From Blastococcus sp. CPCC 205250 (GTDB lineage: Bacteria; Actinomycetota; Actinomycetes; Mycobacteriales; Geodermatophilaceae), in contig NZ_JABGCG010000011.1 in assembly GCF_019799925.1 (NCBI RefSeq), forward strand, positions 62,001 through 126,000: a DNA stretch of 64,000 bases, given 5' to 3'. A program made the position numbers and the translations under genes. The notes beneath the pieces were generated by a model, which saw only the letters and a list, made by a program, of their open reading frames with translations, searched no databases and was not told where the DNA came from. Below, piece by piece: positions 1-64,000 of this stretch (position 1 is the stretch's first letter; the number at the start of each line of letters is the position of its first letter).

Positions 1-1226
1 ATGGTCGCGCCGACGGCGAGCAGGCCGGGGGAGAGGGATGCCGAGATCCGGTCGCCGACCGCCCGGTTGCCGATCTGGTCGTGGTCCTGCAGGTAGGCGA
101 GGAACTTCCAGCCCGCCAGCGCTGCGGTGTCCACCGGCCGGCCGTGGTGCCGGCGCCGGAAGCTGGACCAGGCGCCGTCGTGGAAGTAGGCGCCGGTCAG
201 CGTCCTGGCCAGGCCGGCGAGCCCCGCCTCGGCGAAGTCGGAGTAGTAGCCCTGCCCCTCGCCGGTCAGCACCGAGTGCAGCGAGTGGTGGAAGTCGTCG
301 CTCCACTGCGCGGTGAGGCCGAGGCCGCCGGCCACGCGCGGGGTGACCATCCGCGGGTCGTTGAGGTCGCTCTCGGCGATCAGCGTCAGCGGGCGGCCGA
401 GCGCGACCGAGAGCTTGTCGACCTCCTGTGCCATCTCCTCGAGCACGTGCGTGGCCCGCTCGTCGACCAGCGCGTGGACGGCGTCCAGGCGCAGCCCGTC
501 GACGTGCATGTCGCGCAGCCACATCAGCGCGTTGTCGATGATGTAGCGGCGCACCTCGTCGGAGTCCGGCCCCGACAGGTTGACCGAGTTGCCCCAGGTG
601 TTGGCGCCGCCCTCGGCGAACACCGGGAAGAACAGCGGCAGGTAGTTCCCCGACGGGCCGAGGTGGTTGTAGACGACGTCCTGGATGACGCCCAGGCCGC
701 GCTGGTGGCAGGCGTCGACGAAGCGCTGGTAGGCCGCGGGGCCGCCGTACTCCTCCTGGACCGCGTACCAGAGGACGCCGTCGTAGCCCCAGTTGTGCGT
801 GCCGTTGAAGCCGTTGACCGGCAGCAGCTCGACGAAGTCCACGCCGAGGTCGACCAGGTGGTCCAGGCGGGCCGCGGCGGCGTCGAGCGTGCCCTCGGGG
901 GTGAAGGTGCCGACGTGCATCTCGTAGACGACGCCGCCGGCCAGCGGGCGGCCGGTCCAGGCGGAGTCGGCCCAGTCGTGCGCGGACGGGTCGTACCGCC
1001 GCGACGGCCCGTGCACGCCCTCGGGCTGGCGCCGCGAGCGCGGGTCCGGCCGGGGCGTGGGGTCGTCGTCGAGCAGGAAGCCGTAGTCCGCCTCCGGTCC
1101 CGCCTCGACCGAGGCGCGCCACCAGCCGGTGTCGTCGCGCTGCATGTCGTGGACGGCGCCGTCGACCTGGAGCCGCACCCGGGAGGGGACGGGCGCCCAG
1201 ACGGCGAACTCGGCGGACTCGGGCAT
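1..1226 (-). CDS. treZ: Malto-oligosyltrehalose trehalohydrolase, 3' end outside window
   Basis: This GH13 enzyme releases trehalose from maltooligosyl-trehalose, the last step of the TreX-TreY-TreZ route from glycogen. The ATG at 1226 follows GGAGG by 8 nt. The first 408 codons are present and the frame is still open at base 1. A short N-terminal CBM48-like region ([16 protein letters not shown]) is followed by the barrel, with [14 protein letters not shown], the nucleophile motif [11 protein letters not shown], the acid/base motif [11 protein letters not shown] and [10 protein letters not shown] all intact. It lies on the same strand as treX and treY but is separated from them by the rpfA gene and its riboswitch, so it probably has its own promoter. 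The missing part is the barrel end and C-terminal beta domain. Confidence 0.95.
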
Positions 1227-1381
1227 GGGGGCATCCTCCAGGAACGGCAGGTCGTGCGGGGAGTGGCCTCCCTGCAGGGGCCCGCTGCGGGATGCGGGCC
1301 GGACGGGGCAGGGAGGTCCTGAACATGCCCGGGGACCGCGCGGCCAACCGTGCATCTCGCCGTCGCCACCCGGCCCGGGAC

Positions 1382-1419
1382 GGCGGGCAGCCGGAGGGGT
1401 CGTCCTCCGGCTGCCCGCC
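1382..1419 (-). terminator. Hairpin terminator after rpfA
   Basis: A perfect 16-bp stem (arms 1382-1397 and 1404-1419) with a 6-nt loop lies 15 nt beyond the rpfA stop codon. It has no U-tract, as is usual for terminators of GC-rich actinobacteria. It would separate rpfA from treZ. Confidence 0.75.
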
Positions 1420-1434
1420 TGTCGTCCCGGAGGG

Positions 1435-2216
<782 letters not shown>

Positions 2217-2340
2217 TCCGGGACCTCGCGCCCGGGACGGTGTGGCCCGGGCGTCCCGCTGACCGTAGGTGCGGTTCCCGGGCGCCGCCGGGCGCGCTGG
2301 GCGGCTCCCGGGGATACGTGCAGGTGACGTTTCGACTGGC

Positions 2341-2372
2341 CGGGCCGGGGACCGCTCAGGGTCCCCGGCCCG
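2341..2372 (-). terminator. Hairpin terminator after treY
   Basis: A perfect 13-bp stem (2341-2353 with 2360-2372) and a 6-nt loop lies about 50 nt beyond the treY stop codon and would end the treX-treY transcript before the rpfA leader. Confidence 0.7.
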
Positions 2373-2392
2373 TGACTCCGTGTCGTCGGCGG

Positions 2393-2417
2393 CCCCCGCT
2401 GCACGGGGCAGCGGGGG
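2393..2417 (-). terminator. First hairpin after treY
   Basis: A 10-bp GC stem (2393-2402 with 2408-2417) and a 5-nt loop lies 6 nt after the treY stop. Together with the next hairpin it makes a tandem terminator-like structure. Confidence 0.5.
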
Positions 2418-2423
2418 ACCCCC

Positions 2424-4817
2424 TCAGGCGCGGACGAGCAGGGCGACCGGCAGGCGGGCCAGCAGCGTCCCGAGGGGGAGGCCGCCGGCGTCGGAGACCA
2501 GCCGCTCCCCGGTGAGCAGGTCGTGCCAGGCGCCGGTGGGCAGCTGCAGCGCCGTGTCGCCCCAGCCGCTGCGGGCCAGGGCCACCGGCAGCCGGGTCGC
2601 CACCGTCACCGCGCCGTCGCCGGCCCCGCGGTCGAAGGCGAGCACGTGCGCGGCGGCCGGCCCGGTCGCGGTCACCAGCGTGTAGCCGGTGAACAGCTCG
2701 GGGGAGTCCCGCCGGGCACGCAGCGCGCGCGACACGACGAGCAGCTTGGCCGCGCCGGTGTCGTCGATGCCGGGCACCCACCCCTCGTCGAGGCGGGCCA
2801 GCAGCTGCCGGCGCAGGTCGTAGTCGACCGGCCGCCGGTTGTCCGGGTCGACCAGGGAGTGGTCCCACAGCTCGGTGCCCTGGTAGACGTCCGGGACGCC
2901 GGGCATCGTCAGCTGCACGAGCTTCTGCGTCAGCGAGTTCGACCAGCCCGGGACGGCGATCCGCTCGACGAACGCGTCGAGCTCCGCGCGGGTGCGATCG
3001 TCGTCGAAGGCCGCGTCGACCATGGCCCGCAGCTGCGCCTCGAACTCCTCGTCCTGGTCGGTCCACGTCGTCGACCGGCCCGCCTCGCGCGCCGCCTTCT
3101 CCGCGAAGGCCTGCGCCCGCTCGCGGGACAGCGGCCAGGCGCCGACCAGGTTCTGCCACACCAGGTGTGCCATCGGCCGGTCGGGGAGGGGGTGGCGGTC
3201 CAGCAGGCCGCGCACCAGGCCGGCCCACTCGCCCGGCAGCTCGGCGAGGACGGCCAGCCGCGCCCGCACGTCCTCGCTGCGCTTGGTGTCGTGCGTGGAC
3301 AGGGTCGTCATCGCCTGCGCCTTGCGCTCCAGCCGGTGGGCCTGCGCCGCGTGGAACCCCTCGGGCGGGGTGCCGAAGGTCGCCGGGTCGCCACCGACCT
3401 CGTTCAGCGCGACGAACCGCGCCCACCGGTAGTAGGCGCTGTCCTCGACGCCCTTGGCCATGACCGGCCCGCTGGTCTGCTCGAACCGGGTCGCCGCCTC
3501 GGTGCCGGCCGACGACAGCACCGGGTGCAGCGCGTCCAGCGCCGCGGAGAGGTCCGGCCGCCGCCCGCGGACGGCGGCCACCGTGGCGTCCAGGTGCTCC
3601 CGGCCGTCGGGCAGGTAGCTGCGGTAGACATCGAAGGACGCGAGCAGCTCGGCCAGCGCCTCGGTCTGCTGGTCCCGGTCGACCGCGCCACTGCCCGCCC
3701 CTCCGAGCTCGCCGATGACGCGGACCAGCCGGGCGACCTCCGAGCCGAGGATGCCGTCGGTGACCTCGCGCTTGGAGTCGTGCACCAGCTGCGCGTAGTC
3801 CACCGGGCCCCCGGAGAGCTCGGCGTCCAGCGCCGTCAGCTCCGCCTCGCCGGCCGGGTCCACGAGCACCTGGTCGACCTCGGAAAGCGCGTCGTACCCC
3901 GTGGTCCCCGAAGTGGCCCAGCTCTGCGGCAGGTCCTCCCCGGGCTCGAGGATCTTCTCCACGACCGTCCACCGGCCGCCGGAGCCCTCGGCCAGCCGGT
4001 CGAGGTAGCCCTTGGGGTCGGCCAGGCCGTCGGGGTGGTCGATCCGCAAGCCGTCGACGGCCCCGTCGCGGACCAGCTCCAGCACCAGCTCGTGCGTGGC
4101 GGCGAAGACCTCCGGGTCCTCGGCCCGCAGCCCGGCGAGGGTGTTGATGGCGAAGAACCGGCGGTAGTTGAGGTCGGCGTCGGCCCGCCGCCAGTCGACC
4201 AGCTCGTAGTGCTGCCGGTCGTGCACCTCCTGGGCGGTGCCCTGCTCCGTGCCGGGCGCCAGCGGGAAGCGGTTGTCGTAGTAGCGCAGCTCGGCCGAGC
4301 TGCCCCCACCGTCCCCGCCGGACACGACCTCCAGCTTCTGCACGTCGTCCGCCGACCCCAGGACGGGGATGCGCACCTTGCCGCCGCCGAAGTCCCAGTC
4401 GACGTCGAACGCGGCCGCGTGCGCGCTGTCGCGCCCGTGCTGCAGCACGTCCCACCACCACGGCGCCTCGGTTGGGTCCGCGACGCCCATGTGGTTGGGC
4501 ACGATGTCGAGCACCAGGCCGAGGCCGTGGTCGTGCAGCGCCGCGACGAAGCGGTCGAAGGCCTCCCGGCCGCCGCGTGCCTCGTCGATGTGCGCGTGGT
4601 CGACCGTGTCGTAGCCGTGCGTGCTCCCCGCCGCCGAGCGCAGCAGCGGCGAGGAGTACGCGTGGGTCACCCCGAGCGTGGCCAGGTGGTCGGCCACGGC
4701 CGCGGCGTCGTCCAGGGTGAAGTCGGCGTGGACCTGCAGCCGGTAGGTCGCCGCCGGGACGGCGCGGCGGTCGCGGTCGCCGCCCGGCCGGCCCGGGGCG
4801 CTGGTGGCCTCGCTCAC
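2424..4817 (-). CDS. treY: Malto-oligosyltrehalose synthase
   Basis: TreY isomerises the reducing-end alpha-1,4 bond of maltodextrin to the alpha,alpha-1,1 bond, giving the substrate of TreZ. The GTG start at 4817 overlaps the treX stop codon in a GTGA, so the two are translationally coupled, and 797 residues follow. Early residues ATYRLQVHADFTL open the barrel. Later GH13 motifs are LVLDIVPNHMGV, GLRIDHPDGLADPKGYLDRL (nucleophile Asp), VVEKIL (acid/base Glu) and STHDTKRSEDVRARL. The family signature MPGVPDVYQGTELWD lies near the C-terminus. Length and motif order are normal for the family. Confidence 0.96.
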   Translation of the reverse strand: MSEATSAPGRPGGDRDRRAVPAATYRLQVHADFTLDDAAAVADHLATLGVTHAYSSPLLRSAAGSTHGYDTVDHAHIDEARGGREAFDRFVAALHDHGLGLVLDIVPNHMGVADPTEAPWWWDVLQHGRDSAHAAAFDVDWDFGGGKVRIPVLGSADDVQKLEVVSGGDGGGSSAELRYYDNRFPLAPGTEQGTAQEVHDRQHYELVDWRRADADLNYRRFFAINTLAGLRAEDPEVFAATHELVLELVRDGAVDGLRIDHPDGLADPKGYLDRLAEGSGGRWTVVEKILEPGEDLPQSWATSGTTGYDALSEVDQVLVDPAGEAELTALDAELSGGPVDYAQLVHDSKREVTDGILGSEVARLVRVIGELGGAGSGAVDRDQQTEALAELLASFDVYRSYLPDGREHLDATVAAVRGRRPDLSAALDALHPVLSSAGTEAATRFEQTSGPVMAKGVEDSAYYRWARFVALNEVGGDPATFGTPPEGFHAAQAHRLERKAQAMTTLSTHDTKRSEDVRARLAVLAELPGEWAGLVRGLLDRHPLPDRPMAHLVWQNLVGAWPLSRERAQAFAEKAAREAGRSTTWTDQDEEFEAQLRAMVDAAFDDDRTRAELDAFVERIAVPGWSNSLTQKLVQLTMPGVPDVYQGTELWDHSLVDPDNRRPVDYDLRRQLLARLDEGWVPGIDDTGAAKLLVVSRALRARRDSPELFTGYTLVTATGPAAAHVLAFDRGAGDGAVTVATRLPVALARSGWGDTALQLPTGAWHDLLTGERLVSDAGGLPLGTLLARLPVALLVRA

Positions 4818-6919
4818 GCCGCCGCCTGCAGGACGACGGTCGCGCGGGCCTGCACGGTCAGCGTCTCGCCGGCCTTGAGCACGACCGCCTCGACCTCGCC
4901 CAGCTCGGCGGTGTCGAGGACGACGGTCCAGCCCTCCGCGTACTCCGACGGCGGCGCGGTGAACTCGATGGGCTCGTGGTGGGCGTTGAACGCGAGGTAG
5001 AAGCAGTCGTCGACGACGTCCTCGCCGCGCTCGTCGGTCTCCCGGATGCCGTGGCCGTTGAGGTACATGGCCAGCGACTTGGCGAAGCCGACGTCCCAGT
5101 CCTCGTCCTCCATGACCTCGCCGCCGGGGGTGAACCAGGCGACGTCCTGCACCGGGTCGCCCTCCTCGCGGCGCACCGGCCGGCCGTGGAAGAACCGGCG
5201 CCGACGGAACGTCGGGTGGTCGTTGCGGAGCTTGGTCACCAGCTTGGTGAACTCCAGCAGCCCCTCGTCCACGCTCTCCCAGTCGATCCAGGTGAGCTCG
5301 GAGTCCTGGCAGTAGCCGTTGTTGTTGCCGTTCTGCGTGCGGCCCAGCTCGTCGCCGTGCAGGAGCATCGGCACGCCCTGGCTGAGCATCAGCGTCGTCA
5401 GGAAGTTCCGCTGCTGGCGCGCCCGCAGCGCCAGGATCTCGGCGTCGTCCGTCGGGCCCTCCGCGCCGTGGTTCCAGCTGCGGTTGTGGCTCTCGCCGTC
5501 GTTGTTGTCCTCGCCGTTGGCCTCGTTGTGCTTCTCGTTGTAGGAGACGAGGTCGCGCATGGTGAAGCCGTCGTGCGCGGTGACGAAGTTGATGCTGGCC
5601 ACCGGTCGGCGGCCGGAGTGCTTGTAGAGGTCGGCCGAGCCGGAGATCCGCTCGGCGAACTCGCCGATCGTCGCGTCCTCGCCGCGCCAGAAGTCGCGGA
5701 CGGTGTCGCGGTACTTGCCGTTCCACTCGGTCCACAGCGCCGGGAAGTTGCCCACCTGGTAACCGCCGTCGCCGACGTCCCACGGCTCGGCGATCAGCTT
5801 CACCTGGCTCACCACCGGGTCCTGGTGCACCAGGTCGAAGAAGGCCGACAGGCGGTCCACCTCGTGGAACTGGCGGGCGAGGGTGGAGGCCAGGTCGAAG
5901 CGGAAGCCGTCGACGTGCATCTCGGTGACCCAGTAGCGCAGCGAGTCCATGATCAGCTGCAGGGACTGCGGGACGCGGACGTTCAGCGAGTTCCCGGTGC
6001 CCGTGGTGTCCATGTAGTACTGCTCGTCGCCCTCGACCAGCCGGTAGTACGTCCGGTTGTCGATGCCCTTCATGGACAGCGTCGGGCCCATGTGGTTGCC
6101 CTCGGCGGTGTGGTTGTAGACGACGTCGAGGATGACCTCGATGCCTGCCTCGTGCAGGGCCCGGACCATGCCCTTGAACTCCTGCACCTGCTGGCCGCTG
6201 CTGTCCTGCGCGTACTCGTTGTGCGGCGCGAAGAAGCCGATCGTGTTGTAGCCCCAGTAGTTGCGCAGGCCCTTCTGCAGCAGCGTGTCGTCCTGCACGA
6301 ACTGGTGCACCGGCATGAGCTCGATGGCGGTGATGCCGAGCTCCTGGAGGTGCTCCACCACAGCGGGGTGCGCGATGCCGGCGTAGGTGCCACGCAACTC
6401 CTCGGGCACCCGCGGGTGGGTCATCGTCAGGCCCTTCACGTGGGCCTCGTAGATGACCGTCTTGTTGTAGGGCGTCCGCGGCGGCCGGTCGACGCCCCAG
6501 TCGAAGTACGGGTTGACGACGACGGACTTCGGCATGTGCGGCGCGGAGTCGTCGTCGTTGCGGTCACCGGACTCGAACCGGTAGCCGAAGCAGGCCTCGT
6601 CCCAGTCGATCGAGCCGTCGATGGCCTTCGCGTAGGGGTCCAGCAGCAGCTTGTTGGGGTTGCAGCGGTGCCCGTTCTCCGGCTCGTAGGGGCCGTACAC
6701 CCGGAAGCCGTAGCGCTGGCCGGGCTGGATGCCGGGGAGGAAGGCGTGCCAGACGTAGCCGTCCATCTCGGGGAGGCGGATGCGCTCCTCGGTGCCCGCG
6801 TCGTCGAAGAGGCACAGCTCGATCTTCTCGGCGACCTCGCTGAAGATCGCGAAGTTGGTGCCGGTGCCGTCGTAGGTGGCGCCCAACGGGTAGGCGCTGC
6901 CAGGCCACACCTGGGTCAT
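4814..6919 (-). CDS. treX: Glycogen debranching enzyme (isoamylase type)
   Basis: TreX/GlgX hydrolyses alpha-1,6 branches in glycogen and provides linear maltodextrin for TreY. The ATG at 6919 has AGGAGGA 7 nt upstream; a longer open frame reaches to 7039 but lacks family sequence. The protein is 701 residues. An N-terminal CBM48 domain (YPLGATYDGTGTNFAIFSE) precedes the barrel with LDVVYNHTAEGN, the nucleophile motif DGFRFDLASTL, the acid/base motif LIAEPWDVGDGGYQ and FVTAHDGFTM. The stop overlaps the treY start by 4 nt. It is the first gene of a treXY unit running away from uvrB. Confidence 0.95.
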   Translation of the reverse strand: MTQVWPGSAYPLGATYDGTGTNFAIFSEVAEKIELCLFDDAGTEERIRLPEMDGYVWHAFLPGIQPGQRYGFRVYGPYEPENGHRCNPNKLLLDPYAKAIDGSIDWDEACFGYRFESGDRNDDDSAPHMPKSVVVNPYFDWGVDRPPRTPYNKTVIYEAHVKGLTMTHPRVPEELRGTYAGIAHPAVVEHLQELGITAIELMPVHQFVQDDTLLQKGLRNYWGYNTIGFFAPHNEYAQDSSGQQVQEFKGMVRALHEAGIEVILDVVYNHTAEGNHMGPTLSMKGIDNRTYYRLVEGDEQYYMDTTGTGNSLNVRVPQSLQLIMDSLRYWVTEMHVDGFRFDLASTLARQFHEVDRLSAFFDLVHQDPVVSQVKLIAEPWDVGDGGYQVGNFPALWTEWNGKYRDTVRDFWRGEDATIGEFAERISGSADLYKHSGRRPVASINFVTAHDGFTMRDLVSYNEKHNEANGEDNNDGESHNRSWNHGAEGPTDDAEILALRARQQRNFLTTLMLSQGVPMLLHGDELGRTQNGNNNGYCQDSELTWIDWESVDEGLLEFTKLVTKLRNDHPTFRRRRFFHGRPVRREEGDPVQDVAWFTPGGEVMEDEDWDVGFAKSLAMYLNGHGIRETDERGEDVVDDCFYLAFNAHHEPIEFTAPPSEYAEGWTVVLDTAELGEVEAVVLKAGETLTVQARATVVLQAAA

Positions 6920-7109
6920 GAACGGGTCCTCCTGCGATGTGCCCCCGACGTCTCCGGGGGCCGGTGGCCTCCCGCCGCGGCCGTCGGCGGGAGGTCGGGG
7001 CGTACTGCTCCGGCTGCCGGGTGCCCGCGGGCGGGCCACGGCACACCTCGGAGGGGTGTCGGAAGGGACACGTCACTGCGCGTCACCGACGGCGCCGGGT
7101 CCGGGGACG

Positions 7110-7146
7110 ACGACGCCCTCCCGGCCGCGGGCCGGGAGGGCGTCGT
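7110..7146. repeat. 17-bp perfect inverted repeat, loop 3 nt
   Basis: The arms 7110-7126 and 7130-7146 are exact reverse complements. Lying between divergent genes, it does not follow any visible gene, so it is either a structure in the treX leader on the minus strand, a remnant terminator of a lost gene, or a protein-binding site. Confidence 0.7.
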
Positions 7147-7347
7147 GCGCAGAAGGGGCGGTCCCGCCGGGGTCCGACCTCGCCCGGGCGACCCGGGTGG
7201 CGCTGGTCCCCGGCCGGGACCGCTCCTGCGCGCGGGACACTATCGGGCCCTCGCCCCGGTGACGAGCACCCGGCCCGCGCTCGCGCAAGCGAGCGGTCCC
7301 ACCCGGCACGGACGTCGCACGGACGCCGTCCTGTCACACCCCCGTCG

Positions 7348-7353
7348 TACCGT
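7348..7353 (+). promoter_or_regulatory. Candidate -10 element of uvrB (leaderless start)
   Basis: TACCGT fits the TANNNT -10 consensus and ends 6 nt before the uvrB GTG. No Shine-Dalgarno sequence is present, so transcription probably starts at or next to the start codon. No clear -35 element was seen. Confidence 0.45.
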
Positions 7354-7359
7354 CGTCGC

Positions 7360-9480
7360 GTGCGAGCGAAGACCGACCTCAAGCGGCCCACCCGGGGGCG
7401 GTTCCGCGTCGTCAGCGAGTTCCAGCCCTCGGGTGACCAGCCGGCCGCGATCAAGGCCCTGGCCGAGCGGGTGAACGCGGGGGAGGAGCACGTCGTCCTC
7501 CTGGGCGCGACGGGCACCGGCAAGTCGGCGACGACCGCCTGGCTCGTCGAGCAGGTGCAGCGCCCCACCCTGGTCATGGCGCCCAACAAGACCCTGGCCG
7601 CGCAGCTGGCGAACGAGTTCAAGGAGCTCTTCCCCGACAACGCGGTCGAGTACTTCGTCAGCTACTACGACTACTACCAGCCCGAGGCCTACGTCCCGCA
7701 GACGGACACCTACATCGAGAAGGACTCCTCGATCAACGAGGAGGTGGAGCGGCTCCGGCACTCGGCGACCAACAGCCTGTTCACCCGGCGCGACGTGATC
7801 GTGGTCGCCACCGTCTCGTGCATCTACGGCCTGGGCACGCCGGAGGAGTACGTCGAGCGGGCGCTGAAGATCAAGGTGGGGGAGGAGCGCGACCGCGACG
7901 ACCTGCTGCGCACCCTGGTCACCGAGCAGTACACCCGCAACGACCTCTCCTTCACCCGCGGCACGTTCCGGGTCCGCGGCGACACCATCGAGGTGTTCCC
8001 GGTCTACGAGGAGCTCGCCGTCCGGATCGAGATGTTCGGCGACGAGGTCGAGCGGCTGTACTACCTGCACCCGCTCACCGGCGAGGTCGTGCGCGAGGTC
8101 GACGAGCTGTTCGTCTTCCCGGCCACCCACTACGCGGCCGGCCCCGAGCGCATGGAGCGCGCGATCACCTCGATCGAGGCCGAGCTCGAGCAGCGGCTGG
8201 CCGAGCTCGAGCGGCAGGGGAAGCTGCTGGAGGCGCAGCGGCTGCGCATGCGCACCACCTATGACATCGAGATGATGCGCCAGGTCGGCTTCTGCTCCGG
8301 CATCGAGAACTACTCGCGGCACATCGACGGCCGCGCCCCCGGCTCGGCCGGCTCGTGTCTGCTCGACTACTTCCCCGACGACTTCCTGCTGGTCATCGAC
8401 GAGTCGCACGTGACCGTGCCGCAGGTCGGCGGCATGTACGAGGGCGACATGAGCCGCAAGCGCACGCTGGTGGAGCACGGCTTCCGGCTGCCCTCCGCGA
8501 TGGACAACCGCCCGCTCAAGTGGGAGGAGTTCACCGACCGGATCGGCCAGGTCGTCTACCTCTCGGCGACCCCGGGCCCGTACGAGCTGGGCCGCACCGG
8601 CGGCGAGTTCGTCGAGCAGGTCATCCGGCCGACCGGACTGGTCGACCCTGAGGTCGTGGTCAAGCCCACCAAGGGCCAGATCGACGACCTGGTGCACGAG
8701 ATCCGGCTGCGCACGGAGAAGGACGAGCGGGTCCTGGTCACCACGCTGACCAAGAAGATGGCCGAGGACCTCACCGACTACCTGCTCGAGCTGGGCATCA
8801 AGGTCCGCTACCTGCACTCGGAGGTCGACACGCTCCGCCGCGTGGAGCTGCTGCGCGAGCTCCGGCAGGGCGAGTACGACGTCCTCGTCGGCATCAACCT
8901 GCTGCGCGAGGGCCTCGACCTGCCCGAGGTCTCGCTCGTGGCGATCCTCGACGCCGACAAGGAGGGCTTCCTGCGGTCGGGCACCTCGCTGATCCAGACG
9001 ATCGGCCGGGCGGCGCGCAACGTCTCCGGTCAGGTCCACATGTACGCCGACAAGATCACCCCCTCGATGGCGCACGCCATCGAGGAGACCAACCGGCGTC
9101 GCGAGAAGCAGGTGGCCTACAACACCGAGCGCGGCATCGACCCGCAGCCGCTGCGGAAGAAGATCGTCGACATCCTCGACGGCATCTACCGCGAGGCCGA
9201 GGACGGCGGGACGGCGGGCGAGCTGCTGGGCGGCTCGGGCCGGCAGCAGTCGCGGGGCAAGTCCCCGGTGCCGGGGCTGTCGTCGAGGGCCAAGCCCAAG
9301 GCCGGGGCCATCGACGTGCAGGGCCTGCCGCGCAACGAGCTGGCAGACCTCATCACCCAGCTCAACGACCAGATGCTGGCCGCCGCCCGCGAGCTGCAGT
9401 TCGAGGTGGCCGCCCGGCTGCGCGACGAGCTCCAGGAGCTGAAGAAGGAGCTCCGCCAGTTCGACGCCGCCCACGCATGA
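7360..9480 (+). CDS. uvrB: UvrABC excinuclease subunit B
   Basis: UvrB is the damage-verifying helicase-like subunit of nucleotide excision repair; it receives DNA from UvrA and recruits UvrC. The GTG at 7360 gives 706 residues starting [15 protein letters not shown]; the reading frame is open further upstream but without family similarity. Walker A is GATGTGKS near residue 48. The DNA-clamping beta-hairpin is [20 protein letters not shown]. The DEAD-like box is LLVIDESHV. Helicase motif VI is QTIGRAARN. The C-terminal UVR domain ([24 protein letters not shown]) that contacts UvrC is intact. uvrA and uvrC are both in this window. A 22-bp hairpin terminates the gene. Confidence 0.97.
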
Positions 9481-9482
9481 GA

Positions 9483-9540
9483 GGCCCCGCTGCAGGGCCC
9501 CGCCACTCGCAGGCTCGCGGCGGGGCCCTGCAGCGGGGCC
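9483..9540 (+). terminator. Strong hairpin terminator after uvrB
   Basis: A perfect 22-bp stem (9483-9504 with 9519-9540) with a 14-nt loop begins 3 nt after the uvrB stop codon. It lacks a U-tract. It ends only 13 nt before the next start codon, so the next gene may need its own promoter or read-through. Confidence 0.8.
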
Positions 9541-9553
9541 GGGAGGGGCACTG

Positions 9554-9895
9554 ATGGAGCGGGAGGAGCTGGTCGCCCACTGCCTCGCCAAGCCGGGGGC
9601 CGAGGAGACCCACCCCTGGGGCGACGCCGAGCTGGTGGCGAAGGTCGGCGGCAAGGCGTTCGCGTTCCTCGGGCCGGCCACCGTCGGGGTGAAGTGCGGG
9701 CGGGACGCCGCCGAGGCCGCCGAGTGGCGGGACCGGTACCCCGGCGCCGTCACGGCCAGCTCCTACATCGGCCGCTACGGCTGGAACGCCGTCGACTTCA
9801 CCGGCCCCGTGCCCGAGGACGAGGTGCTCGAGCTGGTCGACGCCTCCTACGACGCGATCGTCGCCGCCCTGCCGAGGAGCAGGCGGCCGGCCTGA
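9554..9895 (+). CDS. MmcQ/YjbR family protein
   Basis: This 113-residue protein has the MmcQ/YjbR (double wing) fold pattern: an N-terminal MEREELVAHCLAKPGAEETHPWG, a central VGGKAFAFL, and a C-terminal helix DEVLELVDASYDAIVAALP. Members are small cytoplasmic proteins, some described as DNA-binding, without a settled biochemical role. The ATG at 9554 follows GGGAGGGG. It stands alone between the uvrB terminator and the riboswitch of terC. Function beyond family membership cannot be deduced. Confidence 0.88.
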   Translation: MEREELVAHCLAKPGAEETHPWGDAELVAKVGGKAFAFLGPATVGVKCGRDAAEAAEWRDRYPGAVTASSYIGRYGWNAVDFTGPVPEDEVLELVDASYDAIVAALPRSRRPA

Positions 9896-10049
9896 ACCCC
9901 CGCCGCCCGGGGTGGGGGCCGGGCCGGGGGCCGTGAGACGGACGCCACGCCGCGGCCGGGAACACAGCCGCCCGTCCCGCCGTTGACCCCTCCGAGACCG
10001 CCTGACGCGACGGCCCGATGGCTCACGCCCCGGGCACGCACAGGCGGCC

Positions 10050-10162
10050 TCACCGTGGAGGGGAGTATCCCCAGCGGCAGTGTCGTCAGTACGAGGTCCC
10101 GTGACCTCCGGCGCTGCCGGTCGCGACGGCCCTGGGCTCGCGGCGGGAGAGACCTCCGGTGA
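10050..10162 (+). promoter_or_regulatory. yybP-ykoY Mn2+ riboswitch in the terC leader
   Basis: The leader shows the family hallmarks: a 5' block TGGAGGGGAGTA (10056-10067), a central CCCTGGGCTCGCGG block near 10130-10143, and a 3' block GAGAGACCTCCGGTGA (10147-10162). P1 pairs GGAGG/CCTCC and CACC/GGTG across the element. The yybP-ykoY class senses Mn2+ and often precedes TerC-type exporters. ACCTCCGGT (10152-10160), part of the P1 3' strand, is also exactly complementary to ACCGGAGGT (10179-10187), which holds the terC Shine-Dalgarno sequence. The two pairings exclude each other, which indicates a translational ON switch when Mn2+ stabilises P1. Confidence 0.9.
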
Positions 10163-10196
10163 CGACACCTGTCTGTCGACCGGAGGTAGTGAACGC

Positions 10197-11321
10197 ATGG
10201 ACGTCCCCACCTGGGTGTGGGCCCTGACCGTCGCCGCGGTCGTGGCCATGATCGCCTTCGACTTCGTCGGCCACGTGCGCACCCCGCACGCCCCGACGCT
10301 GCGCGAGTCCGCGATCTGGTCCGCCGTCTACGTCGGCATCGCCGTCCTCTTCGGGCTCGGCGTGTTGTGGTTCGCCGGCGCCCAGTACGGCGGCGAGTAC
10401 TTCGCCGGCTACATCACCGAGAAGAGCCTCTCGGTGGACAACCTCTTCGTCTTCGTCCTGATCATGGCTAGCTTCGCGGTGCCCCGGGAGCTGCAGCAGA
10501 AGGTGCTGCTGTTCGGCATCGGCTTCGCGCTGGTGCTGCGCACCGTCTTCATCCTGGTCGGCGCGGCCGCCATCGAGAACTTCAGCTGGGTCTTCTACCT
10601 GTTCGGCGCGATCCTGATCTACACCGCGTACGTCCAGGCCAGGAGCGGCGGGCACAGCAGCGACGACCACTACGAGGAGAACGGCATCCTCCGGTTCGTC
10701 CGCCGCGTCCTGCCGACCACCGAGGAGTACCACTCCGACAAGCTGGTCACGAAGGTCGACGGCAAGCGCTTCATCACCCCGCTGATGATCGCGCTCATCG
10801 CCATCGGCAGCGCCGACGTCCTGTTCGCCGTCGACTCCATCCCGGCGATCTTCGGGCTCACGCAGGAGACCTACCTGGTCTTCACCGCCAACGCCTTCTC
10901 CCTCCTCGGGCTGCGCCAGCTGTTCTTCCTCATCGACGGCCTGCTCGACCGGCTCGTCTACCTGGCCTACGGCCTGGCCGTGATCCTCGGGTTCATCGGC
11001 GCCAAGCTGGTCATCCACGCCCTGCACACCAACGAGCTGCCGTTCGTCAACGGCGGCGAGCACGTGACGGCGATCCCCGAGATCCCGACGTGGCTGTCGC
11101 TGGGCGTCATCCTCGTGACGCTGCTGGTGACCACGGTCGCCAGCCTCGCCAAGGACCGGCGCACCCGCGGCGCCGCCGCCCGCACCGGCGCCGCCCCCGC
11201 GCCGGTCGGCGCGGACACCGCCGCGGAGGCCGTCGAGGGCGACCGCTCCGGCACCGCTGCCGACGACCGGCGCGGCGACCCCGACGACCTGCCGGCGGAC
11301 GCGACGTCGGGCACCCGGTGA
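10197..11321 (+). CDS. TerC family integral membrane protein, probable Mn2+ exporter (copy 1)
   Basis: TerC-family membrane proteins include tellurite-resistance TerC and Alx/MeeF-type proteins linked to manganese efflux. The ATG at 10197 has GGAGG 10 nt upstream, sequestered by the riboswitch; 374 residues follow. About seven to nine membrane segments are visible. The family signature EKSLSVDNLFVFVLIM is near residues 78-93 and a second acidic motif, ADVLFAVDSIPAIFG, near 205-219; these Asp residues are the presumed metal sites. The C-terminal 55 residues are soluble, Ala/Thr/Asp-rich. The Mn2+ riboswitch supports a metal-export role. The stop overlaps the next start in a GTGA. A paralogue lies at 11885. 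Confidence 0.93.
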   Translation: MDVPTWVWALTVAAVVAMIAFDFVGHVRTPHAPTLRESAIWSAVYVGIAVLFGLGVLWFAGAQYGGEYFAGYITEKSLSVDNLFVFVLIMASFAVPRELQQKVLLFGIGFALVLRTVFILVGAAAIENFSWVFYLFGAILIYTAYVQARSGGHSSDDHYEENGILRFVRRVLPTTEEYHSDKLVTKVDGKRFITPLMIALIAIGSADVLFAVDSIPAIFGLTQETYLVFTANAFSLLGLRQLFFLIDGLLDRLVYLAYGLAVILGFIGAKLVIHALHTNELPFVNGGEHVTAIPEIPTWLSLGVILVTLLVTTVASLAKDRRTRGAAARTGAAPAPVGADTAAEAVEGDRSGTAADDRRGDPDDLPADATSGTR

Positions 11322-11881
11322 CCGCGCCGCAGCTCGACTGCGCCCGTCCCGCCGACGTGCCGGGGGCCCGGCTGGACACGGTGCTGCAGCTCGCCGACGA
11401 GCTCTCCGGCGTCCTCCGCGCGACCGACCGGGTGGTCGCGCGTGTGGAGGAGGCCACGGGCCTGCGCCGCGGCGAGCTGGCGGCACTGCTCGCCGTGGAC
11501 CAGGGCGCCCGGCACCCCCGCGCGGTGGCGCGCCACAGCGGTCAGGTGGACGACGCCGGCGACGCCACGACCGAGGCGCTGCTCCGCCGGGGCCTGCTCC
11601 GGCGGGGCCGCCACCCCGGCGCTCCCGCCGGGGCATCGGGGGCGACCGTGCTCGAGGTCACCGCGGCCGGACGGGCGGTCCTGGACCAGGCCGAGGCGCT
11701 GCGGATCCGGGCGCTGGACGCCCTGGTCGGCGTCCTCGGCCCCCGGGACACCGCCGTCCTGCGGTCGGCGGTGCAGGCCCTGGCGGGCGCGCTCGACGGC
11801 GTCTCCCCGCCGGAGTCGCCCGCGGTGTCGCAGAAACGACTCCCGACGGGTCCCGCGCCCCTCCGGCCCGTAGAGTCCTGA
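11318..11881 (+). CDS. MarR-like winged-helix regulator between two terC genes
   Basis: This 187-residue cytoplasmic protein has a MarR-like layout: an N-terminal helix (LDTVLQLADELSGVLRATDRVV), a helix-turn-helix (GLRRGELAALLAVDQGARHPRAVARHSGQ) and a wing ending GATVLEVTAAGRAVLDQAEA. The GTG start overlaps the terC stop codon, and the stop lies 3 nt before the second terC gene, so the three may form one transcript. The C-terminal 35 residues are Pro/Ser-rich and probably disordered. The ligand is unknown; autoregulation of the terC pair is a reasonable guess only. Similarity is moderate, so MarR assignment is likely but not certain. Confidence 0.7.
   Translation: MTAPQLDCARPADVPGARLDTVLQLADELSGVLRATDRVVARVEEATGLRRGELAALLAVDQGARHPRAVARHSGQVDDAGDATTEALLRRGLLRRGRHPGAPAGASGATVLEVTAAGRAVLDQAEALRIRALDALVGVLGPRDTAVLRSAVQALAGALDGVSPPESPAVSQKRLPTGPAPLRPVES
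11871..11876 (+). promoter_or_regulatory. Candidate internal -10 element before second terC
   Basis: TAGAGT matches TANNNT and ends 8 nt before the GTG of the second terC gene, inside the end of the MarR-like gene. It may give a leaderless internal transcript independent of the Mn2+ riboswitch. Confidence 0.35.
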
Positions 11882-11884
11882 CCC

Positions 11885-12991
11885 GTGCACGAGCTCCCCG
11901 TCTGGTTCGAGGTCGCGACCTTCGTGGGGCTCTCCGTCCTGCTGCTCGCCGACCTGCTCTACGTCGTCCGCCGCCCCCACGAGCCCTCCTTCAAGGAGTC
12001 CGGCCTGTGGGTCGCCTTCTACGTCTCGCTGGCGGTGGTCTTCGGCGCCATCTTCTGGGCGATCACCGACGCCCAGTTCGCCACGGAGTTCTACGCGGGC
12101 TGGCTGACCGAGTACTCGCTCTCGGTCGACAACCTCTTCGTGTTCGTGATCATCATGGCGCGGTTCCGCGTGCCCCGGCACCTCCAGCAGGAGGTGCTCA
12201 TGGTCGGCATCATCATCGCGCTGGTGCTGCGCGGCATCTTCATCCTGCTGGGCGCCGCGCTGATCACGCGCTTCACCTGGGTCTTCTACATCTTCGGCGC
12301 GTTCCTCGTGTACACCGCGATCAACCTCGTCCGGCACCGCGGCGAGGACGAGGACTACGAGGAGAACGCGTTCATCCGGTCGATGCGCCGGGTGCTGCCC
12401 ATCACGTCGGAGTTCCAGGGCGGGAAGCTCCGGGTCGTCGAGGCGGGCAAGAAGATGTGGACGCCGATGATCATCGTCTTCCTGGCGCTCGGCACCACCG
12501 ACCTGGTCTTCGCCCTCGACAGCATCCCGGCGATCTTCGGCCTCACCCGTGAGCCGTTCATCGTCTTCACGGCCAACGTCTTCGCGCTGATGGGGCTGCG
12601 CCAGCTGTACTTCTTGCTCGGCGGGCTGCTGCAGCGGCTGGTCTACCTGTCGATCGGCCTGGCGGTCATCCTCGCGTTCATCGGCGTCAAGCTGGTGATG
12701 GAGGCGCTGCACGAGAACACGCTGCCGTTCATCAACGGCGGGGAGCACATCGACGCGGTGCCGACGATCCCGATCTGGCTGTCGCTGACGATCATCCTCG
12801 GCGTCATCCTCATCGCCACGGTTGCCAGCCTCATCAAGACGCGAGGGCAGTTCAGCACCGAGACGCCGGACGCGGAGGAGATCGCCGACAGCACCTCCGC
12901 CGTCGGGCCGGCGGCCTCGGCCGAGGCGGAGTCGACCACCGCCGCGGCGGCCGAGGAGGCCGGCACCGAGGGGCGCCCGCACCGCGGCTGA
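11885..12991 (+). CDS. TerC family integral membrane protein (copy 2)
   Basis: This 368-residue paralogue has the same topology and motifs as the upstream TerC protein: TEYSLSVDNLFVFVIIM near residues 77-93 and TDLVFALDSIPAIFG near 206-220. It ends in a soluble Glu/Ala-rich tail of about 45 residues. The GTG at 11885 has no Shine-Dalgarno sequence. Unlike copy 1 it has no riboswitch of its own. Copy number two in tandem with a regulator between them suggests different expression conditions or different metals. Assigning Mn2+ as substrate is inference from the family and from the riboswitch on copy 1. Confidence 0.92.
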   Translation: MHELPVWFEVATFVGLSVLLLADLLYVVRRPHEPSFKESGLWVAFYVSLAVVFGAIFWAITDAQFATEFYAGWLTEYSLSVDNLFVFVIIMARFRVPRHLQQEVLMVGIIIALVLRGIFILLGAALITRFTWVFYIFGAFLVYTAINLVRHRGEDEDYEENAFIRSMRRVLPITSEFQGGKLRVVEAGKKMWTPMIIVFLALGTTDLVFALDSIPAIFGLTREPFIVFTANVFALMGLRQLYFLLGGLLQRLVYLSIGLAVILAFIGVKLVMEALHENTLPFINGGEHIDAVPTIPIWLSLTIILGVILIATVASLIKTRGQFSTETPDAEEIADSTSAVGPAASAEAESTTAAAAEEAGTEGRPHRG

Positions 12992-13095
12992 CCCCAGCTG
13001 CCGACGCGCGGGCCGGCTCCGCGTCCCGGAGACTGCTGAGGCCGCTCCAGACCTCGGGGCCGCACGGGGGTCCAGAGCGCGGGAGCGACACAGCG

Positions 13096-13848
13096 ATGAA
13101 CGAGGGGCTCTACGGGAGCAGCACGACACAGAACCTGCCGCGGGTGGCGGTCGCCGAGGCGGTGGGCACGTACTTCCTCGTGCTCGCCGGCACGGCCGTC
13201 GCCGTGGCGGCGACGCTGGGACTCACCATCGCCGGCGGGGTCGCCGACTCGCTGGCGGTGGGACTGGCGTTCGGGCTGACGCTCGTGGCGCTGGTCAACA
13301 GCCTGGGGCACATCTCCGGCTGCCACCTGAACCCGGCCGTGACGCTCGGGCTCGCCGTCTCCGGCGCCTTCCCGTGGCGCTACGTCCCGGCCTACCTCGT
13401 CGCGCAGCTCGGCGGCGCGGTGCTGGCCAGCCTCACGGTCTGGCTGACCTACGGCGACGCCGCCCGGGAGGACGCCTCCCTGGCCGCGACCCTGCCGGCC
13501 GGCGGGGTCAGCCCCGTGACGGTCCTGGTCATCGAGGGCCTGGTCACCTTCTTCCTCGTCCTCACCATCGTCTCGGTGGCGACCGACTCGCGGGTGCCCA
13601 AGGCAGCCGCCGGGCTCACCGTGGGCTTCACGCTGGCGGTGTGCGTGCTGCTGGCCGGGCCGCTGTCCGGAGGCGGCGTGAACCCGGCGCGGGCGCTGGG
13701 GCCGATGATCGTCTCCGGGCGCTTCGACAGCGTCTGGGCCTACGTGCTCGGGCCGCTGGTCGGCGGCGTGCTCGCCGCCCTGCTGTACGCCCGCTTCCTG
13801 CAGGAGGCGCGGGAACCCGGGGACGCGGTGACCGCCGACGAGGCCTGA
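13096..13848 (+). CDS. MIP/aquaporin family channel
   Basis: This 250-residue membrane protein has the two half-helix NPA motifs of major intrinsic proteins, HLNPAVT near residue 78 and GVNPAR near 195, in two inverted repeats with six membrane helices. The aromatic/arginine filter Arg follows the second NPA. The small overall length and lack of an Asp after the second NPA-Ala-Arg favour a water-type aquaporin over a glycerol facilitator, but this is not decisive. It starts at the ATG at 13096 with a weak GGGAG. It stands 104 nt after the second terC and may be a separate unit. Confidence 0.92.
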   Translation: MNEGLYGSSTTQNLPRVAVAEAVGTYFLVLAGTAVAVAATLGLTIAGGVADSLAVGLAFGLTLVALVNSLGHISGCHLNPAVTLGLAVSGAFPWRYVPAYLVAQLGGAVLASLTVWLTYGDAAREDASLAATLPAGGVSPVTVLVIEGLVTFFLVLTIVSVATDSRVPKAAAGLTVGFTLAVCVLLAGPLSGGGVNPARALGPMIVSGRFDSVWAYVLGPLVGGVLAALLYARFLQEAREPGDAVTADEA

Positions 13849-13879
13849 CCGGCGGCCGGGGAGCCGAGCGCCTCTCGGC

Positions 13880-13885
13880 TAGCGT
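13880..13885 (+). promoter_or_regulatory. Candidate -10 element of the S9-like gene
   Basis: TAGCGT fits TANNNT and ends 8 nt before the GTG at 13894. No Shine-Dalgarno sequence lies between, which fits a leaderless transcript. Confidence 0.4.
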
Positions 13886-13893
13886 CGGCGCCC

Positions 13894-15654
13894 GTGCGCC
13901 CCGACGACCTCGCCCTCCTGCGGACGCCGGGCACGCCGGCCGTCGCGCCGGACGGGCGGATCGCCGTCGTCGCCGTGACCCGGCCCGACATGGCGGCCGA
14001 CCGGTACCGCAGCCAGCTGTGGGCGGTGCCGACCGACGCCTCGGCGCCCGCCCGACCGCTCACCTCGGGCGGGCGGGACACCGACCCCGCCTTCTCGCCG
14101 GACGGCCGCTGGCTGGCCTACCTGGGTGCGGCCGACGACGGGCCGCCCCAGGTGCACCTGCTGCCCACGGCGGGGGGCGCCCCGCGCCGGCTCACCGGCC
14201 TGCCCCTGGGGGCGGGCGCGCCGGTGTGGTCGCCGGACTCGCGGCGGCTGGCCTGGACCGGTCCGGCGGGCGACGCCCCCGACCCGGGCGCTCCGGTCCT
14301 GGTGACCACCCTGCGCCACCTGCTCGACGGCGCCGGCCTCCCCGGCGGCCCGCGGCGCCAGGTGCACGTCCTGGACCTGCCCGACGACCTCGCCGACGAC
14401 GGCGAGCCCGTCCCGGAACCCGGCGTCGTCACCACCGGCGACGCGGACTGCGCCGACGTCTGCTGGCGCCCGGACGGCGGCGAGCTCGCGTTCGTCTCCG
14501 CCCGGCACGCGACCGCCGACCGCGACCTGCGCACCGACGTGTTCGCCGTCCACCCCGACGGCTCGGGCCTGCGCCGGGTGACCGCCTCCCCGGCGCGGTG
14601 CAGCCGCCCGGCCTGGTCGCCGGACGGCGCGGTCCTGCTCGTCACCGTCGAGCCCGAGCCGGGCCCCGGCGGGGCGGACGACGGTGGGCGGGCCCGCACG
14701 CTGTGCCGGGTCCCCGCCGGCGGAGGTGAGCTCGAGCCGGTGCCCGACCTCGCCGGCGACATGGTCCCGGGCGCCCTGGGCACCGAGCGGGGCGCGCTCG
14801 TCCGCGTGCGGCGGGACGGTGCGGTCGGGCTGCTGCGGGTGCCGCCGGAGGGCGGGACGCCGGAGGTGCTGGTCGACGGGCCGTTCACGGTGCGCGGCGT
14901 CGGCGCCGGGGGCGGGGTCGTCGTCGCCACCGTCGGGCACGACGCCTCGACGGGGGAGCTCATCGCCATCACCCCCGGCCGCCGGCGGCTCCTGACCTCC
15001 TTCGGCCGGGCCCTCGCCGCGACCGGCCGGGTGCACCGGGTGCGGGAGCGGTCCGCCGCCGCGCCCGACGGTGCGCCGGTGCACGGCTGGGTCACCGTGC
15101 CGGACGGCCCCGGGCCGCACCCGGTCGTCCTCCGGGTGTCCGGCGGGCCCTCCGCGCAGGACGGCTGGGCGCTGCTCGACGACGTCCAGGCCGCCGTCAC
15201 CGCGGGCTGCGCCGTGCTGCAGTGCGGCGTCCGGGACCCCGCCGACGGCGTCCTGGCCCTGCTGGACGCCGCGCTGGCCGACCCGGAGCTGCGGCTCGAC
15301 GCCGGCCGGGTGGCGCTCACCGGCGGCGCCGCGGCCGCGCTGCTCCTGGCCCCGACCGGCCGCTTCGCCGCCGCCGTCGTCGAGGAGGCGTCCGAGCCGG
15401 GGACGTCGCCCGGGCCCGACCTGGCGGCCCTCGGCGAGGCGATCCCCACGCCGACCCTGGTCCTCGCCGCCGGGGACGGCTCGCACCGGGGAACCGGTCC
15501 GGTACAGCCGCTGTACGTCGCGCTCAAGCGCCGCGGCGTGCCCGCGGAGCTGCTGCTCTTCCCCGGCGAGGGGGGACCGGGGCGGCCGCGGCACCGTGTC
15601 GCCCGCCTCGAGCACCTGGTGCGCTGGTGGCAGCGCTGGCTGACGGCCGGCTGA
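13894..15654 (+). CDS. S9 prolyl-oligopeptidase-like protein, probable pseudoenzyme
   Basis: The 586-residue protein has an N-terminal WD40-like/TolB-type beta-propeller (repeats AFSPDGRWLAYLG, VWSPDSRRLAW, CWRPDGGELAFVS, AWSPDGAVLLV) and a C-terminal alpha/beta hydrolase domain from about residue 390, as in acylaminoacyl peptidases. In active relatives the nucleophile lies in GGSYGG; here the matching segment near residue 474 reads ALTGGAAAALLL, with no Ser. The C-terminal catalytic His segment (FPGEGH in relatives) reads FPGEGGPGRPRHR. The protein is therefore probably not a peptidase. No signal peptide is seen, so it is cytoplasmic. Gene length and reading frame are intact, arguing against simple decay. 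Confidence 0.82.
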   Translation: MRPDDLALLRTPGTPAVAPDGRIAVVAVTRPDMAADRYRSQLWAVPTDASAPARPLTSGGRDTDPAFSPDGRWLAYLGAADDGPPQVHLLPTAGGAPRRLTGLPLGAGAPVWSPDSRRLAWTGPAGDAPDPGAPVLVTTLRHLLDGAGLPGGPRRQVHVLDLPDDLADDGEPVPEPGVVTTGDADCADVCWRPDGGELAFVSARHATADRDLRTDVFAVHPDGSGLRRVTASPARCSRPAWSPDGAVLLVTVEPEPGPGGADDGGRARTLCRVPAGGGELEPVPDLAGDMVPGALGTERGALVRVRRDGAVGLLRVPPEGGTPEVLVDGPFTVRGVGAGGGVVVATVGHDASTGELIAITPGRRRLLTSFGRALAATGRVHRVRERSAAAPDGAPVHGWVTVPDGPGPHPVVLRVSGGPSAQDGWALLDDVQAAVTAGCAVLQCGVRDPADGVLALLDAALADPELRLDAGRVALTGGAAAALLLAPTGRFAAAVVEEASEPGTSPGPDLAALGEAIPTPTLVLAAGDGSHRGTGPVQPLYVALKRRGVPAELLLFPGEGGPGRPRHRVARLEHLVRWWQRWLTAG

Positions 15655-15686
15655 CCGCGGGGGCGCGCGGGGCCCCGCCCGCCCAC

Positions 15687-15692
15687 TAGCGT
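15687..15692 (+). promoter_or_regulatory. Candidate -10 element, leaderless
   Basis: TAGCGT ends 6 nt before the ATG at 15699 and no ribosome binding site is present, a typical actinobacterial leaderless arrangement. Confidence 0.4.
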
Positions 15693-15698
15693 TCGGGC

Positions 15699-15986
15699 AT
15701 GGCGCTCATCTACCCCGTCCAGGCCGACGCTCCCGAGCCCGAGGACGGCACCGAGCCCGACTTCGGCGAACTCGCCGCCGACCTGTCCGACACCTGGCTG
15801 GTCGAGGTCGCGGTCGAGGAGGACGGCGACGACGCCTGCTTCGGCCCGCTCACCGCCCGCGCCGCCTGGGACCTCGCCCTCGGCGTCGACAAGCGGCGTC
15901 CCGACCTGCTCGTGTCCGTCGTGCCGCTGCACGTGGCCTGCACGGTCGACGAGCTGGTGGCGATGTTCGACGAGGACGACGCCTAG
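15699..15986 (+). CDS. Small acidic conserved-looking protein of unknown function
   Basis: I do not recognise this 95-residue protein. It is strongly acidic, with an Asp/Glu-rich N-terminus (PEPEDGTEPDFGELAADL) and the C-terminal end FDEDDA. A central hydrophobic-polar pattern (DTWLVEVAVEEDGDDACFG, LVSVVPLHVACTVDELV) suggests a small alpha/beta fold. There is no signal peptide or membrane helix. The third-position GC bias and the spaced -10 element support a real gene. It lies between the S9-like gene and the DUF4178 cluster but is not tightly linked to either. Confidence 0.75.
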   Translation: MALIYPVQADAPEPEDGTEPDFGELAADLSDTWLVEVAVEEDGDDACFGPLTARAAWDLALGVDKRRPDLLVSVVPLHVACTVDELVAMFDEDDA

Positions 15987-16072
15987 AGCCGCGGCGGAGC
16001 CTGTTCCACCGGGCTGAGCAGGGGCGATACGGTCGACGCAGCCGTTCGTACCGCCTCCGGAGGAGCTCACCG

Positions 16073-16675
16073 GTGACCGAAGCACTGCTGGTGCTGTTGG
16101 GGATCGTCGTCGTCGCGGGCGTGGTCGTCCTGGTGCTCCGGCAGCGGAACCTCCGGCGGCGGAACGCCCCCCGCCCGCGCGTCGACCCGCTCGCCGACGA
16201 GCCGGACCTCTACGACCCGCACGCGATCGGGGTGGGTGACGTGATCACCTACGCCGGGATCGACCACGTCGTCCGCGGGACGATCCGCCTGGAGGAGGGC
16301 GGGGTCACCTGGGCCGAGCACCTGCTCGACGGCTCGACCGGACGCCGCTGGCTGAGCGTCGAGGACGACGAGGGCGACCTGGAGATGACGCTGTGGATGC
16401 GCCGGGAGGGCACCGGCCTGACCCCCGACGGGGACGCCGTGCTCGACGACCGGGTGCACCGGCAGATCGAGCGCGGCCGCGCCGCCTACACGGCGGAGGG
16501 GACGACGGGCACCCCGCCGACCGGCACCGTCGACTACGCCGACTACGCCACCGCCGACCGCACGGGGCTGATCGCGTTCGAGCGCTGGGCGTCGACGCAG
16601 TCGTGGGAGGTCTCCACCGGGCGGGCCGTGAGCCGGGGCGAGCTGACCGTGTACCACCGGACGCCGGAGGCGTGA
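16073..16675 (+). CDS. DUF4178 protein with N-terminal membrane anchor
   Basis: First gene of the five-gene cluster. The GTG at 16073 follows GGAGGAGCTCACCG. The 200-residue protein has one N-terminal membrane helix (about residues 4-22, LLVLLGIVVVAGVVVLVLR), a basic stretch, then a DUF4178-like beta-rich domain: GVGDVITYAGIDHVVRGTIRL, then WAEHLLDG and RRWLSVEDDEGDLEMTLWM, ending with WASTQSWEVSTGRAVSRGELTVYH. DUF4178 proteins often sit beside spermidine-synthase-like genes; no activity is established that I know of. The domain would face the cytoplasm if the basic residues after the helix follow the positive-inside rule. Confidence 0.82.
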   Translation: MTEALLVLLGIVVVAGVVVLVLRQRNLRRRNAPRPRVDPLADEPDLYDPHAIGVGDVITYAGIDHVVRGTIRLEEGGVTWAEHLLDGSTGRRWLSVEDDEGDLEMTLWMRREGTGLTPDGDAVLDDRVHRQIERGRAAYTAEGTTGTPPTGTVDYADYATADRTGLIAFERWASTQSWEVSTGRAVSRGELTVYHRTPEA

Positions 16676-16760
16676 GCCCGCCCGTCCCGCTCCCCGCGAG
16701 CCCGGTGCCCACCCGCACCCGACCGGCCCGGCGGTCGGCCCGCACCGGCGGGAGGCGCCG

Positions 16761-17270
16761 GTGACCGTCCACCTCCTGGACGTGACGCCCCGCGACGTCG
16801 CGGCCGACGCGCTGGGCCTGGTGCTGGACGCACCGGCCCCGCCGGCCCTGGTCGAGGTCACCGTCGACGACGGCCGGGGCGGCGCGGTCACCCTGGGCGT
16901 GCTGGGGGCGTCCCACGTGGTCACCGCCCGCGTGCCGGGGCACCGGCTGACCGAGCAGGTCTCGTGCGACGCGGTGGCCGCCGGCGGCCGCCGGCTGCCC
17001 CGGCGCGCCCGCGTGGGCGGCTACGAGATCGCGTCGGAGACCACCGCGGTCCCGCGCGCGGAGCTGGAGGCGACCGCCGGGCTCCTCCGGACGCGGGCCG
17101 CGACGTCGCCCGGCTGGATCTGCGGGGCCTTCCCGGGCGCCGGGAGCGCGGTGACCGCCCTGACGGCGCAGGCCCTGCCGGACGGCGGCTGGACCTGGCA
17201 GACGTGGCATCTGTACCCCGGCGACGAGGAGGGCGTGATCGTGACCACGCGGAGCAGGTGGCGGCCGTGA
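16761..17270 (+). CDS. DUF2617 family protein
   Basis: This 169-residue cytoplasmic protein matches the actinobacterial DUF2617 pattern: VTVHLLDVTPRDVAADALGL at the start, VLGASHVV in the middle, and TWQTWHLYPGDEEGVIVTTRSRW at the end. The function is unknown. It begins with GTG at 16761, 85 nt after the DUF4178 gene, and its stop overlaps the next start in a GTGA. A conserved Trp/His/Tyr-rich C-terminal strand (GWTWQTWHLYP) is the most striking sequence feature and may form a binding surface. Confidence 0.83.
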   Translation: MTVHLLDVTPRDVAADALGLVLDAPAPPALVEVTVDDGRGGAVTLGVLGASHVVTARVPGHRLTEQVSCDAVAAGGRRLPRRARVGGYEIASETTAVPRAELEATAGLLRTRAATSPGWICGAFPGAGSAVTALTAQALPDGGWTWQTWHLYPGDEEGVIVTTRSRWRP

Positions 17271-17674
17271 CGAGGACCCGGAGGACCGCGGCGCTGGTCG
17301 TCACCGTCGCCGTCCTGGTGGCCGGCTGCGGCGGCAGCGACGACGACGTGCGCGACCACCTCGAGGACACCTACGAGCGGCAGAGCCGCCAGGGCGACAC
17401 CTCGACCTACGCGTCGGACGACCCGGTCGGCACCACGACCGCGGCGATCGCCGACGCGGTGCAGCCCACGGCCCGCCAGGCCGACGGCGGCGCGGAGTAC
17501 CTGCGCTACGACGACGACATCGTCGTGGTGAGCGCCACCGCCGGCGGCAGCAGCATCCGCATCGAGGACCTCGACGGCCGCTACCGCAGCGGCTACTACG
17601 CCTACCTCGGGTCCGGCTTCCGGCCCGGGTCCCCCGCAGCCGGCGGCGACGGCGGCCCGGGGGACGGGAAGTGA
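17267..17674 (+). CDS. DUF4247 lipoprotein
   Basis: A 135-residue exported lipoprotein. The N-terminus MTRTRRTAALVVTVAVLVAGCGGS carries a basic stretch, a hydrophobic core and a lipobox (LVAGC) with Cys near residue 22. The mature part resembles DUF4247: VRDHLEDTYERQSRQGDTSTYASDDPVGTT, then YLRYDDDIVVVSA, SIRIEDLDGRYRSGYYAYLGSGF and a Gly-rich tail. It sits outside the membrane, whereas its neighbours are cytoplasmic or membrane proteins, so the cluster spans the envelope. Start overlaps the DUF2617 stop codon. Confidence 0.83.
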   Translation: MTRTRRTAALVVTVAVLVAGCGGSDDDVRDHLEDTYERQSRQGDTSTYASDDPVGTTTAAIADAVQPTARQADGGAEYLRYDDDIVVVSATAGGSSIRIEDLDGRYRSGYYAYLGSGFRPGSPAAGGDGGPGDGK

Positions 17675-17708
17675 CCCGTTCCGCCCACCCCCACAGCAGG
17701 AGGAAGAC

Positions 17709-18173
17709 GTGCAGATGACACCGCTGGCCCTCGACTTCGGGTCGGTCGACGGCGACCTGCTGGGCGAGGGCGTGCTCGCCACGCTGCTGTACTTCGCCAT
17801 CGGGGCCGGGGTGCTGGCGCTGGGTTTCCTGGTCCTCGACCTGCTCACCCCGGGCAACCTGCGGCGCCAGGTCTACACCGACCACAAGCCCAACGCGGCG
17901 ATCCTGCTCGGCGCCAACCACCTCGCGCTCGCGGTCATCGTGGTGACCGCGATCATGACCAGCAGCGACGACCTGGGGCAGGGGCTGGTCGACTCGGCGG
18001 TCTACGGCGTCCTCGGGGTCGCGCTCCAGGGGCTCGCGCTGCGGCTGCTCGACGCGTTCGTCCCCGGGCACCTGCGCGCGCTGGTCGACGAGCCGCGCAT
18101 GAGCGGCGCGGCCTGGGCGGTGGGCATCAGCCTCGTCGCGATCGGCGCGGTCAACGCGGCCGCCCTGTCGTGA
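17709..18173 (+). CDS. DUF350 membrane protein
   Basis: This 154-residue protein has four membrane helices in two repeats (LATLLYFAIGAGVLALGFLVLDLL, AILLGANHLALAVIVVTAIM, and two after residue 95), as in DUF350. The sequence NAAILLGANHLALA, with the conserved Asn-Ala and His in a helix, is the family signature. It starts with GTG at 17709 after AGGAGGAAGAC; an ATG at 17715 is possible. It lies 34 nt after the DUF4247 gene and 4 nt before the spermidine-synthase-like gene. DUF350 proteins are small membrane proteins of unproved transport or scaffold function. Confidence 0.86.
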   Translation: MQMTPLALDFGSVDGDLLGEGVLATLLYFAIGAGVLALGFLVLDLLTPGNLRRQVYTDHKPNAAILLGANHLALAVIVVTAIMTSSDDLGQGLVDSAVYGVLGVALQGLALRLLDAFVPGHLRALVDEPRMSGAAWAVGISLVAIGAVNAAALS

Positions 18174-18177
18174 GCGG

Positions 18178-19758
18178 ATGAGCTCCACGCCCGGCGGGAC
18201 GGCGGTCGGCGCGACCGCGCCCGCCGTCCTCGGGGGCGGCCGTGCCCGGCCGCTGCTGCTGGCGGCGGTCGCGGTGTGCGCGGCGTGCGGCCTGGTCTAC
18301 GAGCTGGTCCTGCTGACCCTCTCGGTCAGCCTGGCCGGGGGCGGCATCACCCAGACCTCGCTGATCGTCGCCGGCTTCGTCGCCGCCCTCGGGGCGGGGG
18401 CGCTGCTGGTCAAGCCCCTGCTCGGGCACGCCGCGGCGACGTTCGTCGCCGTCGAGATCGTGCTCGGCATCGCCGGCGGACTCAGCGCCGTGACGCTGTA
18501 CGTGACGTTCTCGTACTACGGCACCAGTGGCGCGGTCCTGGTCGGGGCGACCGCGGTGCTGGGCGTCCTGGTGGGGGCCGAGGTGCCCCTGCTGATGACG
18601 CTGCTGCAGAGCGGGCGCTCGGACGTCGACGCGCGCGGCAGCGGGCGGGTCCTCGCCGACCTCAACGCGGCCGACTACGCGGGGGCGCTCGTCGGCGGAC
18701 TGGTCTGGCCGTTCGTGCTGCTGCCCTGGGCGGGGCAGGTCCGCGGTGCCGCGCTCACCGGCATGGTGAACCTCGTCGCCGCGGCGGTCGTGGCCGGCCT
18801 GGTGCTGCGGACGCAGCTCAGCGCGCGGGCCCGCCGGGCCGCGACGGCCGCCCTGCTCGTCTCCGCGGCGCTGCTGGGGGTGCTGCTGCTGCGCGCCCAG
18901 GACATCGAGACGACCGCGCGGCAGCGTCTCTACGACGACCCGATCGTGGCCTACACCCGCTCGGCCCACCAGGAGGTCGTGGTCACCGAGCGCTCCGGGG
19001 ACGTGCGGCTGTACCTGGACGGCGACCTGCAGTTCTCCAGCGTCGACGAGTACCGCTACACCGAGGCCCTGGTCCACCCGGTCCTGGCCCGCGACCCCGC
19101 CCGGGTGCTCGTCCTCGGCGGGGGCGACGGCCTGGCCGCCCGCGAGGTCCTCCGCCACCCCTCGGTCCGGGAGGTGGTGCAGGTCGAGCTCGACCCGGCC
19201 GTCGTCGAGCTGGCCACCACCCGGCTGGCCGGGCTGAACGACTCCGCGCTCAGCGACCCCCGGGTCGACGTCGTGGTCGACGACGCCTTCTCCTGGCTCC
19301 GCGGGCCCGACGCCGAGGGGTTCGACGCCGTGGTCGTCGACATGCCCGACCCGGACACCCCGGCGCTGGGCCGGCTGTACTCGACCGAGTTCTACGGCCT
19401 GGTGGCCGCCGCGCTCGCCCCCGGCGGGCTGGTCGCCGTCCAGGCCGGCAGCCCGTACTCCACCCCGACCGCGTTCTGGCGCACCGTGTCGACGCTGGCC
19501 TCGCCCGGGATGGCCGTCACGCCCTACCACGTGCACGTGCCGAGCTTCGGCGACTGGGGCTTCGCGCTCGCGCAGCGCGGCTCCGTCCCGCCGGAGCCGG
19601 CGCTGTCACCGCAGGCGCCGGAGCTGCGCTCCCTCGACGCGGCGACGCTGGAGGCGGCCACCGTCTTCCCCGCCGACCGCCGCCCCCAGCAGCTCGAGCC
19701 GTCGACGCTGGACTCCCCGCGGATCGTCGAGGACATGCGCGGCGGCTACGTCGGCTGA
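18178..19758 (+). CDS. Membrane-bound spermidine synthase-like aminopropyltransferase
   Basis: The 526-residue protein fuses a seven-helix membrane domain (residues about 20-240) to a spermidine-synthase-like methyltransferase fold. Visible motifs are the decarboxylated-SAM/SAM loop VLVLGGGDGLAAREVL near 310, the acidic strand end QVELDPAVVEL, DDAFSWL, and the catalytic-type segment VVDMPDPDTPALGRLYS. Enzymes of this type would transfer an aminopropyl group, but in this membrane subfamily the substrate is unproved; no speD or speA lies near. It is the last gene of the DUF4178-DUF2617-DUF4247-DUF350 set, 4 nt after DUF350, which suggests that the five products work together at the membrane. 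Confidence 0.88.
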   Translation: MSSTPGGTAVGATAPAVLGGGRARPLLLAAVAVCAACGLVYELVLLTLSVSLAGGGITQTSLIVAGFVAALGAGALLVKPLLGHAAATFVAVEIVLGIAGGLSAVTLYVTFSYYGTSGAVLVGATAVLGVLVGAEVPLLMTLLQSGRSDVDARGSGRVLADLNAADYAGALVGGLVWPFVLLPWAGQVRGAALTGMVNLVAAAVVAGLVLRTQLSARARRAATAALLVSAALLGVLLLRAQDIETTARQRLYDDPIVAYTRSAHQEVVVTERSGDVRLYLDGDLQFSSVDEYRYTEALVHPVLARDPARVLVLGGGDGLAAREVLRHPSVREVVQVELDPAVVELATTRLAGLNDSALSDPRVDVVVDDAFSWLRGPDAEGFDAVVVDMPDPDTPALGRLYSTEFYGLVAAALAPGGLVAVQAGSPYSTPTAFWRTVSTLASPGMAVTPYHVHVPSFGDWGFALAQRGSVPPEPALSPQAPELRSLDAATLEAATVFPADRRPQQLEPSTLDSPRIVEDMRGGYVG

Positions 19759-19803
19759 CGCCGCGGACAGGCCGCCGTCCGGTCGCGGCCGGATACTCGG
19801 ACG

Positions 19804-21318
19804 GTGTCCCGTCCCGGGGTCCTGCGAGCAGCGGCCTTCGCAGTACCCGCCCTGGCGGCGCCCCTGCTGGTCGTGCTGTCGACCCGGCGGGACGGGCTGA
19901 ACCTCAGCCCCGACTCGGTCGCCTACCTCGCCGCCGCCGACGGCCTCGCGGACGGGGCGGGCGTCGTCGGGCTGGACGGCGGGCCGCTGTCGCTGTACGC
20001 CCCGGGCCTGCCGTGGGTGCTGGCCCTGCCGGCGGCCCACGGCGTCGCGGTCGGGGCCGCGTACGTGCTGAACCTCCTGACCCTGGCCGCGCTCGTCCTC
20101 GGCCTCGGGTACTGGCTGGACCGGTTCGTGCGGCGGTCCGTGGCCGTGGCCGCCGCCGGCGCGGCCACGGTCACGGCACCGCTGCTGAGCGTGCACGCGT
20201 GGCTGTGGTCCGAGCCGCTGTACATCCTGGTCACTGCAGGGTTCCTGGCCGTCCTGGTGCGGCTGCGGACCGCGGGCCCGCGCCCGACGCGGTGGGTCGT
20301 CGGCGCCGGGCTGCTCGCCGCGACCGCGACGCTGGTCCGCTACGGGGGCGTCTCCGTGCTGCCGATCGCCGCGGTCGTGCTCCTGTCGCTGCCGGTGCCG
20401 TGGCGGGAACGGGTCCGGACGGCGGCGGTGTTCGCCGTGGCCTACGCCGTCCCGGTCGGCGCCTGGCTGGCCCGCAACGCCTGGTTGACCGACGAGCTGG
20501 CCGGCGAGCGGGTGAGCAGCGCCACCTCCTCCGCGGTGGTCCTCGAGGACGGCGTGCGGACCCTCGCCCGCTGGCTGACGCCCGAGTCCCTGCCGCCCGC
20601 CGGCCGGCTCTGGGCGTGCGGGCTGCTCGCGGCCGGGGTGGTGGTCCTCGGCGTGGCCGCCCGGCGGGACCGGTCCGCCGGCCCGCGCGGCGTCGTCCTC
20701 GCGGTCCTGGCCGGCCACGTGGCCACGGCCTTCCTCGTCCTCTTCGTGCTGACGGCCCGCGCGAACGTCAACGACCTGGGGCCGCGGCTCCTCTCCCCGC
20801 TCCTCGTCCCGCTCGTCGCGCTGCTGGCGGTGGCGGCCGACCTCGTGCTCGACCGGGTGCCCCGGCCGGGGCGGGCGCTGTGTGCGGCCCTGATGGTCGT
20901 GGCCGTGGGCTGGTGCGCGCTGCCGGCCACGGTGCGCCAGGTGTCGGCGGCCGGTGCGGAGGCCGCGTCGTTCACCCGTGGGCGCTGGCAGGCCGAGGAG
21001 ACCCAGGTCCTGGTCGCCGCCGTCCCCGCGGGGTCGAGCGTCGTCAGCAACAGCCCGTGGGGGGTGTACTACCTGACCGGGCGGGCGGTGGGGGAGAGCC
21101 CCCGGGTCCGCTACCACGCCTCCGAGCTCGCGCCACCCGGTGACGCGGACGAGCTCGTCGCGGCGGTGCGCGCGGGGCCGACCTACCTGGTGTGGTTCGC
21201 CCGGTCCGACCCGGGCTACCACGACACCCCGGAGCACCTCGCCGGCCGCTTCGGGCTGACCGCGGTGGAGCGGTCGCCGGCCGGCGTGGTCTACCGGGTC
21301 ACGGCGGCCCGGCGGTAG
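19804..21318 (+). CDS. Multi-pass membrane protein, GT-C/PMT-like
   Basis: The 504-residue protein has about ten membrane segments and the GT-C layout: a first external loop after helix 1 with the acidic motif LSPDSVAYLAAADGL, where family members keep a catalytic Asp, and a C-terminal periplasmic domain after residue 385 (TQVLVAAVPAGSSVVSNSPWGVYYLTGR, YLVWFARSDPGYHDTPEHLAGRF). Such proteins transfer sugars from polyprenyl-phosphate donors. The specific sugar and acceptor cannot be read from the sequence. It begins with GTG at 19804, 45 nt after the spermidine-synthase-like gene, so it could belong to that transcript. Confidence 0.68.
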   Translation: MSRPGVLRAAAFAVPALAAPLLVVLSTRRDGLNLSPDSVAYLAAADGLADGAGVVGLDGGPLSLYAPGLPWVLALPAAHGVAVGAAYVLNLLTLAALVLGLGYWLDRFVRRSVAVAAAGAATVTAPLLSVHAWLWSEPLYILVTAGFLAVLVRLRTAGPRPTRWVVGAGLLAATATLVRYGGVSVLPIAAVVLLSLPVPWRERVRTAAVFAVAYAVPVGAWLARNAWLTDELAGERVSSATSSAVVLEDGVRTLARWLTPESLPPAGRLWACGLLAAGVVVLGVAARRDRSAGPRGVVLAVLAGHVATAFLVLFVLTARANVNDLGPRLLSPLLVPLVALLAVAADLVLDRVPRPGRALCAALMVVAVGWCALPATVRQVSAAGAEAASFTRGRWQAEETQVLVAAVPAGSSVVSNSPWGVYYLTGRAVGESPRVRYHASELAPPGDADELVAAVRAGPTYLVWFARSDPGYHDTPEHLAGRFGLTAVERSPAGVVYRVTAARR

Positions 21319-21335
21319 CCGCGGTCACCCCGACA

Positions 21336-22001
21336 TCACCAGCCCCGGGCGCGCCACTCCGGCAGCGACGGGCGCTCGGCGCCGATCGTCGTGTCCCTGC
21401 CGTGCCCCGGGTAGACCCAGGCGTCGTCGGGGAGGGTGCCGAACAGCCGCTCCTCGACGTCGTCGACCAGCTGGGTGAAGCGGGCCGCGTCCTCCCAGGT
21501 GTTGCCGACGCCGCCGGGGAAGAGGCTGTCGCCGGTGAAGACGTGGGTGCCGGCGTCGCCGGGGCCCCGCCAGACGAGGGCGATGCTGCCCGGGGTGTGC
21601 CCGCGCAGGTGGACCACCTCGAGCACCTGGTCGCCGACCGACACCGTGTCGCCCTGCCCCACCAGGCGACGGATCGGCACCGGCATGTCCGCCGCGTCGT
21701 CGGGGTGCGCGACGGTCTCCGCGCCCGTCGCCGCGACCAGCTCGGGCAGGGCGCGGTGGTGGTCCCAGTGCCCGTGCGTGGTGACGACCGTGCGCAGGTC
21801 GACGTCCCTGACCAGCTCGCCGAGCCGGTCGGGCTCGGCCGCCGCGTCCACGAGCAGCGCCTGGCCGCTGGCGGCGTCGCGCAGCAGGTAGACGTTGTTG
21901 TGCATCTCGCTGACCGCGAGCTTGGTGATGGTGAGCCCGGGCAGCTCCCGGACGTCGGCGGGCCCGCCGACCTCCACGTCCCCGGTGTACGGATCGCTCA
22001 T
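21336..22001 (-). CDS. Metallo-beta-lactamase fold hydrolase (glyoxalase II-like)
   Basis: This 221-residue protein contains the metal-binding HxHxDH motif as VTTHGHWDHHRAL near residues 72-82, then HLRGHTPGSIALVW, HVFTGDSLFPGGVGNTW and the final VYPGHGRDTT, the full set of zinc ligands of the family. The ATG at 22001 is preceded by GGAGGGAG. It is probably a thioester hydrolase of the glyoxalase II type, but family members vary. It is transcribed divergently from the amidase gene with 49 nt between the starts and converges on the membrane protein gene. Confidence 0.88.
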   Translation of the reverse strand: MSDPYTGDVEVGGPADVRELPGLTITKLAVSEMHNNVYLLRDAASGQALLVDAAAEPDRLGELVRDVDLRTVVTTHGHWDHHRALPELVAATGAETVAHPDDAADMPVPIRRLVGQGDTVSVGDQVLEVVHLRGHTPGSIALVWRGPGDAGTHVFTGDSLFPGGVGNTWEDAARFTQLVDDVEERLFGTLPDDAWVYPGHGRDTTIGAERPSLPEWRARGW

Positions 22002-22037
22002 CCCAGACTCCCTCCGGAAACCGTCGGCGGCCGCGGC

Positions 22038-22043
22038 TACGGT
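22038..22043 (+). promoter_or_regulatory. Candidate -10 element of the amidase gene
   Basis: TACGGT fits TANNNT and ends 7 nt before the ATG at 22051, with no ribosome binding site between them. Confidence 0.4.
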
Positions 22044-22050
22044 CCTCGGC

Positions 22051-23529
22051 ATGGACGCTAGCGGAGGTCTGCCCGGCTCTTCCCCCGGAGCCGGGGGCGG
22101 CGGCACCGCCACCACGGATCCCCGGCTGGTGGGGCTGCCGGCCACGGAGATCGCTGCGCGCGTGCGGGCGGGGGAGGTCACCGCGGTCGAGGTGGTGGCG
22201 GCCCACCTCGCGCACCTGGACGCCGTCGAGCCGCGGGTGGGCGCCTTCCGAGTGGTCCGCCGCGACGCCGCGCTGGCCGAGGCCGCTGCGGTCGACGCGT
22301 CGCCCGACCGGGCCCGCCTGCCGCTGGCCGGCGTTCCGGTAGCGGTCAAGGACAACGTGGCCGTCGCCGGCGAGGTGGCCACCGACGGCTCGTCGGCCGG
22401 GCGGCCGCAGCCGGCGACGGCGGACTCGGAGGTGGTCGCCCGGCTGCGGGCGGCCGGCGCGGTCGTCGTGGGCATCACCCGCGTGCCCGAGCTGTGCCTC
22501 TACGCGTCCACGGACTCCGCGGGCACCGTCACCCGCAACCCGTGGGACACGGCGCGCTCGCCGGCCGGCAGCTCCGGCGGCAGCGCGGCCGCCGTCGCCG
22601 CCGGCATGGTGCCGCTCGCCCACGGCAACGACGGCATGGGGTCGCTGCGGCTGCCGGCCGCCGCCTGCGGCCTGGTCACCGTCAAGCCCGGCCGGGGCGT
22701 CCTGCCCGGCGGCATCGGCGCCGACGACTGGTCGGGCATGGCCGTGAACGGCGCGCTCACCACCACCGTCGCCGACCAGGCGCTCGCCTTCTCCGTGCTG
22801 GCGGGGGAGGAGCCCGGCCCGCTGCCCGATCCCGGGCGGCCGCTGCGGATCGCGGTGAGCACGCGCTCCCCGGTGCCCGGCGTACGCGCCGACCGCGCGG
22901 CCCGCATCGCGGTGGAGGCGACCGCGGGGCTCCTGCGTGAGGCCGGCCACACCGTGCTCCGGCGCGACCCGGTGATCCCGCCCGACGCCGCGGCCGCCGC
23001 GGTCGCCCGGTGGCTGGCCGGCGCGGAGGACGACGCGGCGTTCCTCGGCCTCGACCGGTCGGCGCTGGAGCCGCGCAGCCGCACCCACGCCCGGCTGGGC
23101 CGCTGGGTGCGACGGCTGGGCCTGGTCCGCCCCGGGCCCGCCGAGCGGTTCCGCCGGCGCACCGAGGAGTTCTTCAGCGACGTCGACGTCCTGCTCACCC
23201 CGGTCGTCAGCGGGCCGCCGCTGTCGGCCCGGCCCTGGCACGAGCGGGGCTTCCTCGCCAACGTGACGGCCAACGCGCGGTGGGCCCCGTTCGCCTCGCC
23301 GTGGAACCTGGCGGGGGTGCCGGCCGCCGTCGTGCCGGCCGGCACGCGCTCGCAGGGGTGGCCCCTGGCGGTCCAGCTGGTCGGCCCCCCGGGCGCCGAG
23401 AGACGACTACTCTGGCTTGCCGGAGAGCTGGAACGCCGGCGGCCGTGGCGCCGTCACGCGCCGGTCTTCGACCCCCTCCCGTCGCCGGCCGCGACAGACC
23501 GTGGGAGCAGCGCCGTCCGACCCCGCTGA
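22051..23529 (+). CDS. Amidase signature family hydrolase
   Basis: The 492-residue protein carries the amidase signature triad: catalytic Lys in [13 protein letters not shown] near residue 98, the cis-Ser segment [16 protein letters not shown] near 170-185 and the nucleophile Ser in [13 protein letters not shown] near 197. Substrates in this family range from simple amides to carbamates and misacylated tRNA; nothing nearby indicates GatCAB, so a stand-alone amidase is likely. The ATG at 22051 is chosen because the preceding frame has no family similarity. The C-terminal segment [12 protein letters not shown] and the Leu/Val [13 protein letters not shown] are typical of the fold. Confidence 0.9.
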
Positions 23530-23575
23530 TCCCCACCCGGCCGACCGACCGAGCACTTCGACCGACAGGACATCC

Positions 23576-26467
<2,892 letters not shown>

Positions 26468-26479
26468 GCGGGGCGCCAG

Positions 26480-27130
26480 TCAGCGGCGGGCGCGACCCCG
26501 CCGGACGACCGGCACCAGCGCGGCGGCCAGCACGGCGACCGCGCCGGCGACGACCACGGGGAGGACCCACCCCGGCGTGCCGTCGTCGTCACGGGTGGAC
26601 CCGGCCTCGATGACGTCGTCGGGCGCCCCGGGGGTCGTCGGGGCGCCGGCCTCGGCCGGCGCCGGGGTGCTCGACGCCGCCGGTGCGGGGGTGCTGGTCG
26701 GTGCCGGGGTGCTCGCCGGCGCGGGGGTGCCGGCCGGCGCATCGGGACCGGGGCGGAACTCGAACGCGAACGAGCCCTGCAGCCGGTGCCCGTCGCCCGC
26801 GGTCGCGGACCAGTCGACGTCGTACCGGCCGGCCGACGGGAGGGCCACGGGGACGCGCACCACGGCGCCGTCCACGGTGACCGGCCCCGCGGCTGCGGAG
26901 TCCCCGTCCGGCCCGGTCACGGTGACGTCCCCGCCCAGCAACGACCCGCTGAAGGTCAGGGTGACCGCCGGGGGAGCCGCGTCCAGGGTGCTGCCGGCGG
27001 CGGGGTCGGTGGCCCGGAGCTCGGTGTGCGCCGAGGCGGGCGGGGCGGCGGTGAGCAGCAGCCCGGCGGCGGTCAGCACGACGAGCAGCAGCCGGGCGAG
27101 CCGGGCGGGGGGAGCAGCGGACGCGGACAC
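26480..27130 (-). CDS. CopC-like copper-binding protein with C-terminal membrane anchor
   Basis: The 216-residue protein starts at GTG 27130 after GGAGGTCCC. A signal peptide ends near residue 34 at PPASAHTEL, placing His at the mature N-terminus as in CopC. The CopC domain covers about 34-130 (DPAAGSTLDAAPPAVTLTFS, VPVALPSAGRYDVDWSATAGDGHRLQGSFAFEF); the HRL His is the second copper ligand. A Pro/Ala/Thr-rich linker built on PAPAST-type repeats follows, then one membrane helix and a basic tail. There is no LPXTG. No CopD domain is attached or adjacent. It faces the kdp scar and converges with uvrA. Confidence 0.9.
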   Translation of the reverse strand: MSASAAPPARLARLLLVVLTAAGLLLTAAPPASAHTELRATDPAAGSTLDAAPPAVTLTFSGSLLGGDVTVTGPDGDSAAAGPVTVDGAVVRVPVALPSAGRYDVDWSATAGDGHRLQGSFAFEFRPGPDAPAGTPAPASTPAPTSTPAPAASSTPAPAEAGAPTTPGAPDDVIEAGSTRDDDGTPGWVLPVVVAGAVAVLAAALVPVVRRGRARR

Positions 27131-27180
27131 GGGACCTCCGGGGCGGCGGGAGAGCCGACATCCTGCCGCCGGACCGGGCC

Positions 27181-27381
27181 TCACGGGGTGAACCGGTACC
27201 CCATCCCCGGTTCCGTGCGCAGATAGCGGGGGTGTGCCGGGTCCGGCTCCAGCTTGCGCCGCAACTGGTTGAGGTAGACGCGCAGGTAGTGGGTCTCCCG
27301 CTCGTAGGCCGGCCCCCACTCCGTCGGCGTGAGCCGCACCGGCGTGCCGCCCACCGTCACCTGCCGGGCGGCCAGGTCCAC
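27181..27381 (-). pseudogene. kdpE: 3' fragment of kdpE, with internal deletion
   Basis: The fragment encodes the end of an OmpR/KdpE-type winged helix: [12 protein letters not shown], then RLTPTEW directly joined to [15 protein letters not shown] and ending LRTEPGMGYRFTP. In KdpE about 25 residues (the recognition-helix region) normally lie between TEW and GPAYE, so an in-frame deletion has removed them. The receiver domain is absent. No start codon or ribosome binding site serves it. It stands head to head with the kdpC fragment, with the break at about 27382-27388. Confidence 0.85.
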
Positions 27382-27388
27382 GCAGGAG

Positions 27389-27643
27389 GGCGTCGACCCG
27401 GCCGACGTGCCGCCGGACGCGGTCACCGCGTCGGCCTCCGGCCTGAACCCGGACATCTCCCCGGAGTACGCGGCGATCCAGGTCGAGCGGGTGGCGGAGG
27501 TCCGCGGAGTGGACCCGGCGGCCGTCCGCCGGCTCGTCGCCGCGGCGGCCTCCGGCCGGGACCTCGGGTTCGTCGGCGCCCCGTCCGTGCGGGTGCTCGA
27601 GCTGAACCTGGCGCTGGACCGGGAGTTCGGCCGGGCCGGCTGA
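27389..27643 (+). pseudogene. kdpC: 3' fragment of kdpC
   Basis: About 84 codons match the C-terminal half of KdpC, the small subunit of the Kdp K+-ATPase: [18 protein letters not shown], then [19 protein letters not shown], and [20 protein letters not shown] before the stop. The N-terminal membrane helix and start are gone. A GTG-started frame from 27329 runs into it, but that part is antisense to kdpE. In genomes where kdpED and kdpFABC are divergent, one deletion from inside kdpE to inside kdpC would create this arrangement. Confidence 0.85.
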
Positions 27644-27716
27644 GCGGCGGGCGCCGGGCGCCGTCCTGTCACCCCCCGGCGGCACGCTGCCGTGGACGAC
27701 CCCGAGGAGGTTCCCC

Positions 27717-28547
27717 ATGGCGCTGCAGCGGACCTACCCGCACGGCGTGACCTGCTGGATCGACACCGGGCAGCCCGACCCGGCCGAGGCCGCGCGCTTC
27801 TACGCCGGCCTGTTCGGCTGGACGCTCGCCGAGGCCGTGCCGCCGGGGGCGCCCGGGTCCTACCTGATCGCCACGCTGGCGGGGGAGGACGTCGCGGCCA
27901 TCGCCCCGGGCCAGGGCCCGGCCAGGTGGACCACGTACGTCGCCGTCGACGACTGCGACGCCACCGCGGCGCGGGTCCCGGGCCTCGGCGGCACGGTGAC
28001 CGCCGCACCCGCCGACGCCGGGCCGGGCGGCCGCGCGGCGAGCTGCACGGACCCGCAGGGCGCGCCGTTCCGGCTCTGGCAGGCCCGCCGGCGGCTCGGC
28101 GCGCAGCTGACCAACGCCCCCGGCACCTGGAACTTCTCCGACCTGCACACCCCCGACCCGGCGGCGGCGACCGCCTTCTACGCGCCGCTGTTCGGCTGGC
28201 GCACCCTCGACCTGCCCGGCGCGGGGACCCTGCTGCAGGTGCCCGGGTACGGCGACCACCTGGCCGCCACCGTCGACCCGGACATCCACGAGCGGCAGGC
28301 CGGCGCGCCGCCCGGCTTCGCCGACGTGATCGGCGGGGTGGCCACGACGCGGCCGGGGGAGCCGCCGCACTGGCACGTCACCTTCTCGGTCGCCGACCGG
28401 GACGCGGCGGCGACGGCCGCCGAGCGCCTGGGCGGCACCGTCCTGACCGCCGGCGAGGACGCCTGGTCGCGGACGGCGCTGGTCCGCGACCCGCAGGGCG
28501 CGGAGTTCACGCTCAGCCAGTTCGCCCCCGCCGAGGACGCGGGCTGA
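27717..28547 (+). CDS. VOC superfamily protein with two domains
   Basis: The 276-residue protein contains two vicinal-oxygen-chelate modules: the first from about residue 8 to 128 (GVTCWIDTGQPDPAEAARFYAGLFGW, DPQGAPFRLWQ) and the second from about 138 to 270 (WNFSDLHTPDPAAATAFYAPLFGW, DPQGAEFTLSQF). Such proteins include glyoxalases, dioxygenases and antibiotic-binding proteins; substrate is not evident. The ATG at 27717 follows GAGGAGG by 6 nt. It stands alone, 73 nt after the kdpC remnant. Confidence 0.88.
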   Translation: MALQRTYPHGVTCWIDTGQPDPAEAARFYAGLFGWTLAEAVPPGAPGSYLIATLAGEDVAAIAPGQGPARWTTYVAVDDCDATAARVPGLGGTVTAAPADAGPGGRAASCTDPQGAPFRLWQARRRLGAQLTNAPGTWNFSDLHTPDPAAATAFYAPLFGWRTLDLPGAGTLLQVPGYGDHLAATVDPDIHERQAGAPPGFADVIGGVATTRPGEPPHWHVTFSVADRDAAATAAERLGGTVLTAGEDAWSRTALVRDPQGAEFTLSQFAPAEDAG

Positions 28548-28626
28548 CGGGGCGGCCCAGGGGGCGCGGCGGCGCCCTGCCAGGCCTACCGTTGATCCGT
28601 CCCACGACCGGCCACCGAGGAGCCCC

Positions 28627-29610
28627 GTGCCGCTGTCCCGCAGGTCCTTCCTGGCCGGAGCCCTCGCGGCGCCGGCCCTCGGCGCCCTGGCCTCGTGCGC
28701 CGGCACGGTCGTCCAGCCCGGCGACCTCTCGCGCCTGCGGGTGATGGCGCCGGCCAGTCCCGGCGGCGGGTGGGACACCACCGCCCGGGTGCTGCAGCGG
28801 GTCATCCAGACCAGCGGGCTGGCCCGCAACGTGCAGGTCTTCAACGTCGAGGGCGCCGGCGGCACGATCGGGCTGGGGCAGCTGGCGCGGCAGGACGACG
28901 ACGCGCTGCTCATGATGATGGGCCTGGTCATGGTGGGTGCCGTCGACACCAACGACTCCAGCACCCGGCTCACCGACGTCACCCCGATCGCCCGGCTGAT
29001 CGGCGAGACCGAGCTGATCGTCGCCCCCGCCGACGCGCCCTACGACGACATCGAGGGCTTCGTCGAGGCATGGGCGGCCGACCCCCGCGGCACCCCCATC
29101 GCCGGCGGCTCGGCCGGCGGCACCGACCAGATCCTGGCCGGGCTGCTGGCCCAGGCCGCCGGCATCGACCCGGCCGAGGTCAACTACATCGCCTACTCCG
29201 GCGGCGGGGAGTCCCTGGCCGCGCTGCTGGGCAACCAGGTCGCCGCCGGCATCTCCGGCACGGCCGACTACGGCCCCCAGGTGCAGTCCGGCGACCTCGT
29301 CGGGCTGGCGGTGTCGACGCCCGAGCGCTCCGACCAGGTGCCCGACGTGCCCACCCTCGTGGAGTCCGGGTTCGACGTCGAGGTCTCCAACTGGCGCGGG
29401 CTGATGGCCCGGCCCGGGATGAGCGACGAGGCGCGCGAGGACCTCACCCAGCTGGTCGTGGACGCCCACGACACCGACGAGTGGGCCGAGGCGCTGGAGA
29501 ACAACGGGTGGGAGGACCAGCTCCTCACCGGCGACGACTACGGCGAGTTCCTCGCTGCGGAGGAGGAACGGGTGCGCGAGGTGCTGCGGGAGATCGGGCT
29601 GGTGCAGTGA
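28627..29610 (+). CDS. tctC: Tripartite tricarboxylate transporter substrate-binding lipoprotein
   Basis: TctC captures citrate-like or other carboxylates outside the membrane for the TctAB permease. The 327-residue protein begins with GTG at 28627 after GAGGAG. Its leader SRRSFLAGALAAPALGALASC has a twin-arginine motif and a lipobox-like ASC, so it is probably a Tat-exported lipoprotein. The Bug/TctC fold shows VMAPASPGGGWDTTAR at the start of the mature domain and GGTDQILAGLLAQAAGIDP in the middle. It overlaps the tctB start by 4 nt. A -10-like TACCGT lies at 28587-28592. Confidence 0.93.
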   Translation: MPLSRRSFLAGALAAPALGALASCAGTVVQPGDLSRLRVMAPASPGGGWDTTARVLQRVIQTSGLARNVQVFNVEGAGGTIGLGQLARQDDDALLMMMGLVMVGAVDTNDSSTRLTDVTPIARLIGETELIVAPADAPYDDIEGFVEAWAADPRGTPIAGGSAGGTDQILAGLLAQAAGIDPAEVNYIAYSGGGESLAALLGNQVAAGISGTADYGPQVQSGDLVGLAVSTPERSDQVPDVPTLVESGFDVEVSNWRGLMARPGMSDEAREDLTQLVVDAHDTDEWAEALENNGWEDQLLTGDDYGEFLAAEEERVREVLREIGLVQ

Positions 29611-30206
29611 GCACGGCGGCCGGCGCCGGCCCGGCGGCCGGGAACGCGGGAGAGGACGCCGGCCGGCACGCCGACGGACCGGACCCGGCTGGACCGCACG
29701 CGGCCGGGCCGCAGGGACGCAACACCGGGGAGCTGGCGCTCACCGTGCTGCTCCTGGCGCTGGGCCTCTACCTCGTCCTCGACGCCGCCAACATCGCCGT
29801 CCCGGGGTCGTCGAACACGCTCGGGCCGCGCTTCTTCCCCTACCTCATCGGCGGCGTGGTCATCGCCACCGCGCTGGCGCTCGGCGTCCGGGTGCTGCGC
29901 GGTGACCGCGGCCCGGCCGACGAGAGCGAGGACGTCGACCTCACCGCGGGCACCGACTGGCGGGCGGTCGGGGTGGTCGCGGTCGCCTTCCTCGCCCACG
30001 CCCTGCTGATCAACGTCATCGGCTGGCCGCTGGCGGTGACGCTGATGTTCGCGGCGGTGGCCTGGGCGCTGGGCGCCCGCGGGATCGTGCGCCCGCTGCT
30101 CGCCGGCGGCATCACCTCGATCGTCGTCTGGATCGTCTTCGTCAAGGCGCTGAACGTGGCGCTGCCCGGCGGGACGCTCCTCGAGCTCGCCACCGAGTGG
30201 CTCTGA
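29607..30206 (+). CDS. tctB: Tripartite tricarboxylate transporter small permease
   Basis: TctB is the small membrane subunit of the TTT transporter. The GTG at 29607 overlaps the tctC stop; 199 residues follow. The first 40 residues are hydrophilic Ala/Gly/Pro/Asp-rich, unusual in length, and then four membrane helices appear ([58 protein letters not shown], and [18 protein letters not shown]). The family motif [13 protein letters not shown] is present. The stop shares one base with the tctA start. Confidence 0.92.
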
Positions 30207-31771
30207 TGGCCCTCTCCGAGCTGGCCGGCGGCTTCGCCGACGCGCTGACCGTCACGAACCTGCTGTTCGCCCTGATCGGCGTGGTGCTCGGCACCGCGGT
30301 CGGCGTCCTCCCGGGCATCGGCCCGGCCATGACCGTCGCGCTGCTCCTGCCGGTCACCTACTCGCTGGAGCCCACCAGCGCGTTCATCATGTTCGCCGGC
30401 ATCTACTACGGCGGCATGTACGGCGGGTCGACGACGTCGATCCTGCTCAACACCCCGGGCGAGTCGAGCTCGATCATGACCGCGCTCGAGGGCAACAAGA
30501 TGGCCAAGTCCGGCCGGGGCGCCGCGGCGCTGGCCACCGCCGCCATCGGCTCCTTCGTCGCCGGCACCATCGCCACCCTGCTGCTGGCCCTCGTGGCCCC
30601 GACCGTCGTCGACCTGGCCATCGGCATCACGCCCGCCGACTACTTCGCGCTCGCCGTGCTCGCCTTCGTGGCGGTGGCGACCGTGCTGGGCTCCTCGCCG
30701 CTGCGCGGGCTGGCCTCGCTGGGGGTGGGCCTGTACCTCGGCCTGGTCGGCACCGACGTCCTCACGGGCCAGGAGCGGTTCACCCTCGGCATCCCGCAGC
30801 TGTCCGACGGCATCGACGTCGTCGTCGTGGCCGTCGCCCTGTTCGCGGTCGGAGAGGCCCTCTACGTCGCCTCCCGGCTGCGCCGGGGCCCCGTCCAGGT
30901 CATGCAGGCCTCGGGGCGCTACCTGACCCGCTCGGACCTGCGCCGGTCGGTCGGGCCCTGGCTGCGCGGGACGGCGTTCGGCTTCCCCCTCGGCGCGCTG
31001 CCGGCCGGCGGGGCCGAGATCCCCACGTTCCTGTCCTACGCCACCGAGCGGAAGCTGACCAAGCACCCCGAGGAGTTCGGCAAGGGCGCGATCGAGGGTG
31101 TCGCCGGCCCGGAGGCGGCCAACAACGCGGCCGCCGCCGGGGTGCTGGTGCCGCTGCTGACCCTCGGCCTGCCCACCTCCGCCACCGCGGCGATCATCCT
31201 GGCCGCGTTCCAGGGCTACGGGATCCAGCCCGGGCCGACCCTGCTCACCACCGAGTCCAGCCTGGTGTGGACGCTCATCGCCTCGCTGCTCATCGGCAAC
31301 CTGATGCTGCTGGTGCTCAACCTGCCGCTGGCCGGCGTCTGGGTGAAGCTGCTGCGGATCCCGCGCCCGTACCTGTACGCGGGCATCCTGATGTTCGCCT
31401 CGCTCGGTTCCTACGCCGTCAACGCCGATCCGCTGGACCTGGTGCTCCTGCTCGTGATCGGCCTGCTCGGCTTCGCGATGCGCCGGTTCGGCTGGCCCGT
31501 CGCCCCCGCCGTCATCGGGCTGATCCTCGGGCCCGTCGCTGAGACGAACCTCCGGCGCGCCCTGGCCATCGGCGACGGCGACCTCGGCGTCCTGGTGGAC
31601 ACCTGGTTCAGCCGGGTCCTGCTCGTCCTGGCGCTGCTGGCCCTCGTCGTGCCGATCGTGCTGCGCGCGGTCCGCGGCCGCCGGGCGACGCCGGAGGAAC
31701 TGCAGGAGGGGTCGGGGCTGCGCCACCGCGAGCCCGCCGCCGCGACGCACGAGGGACGGGGGGAGCAGTGA
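30206..31771 (+). CDS. tctA: Tripartite tricarboxylate transporter large permease
   Basis: TctA is the large membrane subunit, with about twelve helices in 521 residues. The conserved motif [21 protein letters not shown] lies near residue 33 and its repeat [22 protein letters not shown] near 305. [22 protein letters not shown] is another family signature. The ATG at 30206 shares an A with the tctB stop; a GTG 9 nt earlier is possible. The gene ends overlapping the universal stress gene by 4 nt. No TctDE two-component pair is near, so regulation is probably different from that of the enterobacterial system. Confidence 0.94.
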
Positions 31772-32208
31772 CCGGCCCCGACCGGGTCGTGGTGGTCGGC
31801 TACGTGCCGACGCCCCGGGGCGAGGCGGCCCTGGCCCACGGGATCGACGAGGCACGGCGGCGGGGCGCCCGGCTGGTCGTGGTCAACAGCTCGCTCGGGG
31901 ACGCGCTCGTCGACGAGGAGTACGTGCAGGGGGCCGCCGAGCGCCGGCTGCGCTCGGAGCTGACCGCCAGTGGCGTCCCCGCCGAGCTGCGCCAGCCGGT
32001 GGGCCGGGACGTCGCGGACGCCCTGGGTGCGGCGGCCGACGACACCGGCGCGGAGCTGGTGGTGATCGGGCTCCGCCGGCGCAGCCCCGTCGGCAAGCTG
32101 GTGACCGGCAGCGCCGCCCAGCGCGTCCTGCTCTCCGTCGACTGCCCCGTGCTCGCCGTCAAAGCGCCACCCGGGCGCGAGGAGGGCCCGCCGGCAGAGG
32201 GCTTGTGA
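31768..32208 (+). CDS. Universal stress protein family
   Basis: The 146-residue protein has the USP alpha/beta fold: [23 protein letters not shown] at the start and [35 protein letters not shown] at the end, where the Gly-rich loop binds nucleotide in ATP-type members. It overlaps tctA by a GTGA, so it is translated from the tct transcript. A stress protein attached to a carboxylate transporter suggests sensing or gating of uptake, but that is inference. The gene ends just before the CRP-like box at 32204. Confidence 0.88.
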
Positions 32209-32252
32209 GAGACGTCACGCCCGGCGTATGGTCCCCTGTGACCGACGTCACC
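32203..32252 (+). promoter_or_regulatory. Promoter with two CRP-like boxes
   Basis: Two sites match the mycobacterial/enteric CRP pattern TGTGA-N6-TCAC: 32204-32218 (spacer GAGACG) and 32237-32251 (spacer CCGACG), 33 bp apart. Between them TATGGT (32227-32232) fits a -10 element, with a -35-like TGTGAG at 32204-32209 and a 17-nt spacer. The first box would cover the -35 and the second the transcription start, so a CRP-family protein would probably repress. The downstream gene starts at 32285. Confidence 0.6.
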
Positions 32253-32284
32253 GGGGTACCCCTGTGCCCAGCGAGGAGAGCTCT

Positions 32285-32593
32285 GTGAGCGCACTCACGC
32301 CCGACTGCGACCCGGACATGAGCCACTGCGGGCAGCCGTGGCAGGGCAAGGGCAAGCCCGGTTCGGGCATCCTCTCCGCCGCCCTGCTCCTCGCCGTCCT
32401 CGGGCTCTCACTCCTGGTCGTGACCAAGGACGTGGTGGCCGACGCGTTCGACTTCGTCGCCGTCCCCGTGGCCCTGCTGGCCGCCGTGGCGCTCACCCGC
32501 CGCGCCGCCCGCCTGGTCGCCCGGGGCGCCTCCGCGGTCGCGGCCCACGTGCCCGCGGGCGTGGCCGTGCGGCGGTCCCAGCCGGTCGGCTGA
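32285..32593 (+). CDS. Small two-helix membrane protein of unknown function
   Basis: I do not recognise this 102-residue protein. The GTG at 32285 is preceded by GAGGAG. The N-terminal 28 residues are polar with two Cys and a His (TPDCDPDMSHCGQPWQGKGK), possibly a metal or redox site. Two hydrophobic segments follow (ILSAALLLAVLGLSLLVV and FDFVAVPVALLAAVALT), then an Arg-rich tail. The polar N-terminus would face one side with the basic tail in the cytoplasm. A longer frame from 32228 exists but lacks a ribosome binding site. A strong terminator follows. Confidence 0.75.
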   Translation: MSALTPDCDPDMSHCGQPWQGKGKPGSGILSAALLLAVLGLSLLVVTKDVVADAFDFVAVPVALLAAVALTRRAARLVARGASAVAAHVPAGVAVRRSQPVG

Positions 32594-32618
32594 CCGCCAC
32601 ACCAGCGCAGCACCGACC

Positions 32619-32650
32619 CGGGAGCGGGGCCCTGACGGGCCCCGCTCCCG
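32619..32650 (+). terminator. Perfect 14-bp hairpin terminator
   Basis: The arms 32619-32632 and 32637-32650 are perfect complements with a 4-nt TGAC loop, 25 nt after the small membrane protein gene. It insulates the uvrC operon downstream. Confidence 0.8.
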
Positions 32651-32745
32651 TCGTGCGTGCGCCCGGGCGGGGCCACCGCGGTCACCGGGTGGGGCAGGTG
32701 GGACGGAAGGGTCCGCCGCCGGCACGGCGTGTCACTCCCGCGACC

Positions 32746-32751
32746 TAGTGT
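32746..32751 (+). promoter_or_regulatory. Candidate -10 element of uvrC
   Basis: TAGTGT fits TANNNT and ends 7 nt before the ATG of uvrC. The intervening GGAGGGC would be too close to the start for normal ribosome binding, so the transcript is probably leaderless. Confidence 0.45.
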
Positions 32752-32758
32752 GGAGGGC

Positions 32759-34876
32759 ATGCCCGACCCGTCCACGTACCGCCCAGCGGTCGGCAGCATC
32801 CCCGAGACCCCGGGGGTCTACAGGTTCCGTGACCCGAACGGCCGGGTCATCTACGTCGGCAAGGCCAAGAGCCTCCGCCAGCGGTTGAACAGCTACTTCG
32901 CCGACGTGGCAGGCCTGCACCCGCGCACGCGGCAGATGGTCACCACCGCCTCCAGCGTGGAGTGGACCGTCGTCGGCACCGAGGTCGAGGCGCTCCAGCT
33001 CGAGTACAACTGGATCAAGGAGTTCGACCCGCGGTTCAACGTCCGCTACCGCGACGACAAGAGCTATCCCTCGCTAGCCGTGACCCTCAACGAGGAGTTC
33101 CCCCGGCTGCAGGTCATGCGCGGCCCGAAGCGCAAGGGCGTGCGGTACTTCGGCCCCTACGCCCACGCCTGGGCGATCCGGGAGACGCTCGACACGCTGA
33201 CCCGGGTCTTCCCGGCCCGCACCTGCTCCAACGGCGTCTTCACGCGGGCGGGCCAGATCGGCCGGCCCTGCCTGCTCGGGTACATCGGCAAGTGCGCCGC
33301 CCCGTGCGTCGGCCGGGTGAGCGCCGAGGAGCACCGGGGGATCGTCGAGGACTTCTGCGACTTCATGGCCGGCCGCACCGACGCCATGGTCAAGCGCCTC
33401 GAGCGCGAGATGGCCGAGGCCGCCGAGGCGATGGAGTACGAGAAGGCGGCCCGCCTGCGCGACGACCTCGGGGCGCTGAACCGGGCGATGGAGAAGCAGG
33501 CCGTCGTCCTCGGCGACGGCACCGACGCCGACGTGGTCGCCTTCGCCCAGGACGAGCTCGAGGCCGCCGTCCAGGTGTTCCACGTCCGCGGCGGGCGGGT
33601 CCGCGGCCAGCGCGGCTGGATCATCGACAAGGTCGAGGAGATCGGCACCGGCGAGCTCGTGGAGCAGTTCCTGCTGCAGGTCTACGGCGGGGTCGATGAG
33701 CAGACCGGCGTCAGCGAGGCCGGCGAGAGCGTGCCCAAGGAGGTGCTGGTCCCGGAGCTGCCGGCCGACGCCGACGTCTACGAGGAGCTGCTCAGCGAGC
33801 TGCGCGGCAGCCGGGTGAGCCTCCGGGTGCCCCAGCGCGGCGACAAGCGCTCGCTGCTGGAGACCGTGGAGCGCAACGCCAAGGAGGCGTTCGTCCGGCA
33901 CCGGGTCAAGCGCTCCAGCGACCTAACCGCCCGGTCGCTGGCGCTGTCGGAGCTGCAGGAGGCCCTGGAGCTGCCCGAGGCGCCGCTGCGCATCGAGTGC
34001 ATCGACGTCTCCCACGTGCAGGGCACCAACGTGGTGGCCTCCATGGTCGTGTTCGAGGACGGCCTGGCCAAGAAGTCCGACTACCGGCGCTTCGCCGTCA
34101 GCCACGGCACCGACGACACCGCCGCGATGGCCGAGGTCGTGCGGCGTCGCTTCGCCCGGCACCTCAAGGAGGAGGCCGACCGGCGCGACGAACAGGGCGT
34201 CGCGGCGGAGGAGGGGCGGCCGCGCCGCTTCGCCTACCCGCCGAACCTCCTCGTCGTCGACGGCGGTGCGCCCCAGGTCGCGGCGGCCGCGCGCTCGCTC
34301 GACGAGCTCGGGGTCGTCGACGTCGCCGTCTGCGGGCTGGCCAAGCGGATGGAGGAGGTGTGGCTGCCGGGGGAGTCCGACCCGGTGATCCTGCCGCGCA
34401 CCTCCGAGGCGCTGTACCTGCTGCAGCGGGTGCGCGACGAGGCCCACCGCTTCGCGATCACGTACCACCGGCAGAAGCGCTCGGCCAGCATGCTGGTCTC
34501 CCTCCTGGACGACGTCCCCGGCCTGGGCGACACCCGGCGAAAGGCGCTGATGAAGCAGTTCGGCTCACTGAAGCGGCTGCGGGCCGCCTCGCTCGAGGAG
34601 CTCATGGAGGTGCAGGGCATCGGCCGCCGGACGGCGGAGGCGGTGATGGCCGCGGTCGCCGAGAAGGCGGAGCCCGCGGAGGGAGCGGAGCCCGCGGAGG
34701 GAGCAGAGCCCGCGGGGGGAGCAGAGCCCGCGGAGGCCGGACCCGCGGAGGGAGCCGAGGCCGCCGAGCCGATCGAGTCGACCCTCGGCCCCGACGGCCC
34801 GGCCCGGCGGGGCACCCGGCAGACCGATGCCGGCGGCACCGCCGAGGTGGGCCGGGTGGCGGGGGTGGCGTCGTGA
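32759..34876 (+). CDS. uvrC: UvrABC excinuclease subunit C with extended repeat tail
   Basis: UvrC makes both incisions around a lesion held by UvrB. The 705-residue protein has the GIY-YIG nuclease at the N-terminus ([26 protein letters not shown], ending near residue 95), the UVR domain near 220 ([19 protein letters not shown]), the RNase H-like nuclease ([47 protein letters not shown]) and a helix-hairpin-helix pair ([32 protein letters not shown]). After residue 635 an atypical Glu/Pro/Ala-rich tail of about 70 residues is encoded partly by tandem 18-bp repeats. The stop overlaps rapZ by 4 nt. Confidence 0.96.
34667..34738 (+). repeat. Four 18-bp tandem repeats in the uvrC tail
   Basis: Units at 34667, 34685, 34703 and 34721 are near-identical (base pattern GCGGAGCCCGCGGAGGGA) and encode repeated AEPAEG. 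Degenerate copies continue to about 34770. Such repeats expand and contract by slippage; the encoded stretch is likely disordered. Confidence 0.85.
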
Positions 34877-35808
34877 CGTATCCCCCCGAGGGTGGCGTGG
34901 GGCCGCAGCGCGACGTCGCGCCGCCGGCCGACCCGGCCAGCACCGAGACCGCGCCGCTGGACGTCGTCGTCGTCACCGGGCTCTCCGGGGCGGGCAAGAA
35001 CACCGCCGGCCGGGTCCTGGAGGACCTGGGCTTCTACGTCGTCGACAACCTGCCCCCGGCCCTGCTGCAGCCCATGGTGGAGCTGGGCGCGCGCGGTGAC
35101 CTGCGCCGGTTCGCCGCGGTCGTCGACGTGCGCAGCCGGGCCTTCTCCAGCGACCTGCAGGAGTCGATCCGGGCGCTGGCCTCGGCCGGGCACCGGCCGC
35201 GCGTCCTGTACGTGCACGCCCGCGACGAGGTGCTGGTCCGCCGCTACGAGTCCAACCGCCGGGAGCACCCGCTCCAGGGCAGCGGGCGGCTCATCGACGG
35301 CATCGCCGCGGAGCGGACGCTGCTCACCGGCATCGCCGGCGACGCCGACCTGTGGGTCGACACCAGCGACCTCAACGTCCACCAGCTGCGCGCCACCCTG
35401 GAGAACGCGTTCGCCCGCGAGGGGCAGGCGCCGCCGCTGACCGCGACCGTGCTGAGCTTCGGCTTCAAGTACGGCCTGCCGCTGGACGCCGACCTGGTCG
35501 TCGACGCGCGGTTCCTCCCGAACCCGCACTGGGTGCCCGAGCTGCGGTCGCACACCGGCCAGGACCCGGACGTGCGCGACTACGTGCTGGGCCAGGACGC
35601 CGCCGCGCCGTTCCTCGACCGGTACCTCGACGTGCTGCGGCTGCTGATCCCCGGCTACCGCCGGGAGGGCAAGCGCTACCTGACCCTCGCCGTGGGCTGC
35701 ACCGGCGGGAAGCACCGCAGCGTCGCGATCGCCGAGGAGTTCGCCCGCCGGCTCGTCGCCGACGGGGTCCAGGCCGTGGCCCAGCACCGCGACCTGGGGC
35801 GCGAGTAG
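34873..35808 (+). CDS. rapZ: RapZ family nucleotide-binding protein
   Basis: RapZ/YvcJ family proteins bind nucleotides; the E. coli member is an RNase adapter for amino-sugar control, while in Gram-positives the role is less clear. The GTG at 34873 overlaps uvrC; 311 residues follow. The P-loop is G36-LSGAG-K42-N43-T, with Asn where Walker A normally has Ser or Thr. The C-terminal RNA-binding-type region is intact: [37 protein letters not shown] and [21 protein letters not shown]. The uvrC-rapZ-yvcK-whiA order is conserved in many Gram-positives. The stop shares a base with the yvcK start. Confidence 0.94.
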
Positions 35809-36782
35809 TGGGCGGCCCGGACGGCGTCGTGCCGCCGGCGGGGCCCCGCGTCGTCGCCTTCGGCGGGGGCCACGGGCTCGCCGCCGCCCTCGGCGCCTGG
35901 CGGCGGCTGACCTCGGAGCTGACCGCGGTGGTGACCGTCGCCGACGACGGCGGCTCGTCGGGCCGCATCCGCCGCGAGATGCCCGTGCTGCCCCCGGGGG
36001 ACCTCCGGATGGCCCTGGCGGCGCTGGCCGGGGACGACGACCGCCGCACCGAGATGACCGCGCTGCTGCAGCACCGCCTCGGCGGCACCGGCGTCCTCGC
36101 CGGGCACCCGGTGGGCAACCTCGTGCTGACCGGCCTGGTGGAGCTGCACGGCGGCGACACCGTCCGGGCCCTGGACACCCTGTGCGAGCTGCTGGGCGCC
36201 TGCGGCCGGGTGCTGCCCATGGCCGACGTCCCGCTGGACCTCGTCGCCCGGGTGGAGACCGTCGACCCCGACGACCCCGCGCGCACCCGCACCATCCGCG
36301 GGCAGGTGGCGATCGCCTCCACGCCCGGGCGGGTGCGGGAGATCCTCGTCTCCCCGGCCGACCCCCCGGTGCACCCGGCGGTGCTCGACGCGATCGCCGC
36401 CGCGGACGTCATCTCGCTGGGCCCCGGCTCCTGGTACACCTCGGTGCTGCCGCACCTGCTGGTGCCGAGACTGCGGGCCGCCCTGGCCGCCAGCCCGGCC
36501 CGCGTGGTGGTGGTGCTCAACCTCGAGCCGCAGCCGGGTGAGACGGACGGGTTCTCGCCGGAGGAGCACCTGCGCGTGCTGCAGGGCCATCTGGACGGAG
36601 TGGCGCTGCACACGGTGATCGCCGATGTCGACTCGGTGGTTGACCGCTGTGGTCTGCTGTCTGCGGTCCGCGACTGCGGTGCTGAGCTCGTGCTGGCCCC
36701 GGTGGCCGAGCCGGGGGGCGTGCCCCGGCACGACCCCGGCCGCCTCGCGGCGGCGCTCACCGACGTCGTCGGGGCGGGCTGA
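35808..36782 (+). CDS. yvcK: YvcK/CofD-like protein (GlmR-type)
   Basis: The 324-residue protein is homologous to B. subtilis YvcK/GlmR, needed for cell envelope and carbon flow on gluconeogenic sources and reported to bind UDP-GlcNAc. The CofD-like Rossmann core is seen as VVAFGGGHGLAAALGAWRR, VTVADDGGSSGRIRREM and PPGDLRMALAALAG, with GPGSWYTSVLPHLLVPRLRAAL and LNLEPQPGETDGF later. The GTG at 35808 shares a base with the rapZ stop, so both are coupled. A further 224 nt separate it from whiA. Confidence 0.94.
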   Translation: MGGPDGVVPPAGPRVVAFGGGHGLAAALGAWRRLTSELTAVVTVADDGGSSGRIRREMPVLPPGDLRMALAALAGDDDRRTEMTALLQHRLGGTGVLAGHPVGNLVLTGLVELHGGDTVRALDTLCELLGACGRVLPMADVPLDLVARVETVDPDDPARTRTIRGQVAIASTPGRVREILVSPADPPVHPAVLDAIAAADVISLGPGSWYTSVLPHLLVPRLRAALAASPARVVVVLNLEPQPGETDGFSPEEHLRVLQGHLDGVALHTVIADVDSVVDRCGLLSAVRDCGAELVLAPVAEPGGVPRHDPGRLAAALTDVVGAG

Positions 36783-37006
36783 CGGTTGGCGGTCGTGGAC
36801 CGGTTACCGGGAGGATCGCGTACCGGGACGGACCGCTCCGTACGGAGGCGGACGGACGAGGGGGAGGGGACGCCGCACATGGCGCCTGACAGGGCAGCGA
36901 CCCGAGGGGTGTGCACGGCGTCCCCCGCACTGCTGGGGGAGGACGAGGTGGGGATGACCCCTGGGGGAACGGACGGTCGGGCAGTGACCGGGCGGGGGTG
37001 GACGAC

Positions 37007-37987
37007 ATGGCGATGACGGCGATGGTCAAGGACGAGCTGTCCCGGGTGGAGTGCTCACGGACCTCCGAGCGCAAGGCCGAGGTGACCGCGCTGCTGCGGT
37101 TCTCCGGGGGCCTGCACATCGTGGGCGGCCGGGTGGTCATCGAGGCCGAGCTCGACACCGGCTCGGTCGCGCGCCGGCTGCGCCGCGACATCAGCGAGGT
37201 CTACGGCTACACCAGCGGGGTCAGCGTGCTGGCCGGCGGCAACATCCGCCGCGGCGTGCGTTACCTGGTGCGGATCGCCAAGCACGGGGAGGGGCTGGCG
37301 CGGCAGACCGGACTGGTCGACCAGCGCGGCCGCCCCGTCCGCGGCCTGCCGCCGTCGGTGGTCTCCGGCGGCATCGGGGACGCCGAGGCCGCCTGGCGGG
37401 GCGCCTTCCTCGCGCACGGGTCGCTCACCGAGCCCGGCCGGTCGTCCTCGCTCGAGGTGACCTGCCCCGGGCCGGAGGCGGCCATGGCGCTCGTGGGGGC
37501 CGCCCGCCGGCTGGGCATCGCGGCCAAGGCCCGGGAGGTGCGCGGCGCCGACCGGGTCGTCGTCCGCGACGGCGACGCGATCAGTGCGCTGCTCACCCGC
37601 ATGGGCGCCCACGACGCCGTCATGGCCTGGGAGGAGCGGCGCATGCGCCGCGAGGTCCGGGCCACCGCGAACCGGCTGGCCAACTTCGACGACGCCAACC
37701 TGCGCCGCTCGGCGCGGGCGGCGGTCGCGGCCAGCGCCCGCGTCGAGCGGGCGCTGGAGATCCTCGGCACCGAGGCGCCCGAGCACCTGCTCGTCGCCGG
37801 CCGGCTGCGCCTGGAGTACGGGCAGGCCTCGCTGGAGGAGCTGGGTCAGCGGGCCGACCCGCCGATGACCAAGGACGCCGTCGCCGGTCGTATAAGGCGT
37901 CTCCTCGCCATGGCCGACAAGCGGGCCAAGGACCTCGGCATCCCGGACACGGAGTCCGTCGTCACCGACGACATGCTCACCCAGTAG
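37007..37987 (+). CDS. whiA: WhiA sporulation/cell division transcription factor
   Basis: WhiA is a LAGLIDADG-derived DNA-binding protein that, with WhiB, controls sporulation septation in Streptomyces. The protein of 326 residues begins [26 protein letters not shown], the conserved start; an in-frame GTG lies 9 nt upstream and an unsupported frame continues further. The N-terminal domain contains [15 protein letters not shown] and the middle [23 protein letters not shown]. The C-terminal HTH has [32 protein letters not shown]. The 224-nt leader 36783-37006 contains no recognisable element beyond GC-rich sequence. A poly-C tract lies right after the stop. Confidence 0.96.
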
Positions 37988-37995
37988 CGGCTGCT

Positions 37996-38014
37996 CCCCC
38001 CCCCCCCCCCCCCC
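37996..38014 (+). repeat. 19-nt poly-C tract
   Basis: Nineteen consecutive C residues lie 8 nt after the whiA stop and 92 nt before the GGDEF gene, immediately followed by GAC and six G. CCCCCC-GAC-GGGGGG can form a small hairpin. The tract is intergenic. Its length is uncertain because such runs are poorly resolved by sequencing. Confidence 0.85.
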
Positions 38015-38106
38015 GACGGGGGGAGGTGGGTGCAGTCCGGGCGCCCGCGCGTCGATGTCCCGGTCAGTGGCGGGGCACCCAGCGCCCGCCGGCCGAGAGG
38101 ACCGGG

Positions 38107-40849
<2,743 letters not shown>

Positions 40850-40852
40850 GTG

Positions 40853-42058
40853 ATGCGCTCCCTCGACGACCTCCTGGCCGAGGGCGTCTCGGGCCGGCGC
40901 GTGCTCGTGCGCGCCGACCTGAACGTCCCCCTGGACAAGCAGACCCGCGAGATCACCGACGACGGCCGGATCCGCGCGAGCCTGCCGACCGTCCAGGCGC
41001 TGCGCGACGGCGGCGCCCGCGTCGTCCTGGCCGCCCACCTGGGCCGGCCCAAGGGCGCCCCGGACCCGCAGTTCTCCCTGGCCCCCGTCGCCGCGCGGCT
41101 CGGCGAGCTGCTCGGCGCCGAGGTGCCGCTGGCCGCGGACGTGGCCGGGGACGACGCCCGCGCCCGGGCCGCCGCCCTCGGTGACGGCGACGTGCTGCTG
41201 CTGGAGAACGTCCGCTTCGAGGCGGCCGAGACGTCGAAGGACGACGCCGAGCGCGGGGAGCTGGCCGACCGGCTGGCCGCCCTGGCCGACGTCTACGTCG
41301 ACGACGCCTTCGGCGCGGTGCACCGTAGGCACGCGTCGGTGTACGACGTCGCGCTGCGGCTGCCGCACGTCGCGGGCCGGCTCGTGGCCCAGGAGCTCGA
41401 GGTCCTCACCCGGCTGACCACCGACCCGGCCCGGCCGTACGTGGTCGTGCTCGGTGGCTCCAAGGTCAGCGACAAGCTGGCCGTGATCGAGGCGCTGCTG
41501 CCCCGGGTCGACCGGCTGCTGGTCGGCGGCGGGATGTGCTTCACGTTCCTCGCCGCCCAGGGCCACGGCGTGGGCAGCTCGCTGCTCGAGGCCGACCAGG
41601 TCGACACCTGCCGCCGGCTGCTGGCCGAGGCGGGGGACCGGATCGTGCTGCCCGTCGACGTCGTCGCCGCCTCGGCGTTCAGCGCCGACGCCGAGACCTC
41701 GGTCGTGGACGTCGACGCGATCCCCGACGACCGGATGGGCCTGGACGTCGGCCCGCGGACCGTCAAGGTCTTCGGGCGCGAGCTCGGGGGTGCGCGCACG
41801 GTGTTCTGGAACGGCCCGATGGGCGTCTTCGAGCTGGCGCCCTTCCAGGCCGGGACCCGCGGGGTCGCCACGGCTGTCGCCGCGGTCGACGGGCTGTCGG
41901 TCGTCGGGGGCGGCGACTCCGCCGCCGCCGTCCGCACGCTGGGGCTGGACGAGGCCGCGTACGGGCACATCAGCACCGGCGGCGGCGCGTCGCTGGAGTA
42001 CCTCGAGGGCCGGGAGCTCCCGGGCCTCGCGGTGCTGACCGAGGGCGGGGCCGCCTGA
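40853..42058 (+). CDS. pgk: Phosphoglycerate kinase
   Basis: PGK transfers phosphate from 1,3-bisphosphoglycerate to ADP. The 401-residue protein shows the substrate-binding [12 protein letters not shown] near residue 18, HLGRPKG near 63, the ATP-lobe [16 protein letters not shown] near 199 and the late motif [23 protein letters not shown] near 348 and [13 protein letters not shown] close the fold. ATG 40853 is chosen; a GTG directly before it (40850) is also possible. The stop shares one base with tpiA, giving translational coupling. Confidence 0.97.
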
Positions 42059-42903
42059 TGGCCCGCACGCCCGCCCCCGCGCCCCGGCAGGGGCGCCGGC
42101 CGCTGATCGCCGGCAACTGGAAGATGCACATGACGCACCTGGAGGCCATCGGCCTGGTGCAGAAGCTCGCGTTCTCCCTCAAGGAGCCGCAGCTGCAGGC
42201 CGCCGAGGTCGTCGTGGTGCCGCCGTTCACGGCCCTGCGCAGCGTCCAGACGCTGGTCACCGGCGACAAGCTCGGCATCGGCTACGGCGCGCAGGACCTG
42301 TCCCTGCACGACTCCGGCGCCTACACCGGCGAGGTGAGCGGGGCGATGCTCGCCGCGCTGGCCTGCACGTACGTCGTCGTCGGGCACTCCGAGCGGCGCG
42401 CGCTGCACCGTGAGGACGACGCCGTCGTCGCCGGCAAGGTGCAGGCGGCCCAGCGGCACGGCCTGGTGCCGATCCTGTGCGTCGGGGAGGGCCTGGAGGT
42501 CCGCCGCGCCGGCGAGCACGTCGCGCACTGCACCGCCCAGCTCGACGCGGCCCTCGAGGGGCTGACCGCCGAGCAGGTGCAGCAGGTGGTGGGCGGCGGG
42601 GGTGCCGGGTCCGGCGGCGGGATCGTGCTCGCCTACGAGCCGGTGTGGGCGATCGGCACCGGCGAGGTGGCCACCCCGGACGACGCCCAGGAGGTCTGCG
42701 GCGCACTCCGGTCCCGGCTCGCCGAGCGTTTCGGCCCGGAGACGGGCGCCGTCGTCCGTATCCTCTACGGCGGGTCGGTGAAGGCCGCGAACACGGCCGG
42801 GATCCTGGCCGGGCCGGACGTCGACGGTGCACTCGTCGGTGGCGCCAGCCTGGACGCCGACGAGTTCGCGCAGATCTGTCGGATCGCCGCCGACGGGAGC
42901 TGA
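42058..42903 (+). CDS. tpiA: Triosephosphate isomerase
   Basis: TIM interconverts dihydroxyacetone phosphate and glyceraldehyde 3-phosphate. The 281-residue protein has the substrate Lys in AGNWKMHM near residue 22, the electrophile His in VVGHSERR near 108, the catalytic Glu in [20 protein letters not shown] near 192 and phosphate-loop [14 protein letters not shown] near 242. The N-terminus of about 13 Ala/Pro/Arg residues is longer than usual. Start ATG 42058 overlaps the pgk stop by one base. A lone lipoprotein gene, not secG, follows directly. Confidence 0.96.
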
Positions 42904-42935
42904 CCGCTCCCGCTCGGGGCCGGGGGAGCGGGTAC

Positions 42936-44732
42936 GTGAGCAGCACGCTGGACCGAGTGGCGCAGCGGCGCCCGTCGTGGCTGCGCGGCACCGTCGGCCG
43001 GGTGCTCGGCCTGGCGGTCGTCGTCGCGCTGGTCGTCGCGGTGGCGGTCAGCTGCAGCGGCGGCCGGGACGCAGGCGCCGCCGTCCCGGTCCTCGGGGAC
43101 GGGCCGGACGCCGGCATCAGCGGCGTCCGGGCCCCGTCGGACGTCGACGGCGGCACCCTGCGGGTCGTCGCCGGGGACATCGACAGCCTCGACCCGCAGC
43201 GCTCGTACTCCCCGGGCGTGTGGAACCTCATGCGGCTCTACACCCGCACGCTGGTCACCTACTCGTCCACGCCAGGGGAGACCGACACCCTCGTCCCGGA
43301 CCTCGCCACCGACGTCGGCACCACGCCGGACAACGGGCTGACCTGGACGTTCACCCTCCGCGAGGGGGTGACGTTCGAGACCGGCGCGCCCATCACCTCG
43401 CGGGACGTGAAGTACGGCATCGAGCGGTCCTTCGCCTCCGACGTCATCGTCGGCGGGCCCACCACCGTGGTGGACCTGCTCGACGACCCGGGCAACCCCT
43501 ACCCCGGCCCCTACGCGGACGAGACCCCCGACCGGCTGGGCCTGCCGGGGATCGAGACGCCCGACGACCGCACGGTCGTGTTCCGGCTGCGTGCGGCCAC
43601 CCCGGACTTCCCCGTCGTGCTGGCCCTGCCCTCCAGCAGCCCCGTGCCGATCGCCTCCGACACCCGCGAGGCCTACGGCGGCGACCCGGTCAGCTCCGGC
43701 CCGTACGCCATCACCGCCGTCGACGACCACGGGATCGTGCTCGACCGCAACCCGCAGTGGACCCGCGCCACCGACGACGTGCGGACGGCGCTGCCCGACC
43801 AGGTCGTCGTCCGCCGGGGGCTGTCCGGGCTGGAGCGCGACCAGGCGCTGCTGGCCGGCTCCGCCGACGTCGACATCTCCGCCACCGGCGTCCAACTGGT
43901 CACCCAGGCGCGGGTGGAGGGCGGTGCGGGCGGGGACGTCGCGCTGGCCGACCGGGTCGACGAGGTGCCCACCGGGGCGGTACGGCTGCTCGCGCTGCCC
44001 ACCGACGTGGCCCCGATGAACGACCCCGGCTGCCGGGCGGCCGTGGCGGCCGCCGTCGACCGCGCGGGCGTGCAGGAGGCCCTCGGCGGCGGAGCCGACG
44101 CGATGGCGACGTCGCACCTGTGGCCCGCGGGCCTGGACGGCGGTCCGGAACAGTCGGCGGGCGGTGCCGACCCCGAGGCGGCCCGGGAGGCGCTGGCCGC
44201 CTGCGGGATGCCCGACGGCTTCAGCACCGTGCTCGCGGTCGCCGACGCCCCGGCCAGCGTCGCGGTGGCGCAGGAGCTCGCCGACCAGTTCGCGGAGGTC
44301 GGCATCACCGTCGAGGTGCGGCCGCTGCCGGCCGGCACCTTCTACGCCCGGGACGTGGGCGACCCCGACAACGTGGCGGCCAACGGCTACGGCATGGTCC
44401 TGGCGACCTGGACGGCGGTCGTGCCGACGCCCTCGGCGTTCCTGGTCCCGCTGGTCGACGGCCGGTCGGTGAGCCGGGTCGGCAACACCAACTACGCCCG
44501 CCTGGTGGACCAGGGCATCACCGGGCTGGTGGACGCCGCGGTCGCGGCCGGGACGGACCCCGCCGCCGCCCGTGCCGCCTGGCGCGACGTGGCGACCGCG
44601 GCGGAGGCCACCGGCGCCTACGTGCCGCTGGCCGAGACGCGGGTGCAGCTGCTCGCCGGGCAGCGGTTGCGCAACGGCGTGGTCATGGAGCCCTACAGCG
44701 GCTACGACCTGGCCACCGCCGGGGTCCGCTGA
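42936..44732 (+). CDS. Peptide/nickel-type ABC substrate-binding lipoprotein (orphan)
   Basis: The 598-residue protein belongs to SBP_bac_5. The GTG start at 42936 has GGGGGAG upstream. One hydrophobic leader (VLGLAVVVALVVAVAVSCSGG) ends in a lipobox VAVSC near residue 37. The mature protein shows the family motifs GGTLRVVAGDIDSLDPQRSYSPGVWNLM, PDLATDVGTTPDNGLTWTFTLREGVTFETGAPITSRDVKYGIE and GDPVSSGPYAI. No permease or ATPase gene is near, so it either serves a transporter elsewhere or has another role. It separates tpiA from secG. Confidence 0.88.
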   Translation: MSSTLDRVAQRRPSWLRGTVGRVLGLAVVVALVVAVAVSCSGGRDAGAAVPVLGDGPDAGISGVRAPSDVDGGTLRVVAGDIDSLDPQRSYSPGVWNLMRLYTRTLVTYSSTPGETDTLVPDLATDVGTTPDNGLTWTFTLREGVTFETGAPITSRDVKYGIERSFASDVIVGGPTTVVDLLDDPGNPYPGPYADETPDRLGLPGIETPDDRTVVFRLRAATPDFPVVLALPSSSPVPIASDTREAYGGDPVSSGPYAITAVDDHGIVLDRNPQWTRATDDVRTALPDQVVVRRGLSGLERDQALLAGSADVDISATGVQLVTQARVEGGAGGDVALADRVDEVPTGAVRLLALPTDVAPMNDPGCRAAVAAAVDRAGVQEALGGGADAMATSHLWPAGLDGGPEQSAGGADPEAAREALAACGMPDGFSTVLAVADAPASVAVAQELADQFAEVGITVEVRPLPAGTFYARDVGDPDNVAANGYGMVLATWTAVVPTPSAFLVPLVDGRSVSRVGNTNYARLVDQGITGLVDAAVAAGTDPAAARAAWRDVATAAEATGAYVPLAETRVQLLAGQRLRNGVVMEPYSGYDLATAGVR

Positions 44733-44784
44733 GCGCTCCGGTCCGCCCGCCGGGTCGTTGCCCGGGGCGCCGGACGCGCTCGGC

Positions 44785-44790
44785 TACCCT
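44785..44790 (+). promoter_or_regulatory. Candidate -10 element of secG
   Basis: TACCCT matches TANNNT and ends 6 nt before the secG ATG. With no ribosome binding site, secG is probably leaderless and independent of the lipoprotein gene. Confidence 0.4.
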
Positions 44791-44796
44791 GGGCGC

Positions 44797-45030
44797 ATGG
44801 TCGAGCTGGTCCTCAACGTGCTGCTGGTGCTCACCAGCGTGCTCCTCGTGGTGCTGATCCTGCTGCACCGCGGCAAGGGCGGTGGGCTCTCGTCCATGTT
44901 CGGCGGCGCGGCCTCCTCCTCCCTGTCGGGGTCGTCCGTGGTGGAGAAGAACCTCAACCGGCTGACCGTCTTCACCGGGCTCATCTGGGCCGTCTGCGTC
45001 GTCGGCCTGGGGATCCTGCTCAAGGTCTGA
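44797..45030 (+). CDS. secG: Preprotein translocase subunit SecG
   Basis: SecG is the small membrane subunit of SecYEG and eases protein export. The 77-residue protein has two helices (VLNVLLVLTSVLLVVLILLHRG and LTVFTGLIWAVCVVGLGILL) joined by a cytoplasmic loop rich in Gly and Ser (KGGGLSSMFGGAASSSLSGSS). The HRGKGGGLS motif is the family hallmark. In related actinobacteria secG follows tpiA and precedes rbpA; here a lipoprotein gene intervenes. The gap to rbpA is 165 nt. Confidence 0.95.
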   Translation: MVELVLNVLLVLTSVLLVVLILLHRGKGGGLSSMFGGAASSSLSGSSVVEKNLNRLTVFTGLIWAVCVVGLGILLKV

Positions 45031-45195
45031 CGGAGGACCCGCCGGCCCGGGCCTCGCGCGCCCGGAGCCGGTGCCTGCGGCCCGACCACGGGATGCGGGC
45101 GAAAACGTGACCTGGAACCCCCTCGCCAGGCCCTAGACTCCCGACGGCGGCGCGTCCGGCGCCGCGGGTTCGGGGCTGGAGTCCAGGGGGCGCTC

Positions 45196-45537
45196 GTGGC
45201 TGGTGGGAACGCGATCCGGGGTTCGCGGGTCGGTGCTGGACCGATGGGTGAGGCGGAGCGCGGCGAGGCGGCTCCGCGCCGTCGGGTGGCCTTCTTCTGC
45301 GCCCAGGCGCACGAGACGCGGGTCTCCTTCGCGTCCGACGCCGACGTACCGGAGCTGTGGGACTGCCCCCGCTGCGGCCTGCCGGCCGGTCAGGACCAGG
45401 CGGCGCCGCCGCCGGCTCCGCGCACCGAGCCGTACAAGACGCACCTGGCCTACGTCCGCGAGCGGCGCTCCGACGCCGACGGCGACGCCCTCCTGGAGGA
45501 GGCGCTCGCCAAGCTCCGGGCCCGCCGCGGCGCCTGA
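45196..45537 (+). CDS. rbpA: RNA polymerase-binding protein RbpA
   Basis: RbpA is an actinobacterial transcription factor that binds sigma and RNA polymerase and stabilises open complexes. The 113-residue protein begins with the conserved basal/core segment AGGNAIRGSRVGAGPMGEAERGE. The zinc-type core holds VAFFCAQAHETRVSFASDADVPELWDCPRCG, with Cys-Xn-CxxC ligands. The sigma-interaction domain ends KTHLAYVRERRSDADGDALLEEAL. The GTG start at 45196 keeps the conserved N-terminus. A TAGACT (45134-45139) in the leader is a possible -10 element. A bidirectional hairpin follows. Confidence 0.96.
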   Translation: MAGGNAIRGSRVGAGPMGEAERGEAAPRRRVAFFCAQAHETRVSFASDADVPELWDCPRCGLPAGQDQAAPPPAPRTEPYKTHLAYVRERRSDADGDALLEEALAKLRARRGA

Positions 45538-45558
45538 GCCGGGGAACTCCCGCCGCGG

Positions 45559-45584
45559 CCCCGCGCCGCCGGTCCGGCGCGGGG
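45559..45584. terminator. Bidirectional terminator between rbpA and a small ORF
   Basis: A perfect 10-bp stem (45559-45568 with 45575-45584) and a 6-nt loop lies between convergent transcripts: rbpA on plus and the regulator/deacetylase unit on minus. Confidence 0.65.
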
Positions 45585-45613
45585 TCCCGGCGTGCGGTCG
45601 GCCCGTGCGCGGG

Positions 45614-45790
45614 TCAGCAGCTGTCGTCGCCGGGGCTGCTCCGCCAGCCGGCCGCGGCGACGTCCCAGTAGCGGGCCCGCCGGTCCACCGGCTCCGCCGG
45701 GAACGGCGTGCTCGGCGCCGCCGCGGGGGCGACGATGCGGACCCGCCGCACCTGGGCAGCGGGACGGGCGTGCGGCACGACGGTGGTCAT
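45614..45790 (-). CDS. 58-residue ORF of unknown function
   Basis: I do not recognise this short protein. It begins at ATG 45790 with a good GGAGGA 6 nt upstream and reads MTTVVPHARPAAQVRRVR, followed by an Ala/Pro stretch and a C-terminal WDVAAAGWRSSPGDDSC ending in Cys. It has no signal peptide or membrane helix. It lies 61 nt after the PIG-L deacetylase gene on the same strand and may be its downstream partner. The ribosome binding site supports translation, but length alone leaves doubt. Confidence 0.55.
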   Translation of the reverse strand: MTTVVPHARPAAQVRRVRIVAPAAAPSTPFPAEPVDRRARYWDVAAAGWRSSPGDDSC

Positions 45791-45851
45791 GGGGGTCCTC
45801 CGGTCTCTCGTGGGTGGTGGGGACGCGCGCTGCCGGCCTCGCCGGGCGCGG

Positions 45852-46628
45852 TCAGTGCAGGCCGACGCGGGCCAGGTGGTCGGTGGCGAGGAACGCGGCG
45901 CGCAGCTCGGCACCGAGCCCCTCGAAGGGCGAGGTCTGCGACCGGTGCTCGGCGATCGCCGCCTCCCGCCGGTCCAGGACGCCGCTCACGTCGAGGACGT
46001 CGGTGATCTCGCCGTCCGGGCGGCCCAGCGACGCCGGGTCCAGGTCGAGGTGGGCGGTTCCCGGTCGCAGCGCCCGCATCTCGTCCAGCCACCGCCGCAT
46101 GAGCGCGTTCGGCAGGCAGTGCTCGACCAGCAGGGGACGCGGCTCCGCCAGCTCGCGCAGGGCGGCACGAGCGGCGGCGCGCACGTGCAGGTGGTCGCGG
46201 TGACCGTCGCTGCCGTCCAGGACGACGACGACGTCGGGCCGCACGTCCTCCACCAGCCCCCGGAGGACGGCGGCGACCTCCGGCACGTCCGCGGCGCACA
46301 GCGCGCCCGCTGCCAGGTCGCCGGCGAAGGCGGAGTCCCGGTAGCCGAGCAGCTCGACCCGGCCGGCGCCCAGCCGGGCGGCCGCCCGGTGCAGCTCGGC
46401 CTCCCGGACGGCACCCAGGTCACCGGGGTCGGGCAGGCCCGGCCGGAGCTCGCCGGCCTCGCCGCGGGTCGCGCACGCGACGGTCACCTCGGCGCCCAGG
46501 GCGGCGGCACGGGCGATGACCGAGCCGCAGCCGAACGCCTCGTCGTCGGGATGGGCGACCGCCACCAGCCAGCGGTCGCCGGGACGGACGTCGAGCAGGT
46601 GGTCGCGGACGGCGGTCGTCGAGGTCAT
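45852..46628 (-). CDS. PIG-L family deacetylase
   Basis: The 258-residue protein carries the zinc motif VAHPDDE (His26, Asp29) of LmbE/PIG-L enzymes and a later His in VLDGSDGHRDHLHVRAA near residue 145. The family includes MshB and Mca of the mycothiol pathway and deacetylases of antibiotic and glycolipid synthesis. Sequence alone does not choose between them; the absence of the typical MshB N-terminus and the regulator nearby argue for a specialised substrate. It follows the SARP-type regulator gene by 119 nt across a heptad repeat and precedes the 58-residue ORF. Confidence 0.88.
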   Translation of the reverse strand: MTSTTAVRDHLLDVRPGDRWLVAVAHPDDEAFGCGSVIARAAALGAEVTVACATRGEAGELRPGLPDPGDLGAVREAELHRAAARLGAGRVELLGYRDSAFAGDLAAGALCAADVPEVAAVLRGLVEDVRPDVVVVLDGSDGHRDHLHVRAAARAALRELAEPRPLLVEHCLPNALMRRWLDEMRALRPGTAHLDLDPASLGRPDGEITDVLDVSGVLDRREAAIAEHRSQTSPFEGLGAELRAAFLATDHLARVGLH

Positions 46629-46681
46629 GCCGGGAGCATCGCGGTCGCCTCTTGCGGCTTTCCTGCGGTCGGCTGAGTCCC

Positions 46682-46744
46682 GCCGCCCGCCGCCCGCCGC
46701 CCGCCGCCCGCCGCCCGCGGTCCGCGGTCCGCCGCCCGCCGCCC
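46682..46744 (-). repeat. Nine tandem 7-bp repeats, G-rich on the transcript strand
   Basis: On the plus strand: five GCCGCCC, two GCGGTCC, two GCCGCCC, without interruption. The transcribed minus-sense RNA reads as repeated GGGCGGC, which has four or more G-triplets at 4-nt spacing and could form a G-quadruplex. It lies between the end of the regulator gene (46748) and the start of the PIG-L gene (46628). Confidence 0.85.
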
Positions 46745-46747
46745 GCG

Positions 46748-49700
46748 TCAGAGCGCGGCGGTCGCGGCGGCGCGCACGCGCGCCAGGGCCGGCAGCCCGA
46801 CCCGCTCGCCCCGCTCGGCGACGGACTCCCCGGCGTCGCAGTAGGCCAGGGCCTGGGCCGGGTCGCCGGCGGCCAGGGCGACCTCGGCGAGGAGGGCGAG
46901 GAACACCGAGCGGCCGGCCGTGAGCGACTGCTCGACGAGCTCCGCGTGGGCCGCGCGCATCGCGGCCAGCCCGGTCCGCGGGTCGCCGTCGCGCGCCTGC
47001 AGCCAGCCCCGCGCGAACCCGACCACGGCCGCGGGGTAGCGCAGCCGCTCCCACCCGGGCTCGTCCATGCGCCGGGTGACGAGCGCGCGGACCCGCTCGA
47101 CGTCGCCGTCCAGCAGCGCCAGCACCAGCGCCCACCGCCGGGCGAACCCCGCCGCGCCCAGCCCGGCGGCGTCCGCAGCCGCCAGCGCCGCCGCCATCGC
47201 CGAGTACGCCTCCGGGCGCCGGCCCAGCGACCACAGGGCCAGCCCCCGGACGACGGCGATGCGCGTCGGCGGCGAGAACGCCAGCGACCGGCGGAGGTCG
47301 ACGCCCCCGCCCGCGACCGCCTCCTCGGCACGGTCGAGCTGCTCGAGGGCGTCGTCCGGCCGGCCCTGCATCCACCGCACGACGGCGGCCATGTCCGCGG
47401 TGAGGTACGTGGCGGTCGGGTCGGCGACCTCCGCGGCGACCTCGGCCATGCGGGCCACGGTGCGGTCGGCGTCGTCGAGGCGGCCGACCTGGCAGTGCAG
47501 CAGCGTCGCCGTCCAGAGCAGCTCGGCGTCGTCCGGGCGGGCCGGCCGGGGCGGGTGCCAGGCGTTCACCAGGCGGCAGTACTCCCGGATGGCGGGGCTG
47601 TCGTACCCCCGCGCCCAGGCGTCGACGTAGGCGATCCGGCTGCGGGCCCGCAGCTCGGCACGCTCCCGGTCGGGGCTCCCCGACGCGGGGAGGACCGTCA
47701 GCAGCCGCTCGGCGGCGTCCCGCAGCGGCTCCAGTGCCGACACGGTGAGTGCGTGGTCGGCGGCGCGCTCCAGCCACGGCACGGCGGCGGCTCCGCCGTC
47801 CAGCGCGCGGGCGGCGAGGTGGTGCGCGGCGATCCGCGAGGCCTGCTCGGGGTCGTCCCCGTGCCGTACCGCCAGGCGCTCGGCCAGCGCGCGGTGCAGC
47901 CGGGCGCACCGGGTGCCCGGCAGGCCGTCGAGGACCGCCTCGGCGAGCAGCGCGTGGACCAGGGCGATGCCGTCGTCGGTGTCGACGACCAGCCGCGCCC
48001 GCTCGGCGGCCTCCAGCGCGTCCAGGGCCGTCCCGACCGCGCAGTCCGTCACGGCTGCCAGGTCGTCGACGGGCAGCGGCCGGCCGGCGACCGCGGCGGC
48101 GGCGAGCAGGTCGGCGCCGGGGGCGGGCAGGCGCAGCACGCGGGACCGCAGCACGTCGGCGACCGCGGGCGGGACGGCGGACGCGCTCCCGCCCCCGGAG
48201 GGTGCCGCGGCCGCGCCTCGGGCGAGCTCGAGGGCGAAGAACGGGTTGCCCGCCGCGCGCCGGGCGAGCGCGGTCGCGTCGGCCGCGGACGACCCGGGCG
48301 CCTCGGCGGACACCAGGCGGGCCAGCGCCTCCTCCGGGAGGGCCGGGAGGTCCAGGCGGAGCACGCGGGGCGAGCGGCCCACCGTGGCGAGGAACTCGGC
48401 GAGCACCGGGTCGTCGGCTCCCTCGCCCCTGCGCAGGGCGAGCGCGAGCACCGTGGGCTCCTCCGCGGCGCGCGCCGCCACCCCGCCCAGCAGCTGGAGG
48501 GTCGCCGGGTCGGCCAGGTGGAGGTCGTCGACGGCGAGCAGGGCCGGCGGGCTCCCGGAGGTGCCGGGGTCCCGGCCGAGCGACACGGTCAGCGCGTCGC
48601 GGAGGTGCACCAGGACCATCGCGGGGTCCGCCCCGGCACCCCCCGCGGCGGCGGTGTCGGCGCCCTCCGGCGTCGGCAGCAGGTCCCGGAGGGGACCGAG
48701 GGCGGCGGCGATCCGGGTCCGGCCCGCGGGACCGGCCTCGGCCGCGGCGTCCCGGATCAGCTGCAGGACCGGGGAGAACGGGGCTGCGGACCGGCCGTCG
48801 CGGCAGGTGGCCGCCCGGGCGGTGCCGCCGGCGTCGACCACCATCCGGCGCAGGGCACGCAGCAGCGCGGTCTTGCCGATCCCCGCGTCGCCGGTCAGCA
48901 GTACGACGCCGCCGGTCCCCGCGCGGGCGGTGTCGACCCAGCTGCGCAGGGCCGCGAGCTCGGCGTCCCGCCCGGCCAGGGGGCTCTCCGGGAGGGCCGG
49001 GCGCGGGGCGGCGGGGCGCGGGACGGCGGGCCGCCGGGGGACCAGCTGGAGCGCCGGGTCCTGGTCGAGCACCTGCTGCTCCAGCCGCCGCAGCTCGGGC
49101 CCGGGGTCCAGACCCAGCTCCTCCCGCAGCAGCCGCCGGCCCTCCTGGAGCAGGGCCAGCGACTGCGCCTGCCGGCCGTCGAGGTACAGGGCCCGGGCGA
49201 GCGTCGCCCGCGCCTGCTCGCGCAGCGGGTGGGCGGCCACGTGCACCTGCAGGGCCGCCACGGCCCGGGCGGCGTCGCCGGCCAGCAGGACCGCCGCGGC
49301 GTGCTGCTCGACGGCGGTCAGCCGCAACGTCTCGAGCCGCTCGGCGTCGGCGCGGGCGAAGGGCTCGTCGGCGAACTCCGCCAGCGCCGGGCCGCGCCAG
49401 AGGTCCAGCGCGCGCTCGAGCAGCCCGGCGGCGCGGGCGTCGTCGGTCCCGAGCAGCGGGCCGGCCTCGGCGAGCAGCCGCTCGAAGCGGTCCGCGTCGA
49501 CGTCGACGGCCTCGCGCGGCACCCGGTAGCCCGGCGGCGCGGTGACCAGCACCGACGACCCGGTCCGCGGAGCGCGGTCGGGTTCCAGTGCGCGGCGCAG
49601 GTGGGCGACGGCGGTGTGCAGCGACGCGGACACCTTCGGCGGGGGGTGGTCGCCCCAGAGCAGATCGGCCAGCCGCTCGGCCGGCACGACCTGCCCCCGG

Positions 49701-49804
49701 GCCAGCACCAGGACGGCGAGGACGGCGCGTTGCAGCCGCGCGCCGATCGGCCGCGGGGCGCCGTCCTGCGTCACTTCCAGCGGGCCGAGGAGCCGCACCT
49801 CCAC
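46748..49804 (-). CDS. SARP/AfsR-type regulator with BTAD, AAA ATPase and TPR-like domains
   Basis: A 1018-residue cytoplasmic regulator. The N-terminal OmpR-like winged helix (MEVRLLGPLEVTQDG, RLADLLWGDHPPPKVSASLHTAVAHLRRAL) precedes a bacterial transcriptional activation domain to about residue 245 (ERLETLRLTAVEQHAAAVL, REQARATLARALYLDGRQAQSL, LREELGLDPGPELRRLEQQVL). A STAND-type ATPase follows, with Walker A LLTGDAGIGKTALLRAL and Walker B-like LLAVDDLHLADP. The C-terminal third is alpha-helical TPR-like. It starts at GTG 49804, 4 nt after pgl, so it is probably translated from the pentose phosphate transcript. The target genes are unknown. Confidence 0.9.
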   Translation of the reverse strand: MEVRLLGPLEVTQDGAPRPIGARLQRAVLAVLVLARGQVVPAERLADLLWGDHPPPKVSASLHTAVAHLRRALEPDRAPRTGSSVLVTAPPGYRVPREAVDVDADRFERLLAEAGPLLGTDDARAAGLLERALDLWRGPALAEFADEPFARADAERLETLRLTAVEQHAAAVLLAGDAARAVAALQVHVAAHPLREQARATLARALYLDGRQAQSLALLQEGRRLLREELGLDPGPELRRLEQQVLDQDPALQLVPRRPAVPRPAAPRPALPESPLAGRDAELAALRSWVDTARAGTGGVVLLTGDAGIGKTALLRALRRMVVDAGGTARAATCRDGRSAAPFSPVLQLIRDAAAEAGPAGRTRIAAALGPLRDLLPTPEGADTAAAGGAGADPAMVLVHLRDALTVSLGRDPGTSGSPPALLAVDDLHLADPATLQLLGGVAARAAEEPTVLALALRRGEGADDPVLAEFLATVGRSPRVLRLDLPALPEEALARLVSAEAPGSSAADATALARRAAGNPFFALELARGAAAAPSGGGSASAVPPAVADVLRSRVLRLPAPGADLLAAAAVAGRPLPVDDLAAVTDCAVGTALDALEAAERARLVVDTDDGIALVHALLAEAVLDGLPGTRCARLHRALAERLAVRHGDDPEQASRIAAHHLAARALDGGAAAVPWLERAADHALTVSALEPLRDAAERLLTVLPASGSPDRERAELRARSRIAYVDAWARGYDSPAIREYCRLVNAWHPPRPARPDDAELLWTATLLHCQVGRLDDADRTVARMAEVAAEVADPTATYLTADMAAVVRWMQGRPDDALEQLDRAEEAVAGGGVDLRRSLAFSPPTRIAVVRGLALWSLGRRPEAYSAMAAALAAADAAGLGAAGFARRWALVLALLDGDVERVRALVTRRMDEPGWERLRYPAAVVGFARGWLQARDGDPRTGLAAMRAAHAELVEQSLTAGRSVFLALLAEVALAAGDPAQALAYCDAGESVAERGERVGLPALARVRAAATAAL

Positions 49805-49808
49805 CGGG

Positions 49809-50645
49809 TCACCCGCTGGGGGTCGGGGCGCCGTCCTCCGCCGCGGGGAGCCGGCTCGCGGCCGCTGCGTCGAGCAGCCACCGCGTGGCCCGCCGGCCGT
49901 GCACGCCGGCGGCCGGCAACTCGTCCGGCGTCGCTCCGCCCAGGGCCCGTGCCACGGCGTCGGCCTTGCCCTCGCCGGAGACCAGCAGCCACACCTCCTC
50001 GGCGCTGCCGATGGCGGCGAAGCCCAGGCTCACCCGCGTCGGCGGGGGCTTCGGGCAGTCGCGCACCGCGACGACGGGACGCTCGTCGCGGACGGCGGGG
50101 GAGTCCGGGAAGATCGACGCCACGTGGCCCTCGGGGCCCATGCCCAGCAGCAGGACGTCGAAGCGGGGCAGGGAGCCGCCCTCCGGCGCAGCGGCGGCCA
50201 GCTGCCCGGCGTACCAGTCGGCGGCGTCCTCGGGACCGTCGAAGCCCACGTCCGACGCGGGCATGGGGTGCACCCGCTCGTCCGGCACGCCCACCGGGTC
50301 CAGCAGCGCGTCGCGCGCACCGAGCTCGTTGCGCTCGACGTCGTCGGAGGGGACGAACCGCTCGTCGCCCCACCAGACGTCGACGGCGGTCCAGTCGACC
50401 CGCTCGCGGACCGGCTCGGCGGCCAGCTCGGCCACGTGCCGCAGGACCGCGGTGCCGATGCCGCCGCCGGTGAGGACGACCGACGCGGTGCCGTGCACGG
50501 CCTGCGCCGCGGCCAGCCGCGCCACCAGTGCCGTGGCGACCGCGCGCGCCAGCGTCTCCGCGTCCGGCTGGACGACGACGTCGGGCACCGGGGCGCCGTC
50601 CCCGCCGAGGGCGCCGGCGATGCGGTCGCCGGGGGAGAGGCTCAT
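49809..50645 (-). CDS. pgl: 6-phosphogluconolactonase
   Basis: Pgl hydrolyses the lactone made by Zwf. The 278-residue DevB-type protein shows SVVLTGGGIGTAVLRHVAEL, VDVWWGDERFVPSDDVERNELGAR and the late DVLLLGMGPEGHVASIFPDS, the family signature. The ATG at 50645 overlaps the opcA stop in an ATGA. It has an N-terminal extension of about 20 residues (MSLSPGDRIAGALGGDG) and a Pro/Ala tail. It is the last metabolic gene of the tkt-tal-zwf-opcA-pgl unit; the SARP-type regulator follows after 4 nt. Confidence 0.95.
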   Translation of the reverse strand: MSLSPGDRIAGALGGDGAPVPDVVVQPDAETLARAVATALVARLAAAQAVHGTASVVLTGGGIGTAVLRHVAELAAEPVRERVDWTAVDVWWGDERFVPSDDVERNELGARDALLDPVGVPDERVHPMPASDVGFDGPEDAADWYAGQLAAAAPEGGSLPRFDVLLLGMGPEGHVASIFPDSPAVRDERPVVAVRDCPKPPPTRVSLGFAAIGSAEEVWLLVSGEGKADAVARALGGATPDELPAAGVHGRRATRWLLDAAAASRLPAAEDGAPTPSG

Positions 50646-51832
50646 GCGACCGGCGCCGACGGGTCGGACCGCTCGGCGGCGTTGCGCTCGCCGTTGAGGG
50701 CGACGTCGTCGGTGCCCGCGGAGTCCTCCGGCACCGTCGGTGCGGCAGCGGCGGCGGTCCCGGCGTCCCCCGACCCGTCCCGGGCGGCGTCCGCGGCGTC
50801 CTCCGCGGCGTCGTCCGCCTCGTCCTCCGTGGCGTCGTCGGGACGGGCCGGGTCGAACCACACGTGCTCGCGCACCGGCGCGCGGGCCGACAGGCCCGAG
50901 GAGCCGGTCGCGGCCTCGAGGGCCTCGGCGTAGGGCTCGTCGGGATCCAACCGGCGCAGCTCCTCGCCGAGCAGGTCGCCGAGCGGCCGGTCGGGGAGCG
51001 GGACGGTGGCGTCGGGCCGGTAGGGCTGGGTGAGGACGGCGCCGCCGCGCCGGTCGGCGCGCACGGCCACCTCCTCGTCCTGGTCCAGCTGCAGGACGAC
51101 CGAGTCCACCCCGCTGGGCCCGGGCCGGCGGGCGCCCCCGACGACGTCGACGGCGCTGCCGCACCGCGACGACAGCCAGCCGGCCAGCAGCCGGGCCGAG
51201 GCGTTGCCCGGGTCGCCCTCCACCCGGCCGCCGACGACCCGCACCGCGTCCCCGCGGCGCCCGGAGACGGCGTCGAGGGTGGAGGCCAGGGCCGAGCGCC
51301 AGGGGGTGCTGCGGGTCCACGCCAGGTCGGTGTCGCCGGGCGCGTAGTCCCGGGCGCGGGTGCGCAGTGCGGACAGGTGGTCCTCGGCCAGGGAGCTGTC
51401 GGTGATCCGGCGGTCGGCGATGACGGCGAGCGCGTCGGTCTGCATCCGCTCCGGGGCCGGGGCGTGCCACCAGGCCACCACGGGCGCGTCGGCGGCCAGC
51501 AGCGGCAGCACGACCGACTCCGCGTGCAGGGCCAGCCGGCCGTACATCCGCATGACCACGGCCTCGCCCGGCCCCAGCCGGCCGCCGATGAGCACCTCGG
51601 CGTCCAGCCGCGGCACCGGCGCCTCGATCTGGCGGCGGACCACGACGAGGATCCGGCAGGGGTGCTGCGCGGAGGCGACGGTCGCGGCCTCCTCGGCCTC
51701 GGCCACCCGGGCCTCGTCGGCGACGACGACGAGGGTCAGGGCGACGCCGGACAGCACCGCCCCACCGGTCCGCCGCTGCGCGGCCAGCTCCTTGACGACG
51801 GCGGAGCCGGTGGTGTCCCAGAGGGTCGTCAT
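50642..51832 (-). CDS. opcA: Glucose-6-phosphate dehydrogenase assembly protein OpcA
   Basis: OpcA promotes assembly or redox tuning of G6PDH in cyanobacteria and actinobacteria. The 396-residue protein begins MTTLWDTTGSAVVKELAAQRR and has the family motifs RILVVVRRQIEAPVPRLDAEV, ESVVLPLLAADAPVVAWWHAPAP and TDLAWTRSTPWRSALASTLD. The last 70 residues are Asp/Glu/Ala-rich and probably disordered, longer than usual. It lies between zwf and pgl, the expected position. The stop overlaps pgl in an ATGA and zwf ends 64 nt upstream. Confidence 0.94.
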   Translation of the reverse strand: MTTLWDTTGSAVVKELAAQRRTGGAVLSGVALTLVVVADEARVAEAEEAATVASAQHPCRILVVVRRQIEAPVPRLDAEVLIGGRLGPGEAVVMRMYGRLALHAESVVLPLLAADAPVVAWWHAPAPERMQTDALAVIADRRITDSSLAEDHLSALRTRARDYAPGDTDLAWTRSTPWRSALASTLDAVSGRRGDAVRVVGGRVEGDPGNASARLLAGWLSSRCGSAVDVVGGARRPGPSGVDSVVLQLDQDEEVAVRADRRGGAVLTQPYRPDATVPLPDRPLGDLLGEELRRLDPDEPYAEALEAATGSSGLSARAPVREHVWFDPARPDDATEDEADDAAEDAADAARDGSGDAGTAAAAAPTVPEDSAGTDDVALNGERNAAERSDPSAPVA

Positions 51833-51896
51833 CGGGTCTCCTCGCGAGCGGTGCGGGCGGGGCGGTCGGGGGAGGGGCGGCCGGTCCGGGACGCGG

Positions 51897-53414
51897 TCAC
51901 GGGCGCCGCCACCGGCGACCCTCGGCGGCGAGCATCTCGTCGGCGGCCCGTGGGCCCCACTCGCCGGCGCGGTACGGGTGCGGGGTGCTGCCGGCCCAGA
52001 ACTCCTCGAGCGGGTCGATCACGGCCCAGGACGCCTCCACCTCGGCGTTGCGGGGGAACAGCGTCGCGTCGCCGAGGAGGACGTCGAGCAGGAGGCGCTC
52101 GTAGGCCTCCGGGCTCGCCTCGGTGAACTGCTCGCCGTAGAGGAAGTCCATCGAGACGTCGCGGACCTCCATCACGCTGCCGGGCACCTTCGACCCGAAC
52201 TTGAGGGTGACCCCCTCGTCGGGCTGCACCCGGACGACGAGCTGGTTGTTGCCCAGCTCCTCGGTGTCGGTGTCGGCGAAGGGCAGGTGCGGGGCGCGCT
52301 TGAACACCAGCGCGATCTCGGTGACCCGGCGGGGGAGCCGCTTGCCCGTGCGCAGGTAGAACGGCACGCCCGCCCAGCGGCGCGTCTCCACGCCGAGCCG
52401 GACGGCGGCGTAGGTCTCGGTGGTCGACGCGGGGTCGACCCCCTCCTCCTGCTGGTAGCCGTGCGCCCGCTGCCCGGCCAGCCAGCCCTGCTGGTACTGG
52501 CCGCGGATGGCGGCGGTGGCGAGGTCCTCGGGCAACGAGACAGCCCGCAGGACCTTGAGCTTCTCGGTGCGGATCTCCTCGGCGGAGAACTCGACCGGCT
52601 CCTCCATGGCGGTCAGCGCCAGCAGCTGCAGCAGGTGGTTCTGGAGCACGTCGCGGGCGGCGCCGGTTTTCTCGTAGAAGCCGGCGCGCCCGCCGATGCC
52701 GACGTCCTCGGCCATGGTGATCTGCACCGAGTCGACGTGGTGGCCGTTCCAGATGGGCTCGAACAGCGTGTTGGCGAAGCGCAGCGCCATCAGGTTCTGG
52801 ACGGTCTCCTTGCCCAGGTAGTGGTCGATGCGGAAGACGTCGTCGGCGCTGAACACCGAGTCCACGAGCTCGTTGAGCTCGCGGCTGGAGGCCAGGTCGG
52901 TGCCGAACGGCTTCTCCACGACCACCCGGCGCCAGCGCTCCGCGGTGCTGTCGGCCATGCCGGTGCGCTGCATCTGCTTGAGCACGACCGGGAACATCGC
53001 CGGCGGGATCGACAGGTAGAAGGCCGCGTTGCCGCCGATGCCGTGGCTGCTCTCCAGGTCGGCGAGCGCGCCGGCGAGCTCGTCGAAGGCGTTGTCGTCG
53101 TCGAACGAGCCCTGCACGAACCGGACGCTGCCCGCCAGCCGCTCCCACACCTCCTCGCGCCAGGGGGTGCGGGCGGCCTTGCGCGCGGCGTCACGGGCCA
53201 GCTCGGCGAAGTCCTGGTCGCCCCAGTCGCGGCGGGCGAAGCCGAGCAGCGCGAAGTTGGTCGGCAGCAGGCCGCGGTTGGCCAGGTCGTAGACCGCGGG
53301 CAGCAGCTTCTTGCGCGCCAGGTCGCCGGTGATGCCGAAGACGACCAGCGCGCACGGGTCGGGGACCCTGGGGAGCCGCCGGTCCCGCGGGTCGCGCAGC
53401 GGGTTGACGATCAA
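51897..53414 (-). CDS. zwf: Glucose-6-phosphate 1-dehydrogenase
   Basis: Zwf oxidises glucose-6-phosphate with NAD(P)+ at the entry of the pentose phosphate pathway. The 505-residue protein reads NPLRDPRDRRLPR near the N-terminus, the dinucleotide motif VVFGITGDLARKKLLPAVYDL, the substrate motif RIDHYLGKETVQN with the catalytic His region, and KRAPHLPF. The conserved N-terminal segment requires a TTG start at 53414, since no ATG or GTG lies in frame there; AGGA lies 8 nt upstream. It is followed by opcA after 64 nt and preceded by tal. Confidence 0.96.
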   Translation of the reverse strand: MIVNPLRDPRDRRLPRVPDPCALVVFGITGDLARKKLLPAVYDLANRGLLPTNFALLGFARRDWGDQDFAELARDAARKAARTPWREEVWERLAGSVRFVQGSFDDDNAFDELAGALADLESSHGIGGNAAFYLSIPPAMFPVVLKQMQRTGMADSTAERWRRVVVEKPFGTDLASSRELNELVDSVFSADDVFRIDHYLGKETVQNLMALRFANTLFEPIWNGHHVDSVQITMAEDVGIGGRAGFYEKTGAARDVLQNHLLQLLALTAMEEPVEFSAEEIRTEKLKVLRAVSLPEDLATAAIRGQYQQGWLAGQRAHGYQQEEGVDPASTTETYAAVRLGVETRRWAGVPFYLRTGKRLPRRVTEIALVFKRAPHLPFADTDTEELGNNQLVVRVQPDEGVTLKFGSKVPGSVMEVRDVSMDFLYGEQFTEASPEAYERLLLDVLLGDATLFPRNAEVEASWAVIDPLEEFWAGSTPHPYRAGEWGPRAADEMLAAEGRRWRRP

Positions 53415-53464
53415 TGATCCGTCCTGTCTCCGGAGGGGTCAGTCACCTGAGGGCCCGCCGGCCG

Positions 53465-54571
53465 TCACTTCTTGTCCTCGAGCTCGCTCTTCACCGAGGC
53501 GGTGAGCTCGTCCCAGGAGTCGACGAACTTCTTCACGCCCTCCTCCTCCAGCACCCGGAAGACGTCGTCGAGGTCCACGCCGGCGTCGCGCACGGCCTGC
53601 ATGACCGCCGCGGCGTCGTCGTAGGCCTTCTGCACGGGCGTGCCCGGGGTGCCGTGGTCGGCGTAGGCCATCAGCGTCTTCTCCGGCATCGTGTTCACGG
53701 TGCCGGGGGCGATGAGCTCGCTGATGTAGAGCGTGTCGGGCAGGTCGGGGTTCTTCACACCCGTGGAGGCCCACAGCGGCCGCTGCGGACGGGCGCCCTT
53801 GGCCTCCAGCGCCTTCCAGCGGTCGGAGGAGAAGACCTCCTCGTAGGCCTGGTACGCCAGCTGCGCGTTGGCCACGCCCGCCTTGCTCTTCAGCGAGGCG
53901 TCGGCGCCGGCCTCCTCGAGCCGCTTGTCGATCTCGGTGTCCACGCGGGACACGAAGAACGACGCCACCGAGGCGATGCCCGACAGGTCGGCGTCGGCGT
54001 CCTCGGCCAGCCGCTCCTCGAGGCCGTTCAGGTAGGCGTCCATGACCTTGCGGTAGCGGTCGGGGCTGAAGATCAAGGTGACGTTGACACTGATGCCCCG
54101 GGCGATCGAGGTCTGGATGGCCGGCAGGCCCGCCTCCGTCGCCGGGATCTTGATGTAGAGGTTCGGCCGGTCGACCAGCCACCACAGGTGCGCGGCCTCG
54201 GCCGCGGTGGCGTCGGTGTCGTTGGCCAGGCCGGGGGCCACCTCGAGGGAGACCCGGCCGTCGCCGGGCTGGCGTGCCGCGACCGGCGCCAGCAGGTCGC
54301 AGGCGTCGCGGACGTCGGCGGCCGTGATGGTCCGCAGCGCCTCCTCGACGCTGACCGACCGCACGGCCATCGCATGCAGCTGGTCGTCGTAGGACTCCGA
54401 CCCGCTGATCGCCGCGGCGAAGATGGTCGGGTTGGTGGTGACGCCGACGACGCTGTGCTCGTCGACCAGGGACTGCAGGTTGCCGCTGCGGATCCGGTCG
54501 CGGGACAGGTCGTCGAGCCAGACGGCGACTCCGGCGGAGGAGAGTTCGGCGAGGTTCTGGTTCTGGGTCAT
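53465..54571 (-). CDS. tal: Transaldolase
   Basis: Tal moves a dihydroxyacetone unit between sugar phosphates in the non-oxidative branch. The 368-residue protein is of the actinobacterial long type: [34 protein letters not shown], the Schiff-base Lys in [16 protein letters not shown] near residue 140, [19 protein letters not shown] and [20 protein letters not shown]. It begins at ATG 54571 and lies 90 nt downstream of tkt and 50 nt upstream of zwf, on the same strand. Confidence 0.96.
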
Positions 54572-54661
54572 GAGGTGCCTTCCTGGGTGAGCCTGGAACG
54601 GCCTCGTCGCAGGGGCCCGCGACGGGCGTGCGAGTCGTGGGGGGGGCGACGGGGTCCTTCG

Positions 54662-56881
54662 TCAGCGGTCGCCGGTGGGGTGGGGGAGACCGCCGGTGGC
54701 CGCGACCGGGCCGGACGGGACGGCGGTGCCGGACGCCGCCGCCTCGATGCTCTCCCGGGCCGCGGTCACGACCGCCTCGTCGGTGAGCCCGAACTCCTCG
54801 TAGAGGACGGAGTAGCTGGCGCTGGCGCCGTAGTGGGTCAGGCCGACGATCCGGCCGGCGTCGCCGACGAACTCCCGCCAGCCCAGGGGCACGCCGGCCT
54901 CGATGCTCACGCGGGCACGGACCGTCGGCGGCAGGACCTCGTCCTTGTAGGCCTGGTCCTGGTCGGCGAACCACTCGACGCACGGCACGGAGACCACCCG
55001 GGTCGGCACGCCGTCGGCCTCGAGCCGCTCGCGCGCGGCCATGGCGATCTGCACCTCCGAGCCGGTGCCCAGCAGGATCACCTGGGGGCTGCCGTCGGAG
55101 GCGTCGGCCAGCACGTACGCGCCGCGCGCCGTCCCCTCGGCCGAGCCGAACCGCTCGCGGTCGAACACCGGGAGGTTCTGCCGGGACAGCAGCAGGCCGG
55201 CCGGGCGGTCGTTGTTCTCCAGGATGGTCCGCCACGCCACGGAGACCTCGTTGGCGTCGGCCGGGCGGACGACGTCCAGGCCGGGGATCGCGCGCAGCGC
55301 CGCGAAGTGCTCGATCGGCTGGTGCGTCGGGCCGTCCTCGCCCAGGCCGATGGAGTCGTGGGTCCACACGTAGGTGACCGGCAGCTGCATGAGCGCCGCC
55401 AGCCGGACCGCCCCGCGCATGTAGTCGGAGAAGGTGAGGAACGTGCCGCCGTAGACGCGGGTGCCGCCGTGCAGGGCGATGCCGTTCATGATCGCGCCCA
55501 TGGCGTGCTCGCGGACGCCGAAGTGCAGCGTGCGCCCGTACGGGCCGCCGGACCACATCTTCGTCTGGCGGTCGGCGGGCAGGAACGACGGTTCGCCCTC
55601 GACGGCGGTGTTGTTGCTCTCCGCGAGGTCGGCCGAGCCGCCCCAGAGCTCGGGCAGCCCCGGGTAGAGCGCGGCGAGCGCCTTGCCGCTGGCCTTGCGG
55701 GTGGCCACGCCCTTCTCGTCGGCGGGGTACGTGGGCAGGGCGGCGGCGAAGTCCTCGGGCAGCCGCCGCTCGGCCATCCGGGCCAGCAGCTCCGCCCGCT
55801 CCGGGTTCGCCTGCGCCCACGCGTCGAAGCGCTCCTGCCACTCGGCCTGCGCCGTGCGGCCGGACTCGACGACCGACCGGGCGTGGGCGAGCACCTCGTC
55901 GTCGACCTCGAAGGTCTTCTCCGGGTCGAAGCCCAGCACCTCCTTGGTGGCGCGGACCTCGTCCTCGCCGAGGGCCGAGCCGTGGGCGGCACCGGTGTTC
56001 TGCTTGTTCGGCGAGGGCCAGCCGATGATCGTCCGCAGCACGATGATCGACGGACGGGACGACTCGGCCTTGGCGGCGGCGAACGCGGCGTCGACGGCGG
56101 CGAGGTCCTCACCGTCGTCCACGTGCTGCACGTGCCAGCCGTAGGCCGCGTAGCGCGCGCCGACGTCCTCGGTGAAGGCGACGGTCGTGTCGTCCTCGAT
56201 GGAGATCTTGTTGTCGTCGTAGACGAGGACGAGGTTGCCCAGCTTCTGGGTGCCGGCCAGCGAGGAGGCCTCGGCGCTGACGCCCTCCTCCAGGTCGCCG
56301 TCGGAGCAGAAGGCCCAGATGGTGTGGTCGAACAGGCTCTCGCCCTCGGGGGCGTCCGGGTCGAGCATGCCGCGCTCGCGGCGGGCCGCCATCGCCATGC
56401 CGACGGCGTTGCCCACGCCCTGGCCCAGCGGACCGGTGGTGGTCTCGACGCCGGGGGTGTGGTTGACCTCGGGGTGCCCCGGGGTCTTCGAGCCCCACGT
56501 GCGCAGCGCCTGCAGGTCCTCGACCTCCAGGCCGTAGCCGGCGAGGAACAGCTGCACGTACAGCGTCAGGCTCGAGTGGCCCATCGACAGGACGAAGCGG
56601 TCGCGGGCGACCCAGTTCGGGTCCGACGGCGAGTGCCGGAGCCACTTGTGGAACAGCAGGTAGGCCGTCGGCGCCATGCTCATCGCCGTGCCGGGGTGGC
56701 CGTTCCCGACCTTCTGGACGGCGTCCATGGCCAGGACGCGCGCGGTGTCGATCGCGCGGCGGTCCAGGTCGCCGAAGCCCTCGGGGAGGGTCGGGTGCGG
56801 CTGGCGCGGGTCGCCGGTCGGGGTGTCGCTGGCTGCCTCGGCCGGGGCCTCGGCGGGTGTGCTCTTCGTCTCGCCTGTCAT
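54662..56881 (-). CDS. tkt: Transketolase
   Basis: Tkt transfers two-carbon units with thiamine diphosphate. The ATG at 56881 gives 739 residues; a longer frame upstream has no family sequence. The first 45 residues are Pro/Ala/Thr-rich. Motifs are MDAVQKVGNGHPGTAMS, RDRFVLSMGHSSLTLYV, the ThDP motif FCSDGDLEEGVSAEASSLAG with NKISIEDD, and the Pyr-domain YGGTFLTFSDYMRGAVRL and VWTHDSIGLGEDGPTHQPIEH. It is the first gene of the tkt-tal-zwf-opcA-pgl set and is transcribed away from ctaB. Confidence 0.96.
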   Translation of the reverse strand: MTGETKSTPAEAPAEAASDTPTGDPRQPHPTLPEGFGDLDRRAIDTARVLAMDAVQKVGNGHPGTAMSMAPTAYLLFHKWLRHSPSDPNWVARDRFVLSMGHSSLTLYVQLFLAGYGLEVEDLQALRTWGSKTPGHPEVNHTPGVETTTGPLGQGVGNAVGMAMAARRERGMLDPDAPEGESLFDHTIWAFCSDGDLEEGVSAEASSLAGTQKLGNLVLVYDDNKISIEDDTTVAFTEDVGARYAAYGWHVQHVDDGEDLAAVDAAFAAAKAESSRPSIIVLRTIIGWPSPNKQNTGAAHGSALGEDEVRATKEVLGFDPEKTFEVDDEVLAHARSVVESGRTAQAEWQERFDAWAQANPERAELLARMAERRLPEDFAAALPTYPADEKGVATRKASGKALAALYPGLPELWGGSADLAESNNTAVEGEPSFLPADRQTKMWSGGPYGRTLHFGVREHAMGAIMNGIALHGGTRVYGGTFLTFSDYMRGAVRLAALMQLPVTYVWTHDSIGLGEDGPTHQPIEHFAALRAIPGLDVVRPADANEVSVAWRTILENNDRPAGLLLSRQNLPVFDRERFGSAEGTARGAYVLADASDGSPQVILLGTGSEVQIAMAARERLEADGVPTRVVSVPCVEWFADQDQAYKDEVLPPTVRARVSIEAGVPLGWREFVGDAGRIVGLTHYGASASYSVLYEEFGLTDEAVVTAARESIEAAASGTAVPSGPVAATGGLPHPTGDR

Positions 56882-57182
56882 CGTGGCGGTGCTCCCTCGG
56901 TGGGCCGGGACGGTCGCGCCGGTCGGGGGCCCGAGCCGGGCGGCGGACGGTGTGCGGTGCGGCGGCCTGCCAGGCCGGTGACCGGCCCCGACGCCGGACC
57001 GACGACCGCGCCGTCGTCGACCTCGTCGTCGCCCTCCGGCCCTACCCGCTGCACCCGCAGCACCAACCTGCCCGACCCTAGTCATCCGTGCCGGGGGACC
57101 GCGCGGTCCCGGGCTACAGTGGCCTGGTTCGTATCCCGGCCGGAGAGGACACCGTGCTGTCTGCGTCCCCGGTGGACCCGCG
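56882..57182. other. Divergent tkt/ctaB control region, 301 bp
   Basis: The region separates divergent starts. A 15-bp perfect palindrome (GGCCGGT-G-ACCGGCC) at 56973-56987 is a possible operator. TACAGT (57115-57120, plus strand) may be the ctaB -10 element with a leader of about 55 nt; TAGGGT (57080-57075, minus strand) may be the tkt -10. No clear -35 elements were seen, and no ORF with a ribosome binding site. Confidence 0.45.
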
Positions 57183-58097
57183 GTGACCGCGGTCTCCGAG
57201 CGTCCCGCCGTCGCCGCCCGCCGGCTCTCCGCGGTCGTGGGCGCCTACGTGGCGTTGACCAAGCCCAAGCTCGTCGAGTTGCTGCTGGTCACCACCCTGC
57301 CGGCGATGATGCTCGCGGCGGGTGGCTGGCCGTCCTGGGGCCTGGTCGGCGCCACGATGGTCGGCGGGATGTTCGCCGCCGGCGCGGCCAACACGTTCAA
57401 CTGCTGGTACGACCGCGACATCGACCGCCTGATGTCGCGGACGCGCAACCGGCCGATCCCCGCCGGCGTCGTCACGCCGAACGCGGCACTGGTCTTCGGC
57501 GGGGTGCTCGCCACGGCCTCGCTGGTCCTGCTGTGGGTGGCCACCACGCCGCTGGCCACGGCGCTGGCGGCGGTGGCGATCCTGGCCTACTCCGTCGTCT
57601 ACACGATGGTGCTCAAGCGCCGGACCCGGCACAACACCGTCTTCGGGGCCTTCCCCGGGGCCGCTCCGGTGCTCATCGGCTGGGCGGCGGTCACCGGCTC
57701 CCTGGAGTGGCCGGCCGTCGTCTTCTTCGCGATCGTCTTCTGCTGGCAGATGCCGCACTTCTGGGCGCTGGCCAGCCGGTTCCGCGAGGACTACGCCCGC
57801 GCCGGCGTGCCCATGCTCTCGGTCGTCGCCGGGCCGGTGAGCGTCGGCCGGCAGTCCGTGGCCTGGGCGTGGGGCACGCTGGGCGCGACCCTCCTCATGG
57901 GGTCGATCACCCCCGCCCTGGGCTGGGCGTTCGCCATCGGCGGCGGCGCGCTGGGCGCCTGGTACGTCATCGAGACCCACCGGTGGCTGGACCGCATCCG
58001 CAGCGCGGTGCCCGACCGCCCGATGCGCCTGTTCACGGTGTCGATCACCCAGATGACGCTGCTGTCGGTCGCCATCGCGATCGACGTCCTGCTCTAG
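57183..58097 (+). CDS. ctaB: Protohaem IX farnesyltransferase (haem O synthase)
   Basis: CtaB attaches the farnesyl group to haem B for cytochrome oxidase. The 304-residue UbiA-type membrane protein has about nine helices and the Asp-rich prenyl site NCWYDRDIDRLMSRTRNRPIP near residue 75, KRRTRHNTVFGAFPGAAPVLIG near 140 and the second Asp-rich-like segment CWQMPHFWALASRFREDYARAGVPML. GTG at 57183 is the start; no Shine-Dalgarno is obvious. ctaA converges on it, so both haem A genes are neighbours. Confidence 0.95.
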   Translation: MTAVSERPAVAARRLSAVVGAYVALTKPKLVELLLVTTLPAMMLAAGGWPSWGLVGATMVGGMFAAGAANTFNCWYDRDIDRLMSRTRNRPIPAGVVTPNAALVFGGVLATASLVLLWVATTPLATALAAVAILAYSVVYTMVLKRRTRHNTVFGAFPGAAPVLIGWAAVTGSLEWPAVVFFAIVFCWQMPHFWALASRFREDYARAGVPMLSVVAGPVSVGRQSVAWAWGTLGATLLMGSITPALGWAFAIGGGALGAWYVIETHRWLDRIRSAVPDRPMRLFTVSITQMTLLSVAIAIDVLL

Positions 58098-58197
58098 CGG
58101 GAGGCCCCCCCGGCGCTGCCCACGGGCAGTGTGCGCTGGGGGCTCGTCCTGCGGCCGGATTGCGCACTGGGCGCACAGTGCTCGTGGTCCGGGTCGC

Positions 58198-59148
58198 TCA
58201 GCGGGTGGCGGAGGCCGGCTCCGGTGCGGTCTCCAGCGGCAGCTCGGACGCCGGACCGCGGACCGACCACACCAGCCGCGCGGTGTAGGCGGCGACGAGG
58301 ACCGCCCCGAGCATGTGCAGCAGCACGAGGACCGCGGGCAGGTGCAGGAAGTACTGCACGTAGCCGACCACGCCCTGCAGCGCCTGGAGGACCAGCAGGT
58401 CGCGGGCGGCCCGCCGGGAGCGCCCCGCCGTCTCGGTGGCGTACAGCGCCACCAGCAGCGCGACGGTGAGGCCGACGAGCAGGAAGACGACGTCGGCGTG
58501 CAGCTGGCTGACCAGCTCCGCGTCGAAACCCATCCGGTCCACGCGCAGCGTGCCGGAGGCGTCCTCGGCCAGGTCGCCGCTGTGCGGCCCGCTGCCGGTG
58601 ACGACCGTGCCCAGCGCGAGCACGGCCGCGGTGACGGCGGCGATGCCGGTGACGAGCAGCGCGAACGGACGGCGGACCAGCAGCTGGCCGACGCCGGTCT
58701 CCCGGCTGCGCAGCCACAGGACGGTCATCAGCGCCACGAGGACGGCCGAGAGCAGGAAGTGTGCCGCGACGGTCCACGGGTTCAGCCCGGTCAGCACGGT
58801 GATCCCGCCGAGCGCGGCCTGCACGGGGATGCCCAGGAAGCCCAGGACGGCGAGCGGGCGCAGGTCGCGGCGGGGCGAGCGCCACACGACCACGAGCGTG
58901 GCCAGCGCGATGATCCCCAGCACCCCGGTGAGCGTGCGGTTGCCGAACTCGATGAGGCCGTGGCCGGCCAGTTCCTCGGTCGGCACGAAGCTCGCGTCGG
59001 TGCAGTTGGGCCAGGTCGGGCAGCCCAGCCCCGAGCCGGTGAGGCGCACCGCGCCGCCGGTCACGACGATGAGCCCGTTGGCCACCGCGTTGGCCAGGGC
59101 CACCCGGGAGATGGTGCGGGAGGAGAACGAGGCGGGCAGGACCGGCAC
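58198..59148 (-). CDS. ctaA: Haem A synthase (CtaA/COX15)
   Basis: CtaA oxidises haem O to haem A. The 316-residue protein has eight helices. Conserved residues are GGAVRLTGSGLGCPTWPNC (Cys pair of the first external loop), EFGNRTLTGVLGI and the His of AHFLLSAVL and QLHADVVFLLV with LLHMLGAVLVA, the haem ligands. It starts with GTG at 59148. It converges with ctaB, with 100 nt between stops; small inverted repeats there (for instance CTGCCC-AC-GGGCAG near 58116-58129) may act as a terminator. Confidence 0.94.
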   Translation of the reverse strand: MPVLPASFSSRTISRVALANAVANGLIVVTGGAVRLTGSGLGCPTWPNCTDASFVPTEELAGHGLIEFGNRTLTGVLGIIALATLVVVWRSPRRDLRPLAVLGFLGIPVQAALGGITVLTGLNPWTVAAHFLLSAVLVALMTVLWLRSRETGVGQLLVRRPFALLVTGIAAVTAAVLALGTVVTGSGPHSGDLAEDASGTLRVDRMGFDAELVSQLHADVVFLLVGLTVALLVALYATETAGRSRRAARDLLVLQALQGVVGYVQYFLHLPAVLVLLHMLGAVLVAAYTARLVWSVRGPASELPLETAPEPASATR

Positions 59149-59263
59149 GACCCGATGCTAGGCGGTCCCGGGAGCGCGGCAGGGCCGGTCGGGCGTCCAC
59201 GGGCGGGCGTCCGTGAGGTGCGTCACGGGCAGGACGGACGTCACGCGGGCGGTTAGGTCGGCC

Positions 59264-59301
59264 TTGGTTGCAGCCGTCGGCAAATAGGTCACACTCGTGT
59301 T
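59264..59301 (+). promoter_or_regulatory. Putative suf promoter and operator
   Basis: TTGGTT (59264-59269) and TAGGTC (59285-59290) could be -35 and -10 elements with a short 15-nt spacer. Directly before the sufR GTG lies ACAC-TC-GTGT (59291-59300), a small dyad placed where a repressor would block start of transcription. SufR autorepression is known in actinobacteria; this exact site is inferred. Confidence 0.4.
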
Positions 59302-60126
59302 GTGGAAACCGAGGACCGGAGCACGCGGCACCGCGTCACCGCCCTCCTGGTCGAGCACGGACCGCAGACCGCCTCCGAGCTGGCCGGGCGCCTCGGCGTC
59401 TCACCCGCCGCCGTCCGCCGCCACCTCGACGCCTTGCTGGTCACCGGCCGGATCGAGGAGCGGCAGGGTGCGCCCGGAGCCGGTGCCGGCCAGCGCGGCC
59501 GGGGCCGCCCCGCCCGCTACTACCACCTGACCGACGCCGGCCGGTCCGCCTTCCCGCACGCCTACGACGACCTCGCACTGACCGCGCTGCGGCACATCGC
59601 CTCCTCCCAGGGGCCCGATGCCGTCCGCGCGGTGGCCGAGGCCCAGCTGTCGGGGCTGGAGGAGCGCTGCTCCACCGCGGTGGAGCAGGCGACCGCCGGC
59701 CGCGGCGGCGCCCCGGTCGACCGTGCGCAGGCCCTGGCCAGCGCGCTGACCGCCGAGGGCTACGCTGCCGCGGCCTCGACGCTCGCCGGCGGCGGGCAGC
59801 TCTGCCAGCACCACTGCCCGGTGGCGCACGTGGCCGCGGAGTTCCCGCAGCTGTGCGAGGCCGAGACGGCCGTCATCGGCCGGCTGGTCGGCACGCACGT
59901 GCAGCGGCTGGCCACGATCGCCCACGGCGACGGGGTGTGCACCACGCACATCCCGGGGCCGCTCCCCGGGCTGCCGCGAAGCGGCTCGGAGCACACCCGT
60001 GCGGGGAACAGATCGGCCCCCGCACGCCCTGTACCTGGTGACCGGAGAGCGCAGTCAGCACGACCAGGCGCCCCGTCCACCGCCAGCTCCACCCGCCTGT
60101 TCGACCGGGAGAGGACGCCCGCATGA
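59302..60126 (+). CDS. sufR: SufR Fe-S cluster-sensing repressor
   Basis: SufR is an ArsR/DeoR-like winged-helix repressor that holds an Fe-S cluster and controls suf genes. The 274-residue protein has the [24 protein letters not shown] near residue 27 and the wing [19 protein letters not shown]. The cluster Cys lie near residues 167-187 ([20 protein letters not shown]), with another in GDGVCTTH near 213. The last 40 residues are Arg/Ser/Pro-rich and not conserved. GTG 59302 is the start. The stop overlaps sufB in an ATGA, so repressor and machinery share one transcript. Confidence 0.93.
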
Positions 60127-61556
60127 CCACCACCCAGCAGCCCGTTCCGCTGACCCAGGACGAGCAGATCGACCAGCTCGGCCGCTACCAGTACGGCTGG
60201 GCCGACGCCGACGTCGCAGGCTCCTCCGCCCGGCGCGGGATCGACGAGGACGTCGTCCGGGACATCTCCGCGCGCAAGAACGAGCCCGAGTGGATGCTCG
60301 AGCGCCGCCTCAAGGCGCTGAAGCTCTTCGGCCGCAAGCCCATGCCCGACTGGGGCTCGGACCTGTCCGGCATCGACTTCCAGAACATCAAGTACTTCGT
60401 GCGCTCCACCGAGGCGCAGGCCGCCTCGTGGGAGGAGCTGCCCGAGGACATCAAGAACACCTACGACAAGCTGGGCATCCCCGAGGCCGAGAAGCAGCGG
60501 CTGGTGTCCGGTGTCGCGGCCCAGTACGAGTCCGAGGTCGTCTACCACAAGATCCGCGAGGACCTCGAGGAGCAGGGCGTCCTGTTCCTCGACACCGACA
60601 CCGCGCTCAAGGAGCACGAGGACCTCTTCAAGGAGTACTTCGGCTCGGTGATCCCGTCCGGCGACAACAAGTTCGCCGCGCTGAACACCGCGGTGTGGTC
60701 CGGCGGCTCGTTCATCTACGTGCCCAAGGGCGTCCACGTGGAGATCCCGCTGCAGGCCTACTTCCGGATCAACACCGAGAACATGGGCCAGTTCGAGCGG
60801 ACGCTCATGATCATCGACGAGGGTGCCTACGTGCACTACGTCGAGGGCTGCACCGCGCCGATCTACAAGTCGGACTCGCTGCACTCCGCGGTCGTCGAGA
60901 TCATCGTCAAGAAGAACGCGCGCTGCCGGTACACGACCATCCAGAACTGGTCGAACAACGTCTACAACCTGGTCACCAAGCGGGCCATCGCCCACGAGGG
61001 CGCGACCATGGAGTGGGTCGACGGCAACATCGGCTCCAAGGTGACGATGAAGTACCCCGCCGTCTGGATGACCGGCGAGCACGCCAAGGGCGAGGTGCTC
61101 TCCATCGCCTTCGCCGGCGAGGGCCAGCACCAGGACGCCGGCGCCAAGATGGTGCACGCCGCCCCGAACACCTCGTCGAACATCATCAGCAAGTCGGTGG
61201 CGCGCGGCGGTGGCCGCACCTCCTACCGCGGCCTGGTGCAGATCGACGAGGGCGCGCACGGGTCGCGCTCGACGGTGAAGTGTGACGCGCTGCTGGTCGA
61301 CACCATCAGCCGCTCGGACACCTACCCCTACGTCGACGTCCGCGAGGACGACGTCTCCATGGGCCACGAGGCGACGGTCTCCCGCGTCAGCGAGGACCAG
61401 CTCTTCTACCTGATGAGCCGCGGCATGACCGAGGACGAGGCCATGGCCATGGTGGTGCGCGGCTTCGTCGAGCCGATCGCCCGCGAGCTGCCGATGGAGT
61501 ACGCCCTCGAGCTCAACCGCCTGATCGAGCTGCAGATGGAAGGTGCCGTCGGCTGA
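60123..61556 (+). CDS. sufB: Fe-S cluster assembly protein SufB
   Basis: SufB is the scaffold partner of SufC and SufD in building Fe-S clusters. The 477-residue protein shows the family segments [73 protein letters not shown] and [33 protein letters not shown] holds a conserved Cys and [11 protein letters not shown] the likely cluster Cys. No intein is present, unlike the M. tuberculosis protein. GGAGAGG lies 9 nt before ATG 60123. The stop shares a base with sufD. Confidence 0.97.
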
Positions 61557-62881
61557 TGTCGGTCCCACACGACACGGGTACGGACGACCAGACCACCCTG
61601 ACCACCGACTCGGCGGTCCTCGCCGGCGAGCTGTTCGCCCCCGGCGTCGGCGCGCAGGCCGGCCCGCCGACCACCCCGGCAGCCGGCACCGGCACCGCCG
61701 GCGAGGCGTCCCCCGGGGCGCACTCGCACGGCGGGCCGGCGCCCACCGGCTCCCCGGCGGAGCGGTTCACCTCCGCCGACCCGGAGGCGTTCGGCGAGCC
61801 CACCGGCCGCGAGGAGGACTGGCGCTTCACCCCGATGCGCCGGATCCGCCCGCTGCTGCAGGGTGCGCCGTCGGACGCGCACCTGCAGTGGGACACCGAC
61901 CTGCCCGCCGGCGTCGAGCTGACGAGCGTCGAGGCCGACGACCCGCTGCTCAAGGGCCTGCCCGAGCCGGTCGACCGGCTCGCCGCGCTCACCCGGCAGC
62001 GCAGCGGCGGTGCGGCCGTCGTCCGCGTGCCCGCCGAGGCCCAGCTCGACCGCCCGGTGACCCTGCGGCTGACCGGCACCGGCAGCGAGGACGTCGTGTG
62101 GGGGCAGCTCGTCGTCGAGGTCGGTGCGTACGCGAAGGCCACCGTCGTGCTCGACCACAGCGGCGCCGCGCGCTACTCCGGCGGCGTCTCCGTCCTCGCC
62201 GGTGACGGCGCGCAGGTCACGCTCGTCTCCGTGCAGGACTGGGCGCCCGACAGCGTCCACGGCGGCCAGTACGACACCGTCGTCGGCCGTGACGCCAGCG
62301 TCAGCCAGGTCGTGGTGACCCTCGGCGGCGACCTCGTCCGGCTGGTCAGCAACGTCGCCTACGCCGGCCCGGGCGGGTCCGCCGAGCTCTACGGCGTCTA
62401 CTTCGCCGACGAGACCCAGCACCAGGAGCACCGGCTCTGGGTCGACCACGCCGTCCCCAACTGCCGCAGTGACGTCCTCTACAAGGGCGCCCTGCAGGGC
62501 GAGCAGGCGCACACCGTGTGGGTCGGCGACGTCCGCATCCGCCCGGCCGCCACCGGCACCGAGACCTACGAGCTCAACCGCAACCTGGTGCTCACCGACG
62601 GCGCCCGCGCCGACTCGGTGCCCAACCTGGAGATCGAGACCGGCGAGATCGTCGGCGCGGGCCACGCCAGCGCCACCGGCCGGTTCGACGACGAGCAGCT
62701 GTTCTACCTGTGCTCGCGCGGCATCGACGCCGAGACCGCGCGCCGCCTGGTGGTGCGCGGCTTCTTCGCCGACGTCGTCCAGCGGATCGGCATCCCCGAG
62801 CTGCAGGACCGCCTCATGGGCTCCGTCGAGGCCCGCCTGGGCGCCCTGCCGGGTCTGGCCGAGCAGCCCGTGGAGGTCTGA
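61556..62881 (+). CDS. sufD: Fe-S cluster assembly protein SufD
   Basis: SufD is the structural homologue of SufB in the SufBC2D complex. The 441-residue protein has a low-complexity N-terminus (about 60 Gly/Ala/Thr/Pro residues), then GREEDWRFTPMRRIRPLL, the beta-helix core, the conserved His in DETQHQEHRLWVDHAVPNCRSDVLYKGAL and the final REDEQLFYL-like FDDEQLFYLCSRGIDAETARRLVVRGFF. The start overlaps the sufB stop by one base and the stop overlaps the Rieske gene by one base. Confidence 0.95.
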   Translation: MSVPHDTGTDDQTTLTTDSAVLAGELFAPGVGAQAGPPTTPAAGTGTAGEASPGAHSHGGPAPTGSPAERFTSADPEAFGEPTGREEDWRFTPMRRIRPLLQGAPSDAHLQWDTDLPAGVELTSVEADDPLLKGLPEPVDRLAALTRQRSGGAAVVRVPAEAQLDRPVTLRLTGTGSEDVVWGQLVVEVGAYAKATVVLDHSGAARYSGGVSVLAGDGAQVTLVSVQDWAPDSVHGGQYDTVVGRDASVSQVVVTLGGDLVRLVSNVAYAGPGGSAELYGVYFADETQHQEHRLWVDHAVPNCRSDVLYKGALQGEQAHTVWVGDVRIRPAATGTETYELNRNLVLTDGARADSVPNLEIETGEIVGAGHASATGRFDDEQLFYLCSRGIDAETARRLVVRGFFADVVQRIGIPELQDRLMGSVEARLGALPGLAEQPVEV

Positions 62882-63219
62882 TGGCCTTCACCCGCCTCTG
62901 CTCGCTGGCCGACGTCAAGGAGCCCGGCGCGCTGCGCGTCGAGCTCGACGGCCGCGAGGCCGTGGCCGTCGTCCGCTTCGAGGGCGAGGTGTTCGCCATC
63001 GACGACGTCTGCTCGCACGCCGAGGTCGCCCTGTCCGAGGGCGACGTCGAGGAGTACCGCGGCGCCCCCTCCATCGAGTGCTGGCTGCACGGGTCGTGCT
63101 TCGACCTGGCCAGCGGCCGCCCCACCAACCTGCCGGCCACCGAGCCGGTCCCCGTCTACCCGGTCCGCGTGGACGGCGACGACGTGTTCGTCGACGTCGA
63201 CACCCCGACCGGCACCTGA
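62881..63219 (+). CDS. Rieske-type ferredoxin in suf operon
   Basis: A 112-residue Rieske [2Fe-2S] protein of the non-haem-oxygenase ferredoxin type. The two cluster motifs are CSHAEVALSEG (Cys and His) and ECWLHGSCFD (Cys and His), with the fold completed by VPVYPVRVDGDDVFVDVD. It sits between sufD and sufC, a common actinobacterial position, and probably supplies electrons or monitors cluster assembly. Both flanking junctions are tight (one base before, 12 nt after). Confidence 0.93.
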   Translation: MAFTRLCSLADVKEPGALRVELDGREAVAVVRFEGEVFAIDDVCSHAEVALSEGDVEEYRGAPSIECWLHGSCFDLASGRPTNLPATEPVPVYPVRVDGDDVFVDVDTPTGT

Positions 63220-63231
63220 GGAGCGAGAACA

Positions 63232-64000
63232 GTGTCCGTGCTCGAGATCCGCGACCTGCACGTCACCGTGGGCGACGGCGAGGACGCCAAGGAGATCCTC
63301 CGTGGCGTCGACCTCACCGTCCGCTCCGGCGAGACCCACGCGATCATGGGCCCCAACGGGTCCGGCAAGTCCACGCTGGCGTACTCCATCGCCGGCCACC
63401 CCAAGTACACCGTGACCGGTGGCTCGGTGACCCTCGACGGCGAGGACGTGCTCGCCATGAGCGTCGACGAGCGCGCCCGGGCCGGGCTCTTCCTGGCCAT
63501 GCAGTACCCGGTCGAGGTCCCCGGCGTCTCGGTGTCGAACTTCCTGCGCACCGCGGCCACCGCCGTCAAGGGCGAGGCCCCGAAGCTGCGCACCTGGGTC
63601 AAGGACGTCAAGACCGAGATGACCGGCCTGGAGATGGACCCGGCGTTCGCCGAGCGCAACGTCAACGAGGGCTTCTCCGGCGGTGAGAAGAAGCGCCACG
63701 AGATCCTGCAGATGCGGCTGCTCAAGCCCAAGATCGCCGTCCTCGACGAGACCGACTCCGGCCTCGACGTCGACGCGCTGCGGATCGTCTCCGAGGGCGT
63801 GAACCGCTCCCGCGAGGACAGCGACCTGGGCGTCCTGCTGATCACGCACTACACGCGGATCCTGCGCTACATCAAGCCGGACTTCGTGCACGTGTTCATC
63901 GCCGGCCGGTTCGTCGAGGAGGGCGGCCCCGAGCTGGCCGACAAGCTCGAGAACGAGGGCTACGCCAGCTACGTCAAGGACTCGGCCGAGCAGGCCGCCA
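63232..64000 (+). CDS. sufC: Fe-S assembly ATPase SufC, 3' end outside window
   Basis: SufC is the ABC-type ATPase of the SufBC2D complex. Starting at GTG 63232, 256 codons are visible, nearly the usual full length. Walker A is IMGPNGSGKSTLAYSIAG, the Q-loop FLAMQYPVEVPGVSV, signature NEGFSGGEKKRHEILQM, Walker B IAVLDETDSGLDVDAL and the switch LLITHYTRI. All catalytic residues are present. Genes for SufS and SufU usually follow but lie outside the window. Confidence 0.96.
   Translation, partial: MSVLEIRDLHVTVGDGEDAKEILRGVDLTVRSGETHAIMGPNGSGKSTLAYSIAGHPKYTVTGGSVTLDGEDVLAMSVDERARAGLFLAMQYPVEVPGVSVSNFLRTAATAVKGEAPKLRTWVKDVKTEMTGLEMDPAFAERNVNEGFSGGEKKRHEILQMRLLKPKIAVLDETDSGLDVDALRIVSEGVNRSREDSDLGVLLITHYTRILRYIKPDFVHVFIAGRFVEEGGPELADKLENEGYASYVKDSAEQAA

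Follow-up and report, generated by a model that had tools for sequence, protein, structure and literature searches.

A five-gene operon built around a membrane-bound spermidine-synthase-like enzyme (TM-SpeE) is common in actinobacteria, including M. tuberculosis, and genome comparisons suggest that one of its products, a DUF2617 protein, replaces the missing SAM decarboxylase SpeD. TM-SpeE may in turn modify the C-terminal lysine of an exported DUF4247 lipoprotein, a candidate acceptor encoded by the same operon. The operon type and its DUF2617-DUF4247 variant are already known (Ravi et al. 2024, mSystems, PMC11237479), and what the present analysis suggests in addition is the donor role of DUF2617 and the lysine tail as acceptor.

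Layout and conservation of the operon

All coordinates are positions within the window, the whole 64,000-nt stretch analysed (NZ_JABGCG010000011.1, 62,001-126,000). Five ORFs, all on the + strand and separated by junctions of 85, -4, 34, and 4 nt, encode a 200-aa DUF4178 protein (16073-16675; PF13785, 104 bits), a 169-aa DUF2617 protein (16761-17270; PF10936, 164 bits), a 135-aa DUF4247 lipoprotein with a VAGC lipobox (17267-17674; PF14042, 100 bits), a DUF350 (YjfL family) protein (17709-18173; PF03994, 84 bits), and the 526-aa TM-SpeE (18178-19758; Spermine_synth, 113 bits), with every Pfam score well above its cut-off. Hydropathy gives the DUF4178 protein a single N-terminal membrane segment, and since a strongly basic stretch follows this segment, its DUF4178 domain is predicted to be cytoplasmic. 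DUF2617 has no membrane segment and is soluble, DUF350 has four, and TM-SpeE has seven ahead of a C-terminal polyamine aminopropyltransferase domain. A preliminary description of this DNA had listed the same one-strand genes, coordinates, gaps, and families, and the membrane, soluble, and exported features it assigned to the five proteins agree with the hydropathy and the DUF4247 lipobox.

Among 80 loci found through DUF2617, 66 retain the full set of five with order and strand preserved, a clustering far beyond chance. The neighbourhood reaches across families and into another class of the phylum (G121), so the conserved neighbourhood, which the preliminary description had left to be checked, is not confined to close relatives. 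G121 had been considered as a case of DUF2617 with no SpeE beside it, and this was rejected, as SpeE is present there. The preliminary description had also called the cluster undescribed, which does not stand, since operons of this type were reported in 2024 (PMC11237479).

TM-SpeE scores 622.7 bits against the NCBIfam polyamine aminopropyltransferase model NF002956/PRK03612, over a curated cut-off of 472, and its nearest solved relatives are spermidine synthases and aminopropyltransferases. The catalytic and donor-binding residues (Q, DE..Y.E, GGGDG, and D-x-x-D) are kept across 87 TM-SpeE proteins. Within the GGGDG donor-binding motif (residues 314-318; 19117-19131, +), G314, G316, D317, and G318 are invariant in 87/87, while in the D-x-x-D catalytic motif, here DMPD (residues 388-391; 19339-19350, +), D388 is found in 86/87 and D391 in 87/87. 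The possibility that the enzyme or most of its relatives had lost the SAM-site and catalytic residues was thus rejected (invariant in 86-87 of 87), and aminopropyl transfer is the predicted activity.

A candidate source of the aminopropyl donor

The preliminary description noted that no polyamine synthesis gene such as speD was near, and this holds genome-wide: a profile search gave no PF02675 match anywhere in the genome, and with speD in neither locus nor genome this is not a canonical polyamine synthesis locus. In a survey of 198 related genomes, counting TM-SpeE when it scored over cut-off, 45 carried TM-SpeE; 42 of these carry DUF2617, and the remaining three, which come from two genera and make up this class's sample of genomes with SpeD but not DUF2617, all carry SpeD (Fisher p = 0.0007, uncorrected for the relatedness of the genomes). 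SpeD is absent in 40 of the 42 DUF2617 genomes with TM-SpeE, and in the two genomes that have both DUF2617 and a SpeD-like protein, the latter has Tyr at the Cys83 position. A SpeE-family match was found in 10 of 14 control genomes, of which eight have SpeD, two have DUF2617, and none has both. DUF2617 is found where SpeE is present and SpeD is absent, as expected of a functional stand-in for AdoMet decarboxylase.

Further comparisons point the same way. Five of the six plasmid-borne TM-SpeE operons examined (proteobacteria, Gemmatirosa) contain speD within the operon; speD-containing TM-SpeE operons occur in Alteromonas, Novosphingobium, Burkholderia, Ensifer, and Gemmatirosa. A search for DUF2617 on plasmids found none, and the SpeD motif was found in 0 of 80 DUF2617 loci. 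Five mycobacterial genomes have a lone DUF2617, with neither TM-SpeE nor SpeD, together with an ODC-SpeE fusion or a matching long SpeE frame. The SpeE part of this fusion shares 63% identity with its counterpart in a SpeD-SpeE fusion from genus g3, where DUF2617 is missing. Weak SpeE-like matches in genomes with neither SpeD nor DUF2617 were considered as counter-examples and rejected after 19 had been read: all 19 lack Gln285, Tyr294, and the second catalytic Asp (with D-x-DNGP instead), which places them in a different enzyme group. It is the DUF2617/SpeD complementarity alongside TM-SpeE, the speD genes of the plasmid operons, and the lone mycobacterial DUF2617 that make DUF2617 a probable stand-in for SpeD.

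The resemblance between the two proteins lies in short motifs and in the same genomic role beside SpeE, which DUF2617 shares with class 1b SpeD (PF02675). Both have an invariant Ser-His, a later [DE]..C, and an H-x-[WY]P motif. The counterparts of SpeD Ser63, Cys83, and His68 would be Ser51, Cys69, and His150 of DUF2617, all invariant in similar motifs, although the profile alignment is weak. Ser51-His52 of the LGASH motif (16911-16916, +; invariant in alignments A1 and A2) includes a candidate pyruvoyl serine, by analogy with the SpeD SESH motif only, while Cys69 lies in E-x-V-[SA]-C (16965-16967, +) and His150 in TWH-x-YP (17208-17210, +), where SpeD has HTWP.

On sequence, a plain SpeD homologue was rejected. 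PF02675 had no match up to an E-value of 10 in 16 DUF2617 members, and no significant similarity between DUF2617 and SpeD came from Pfam, from a profile search of the PDB, or from hhalign. The hhalign comparison gave p about 0.05-0.1 and a probability of about 1%, and 6 of 149 column shuffles scored as high as the real profile match (p about 0.04). The full-length AlphaFold model (pLDDT 94.5) and its C-terminal half were searched against the PDB, and the full-length one also against BFVD (Foldseek/VIA); AdoMetDC was absent among the fold matches listed, and the C-terminal half of the model resembles START/Bet v1 helix-grip proteins.

That DUF2617 is not demonstrably SpeD-like, together with the SpeD-less state of 40 of the 42 genomes, would also be in keeping with SAM itself as the TM-SpeE donor, in an aminocarboxypropyl or methyl transfer, with DUF2617 decarboxylating the product or acting unrelatedly. 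This is improbable in view of the intact aminopropyltransferase signature, the 63% identity of the mycobacterial fusion's SpeE part to a SpeD-fused SpeE, and the presence of speD in the same operon type elsewhere. If DUF2617 instead supplies decarboxylated SAM (dcSAM), this would answer the published question of the donor for the SpeE homologues of halophilic archaea (PMC5178350), and would give the same answer for mycobacteria and corynebacteria.

The lysine tail and the proposed mechanism

The DUF4247 lipoprotein ends in a Gly-rich tail, GGDGGPGDGK (17642-17671, +), and its C-terminal lysine is conserved in 83 of 84 DUF4247 homologues, against a background of 1.3% among the remaining ORFs of these loci. 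In seven other TM-SpeE clusters (Ensifer, Alteromonas, Novosphingobium, Burkholderia, Gemmatirosa, Tritonibacter, and G265), exported proteins that do not match DUF4247 likewise end in lysine. The likeliest acceptor is the terminal lysine of DUF4247, with a side chain similar to putrescine, on which SpeE normally acts.

We propose that the operon forms an envelope aminopropylation system complete in itself. Cytoplasmic DUF2617 would supply decarboxylated SAM, or an equivalent decarboxylation, in place of the absent SpeD; TM-SpeE would transfer the aminopropyl group, most likely to the extreme C-terminal lysine of exported DUF4247; and DUF350 and membrane-anchored DUF4178 would be accessory parts of a membrane complex. 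The preliminary description's proposal of an envelope-linked aminopropyl system fits all of the evidence, and its claim of novelty falls; it named neither donor nor acceptor, and the comparisons now point to DUF2617 for the one and to the C-terminal lysine of DUF4247 for the other. As a whole we hold this model tentatively, at somewhat less than an even chance. It would be stronger still to say that N-aminopropylation of an exported protein's C-terminal lysine is a previously unrecognised modification, its donor coming from a novel kind of SAM decarboxylase (DUF2617) that takes the place of SpeD in many actinobacteria and in at least one haloarchaeon, and this we consider unlikely. Were the tail the acceptor, this would be a new envelope protein modification, and a testable biochemical function would be at hand for a widespread operon whose genes also occur in M. 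tuberculosis.

The main gaps in the model are the Streptomyces-type gene pairs and the predicted topology. The g5 lineages (probably Streptomyces), which have large genomes, keep only DUF2617 and TM-SpeE, with no lysine-tailed protein nearby. The charge pattern of TM-SpeE (positive-inside) predicts that its N-terminus is inside, and with seven helices the SpeE domain is then predicted to lie outside the cell, so either dcSAM would need exporting or the number of helices is wrong.

The g5 pairs would suit a different route, in which DUF2617 replaces SpeD, membrane-tethered TM-SpeE turns putrescine or cadaverine into spermidine or another small polyamine, and export, sensing, or membrane placement falls to DUF4247, DUF350, and DUF4178, with no protein modified. 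The canonical aminopropyltransferase residues of TM-SpeE fit this route, as does the lone DUF2617 with an ODC-SpeE fusion, which should make free polyamine, but the route would leave unexplained why unrelated exported proteins almost universally end in lysine. Moreover, spermidine is not detectable in Haloferax volcanii despite its seven-TM SpeE homologues (PMC5178350), and no polyamines are detectable in M. smegmatis (PMC8503589), a species that may or may not carry the cluster. A free-polyamine product is possible but doubtful.

Comparison with known systems

In SpeE homologues, DUF2617, and SpeD, which this comparison covers, Haloferax volcanii is close to the operon: it has the seven-TM SpeE homologues HVO_0255 and HVO_B0357, and its genome encodes DUF2617 and lacks SpeD. 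The source of its dcSAM was posed as a question in the same study that reports that putrescine-binding residues are not conserved in these homologues (PMC5178350), which is a difference.

The E. coli operon yjfIJKLMC likewise has a DUF350 protein (YjfL), an exported protein (YjfM, DUF1190) that ends in WGG, and a polyamine enzyme (YjfC). It differs in having PspA and an ATP-grasp ligase, and in lacking SpeE, DUF4178, DUF2617, and a C-terminal lysine. We counted in favour of the aminopropylation model that this sister operon with DUF350 carries an enzyme, YjfC, annotated as a peptide--spermidine ligase.

The DUF4178/DUF350/TM-SpeE operon of Ravi et al. (PMC11237479) has a DUF4247-DUF2617 variant, exemplified by CCP45394.1/CCP45395.1, with the identical five domain families; the present operon, in which DUF350, DUF4178, TM-SpeE, DUF4247, and DUF2617 are neighbours on a single strand, belongs to it. 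Their published operon comparison, and the SPFH/band-7 proteins in Burkholderia and Novosphingobium TM-SpeE operons, would fit the PspA-type membrane stress system that these authors propose, in which membrane structure is tuned through polyamine level or through the aminopropylation of unnamed substrates, and DUF4247 and DUF2617 stand in place of the CesT/Tir-PspA pair. As an explanation of the present operon this appears quite improbable: neither PspA (by Pfam) nor a band-7 gene is among the five genes, DUF2617 exchanges with SpeD in the genome comparisons, and DUF2617 persists alone with the ODC-SpeE fusion without any membrane partner. At the physiological level, the stress-system reading and the aminopropylation model are compatible. 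Where Ravi et al. take DUF4247 and DUF2617 as substitutes for the CesT/Tir-PspA pair, make no proposal that DUF2617 replaces SpeD, and leave the lysine tail unmentioned in the main text, our comparisons suggest a donor enzyme and a candidate acceptor.

Conservation of the operon and its earlier description

The five open reading frames at 16073-19758 of the window (plus strand) were recovered with the coordinates and junctions (85, -4, 34 and 4 nt) of the preliminary description. Their products, DUF4178, DUF2617, DUF4247, DUF350 and a PRK03612-type polyamine aminopropyltransferase with seven membrane segments (TM-SpeE), all match Pfam and NCBIfam profiles far above cut-off. The source is a 5.28-Mb actinobacterial draft genome, and the closest DUF2617 relatives come from Modestobacter, Blastococcus and Pseudonocardia, which makes a Geodermatophilaceae-like host likely. 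A genome scan using the DUF2617 alignment yielded 80 loci, 66 of which hold all five genes in identical order and on the same strand; one or two genes are missing or undetected in eight, a contig end cuts one, and DUF2617 stands alone in five. Within a 198-genome sample of the class, DUF2617 was found in 42 genomes, every one of them with TM-SpeE, which scored above cut-off in 45; because the genome samples are phylogenetically uneven, p-values are indicative only. The cluster consists of DUF2617 and TM-SpeE only in at least 12 genomes of one genus group (g5; large, probably Streptomyces), and this pair is therefore regarded as the core. DUF4178, DUF2617, a lysine-tailed ORF and TM-SpeE are clustered in a genome from another class of the phylum (G121). 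The window's genome also has a second DUF350 gene (L147, G000:C329:146933-147340), with no cluster partners recognised nearby.

The system had been proposed as undescribed, a claim that does not hold: TM-SpeE/DUF350/DUF4178 operons that include PspA and CesT/Tir, as well as a variant containing DUF4247 and DUF2617 (for example, CCP45395.1 and CCP45394.1), were described by Ravi et al. 2024 (PMC11237479), in which DUF2617 is a predicted beta-sandwich enzyme with two His, one Asp and one Glu conserved. The operon is thus genuine, conserved and previously published, and two inferences are new and testable, namely the donor (DUF2617 replacing SpeD, the SAM decarboxylase) and the acceptor (a C-terminal lysine tail). 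We take the two accessions to be Rv2599 and Rv2598. Rv2601 is the M. tuberculosis speE (PMC11841054).

DUF2617 and the aminopropyl donor

The lack of a SpeD gene near the cluster, noted previously, extends to the whole genome. SpeD was found in seven genomes of the class sample. Three (G050, G244 and G216, from two genera) have TM-SpeE without DUF2617; all three carry SpeD, and DUF2617 is precisely the gene missing from their clusters, where it would stand between DUF4178 and DUF4247. Only two DUF2617 genomes of the sample (G023 and G249) have a SpeD-like gene, and its protein reads SASHLSIHTWPEFSLANVDLLAYG, with Tyr at the position of catalytic Cys83 (roles of SpeD Ser63, His68 and Cys83, PMC10407285). 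SpeD-like proteins of DUF2617-positive g5/Streptomyces genomes (L120, L121, L129 and L131) have Tyr at this position (VDLLAYG) and for this reason are probably not SAM decarboxylases. SpeD is missing from 26 of the 28 DUF2617 genomes reached via loci. A SpeE-family match occurs in 10 of the 14 named control genomes, together with SpeD in eight of them and with DUF2617 in the other two (C. glutamicum and H. volcanii). Sequenced halophiles have been described as having no AdoMet decarboxylase (PMC5178350); in contrast, a haloarchaeal plasmid from Halobaculum rubrum encodes SpeD (PF02675) and, two genes away, a soluble SpeE (L146:4014-5792).

The strongest single argument for DUF2617 doing the job of SpeD comes from comparing certain mycobacteria with G244. 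In M. asiaticum and its relatives (five genomes), DUF2617 occurs with none of the other four cluster genes nearby (L064, L071, L075, L080 and L095). It is flanked by ruvC-like and yebC-like genes in the two genomes read, and the aligned copy (L064) retains the key residues. Neither TM-SpeE above cut-off nor SpeD was found in the five genomes, each of which has a SpeE-domain match in a frame of ~640-690 aa; that of M. asiaticum DSM 44297, the one frame scanned with Pfam, is an ornithine-decarboxylase-type (ODC)/SpeE fusion. The mycobacterial fusion locus (L124:3128-5044, minus strand) matches that of a SpeD-SpeE fusion in genus group g3 (L118:828-2048, minus strand), and in G244 the matching locus encodes a separate decarboxylase followed by the SpeD-SpeE fusion, with identities to the mycobacterial protein of 63% for the SpeE parts and 54% for the decarboxylase parts. 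Thus, the mycobacteria have DUF2617 and no SpeD at the locus, whereas G244 has SpeD without DUF2617. In G219 (L123), the ODC-SpeE gene has a glutathionylspermidine-synthetase-like gene and a second DUF350 gene in its vicinity.

Outside actinobacteria, speD itself is carried by plasmid TM-SpeE operons of Alteromonas (DUF350, lipoprotein, DUF4178, TelA, unknown, speD, TM-SpeE), Novosphingobium (SPFH, two DUF4178, small TM protein, DUF350, TM-SpeE, oxidoreductase, speD), Burkholderia, Ensifer and Gemmatirosa. DUF2617 was absent from the plasmid collection searched, and no speD was found within 15 kb of the Tritonibacter TM-SpeE locus. The TelA-like toxic anion resistance gene lies at L140:5709-6815 within the Alteromonas TM-SpeE/SpeD/DUF4178 operon.

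The invariant residues of DUF2617 include LGAS51-H52, E65-x-V-[SA]-C69, T132 and W-x-TWH150-x-YP, which resemble SESH, D-x-x-T-C83, the S/T in F-x-PQG[VI][ST] and H68-T-W-P of SpeD. In hhalign comparisons, the part of DUF2617 that falls on the matching SpeD segment depends on column treatment, being the hairpin in some alignments and the C-terminal half in others; the scores are poor. The AlphaFold model (pLDDT 94.5) has no clear match in the PDB; its C-terminal half (pLDDT 97) is similar to START/Bet v1 proteins (Z 6 to 8.6), a modelled likeness that may merely reflect a common arrangement. Given the poor hhalign scores and the lack of a clear PDB match, the claim concerns function, with DUF2617 doing what SpeD does, and does not extend to membership of the SpeD family.

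TM-SpeE and a candidate acceptor

Among proteins of solved structure, the SpeE domain best matches spermidine synthases and aminopropyltransferases. The 87 TM-SpeE proteins compared show little or no variation in GGGDG, the DE..Y.E motif and D-x-x-D, and the SAM-site residues, whose loss would have spoken against the preliminary reading, are kept across this set. A soluble SpeE-like group in many actinobacteria (L158, L169, L156 and others), often caught by SpeE profiles, has D-x-DNGP in place of D-x-x-D and lacks acceptor-site residues; it is a different enzyme family. Charge distribution favours an N-in orientation in 87/87 TM-SpeE proteins, and with seven helices this predicts an external SpeE domain, facing the same compartment as the tail and away from cytoplasmic SAM. 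Unless the helix count is mistaken, the donor would have to cross the membrane.

A C-terminal lysine is present in 83 of 84 DUF4247 homologues found by similarity, the lone exception (L076) being in a locus that ends shortly afterwards, and lysine ends 1.3% of 928 other ORFs in the same loci. The typical tail is Gly-rich, reading FRGGG[PS]GxGK in many lineages. In other TM-SpeE clusters, lysine also ends proteins that are exported or anchored in the membrane but do not match DUF4247; no tail protein was found near the g5 DUF2617-SpeE pairs. Lysine tails include SSFRGGGSGSGK (genome G265), NRLGGGPESGK (Ensifer), SFRNRGPSSGK (Alteromonas), SGYTGPSHK (Novosphingobium), YSSYGSHK (Burkholderia), SARFRHGK (Gemmatirosa) and NSNRVK (Tritonibacter). 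Because the lysine side chain is a butylamine, as is putrescine, the usual SpeE acceptor, we propose that the C-terminal lysine of the tail would serve as the aminopropyl acceptor. An independent hint that this class of operon may put polyamine groups on protein tails comes, by analogy, from a sister operon of E. coli, in which DUF350 is found with an enzyme annotated as a peptide--spermidine ligase and with an exported protein whose last residues are WGG.
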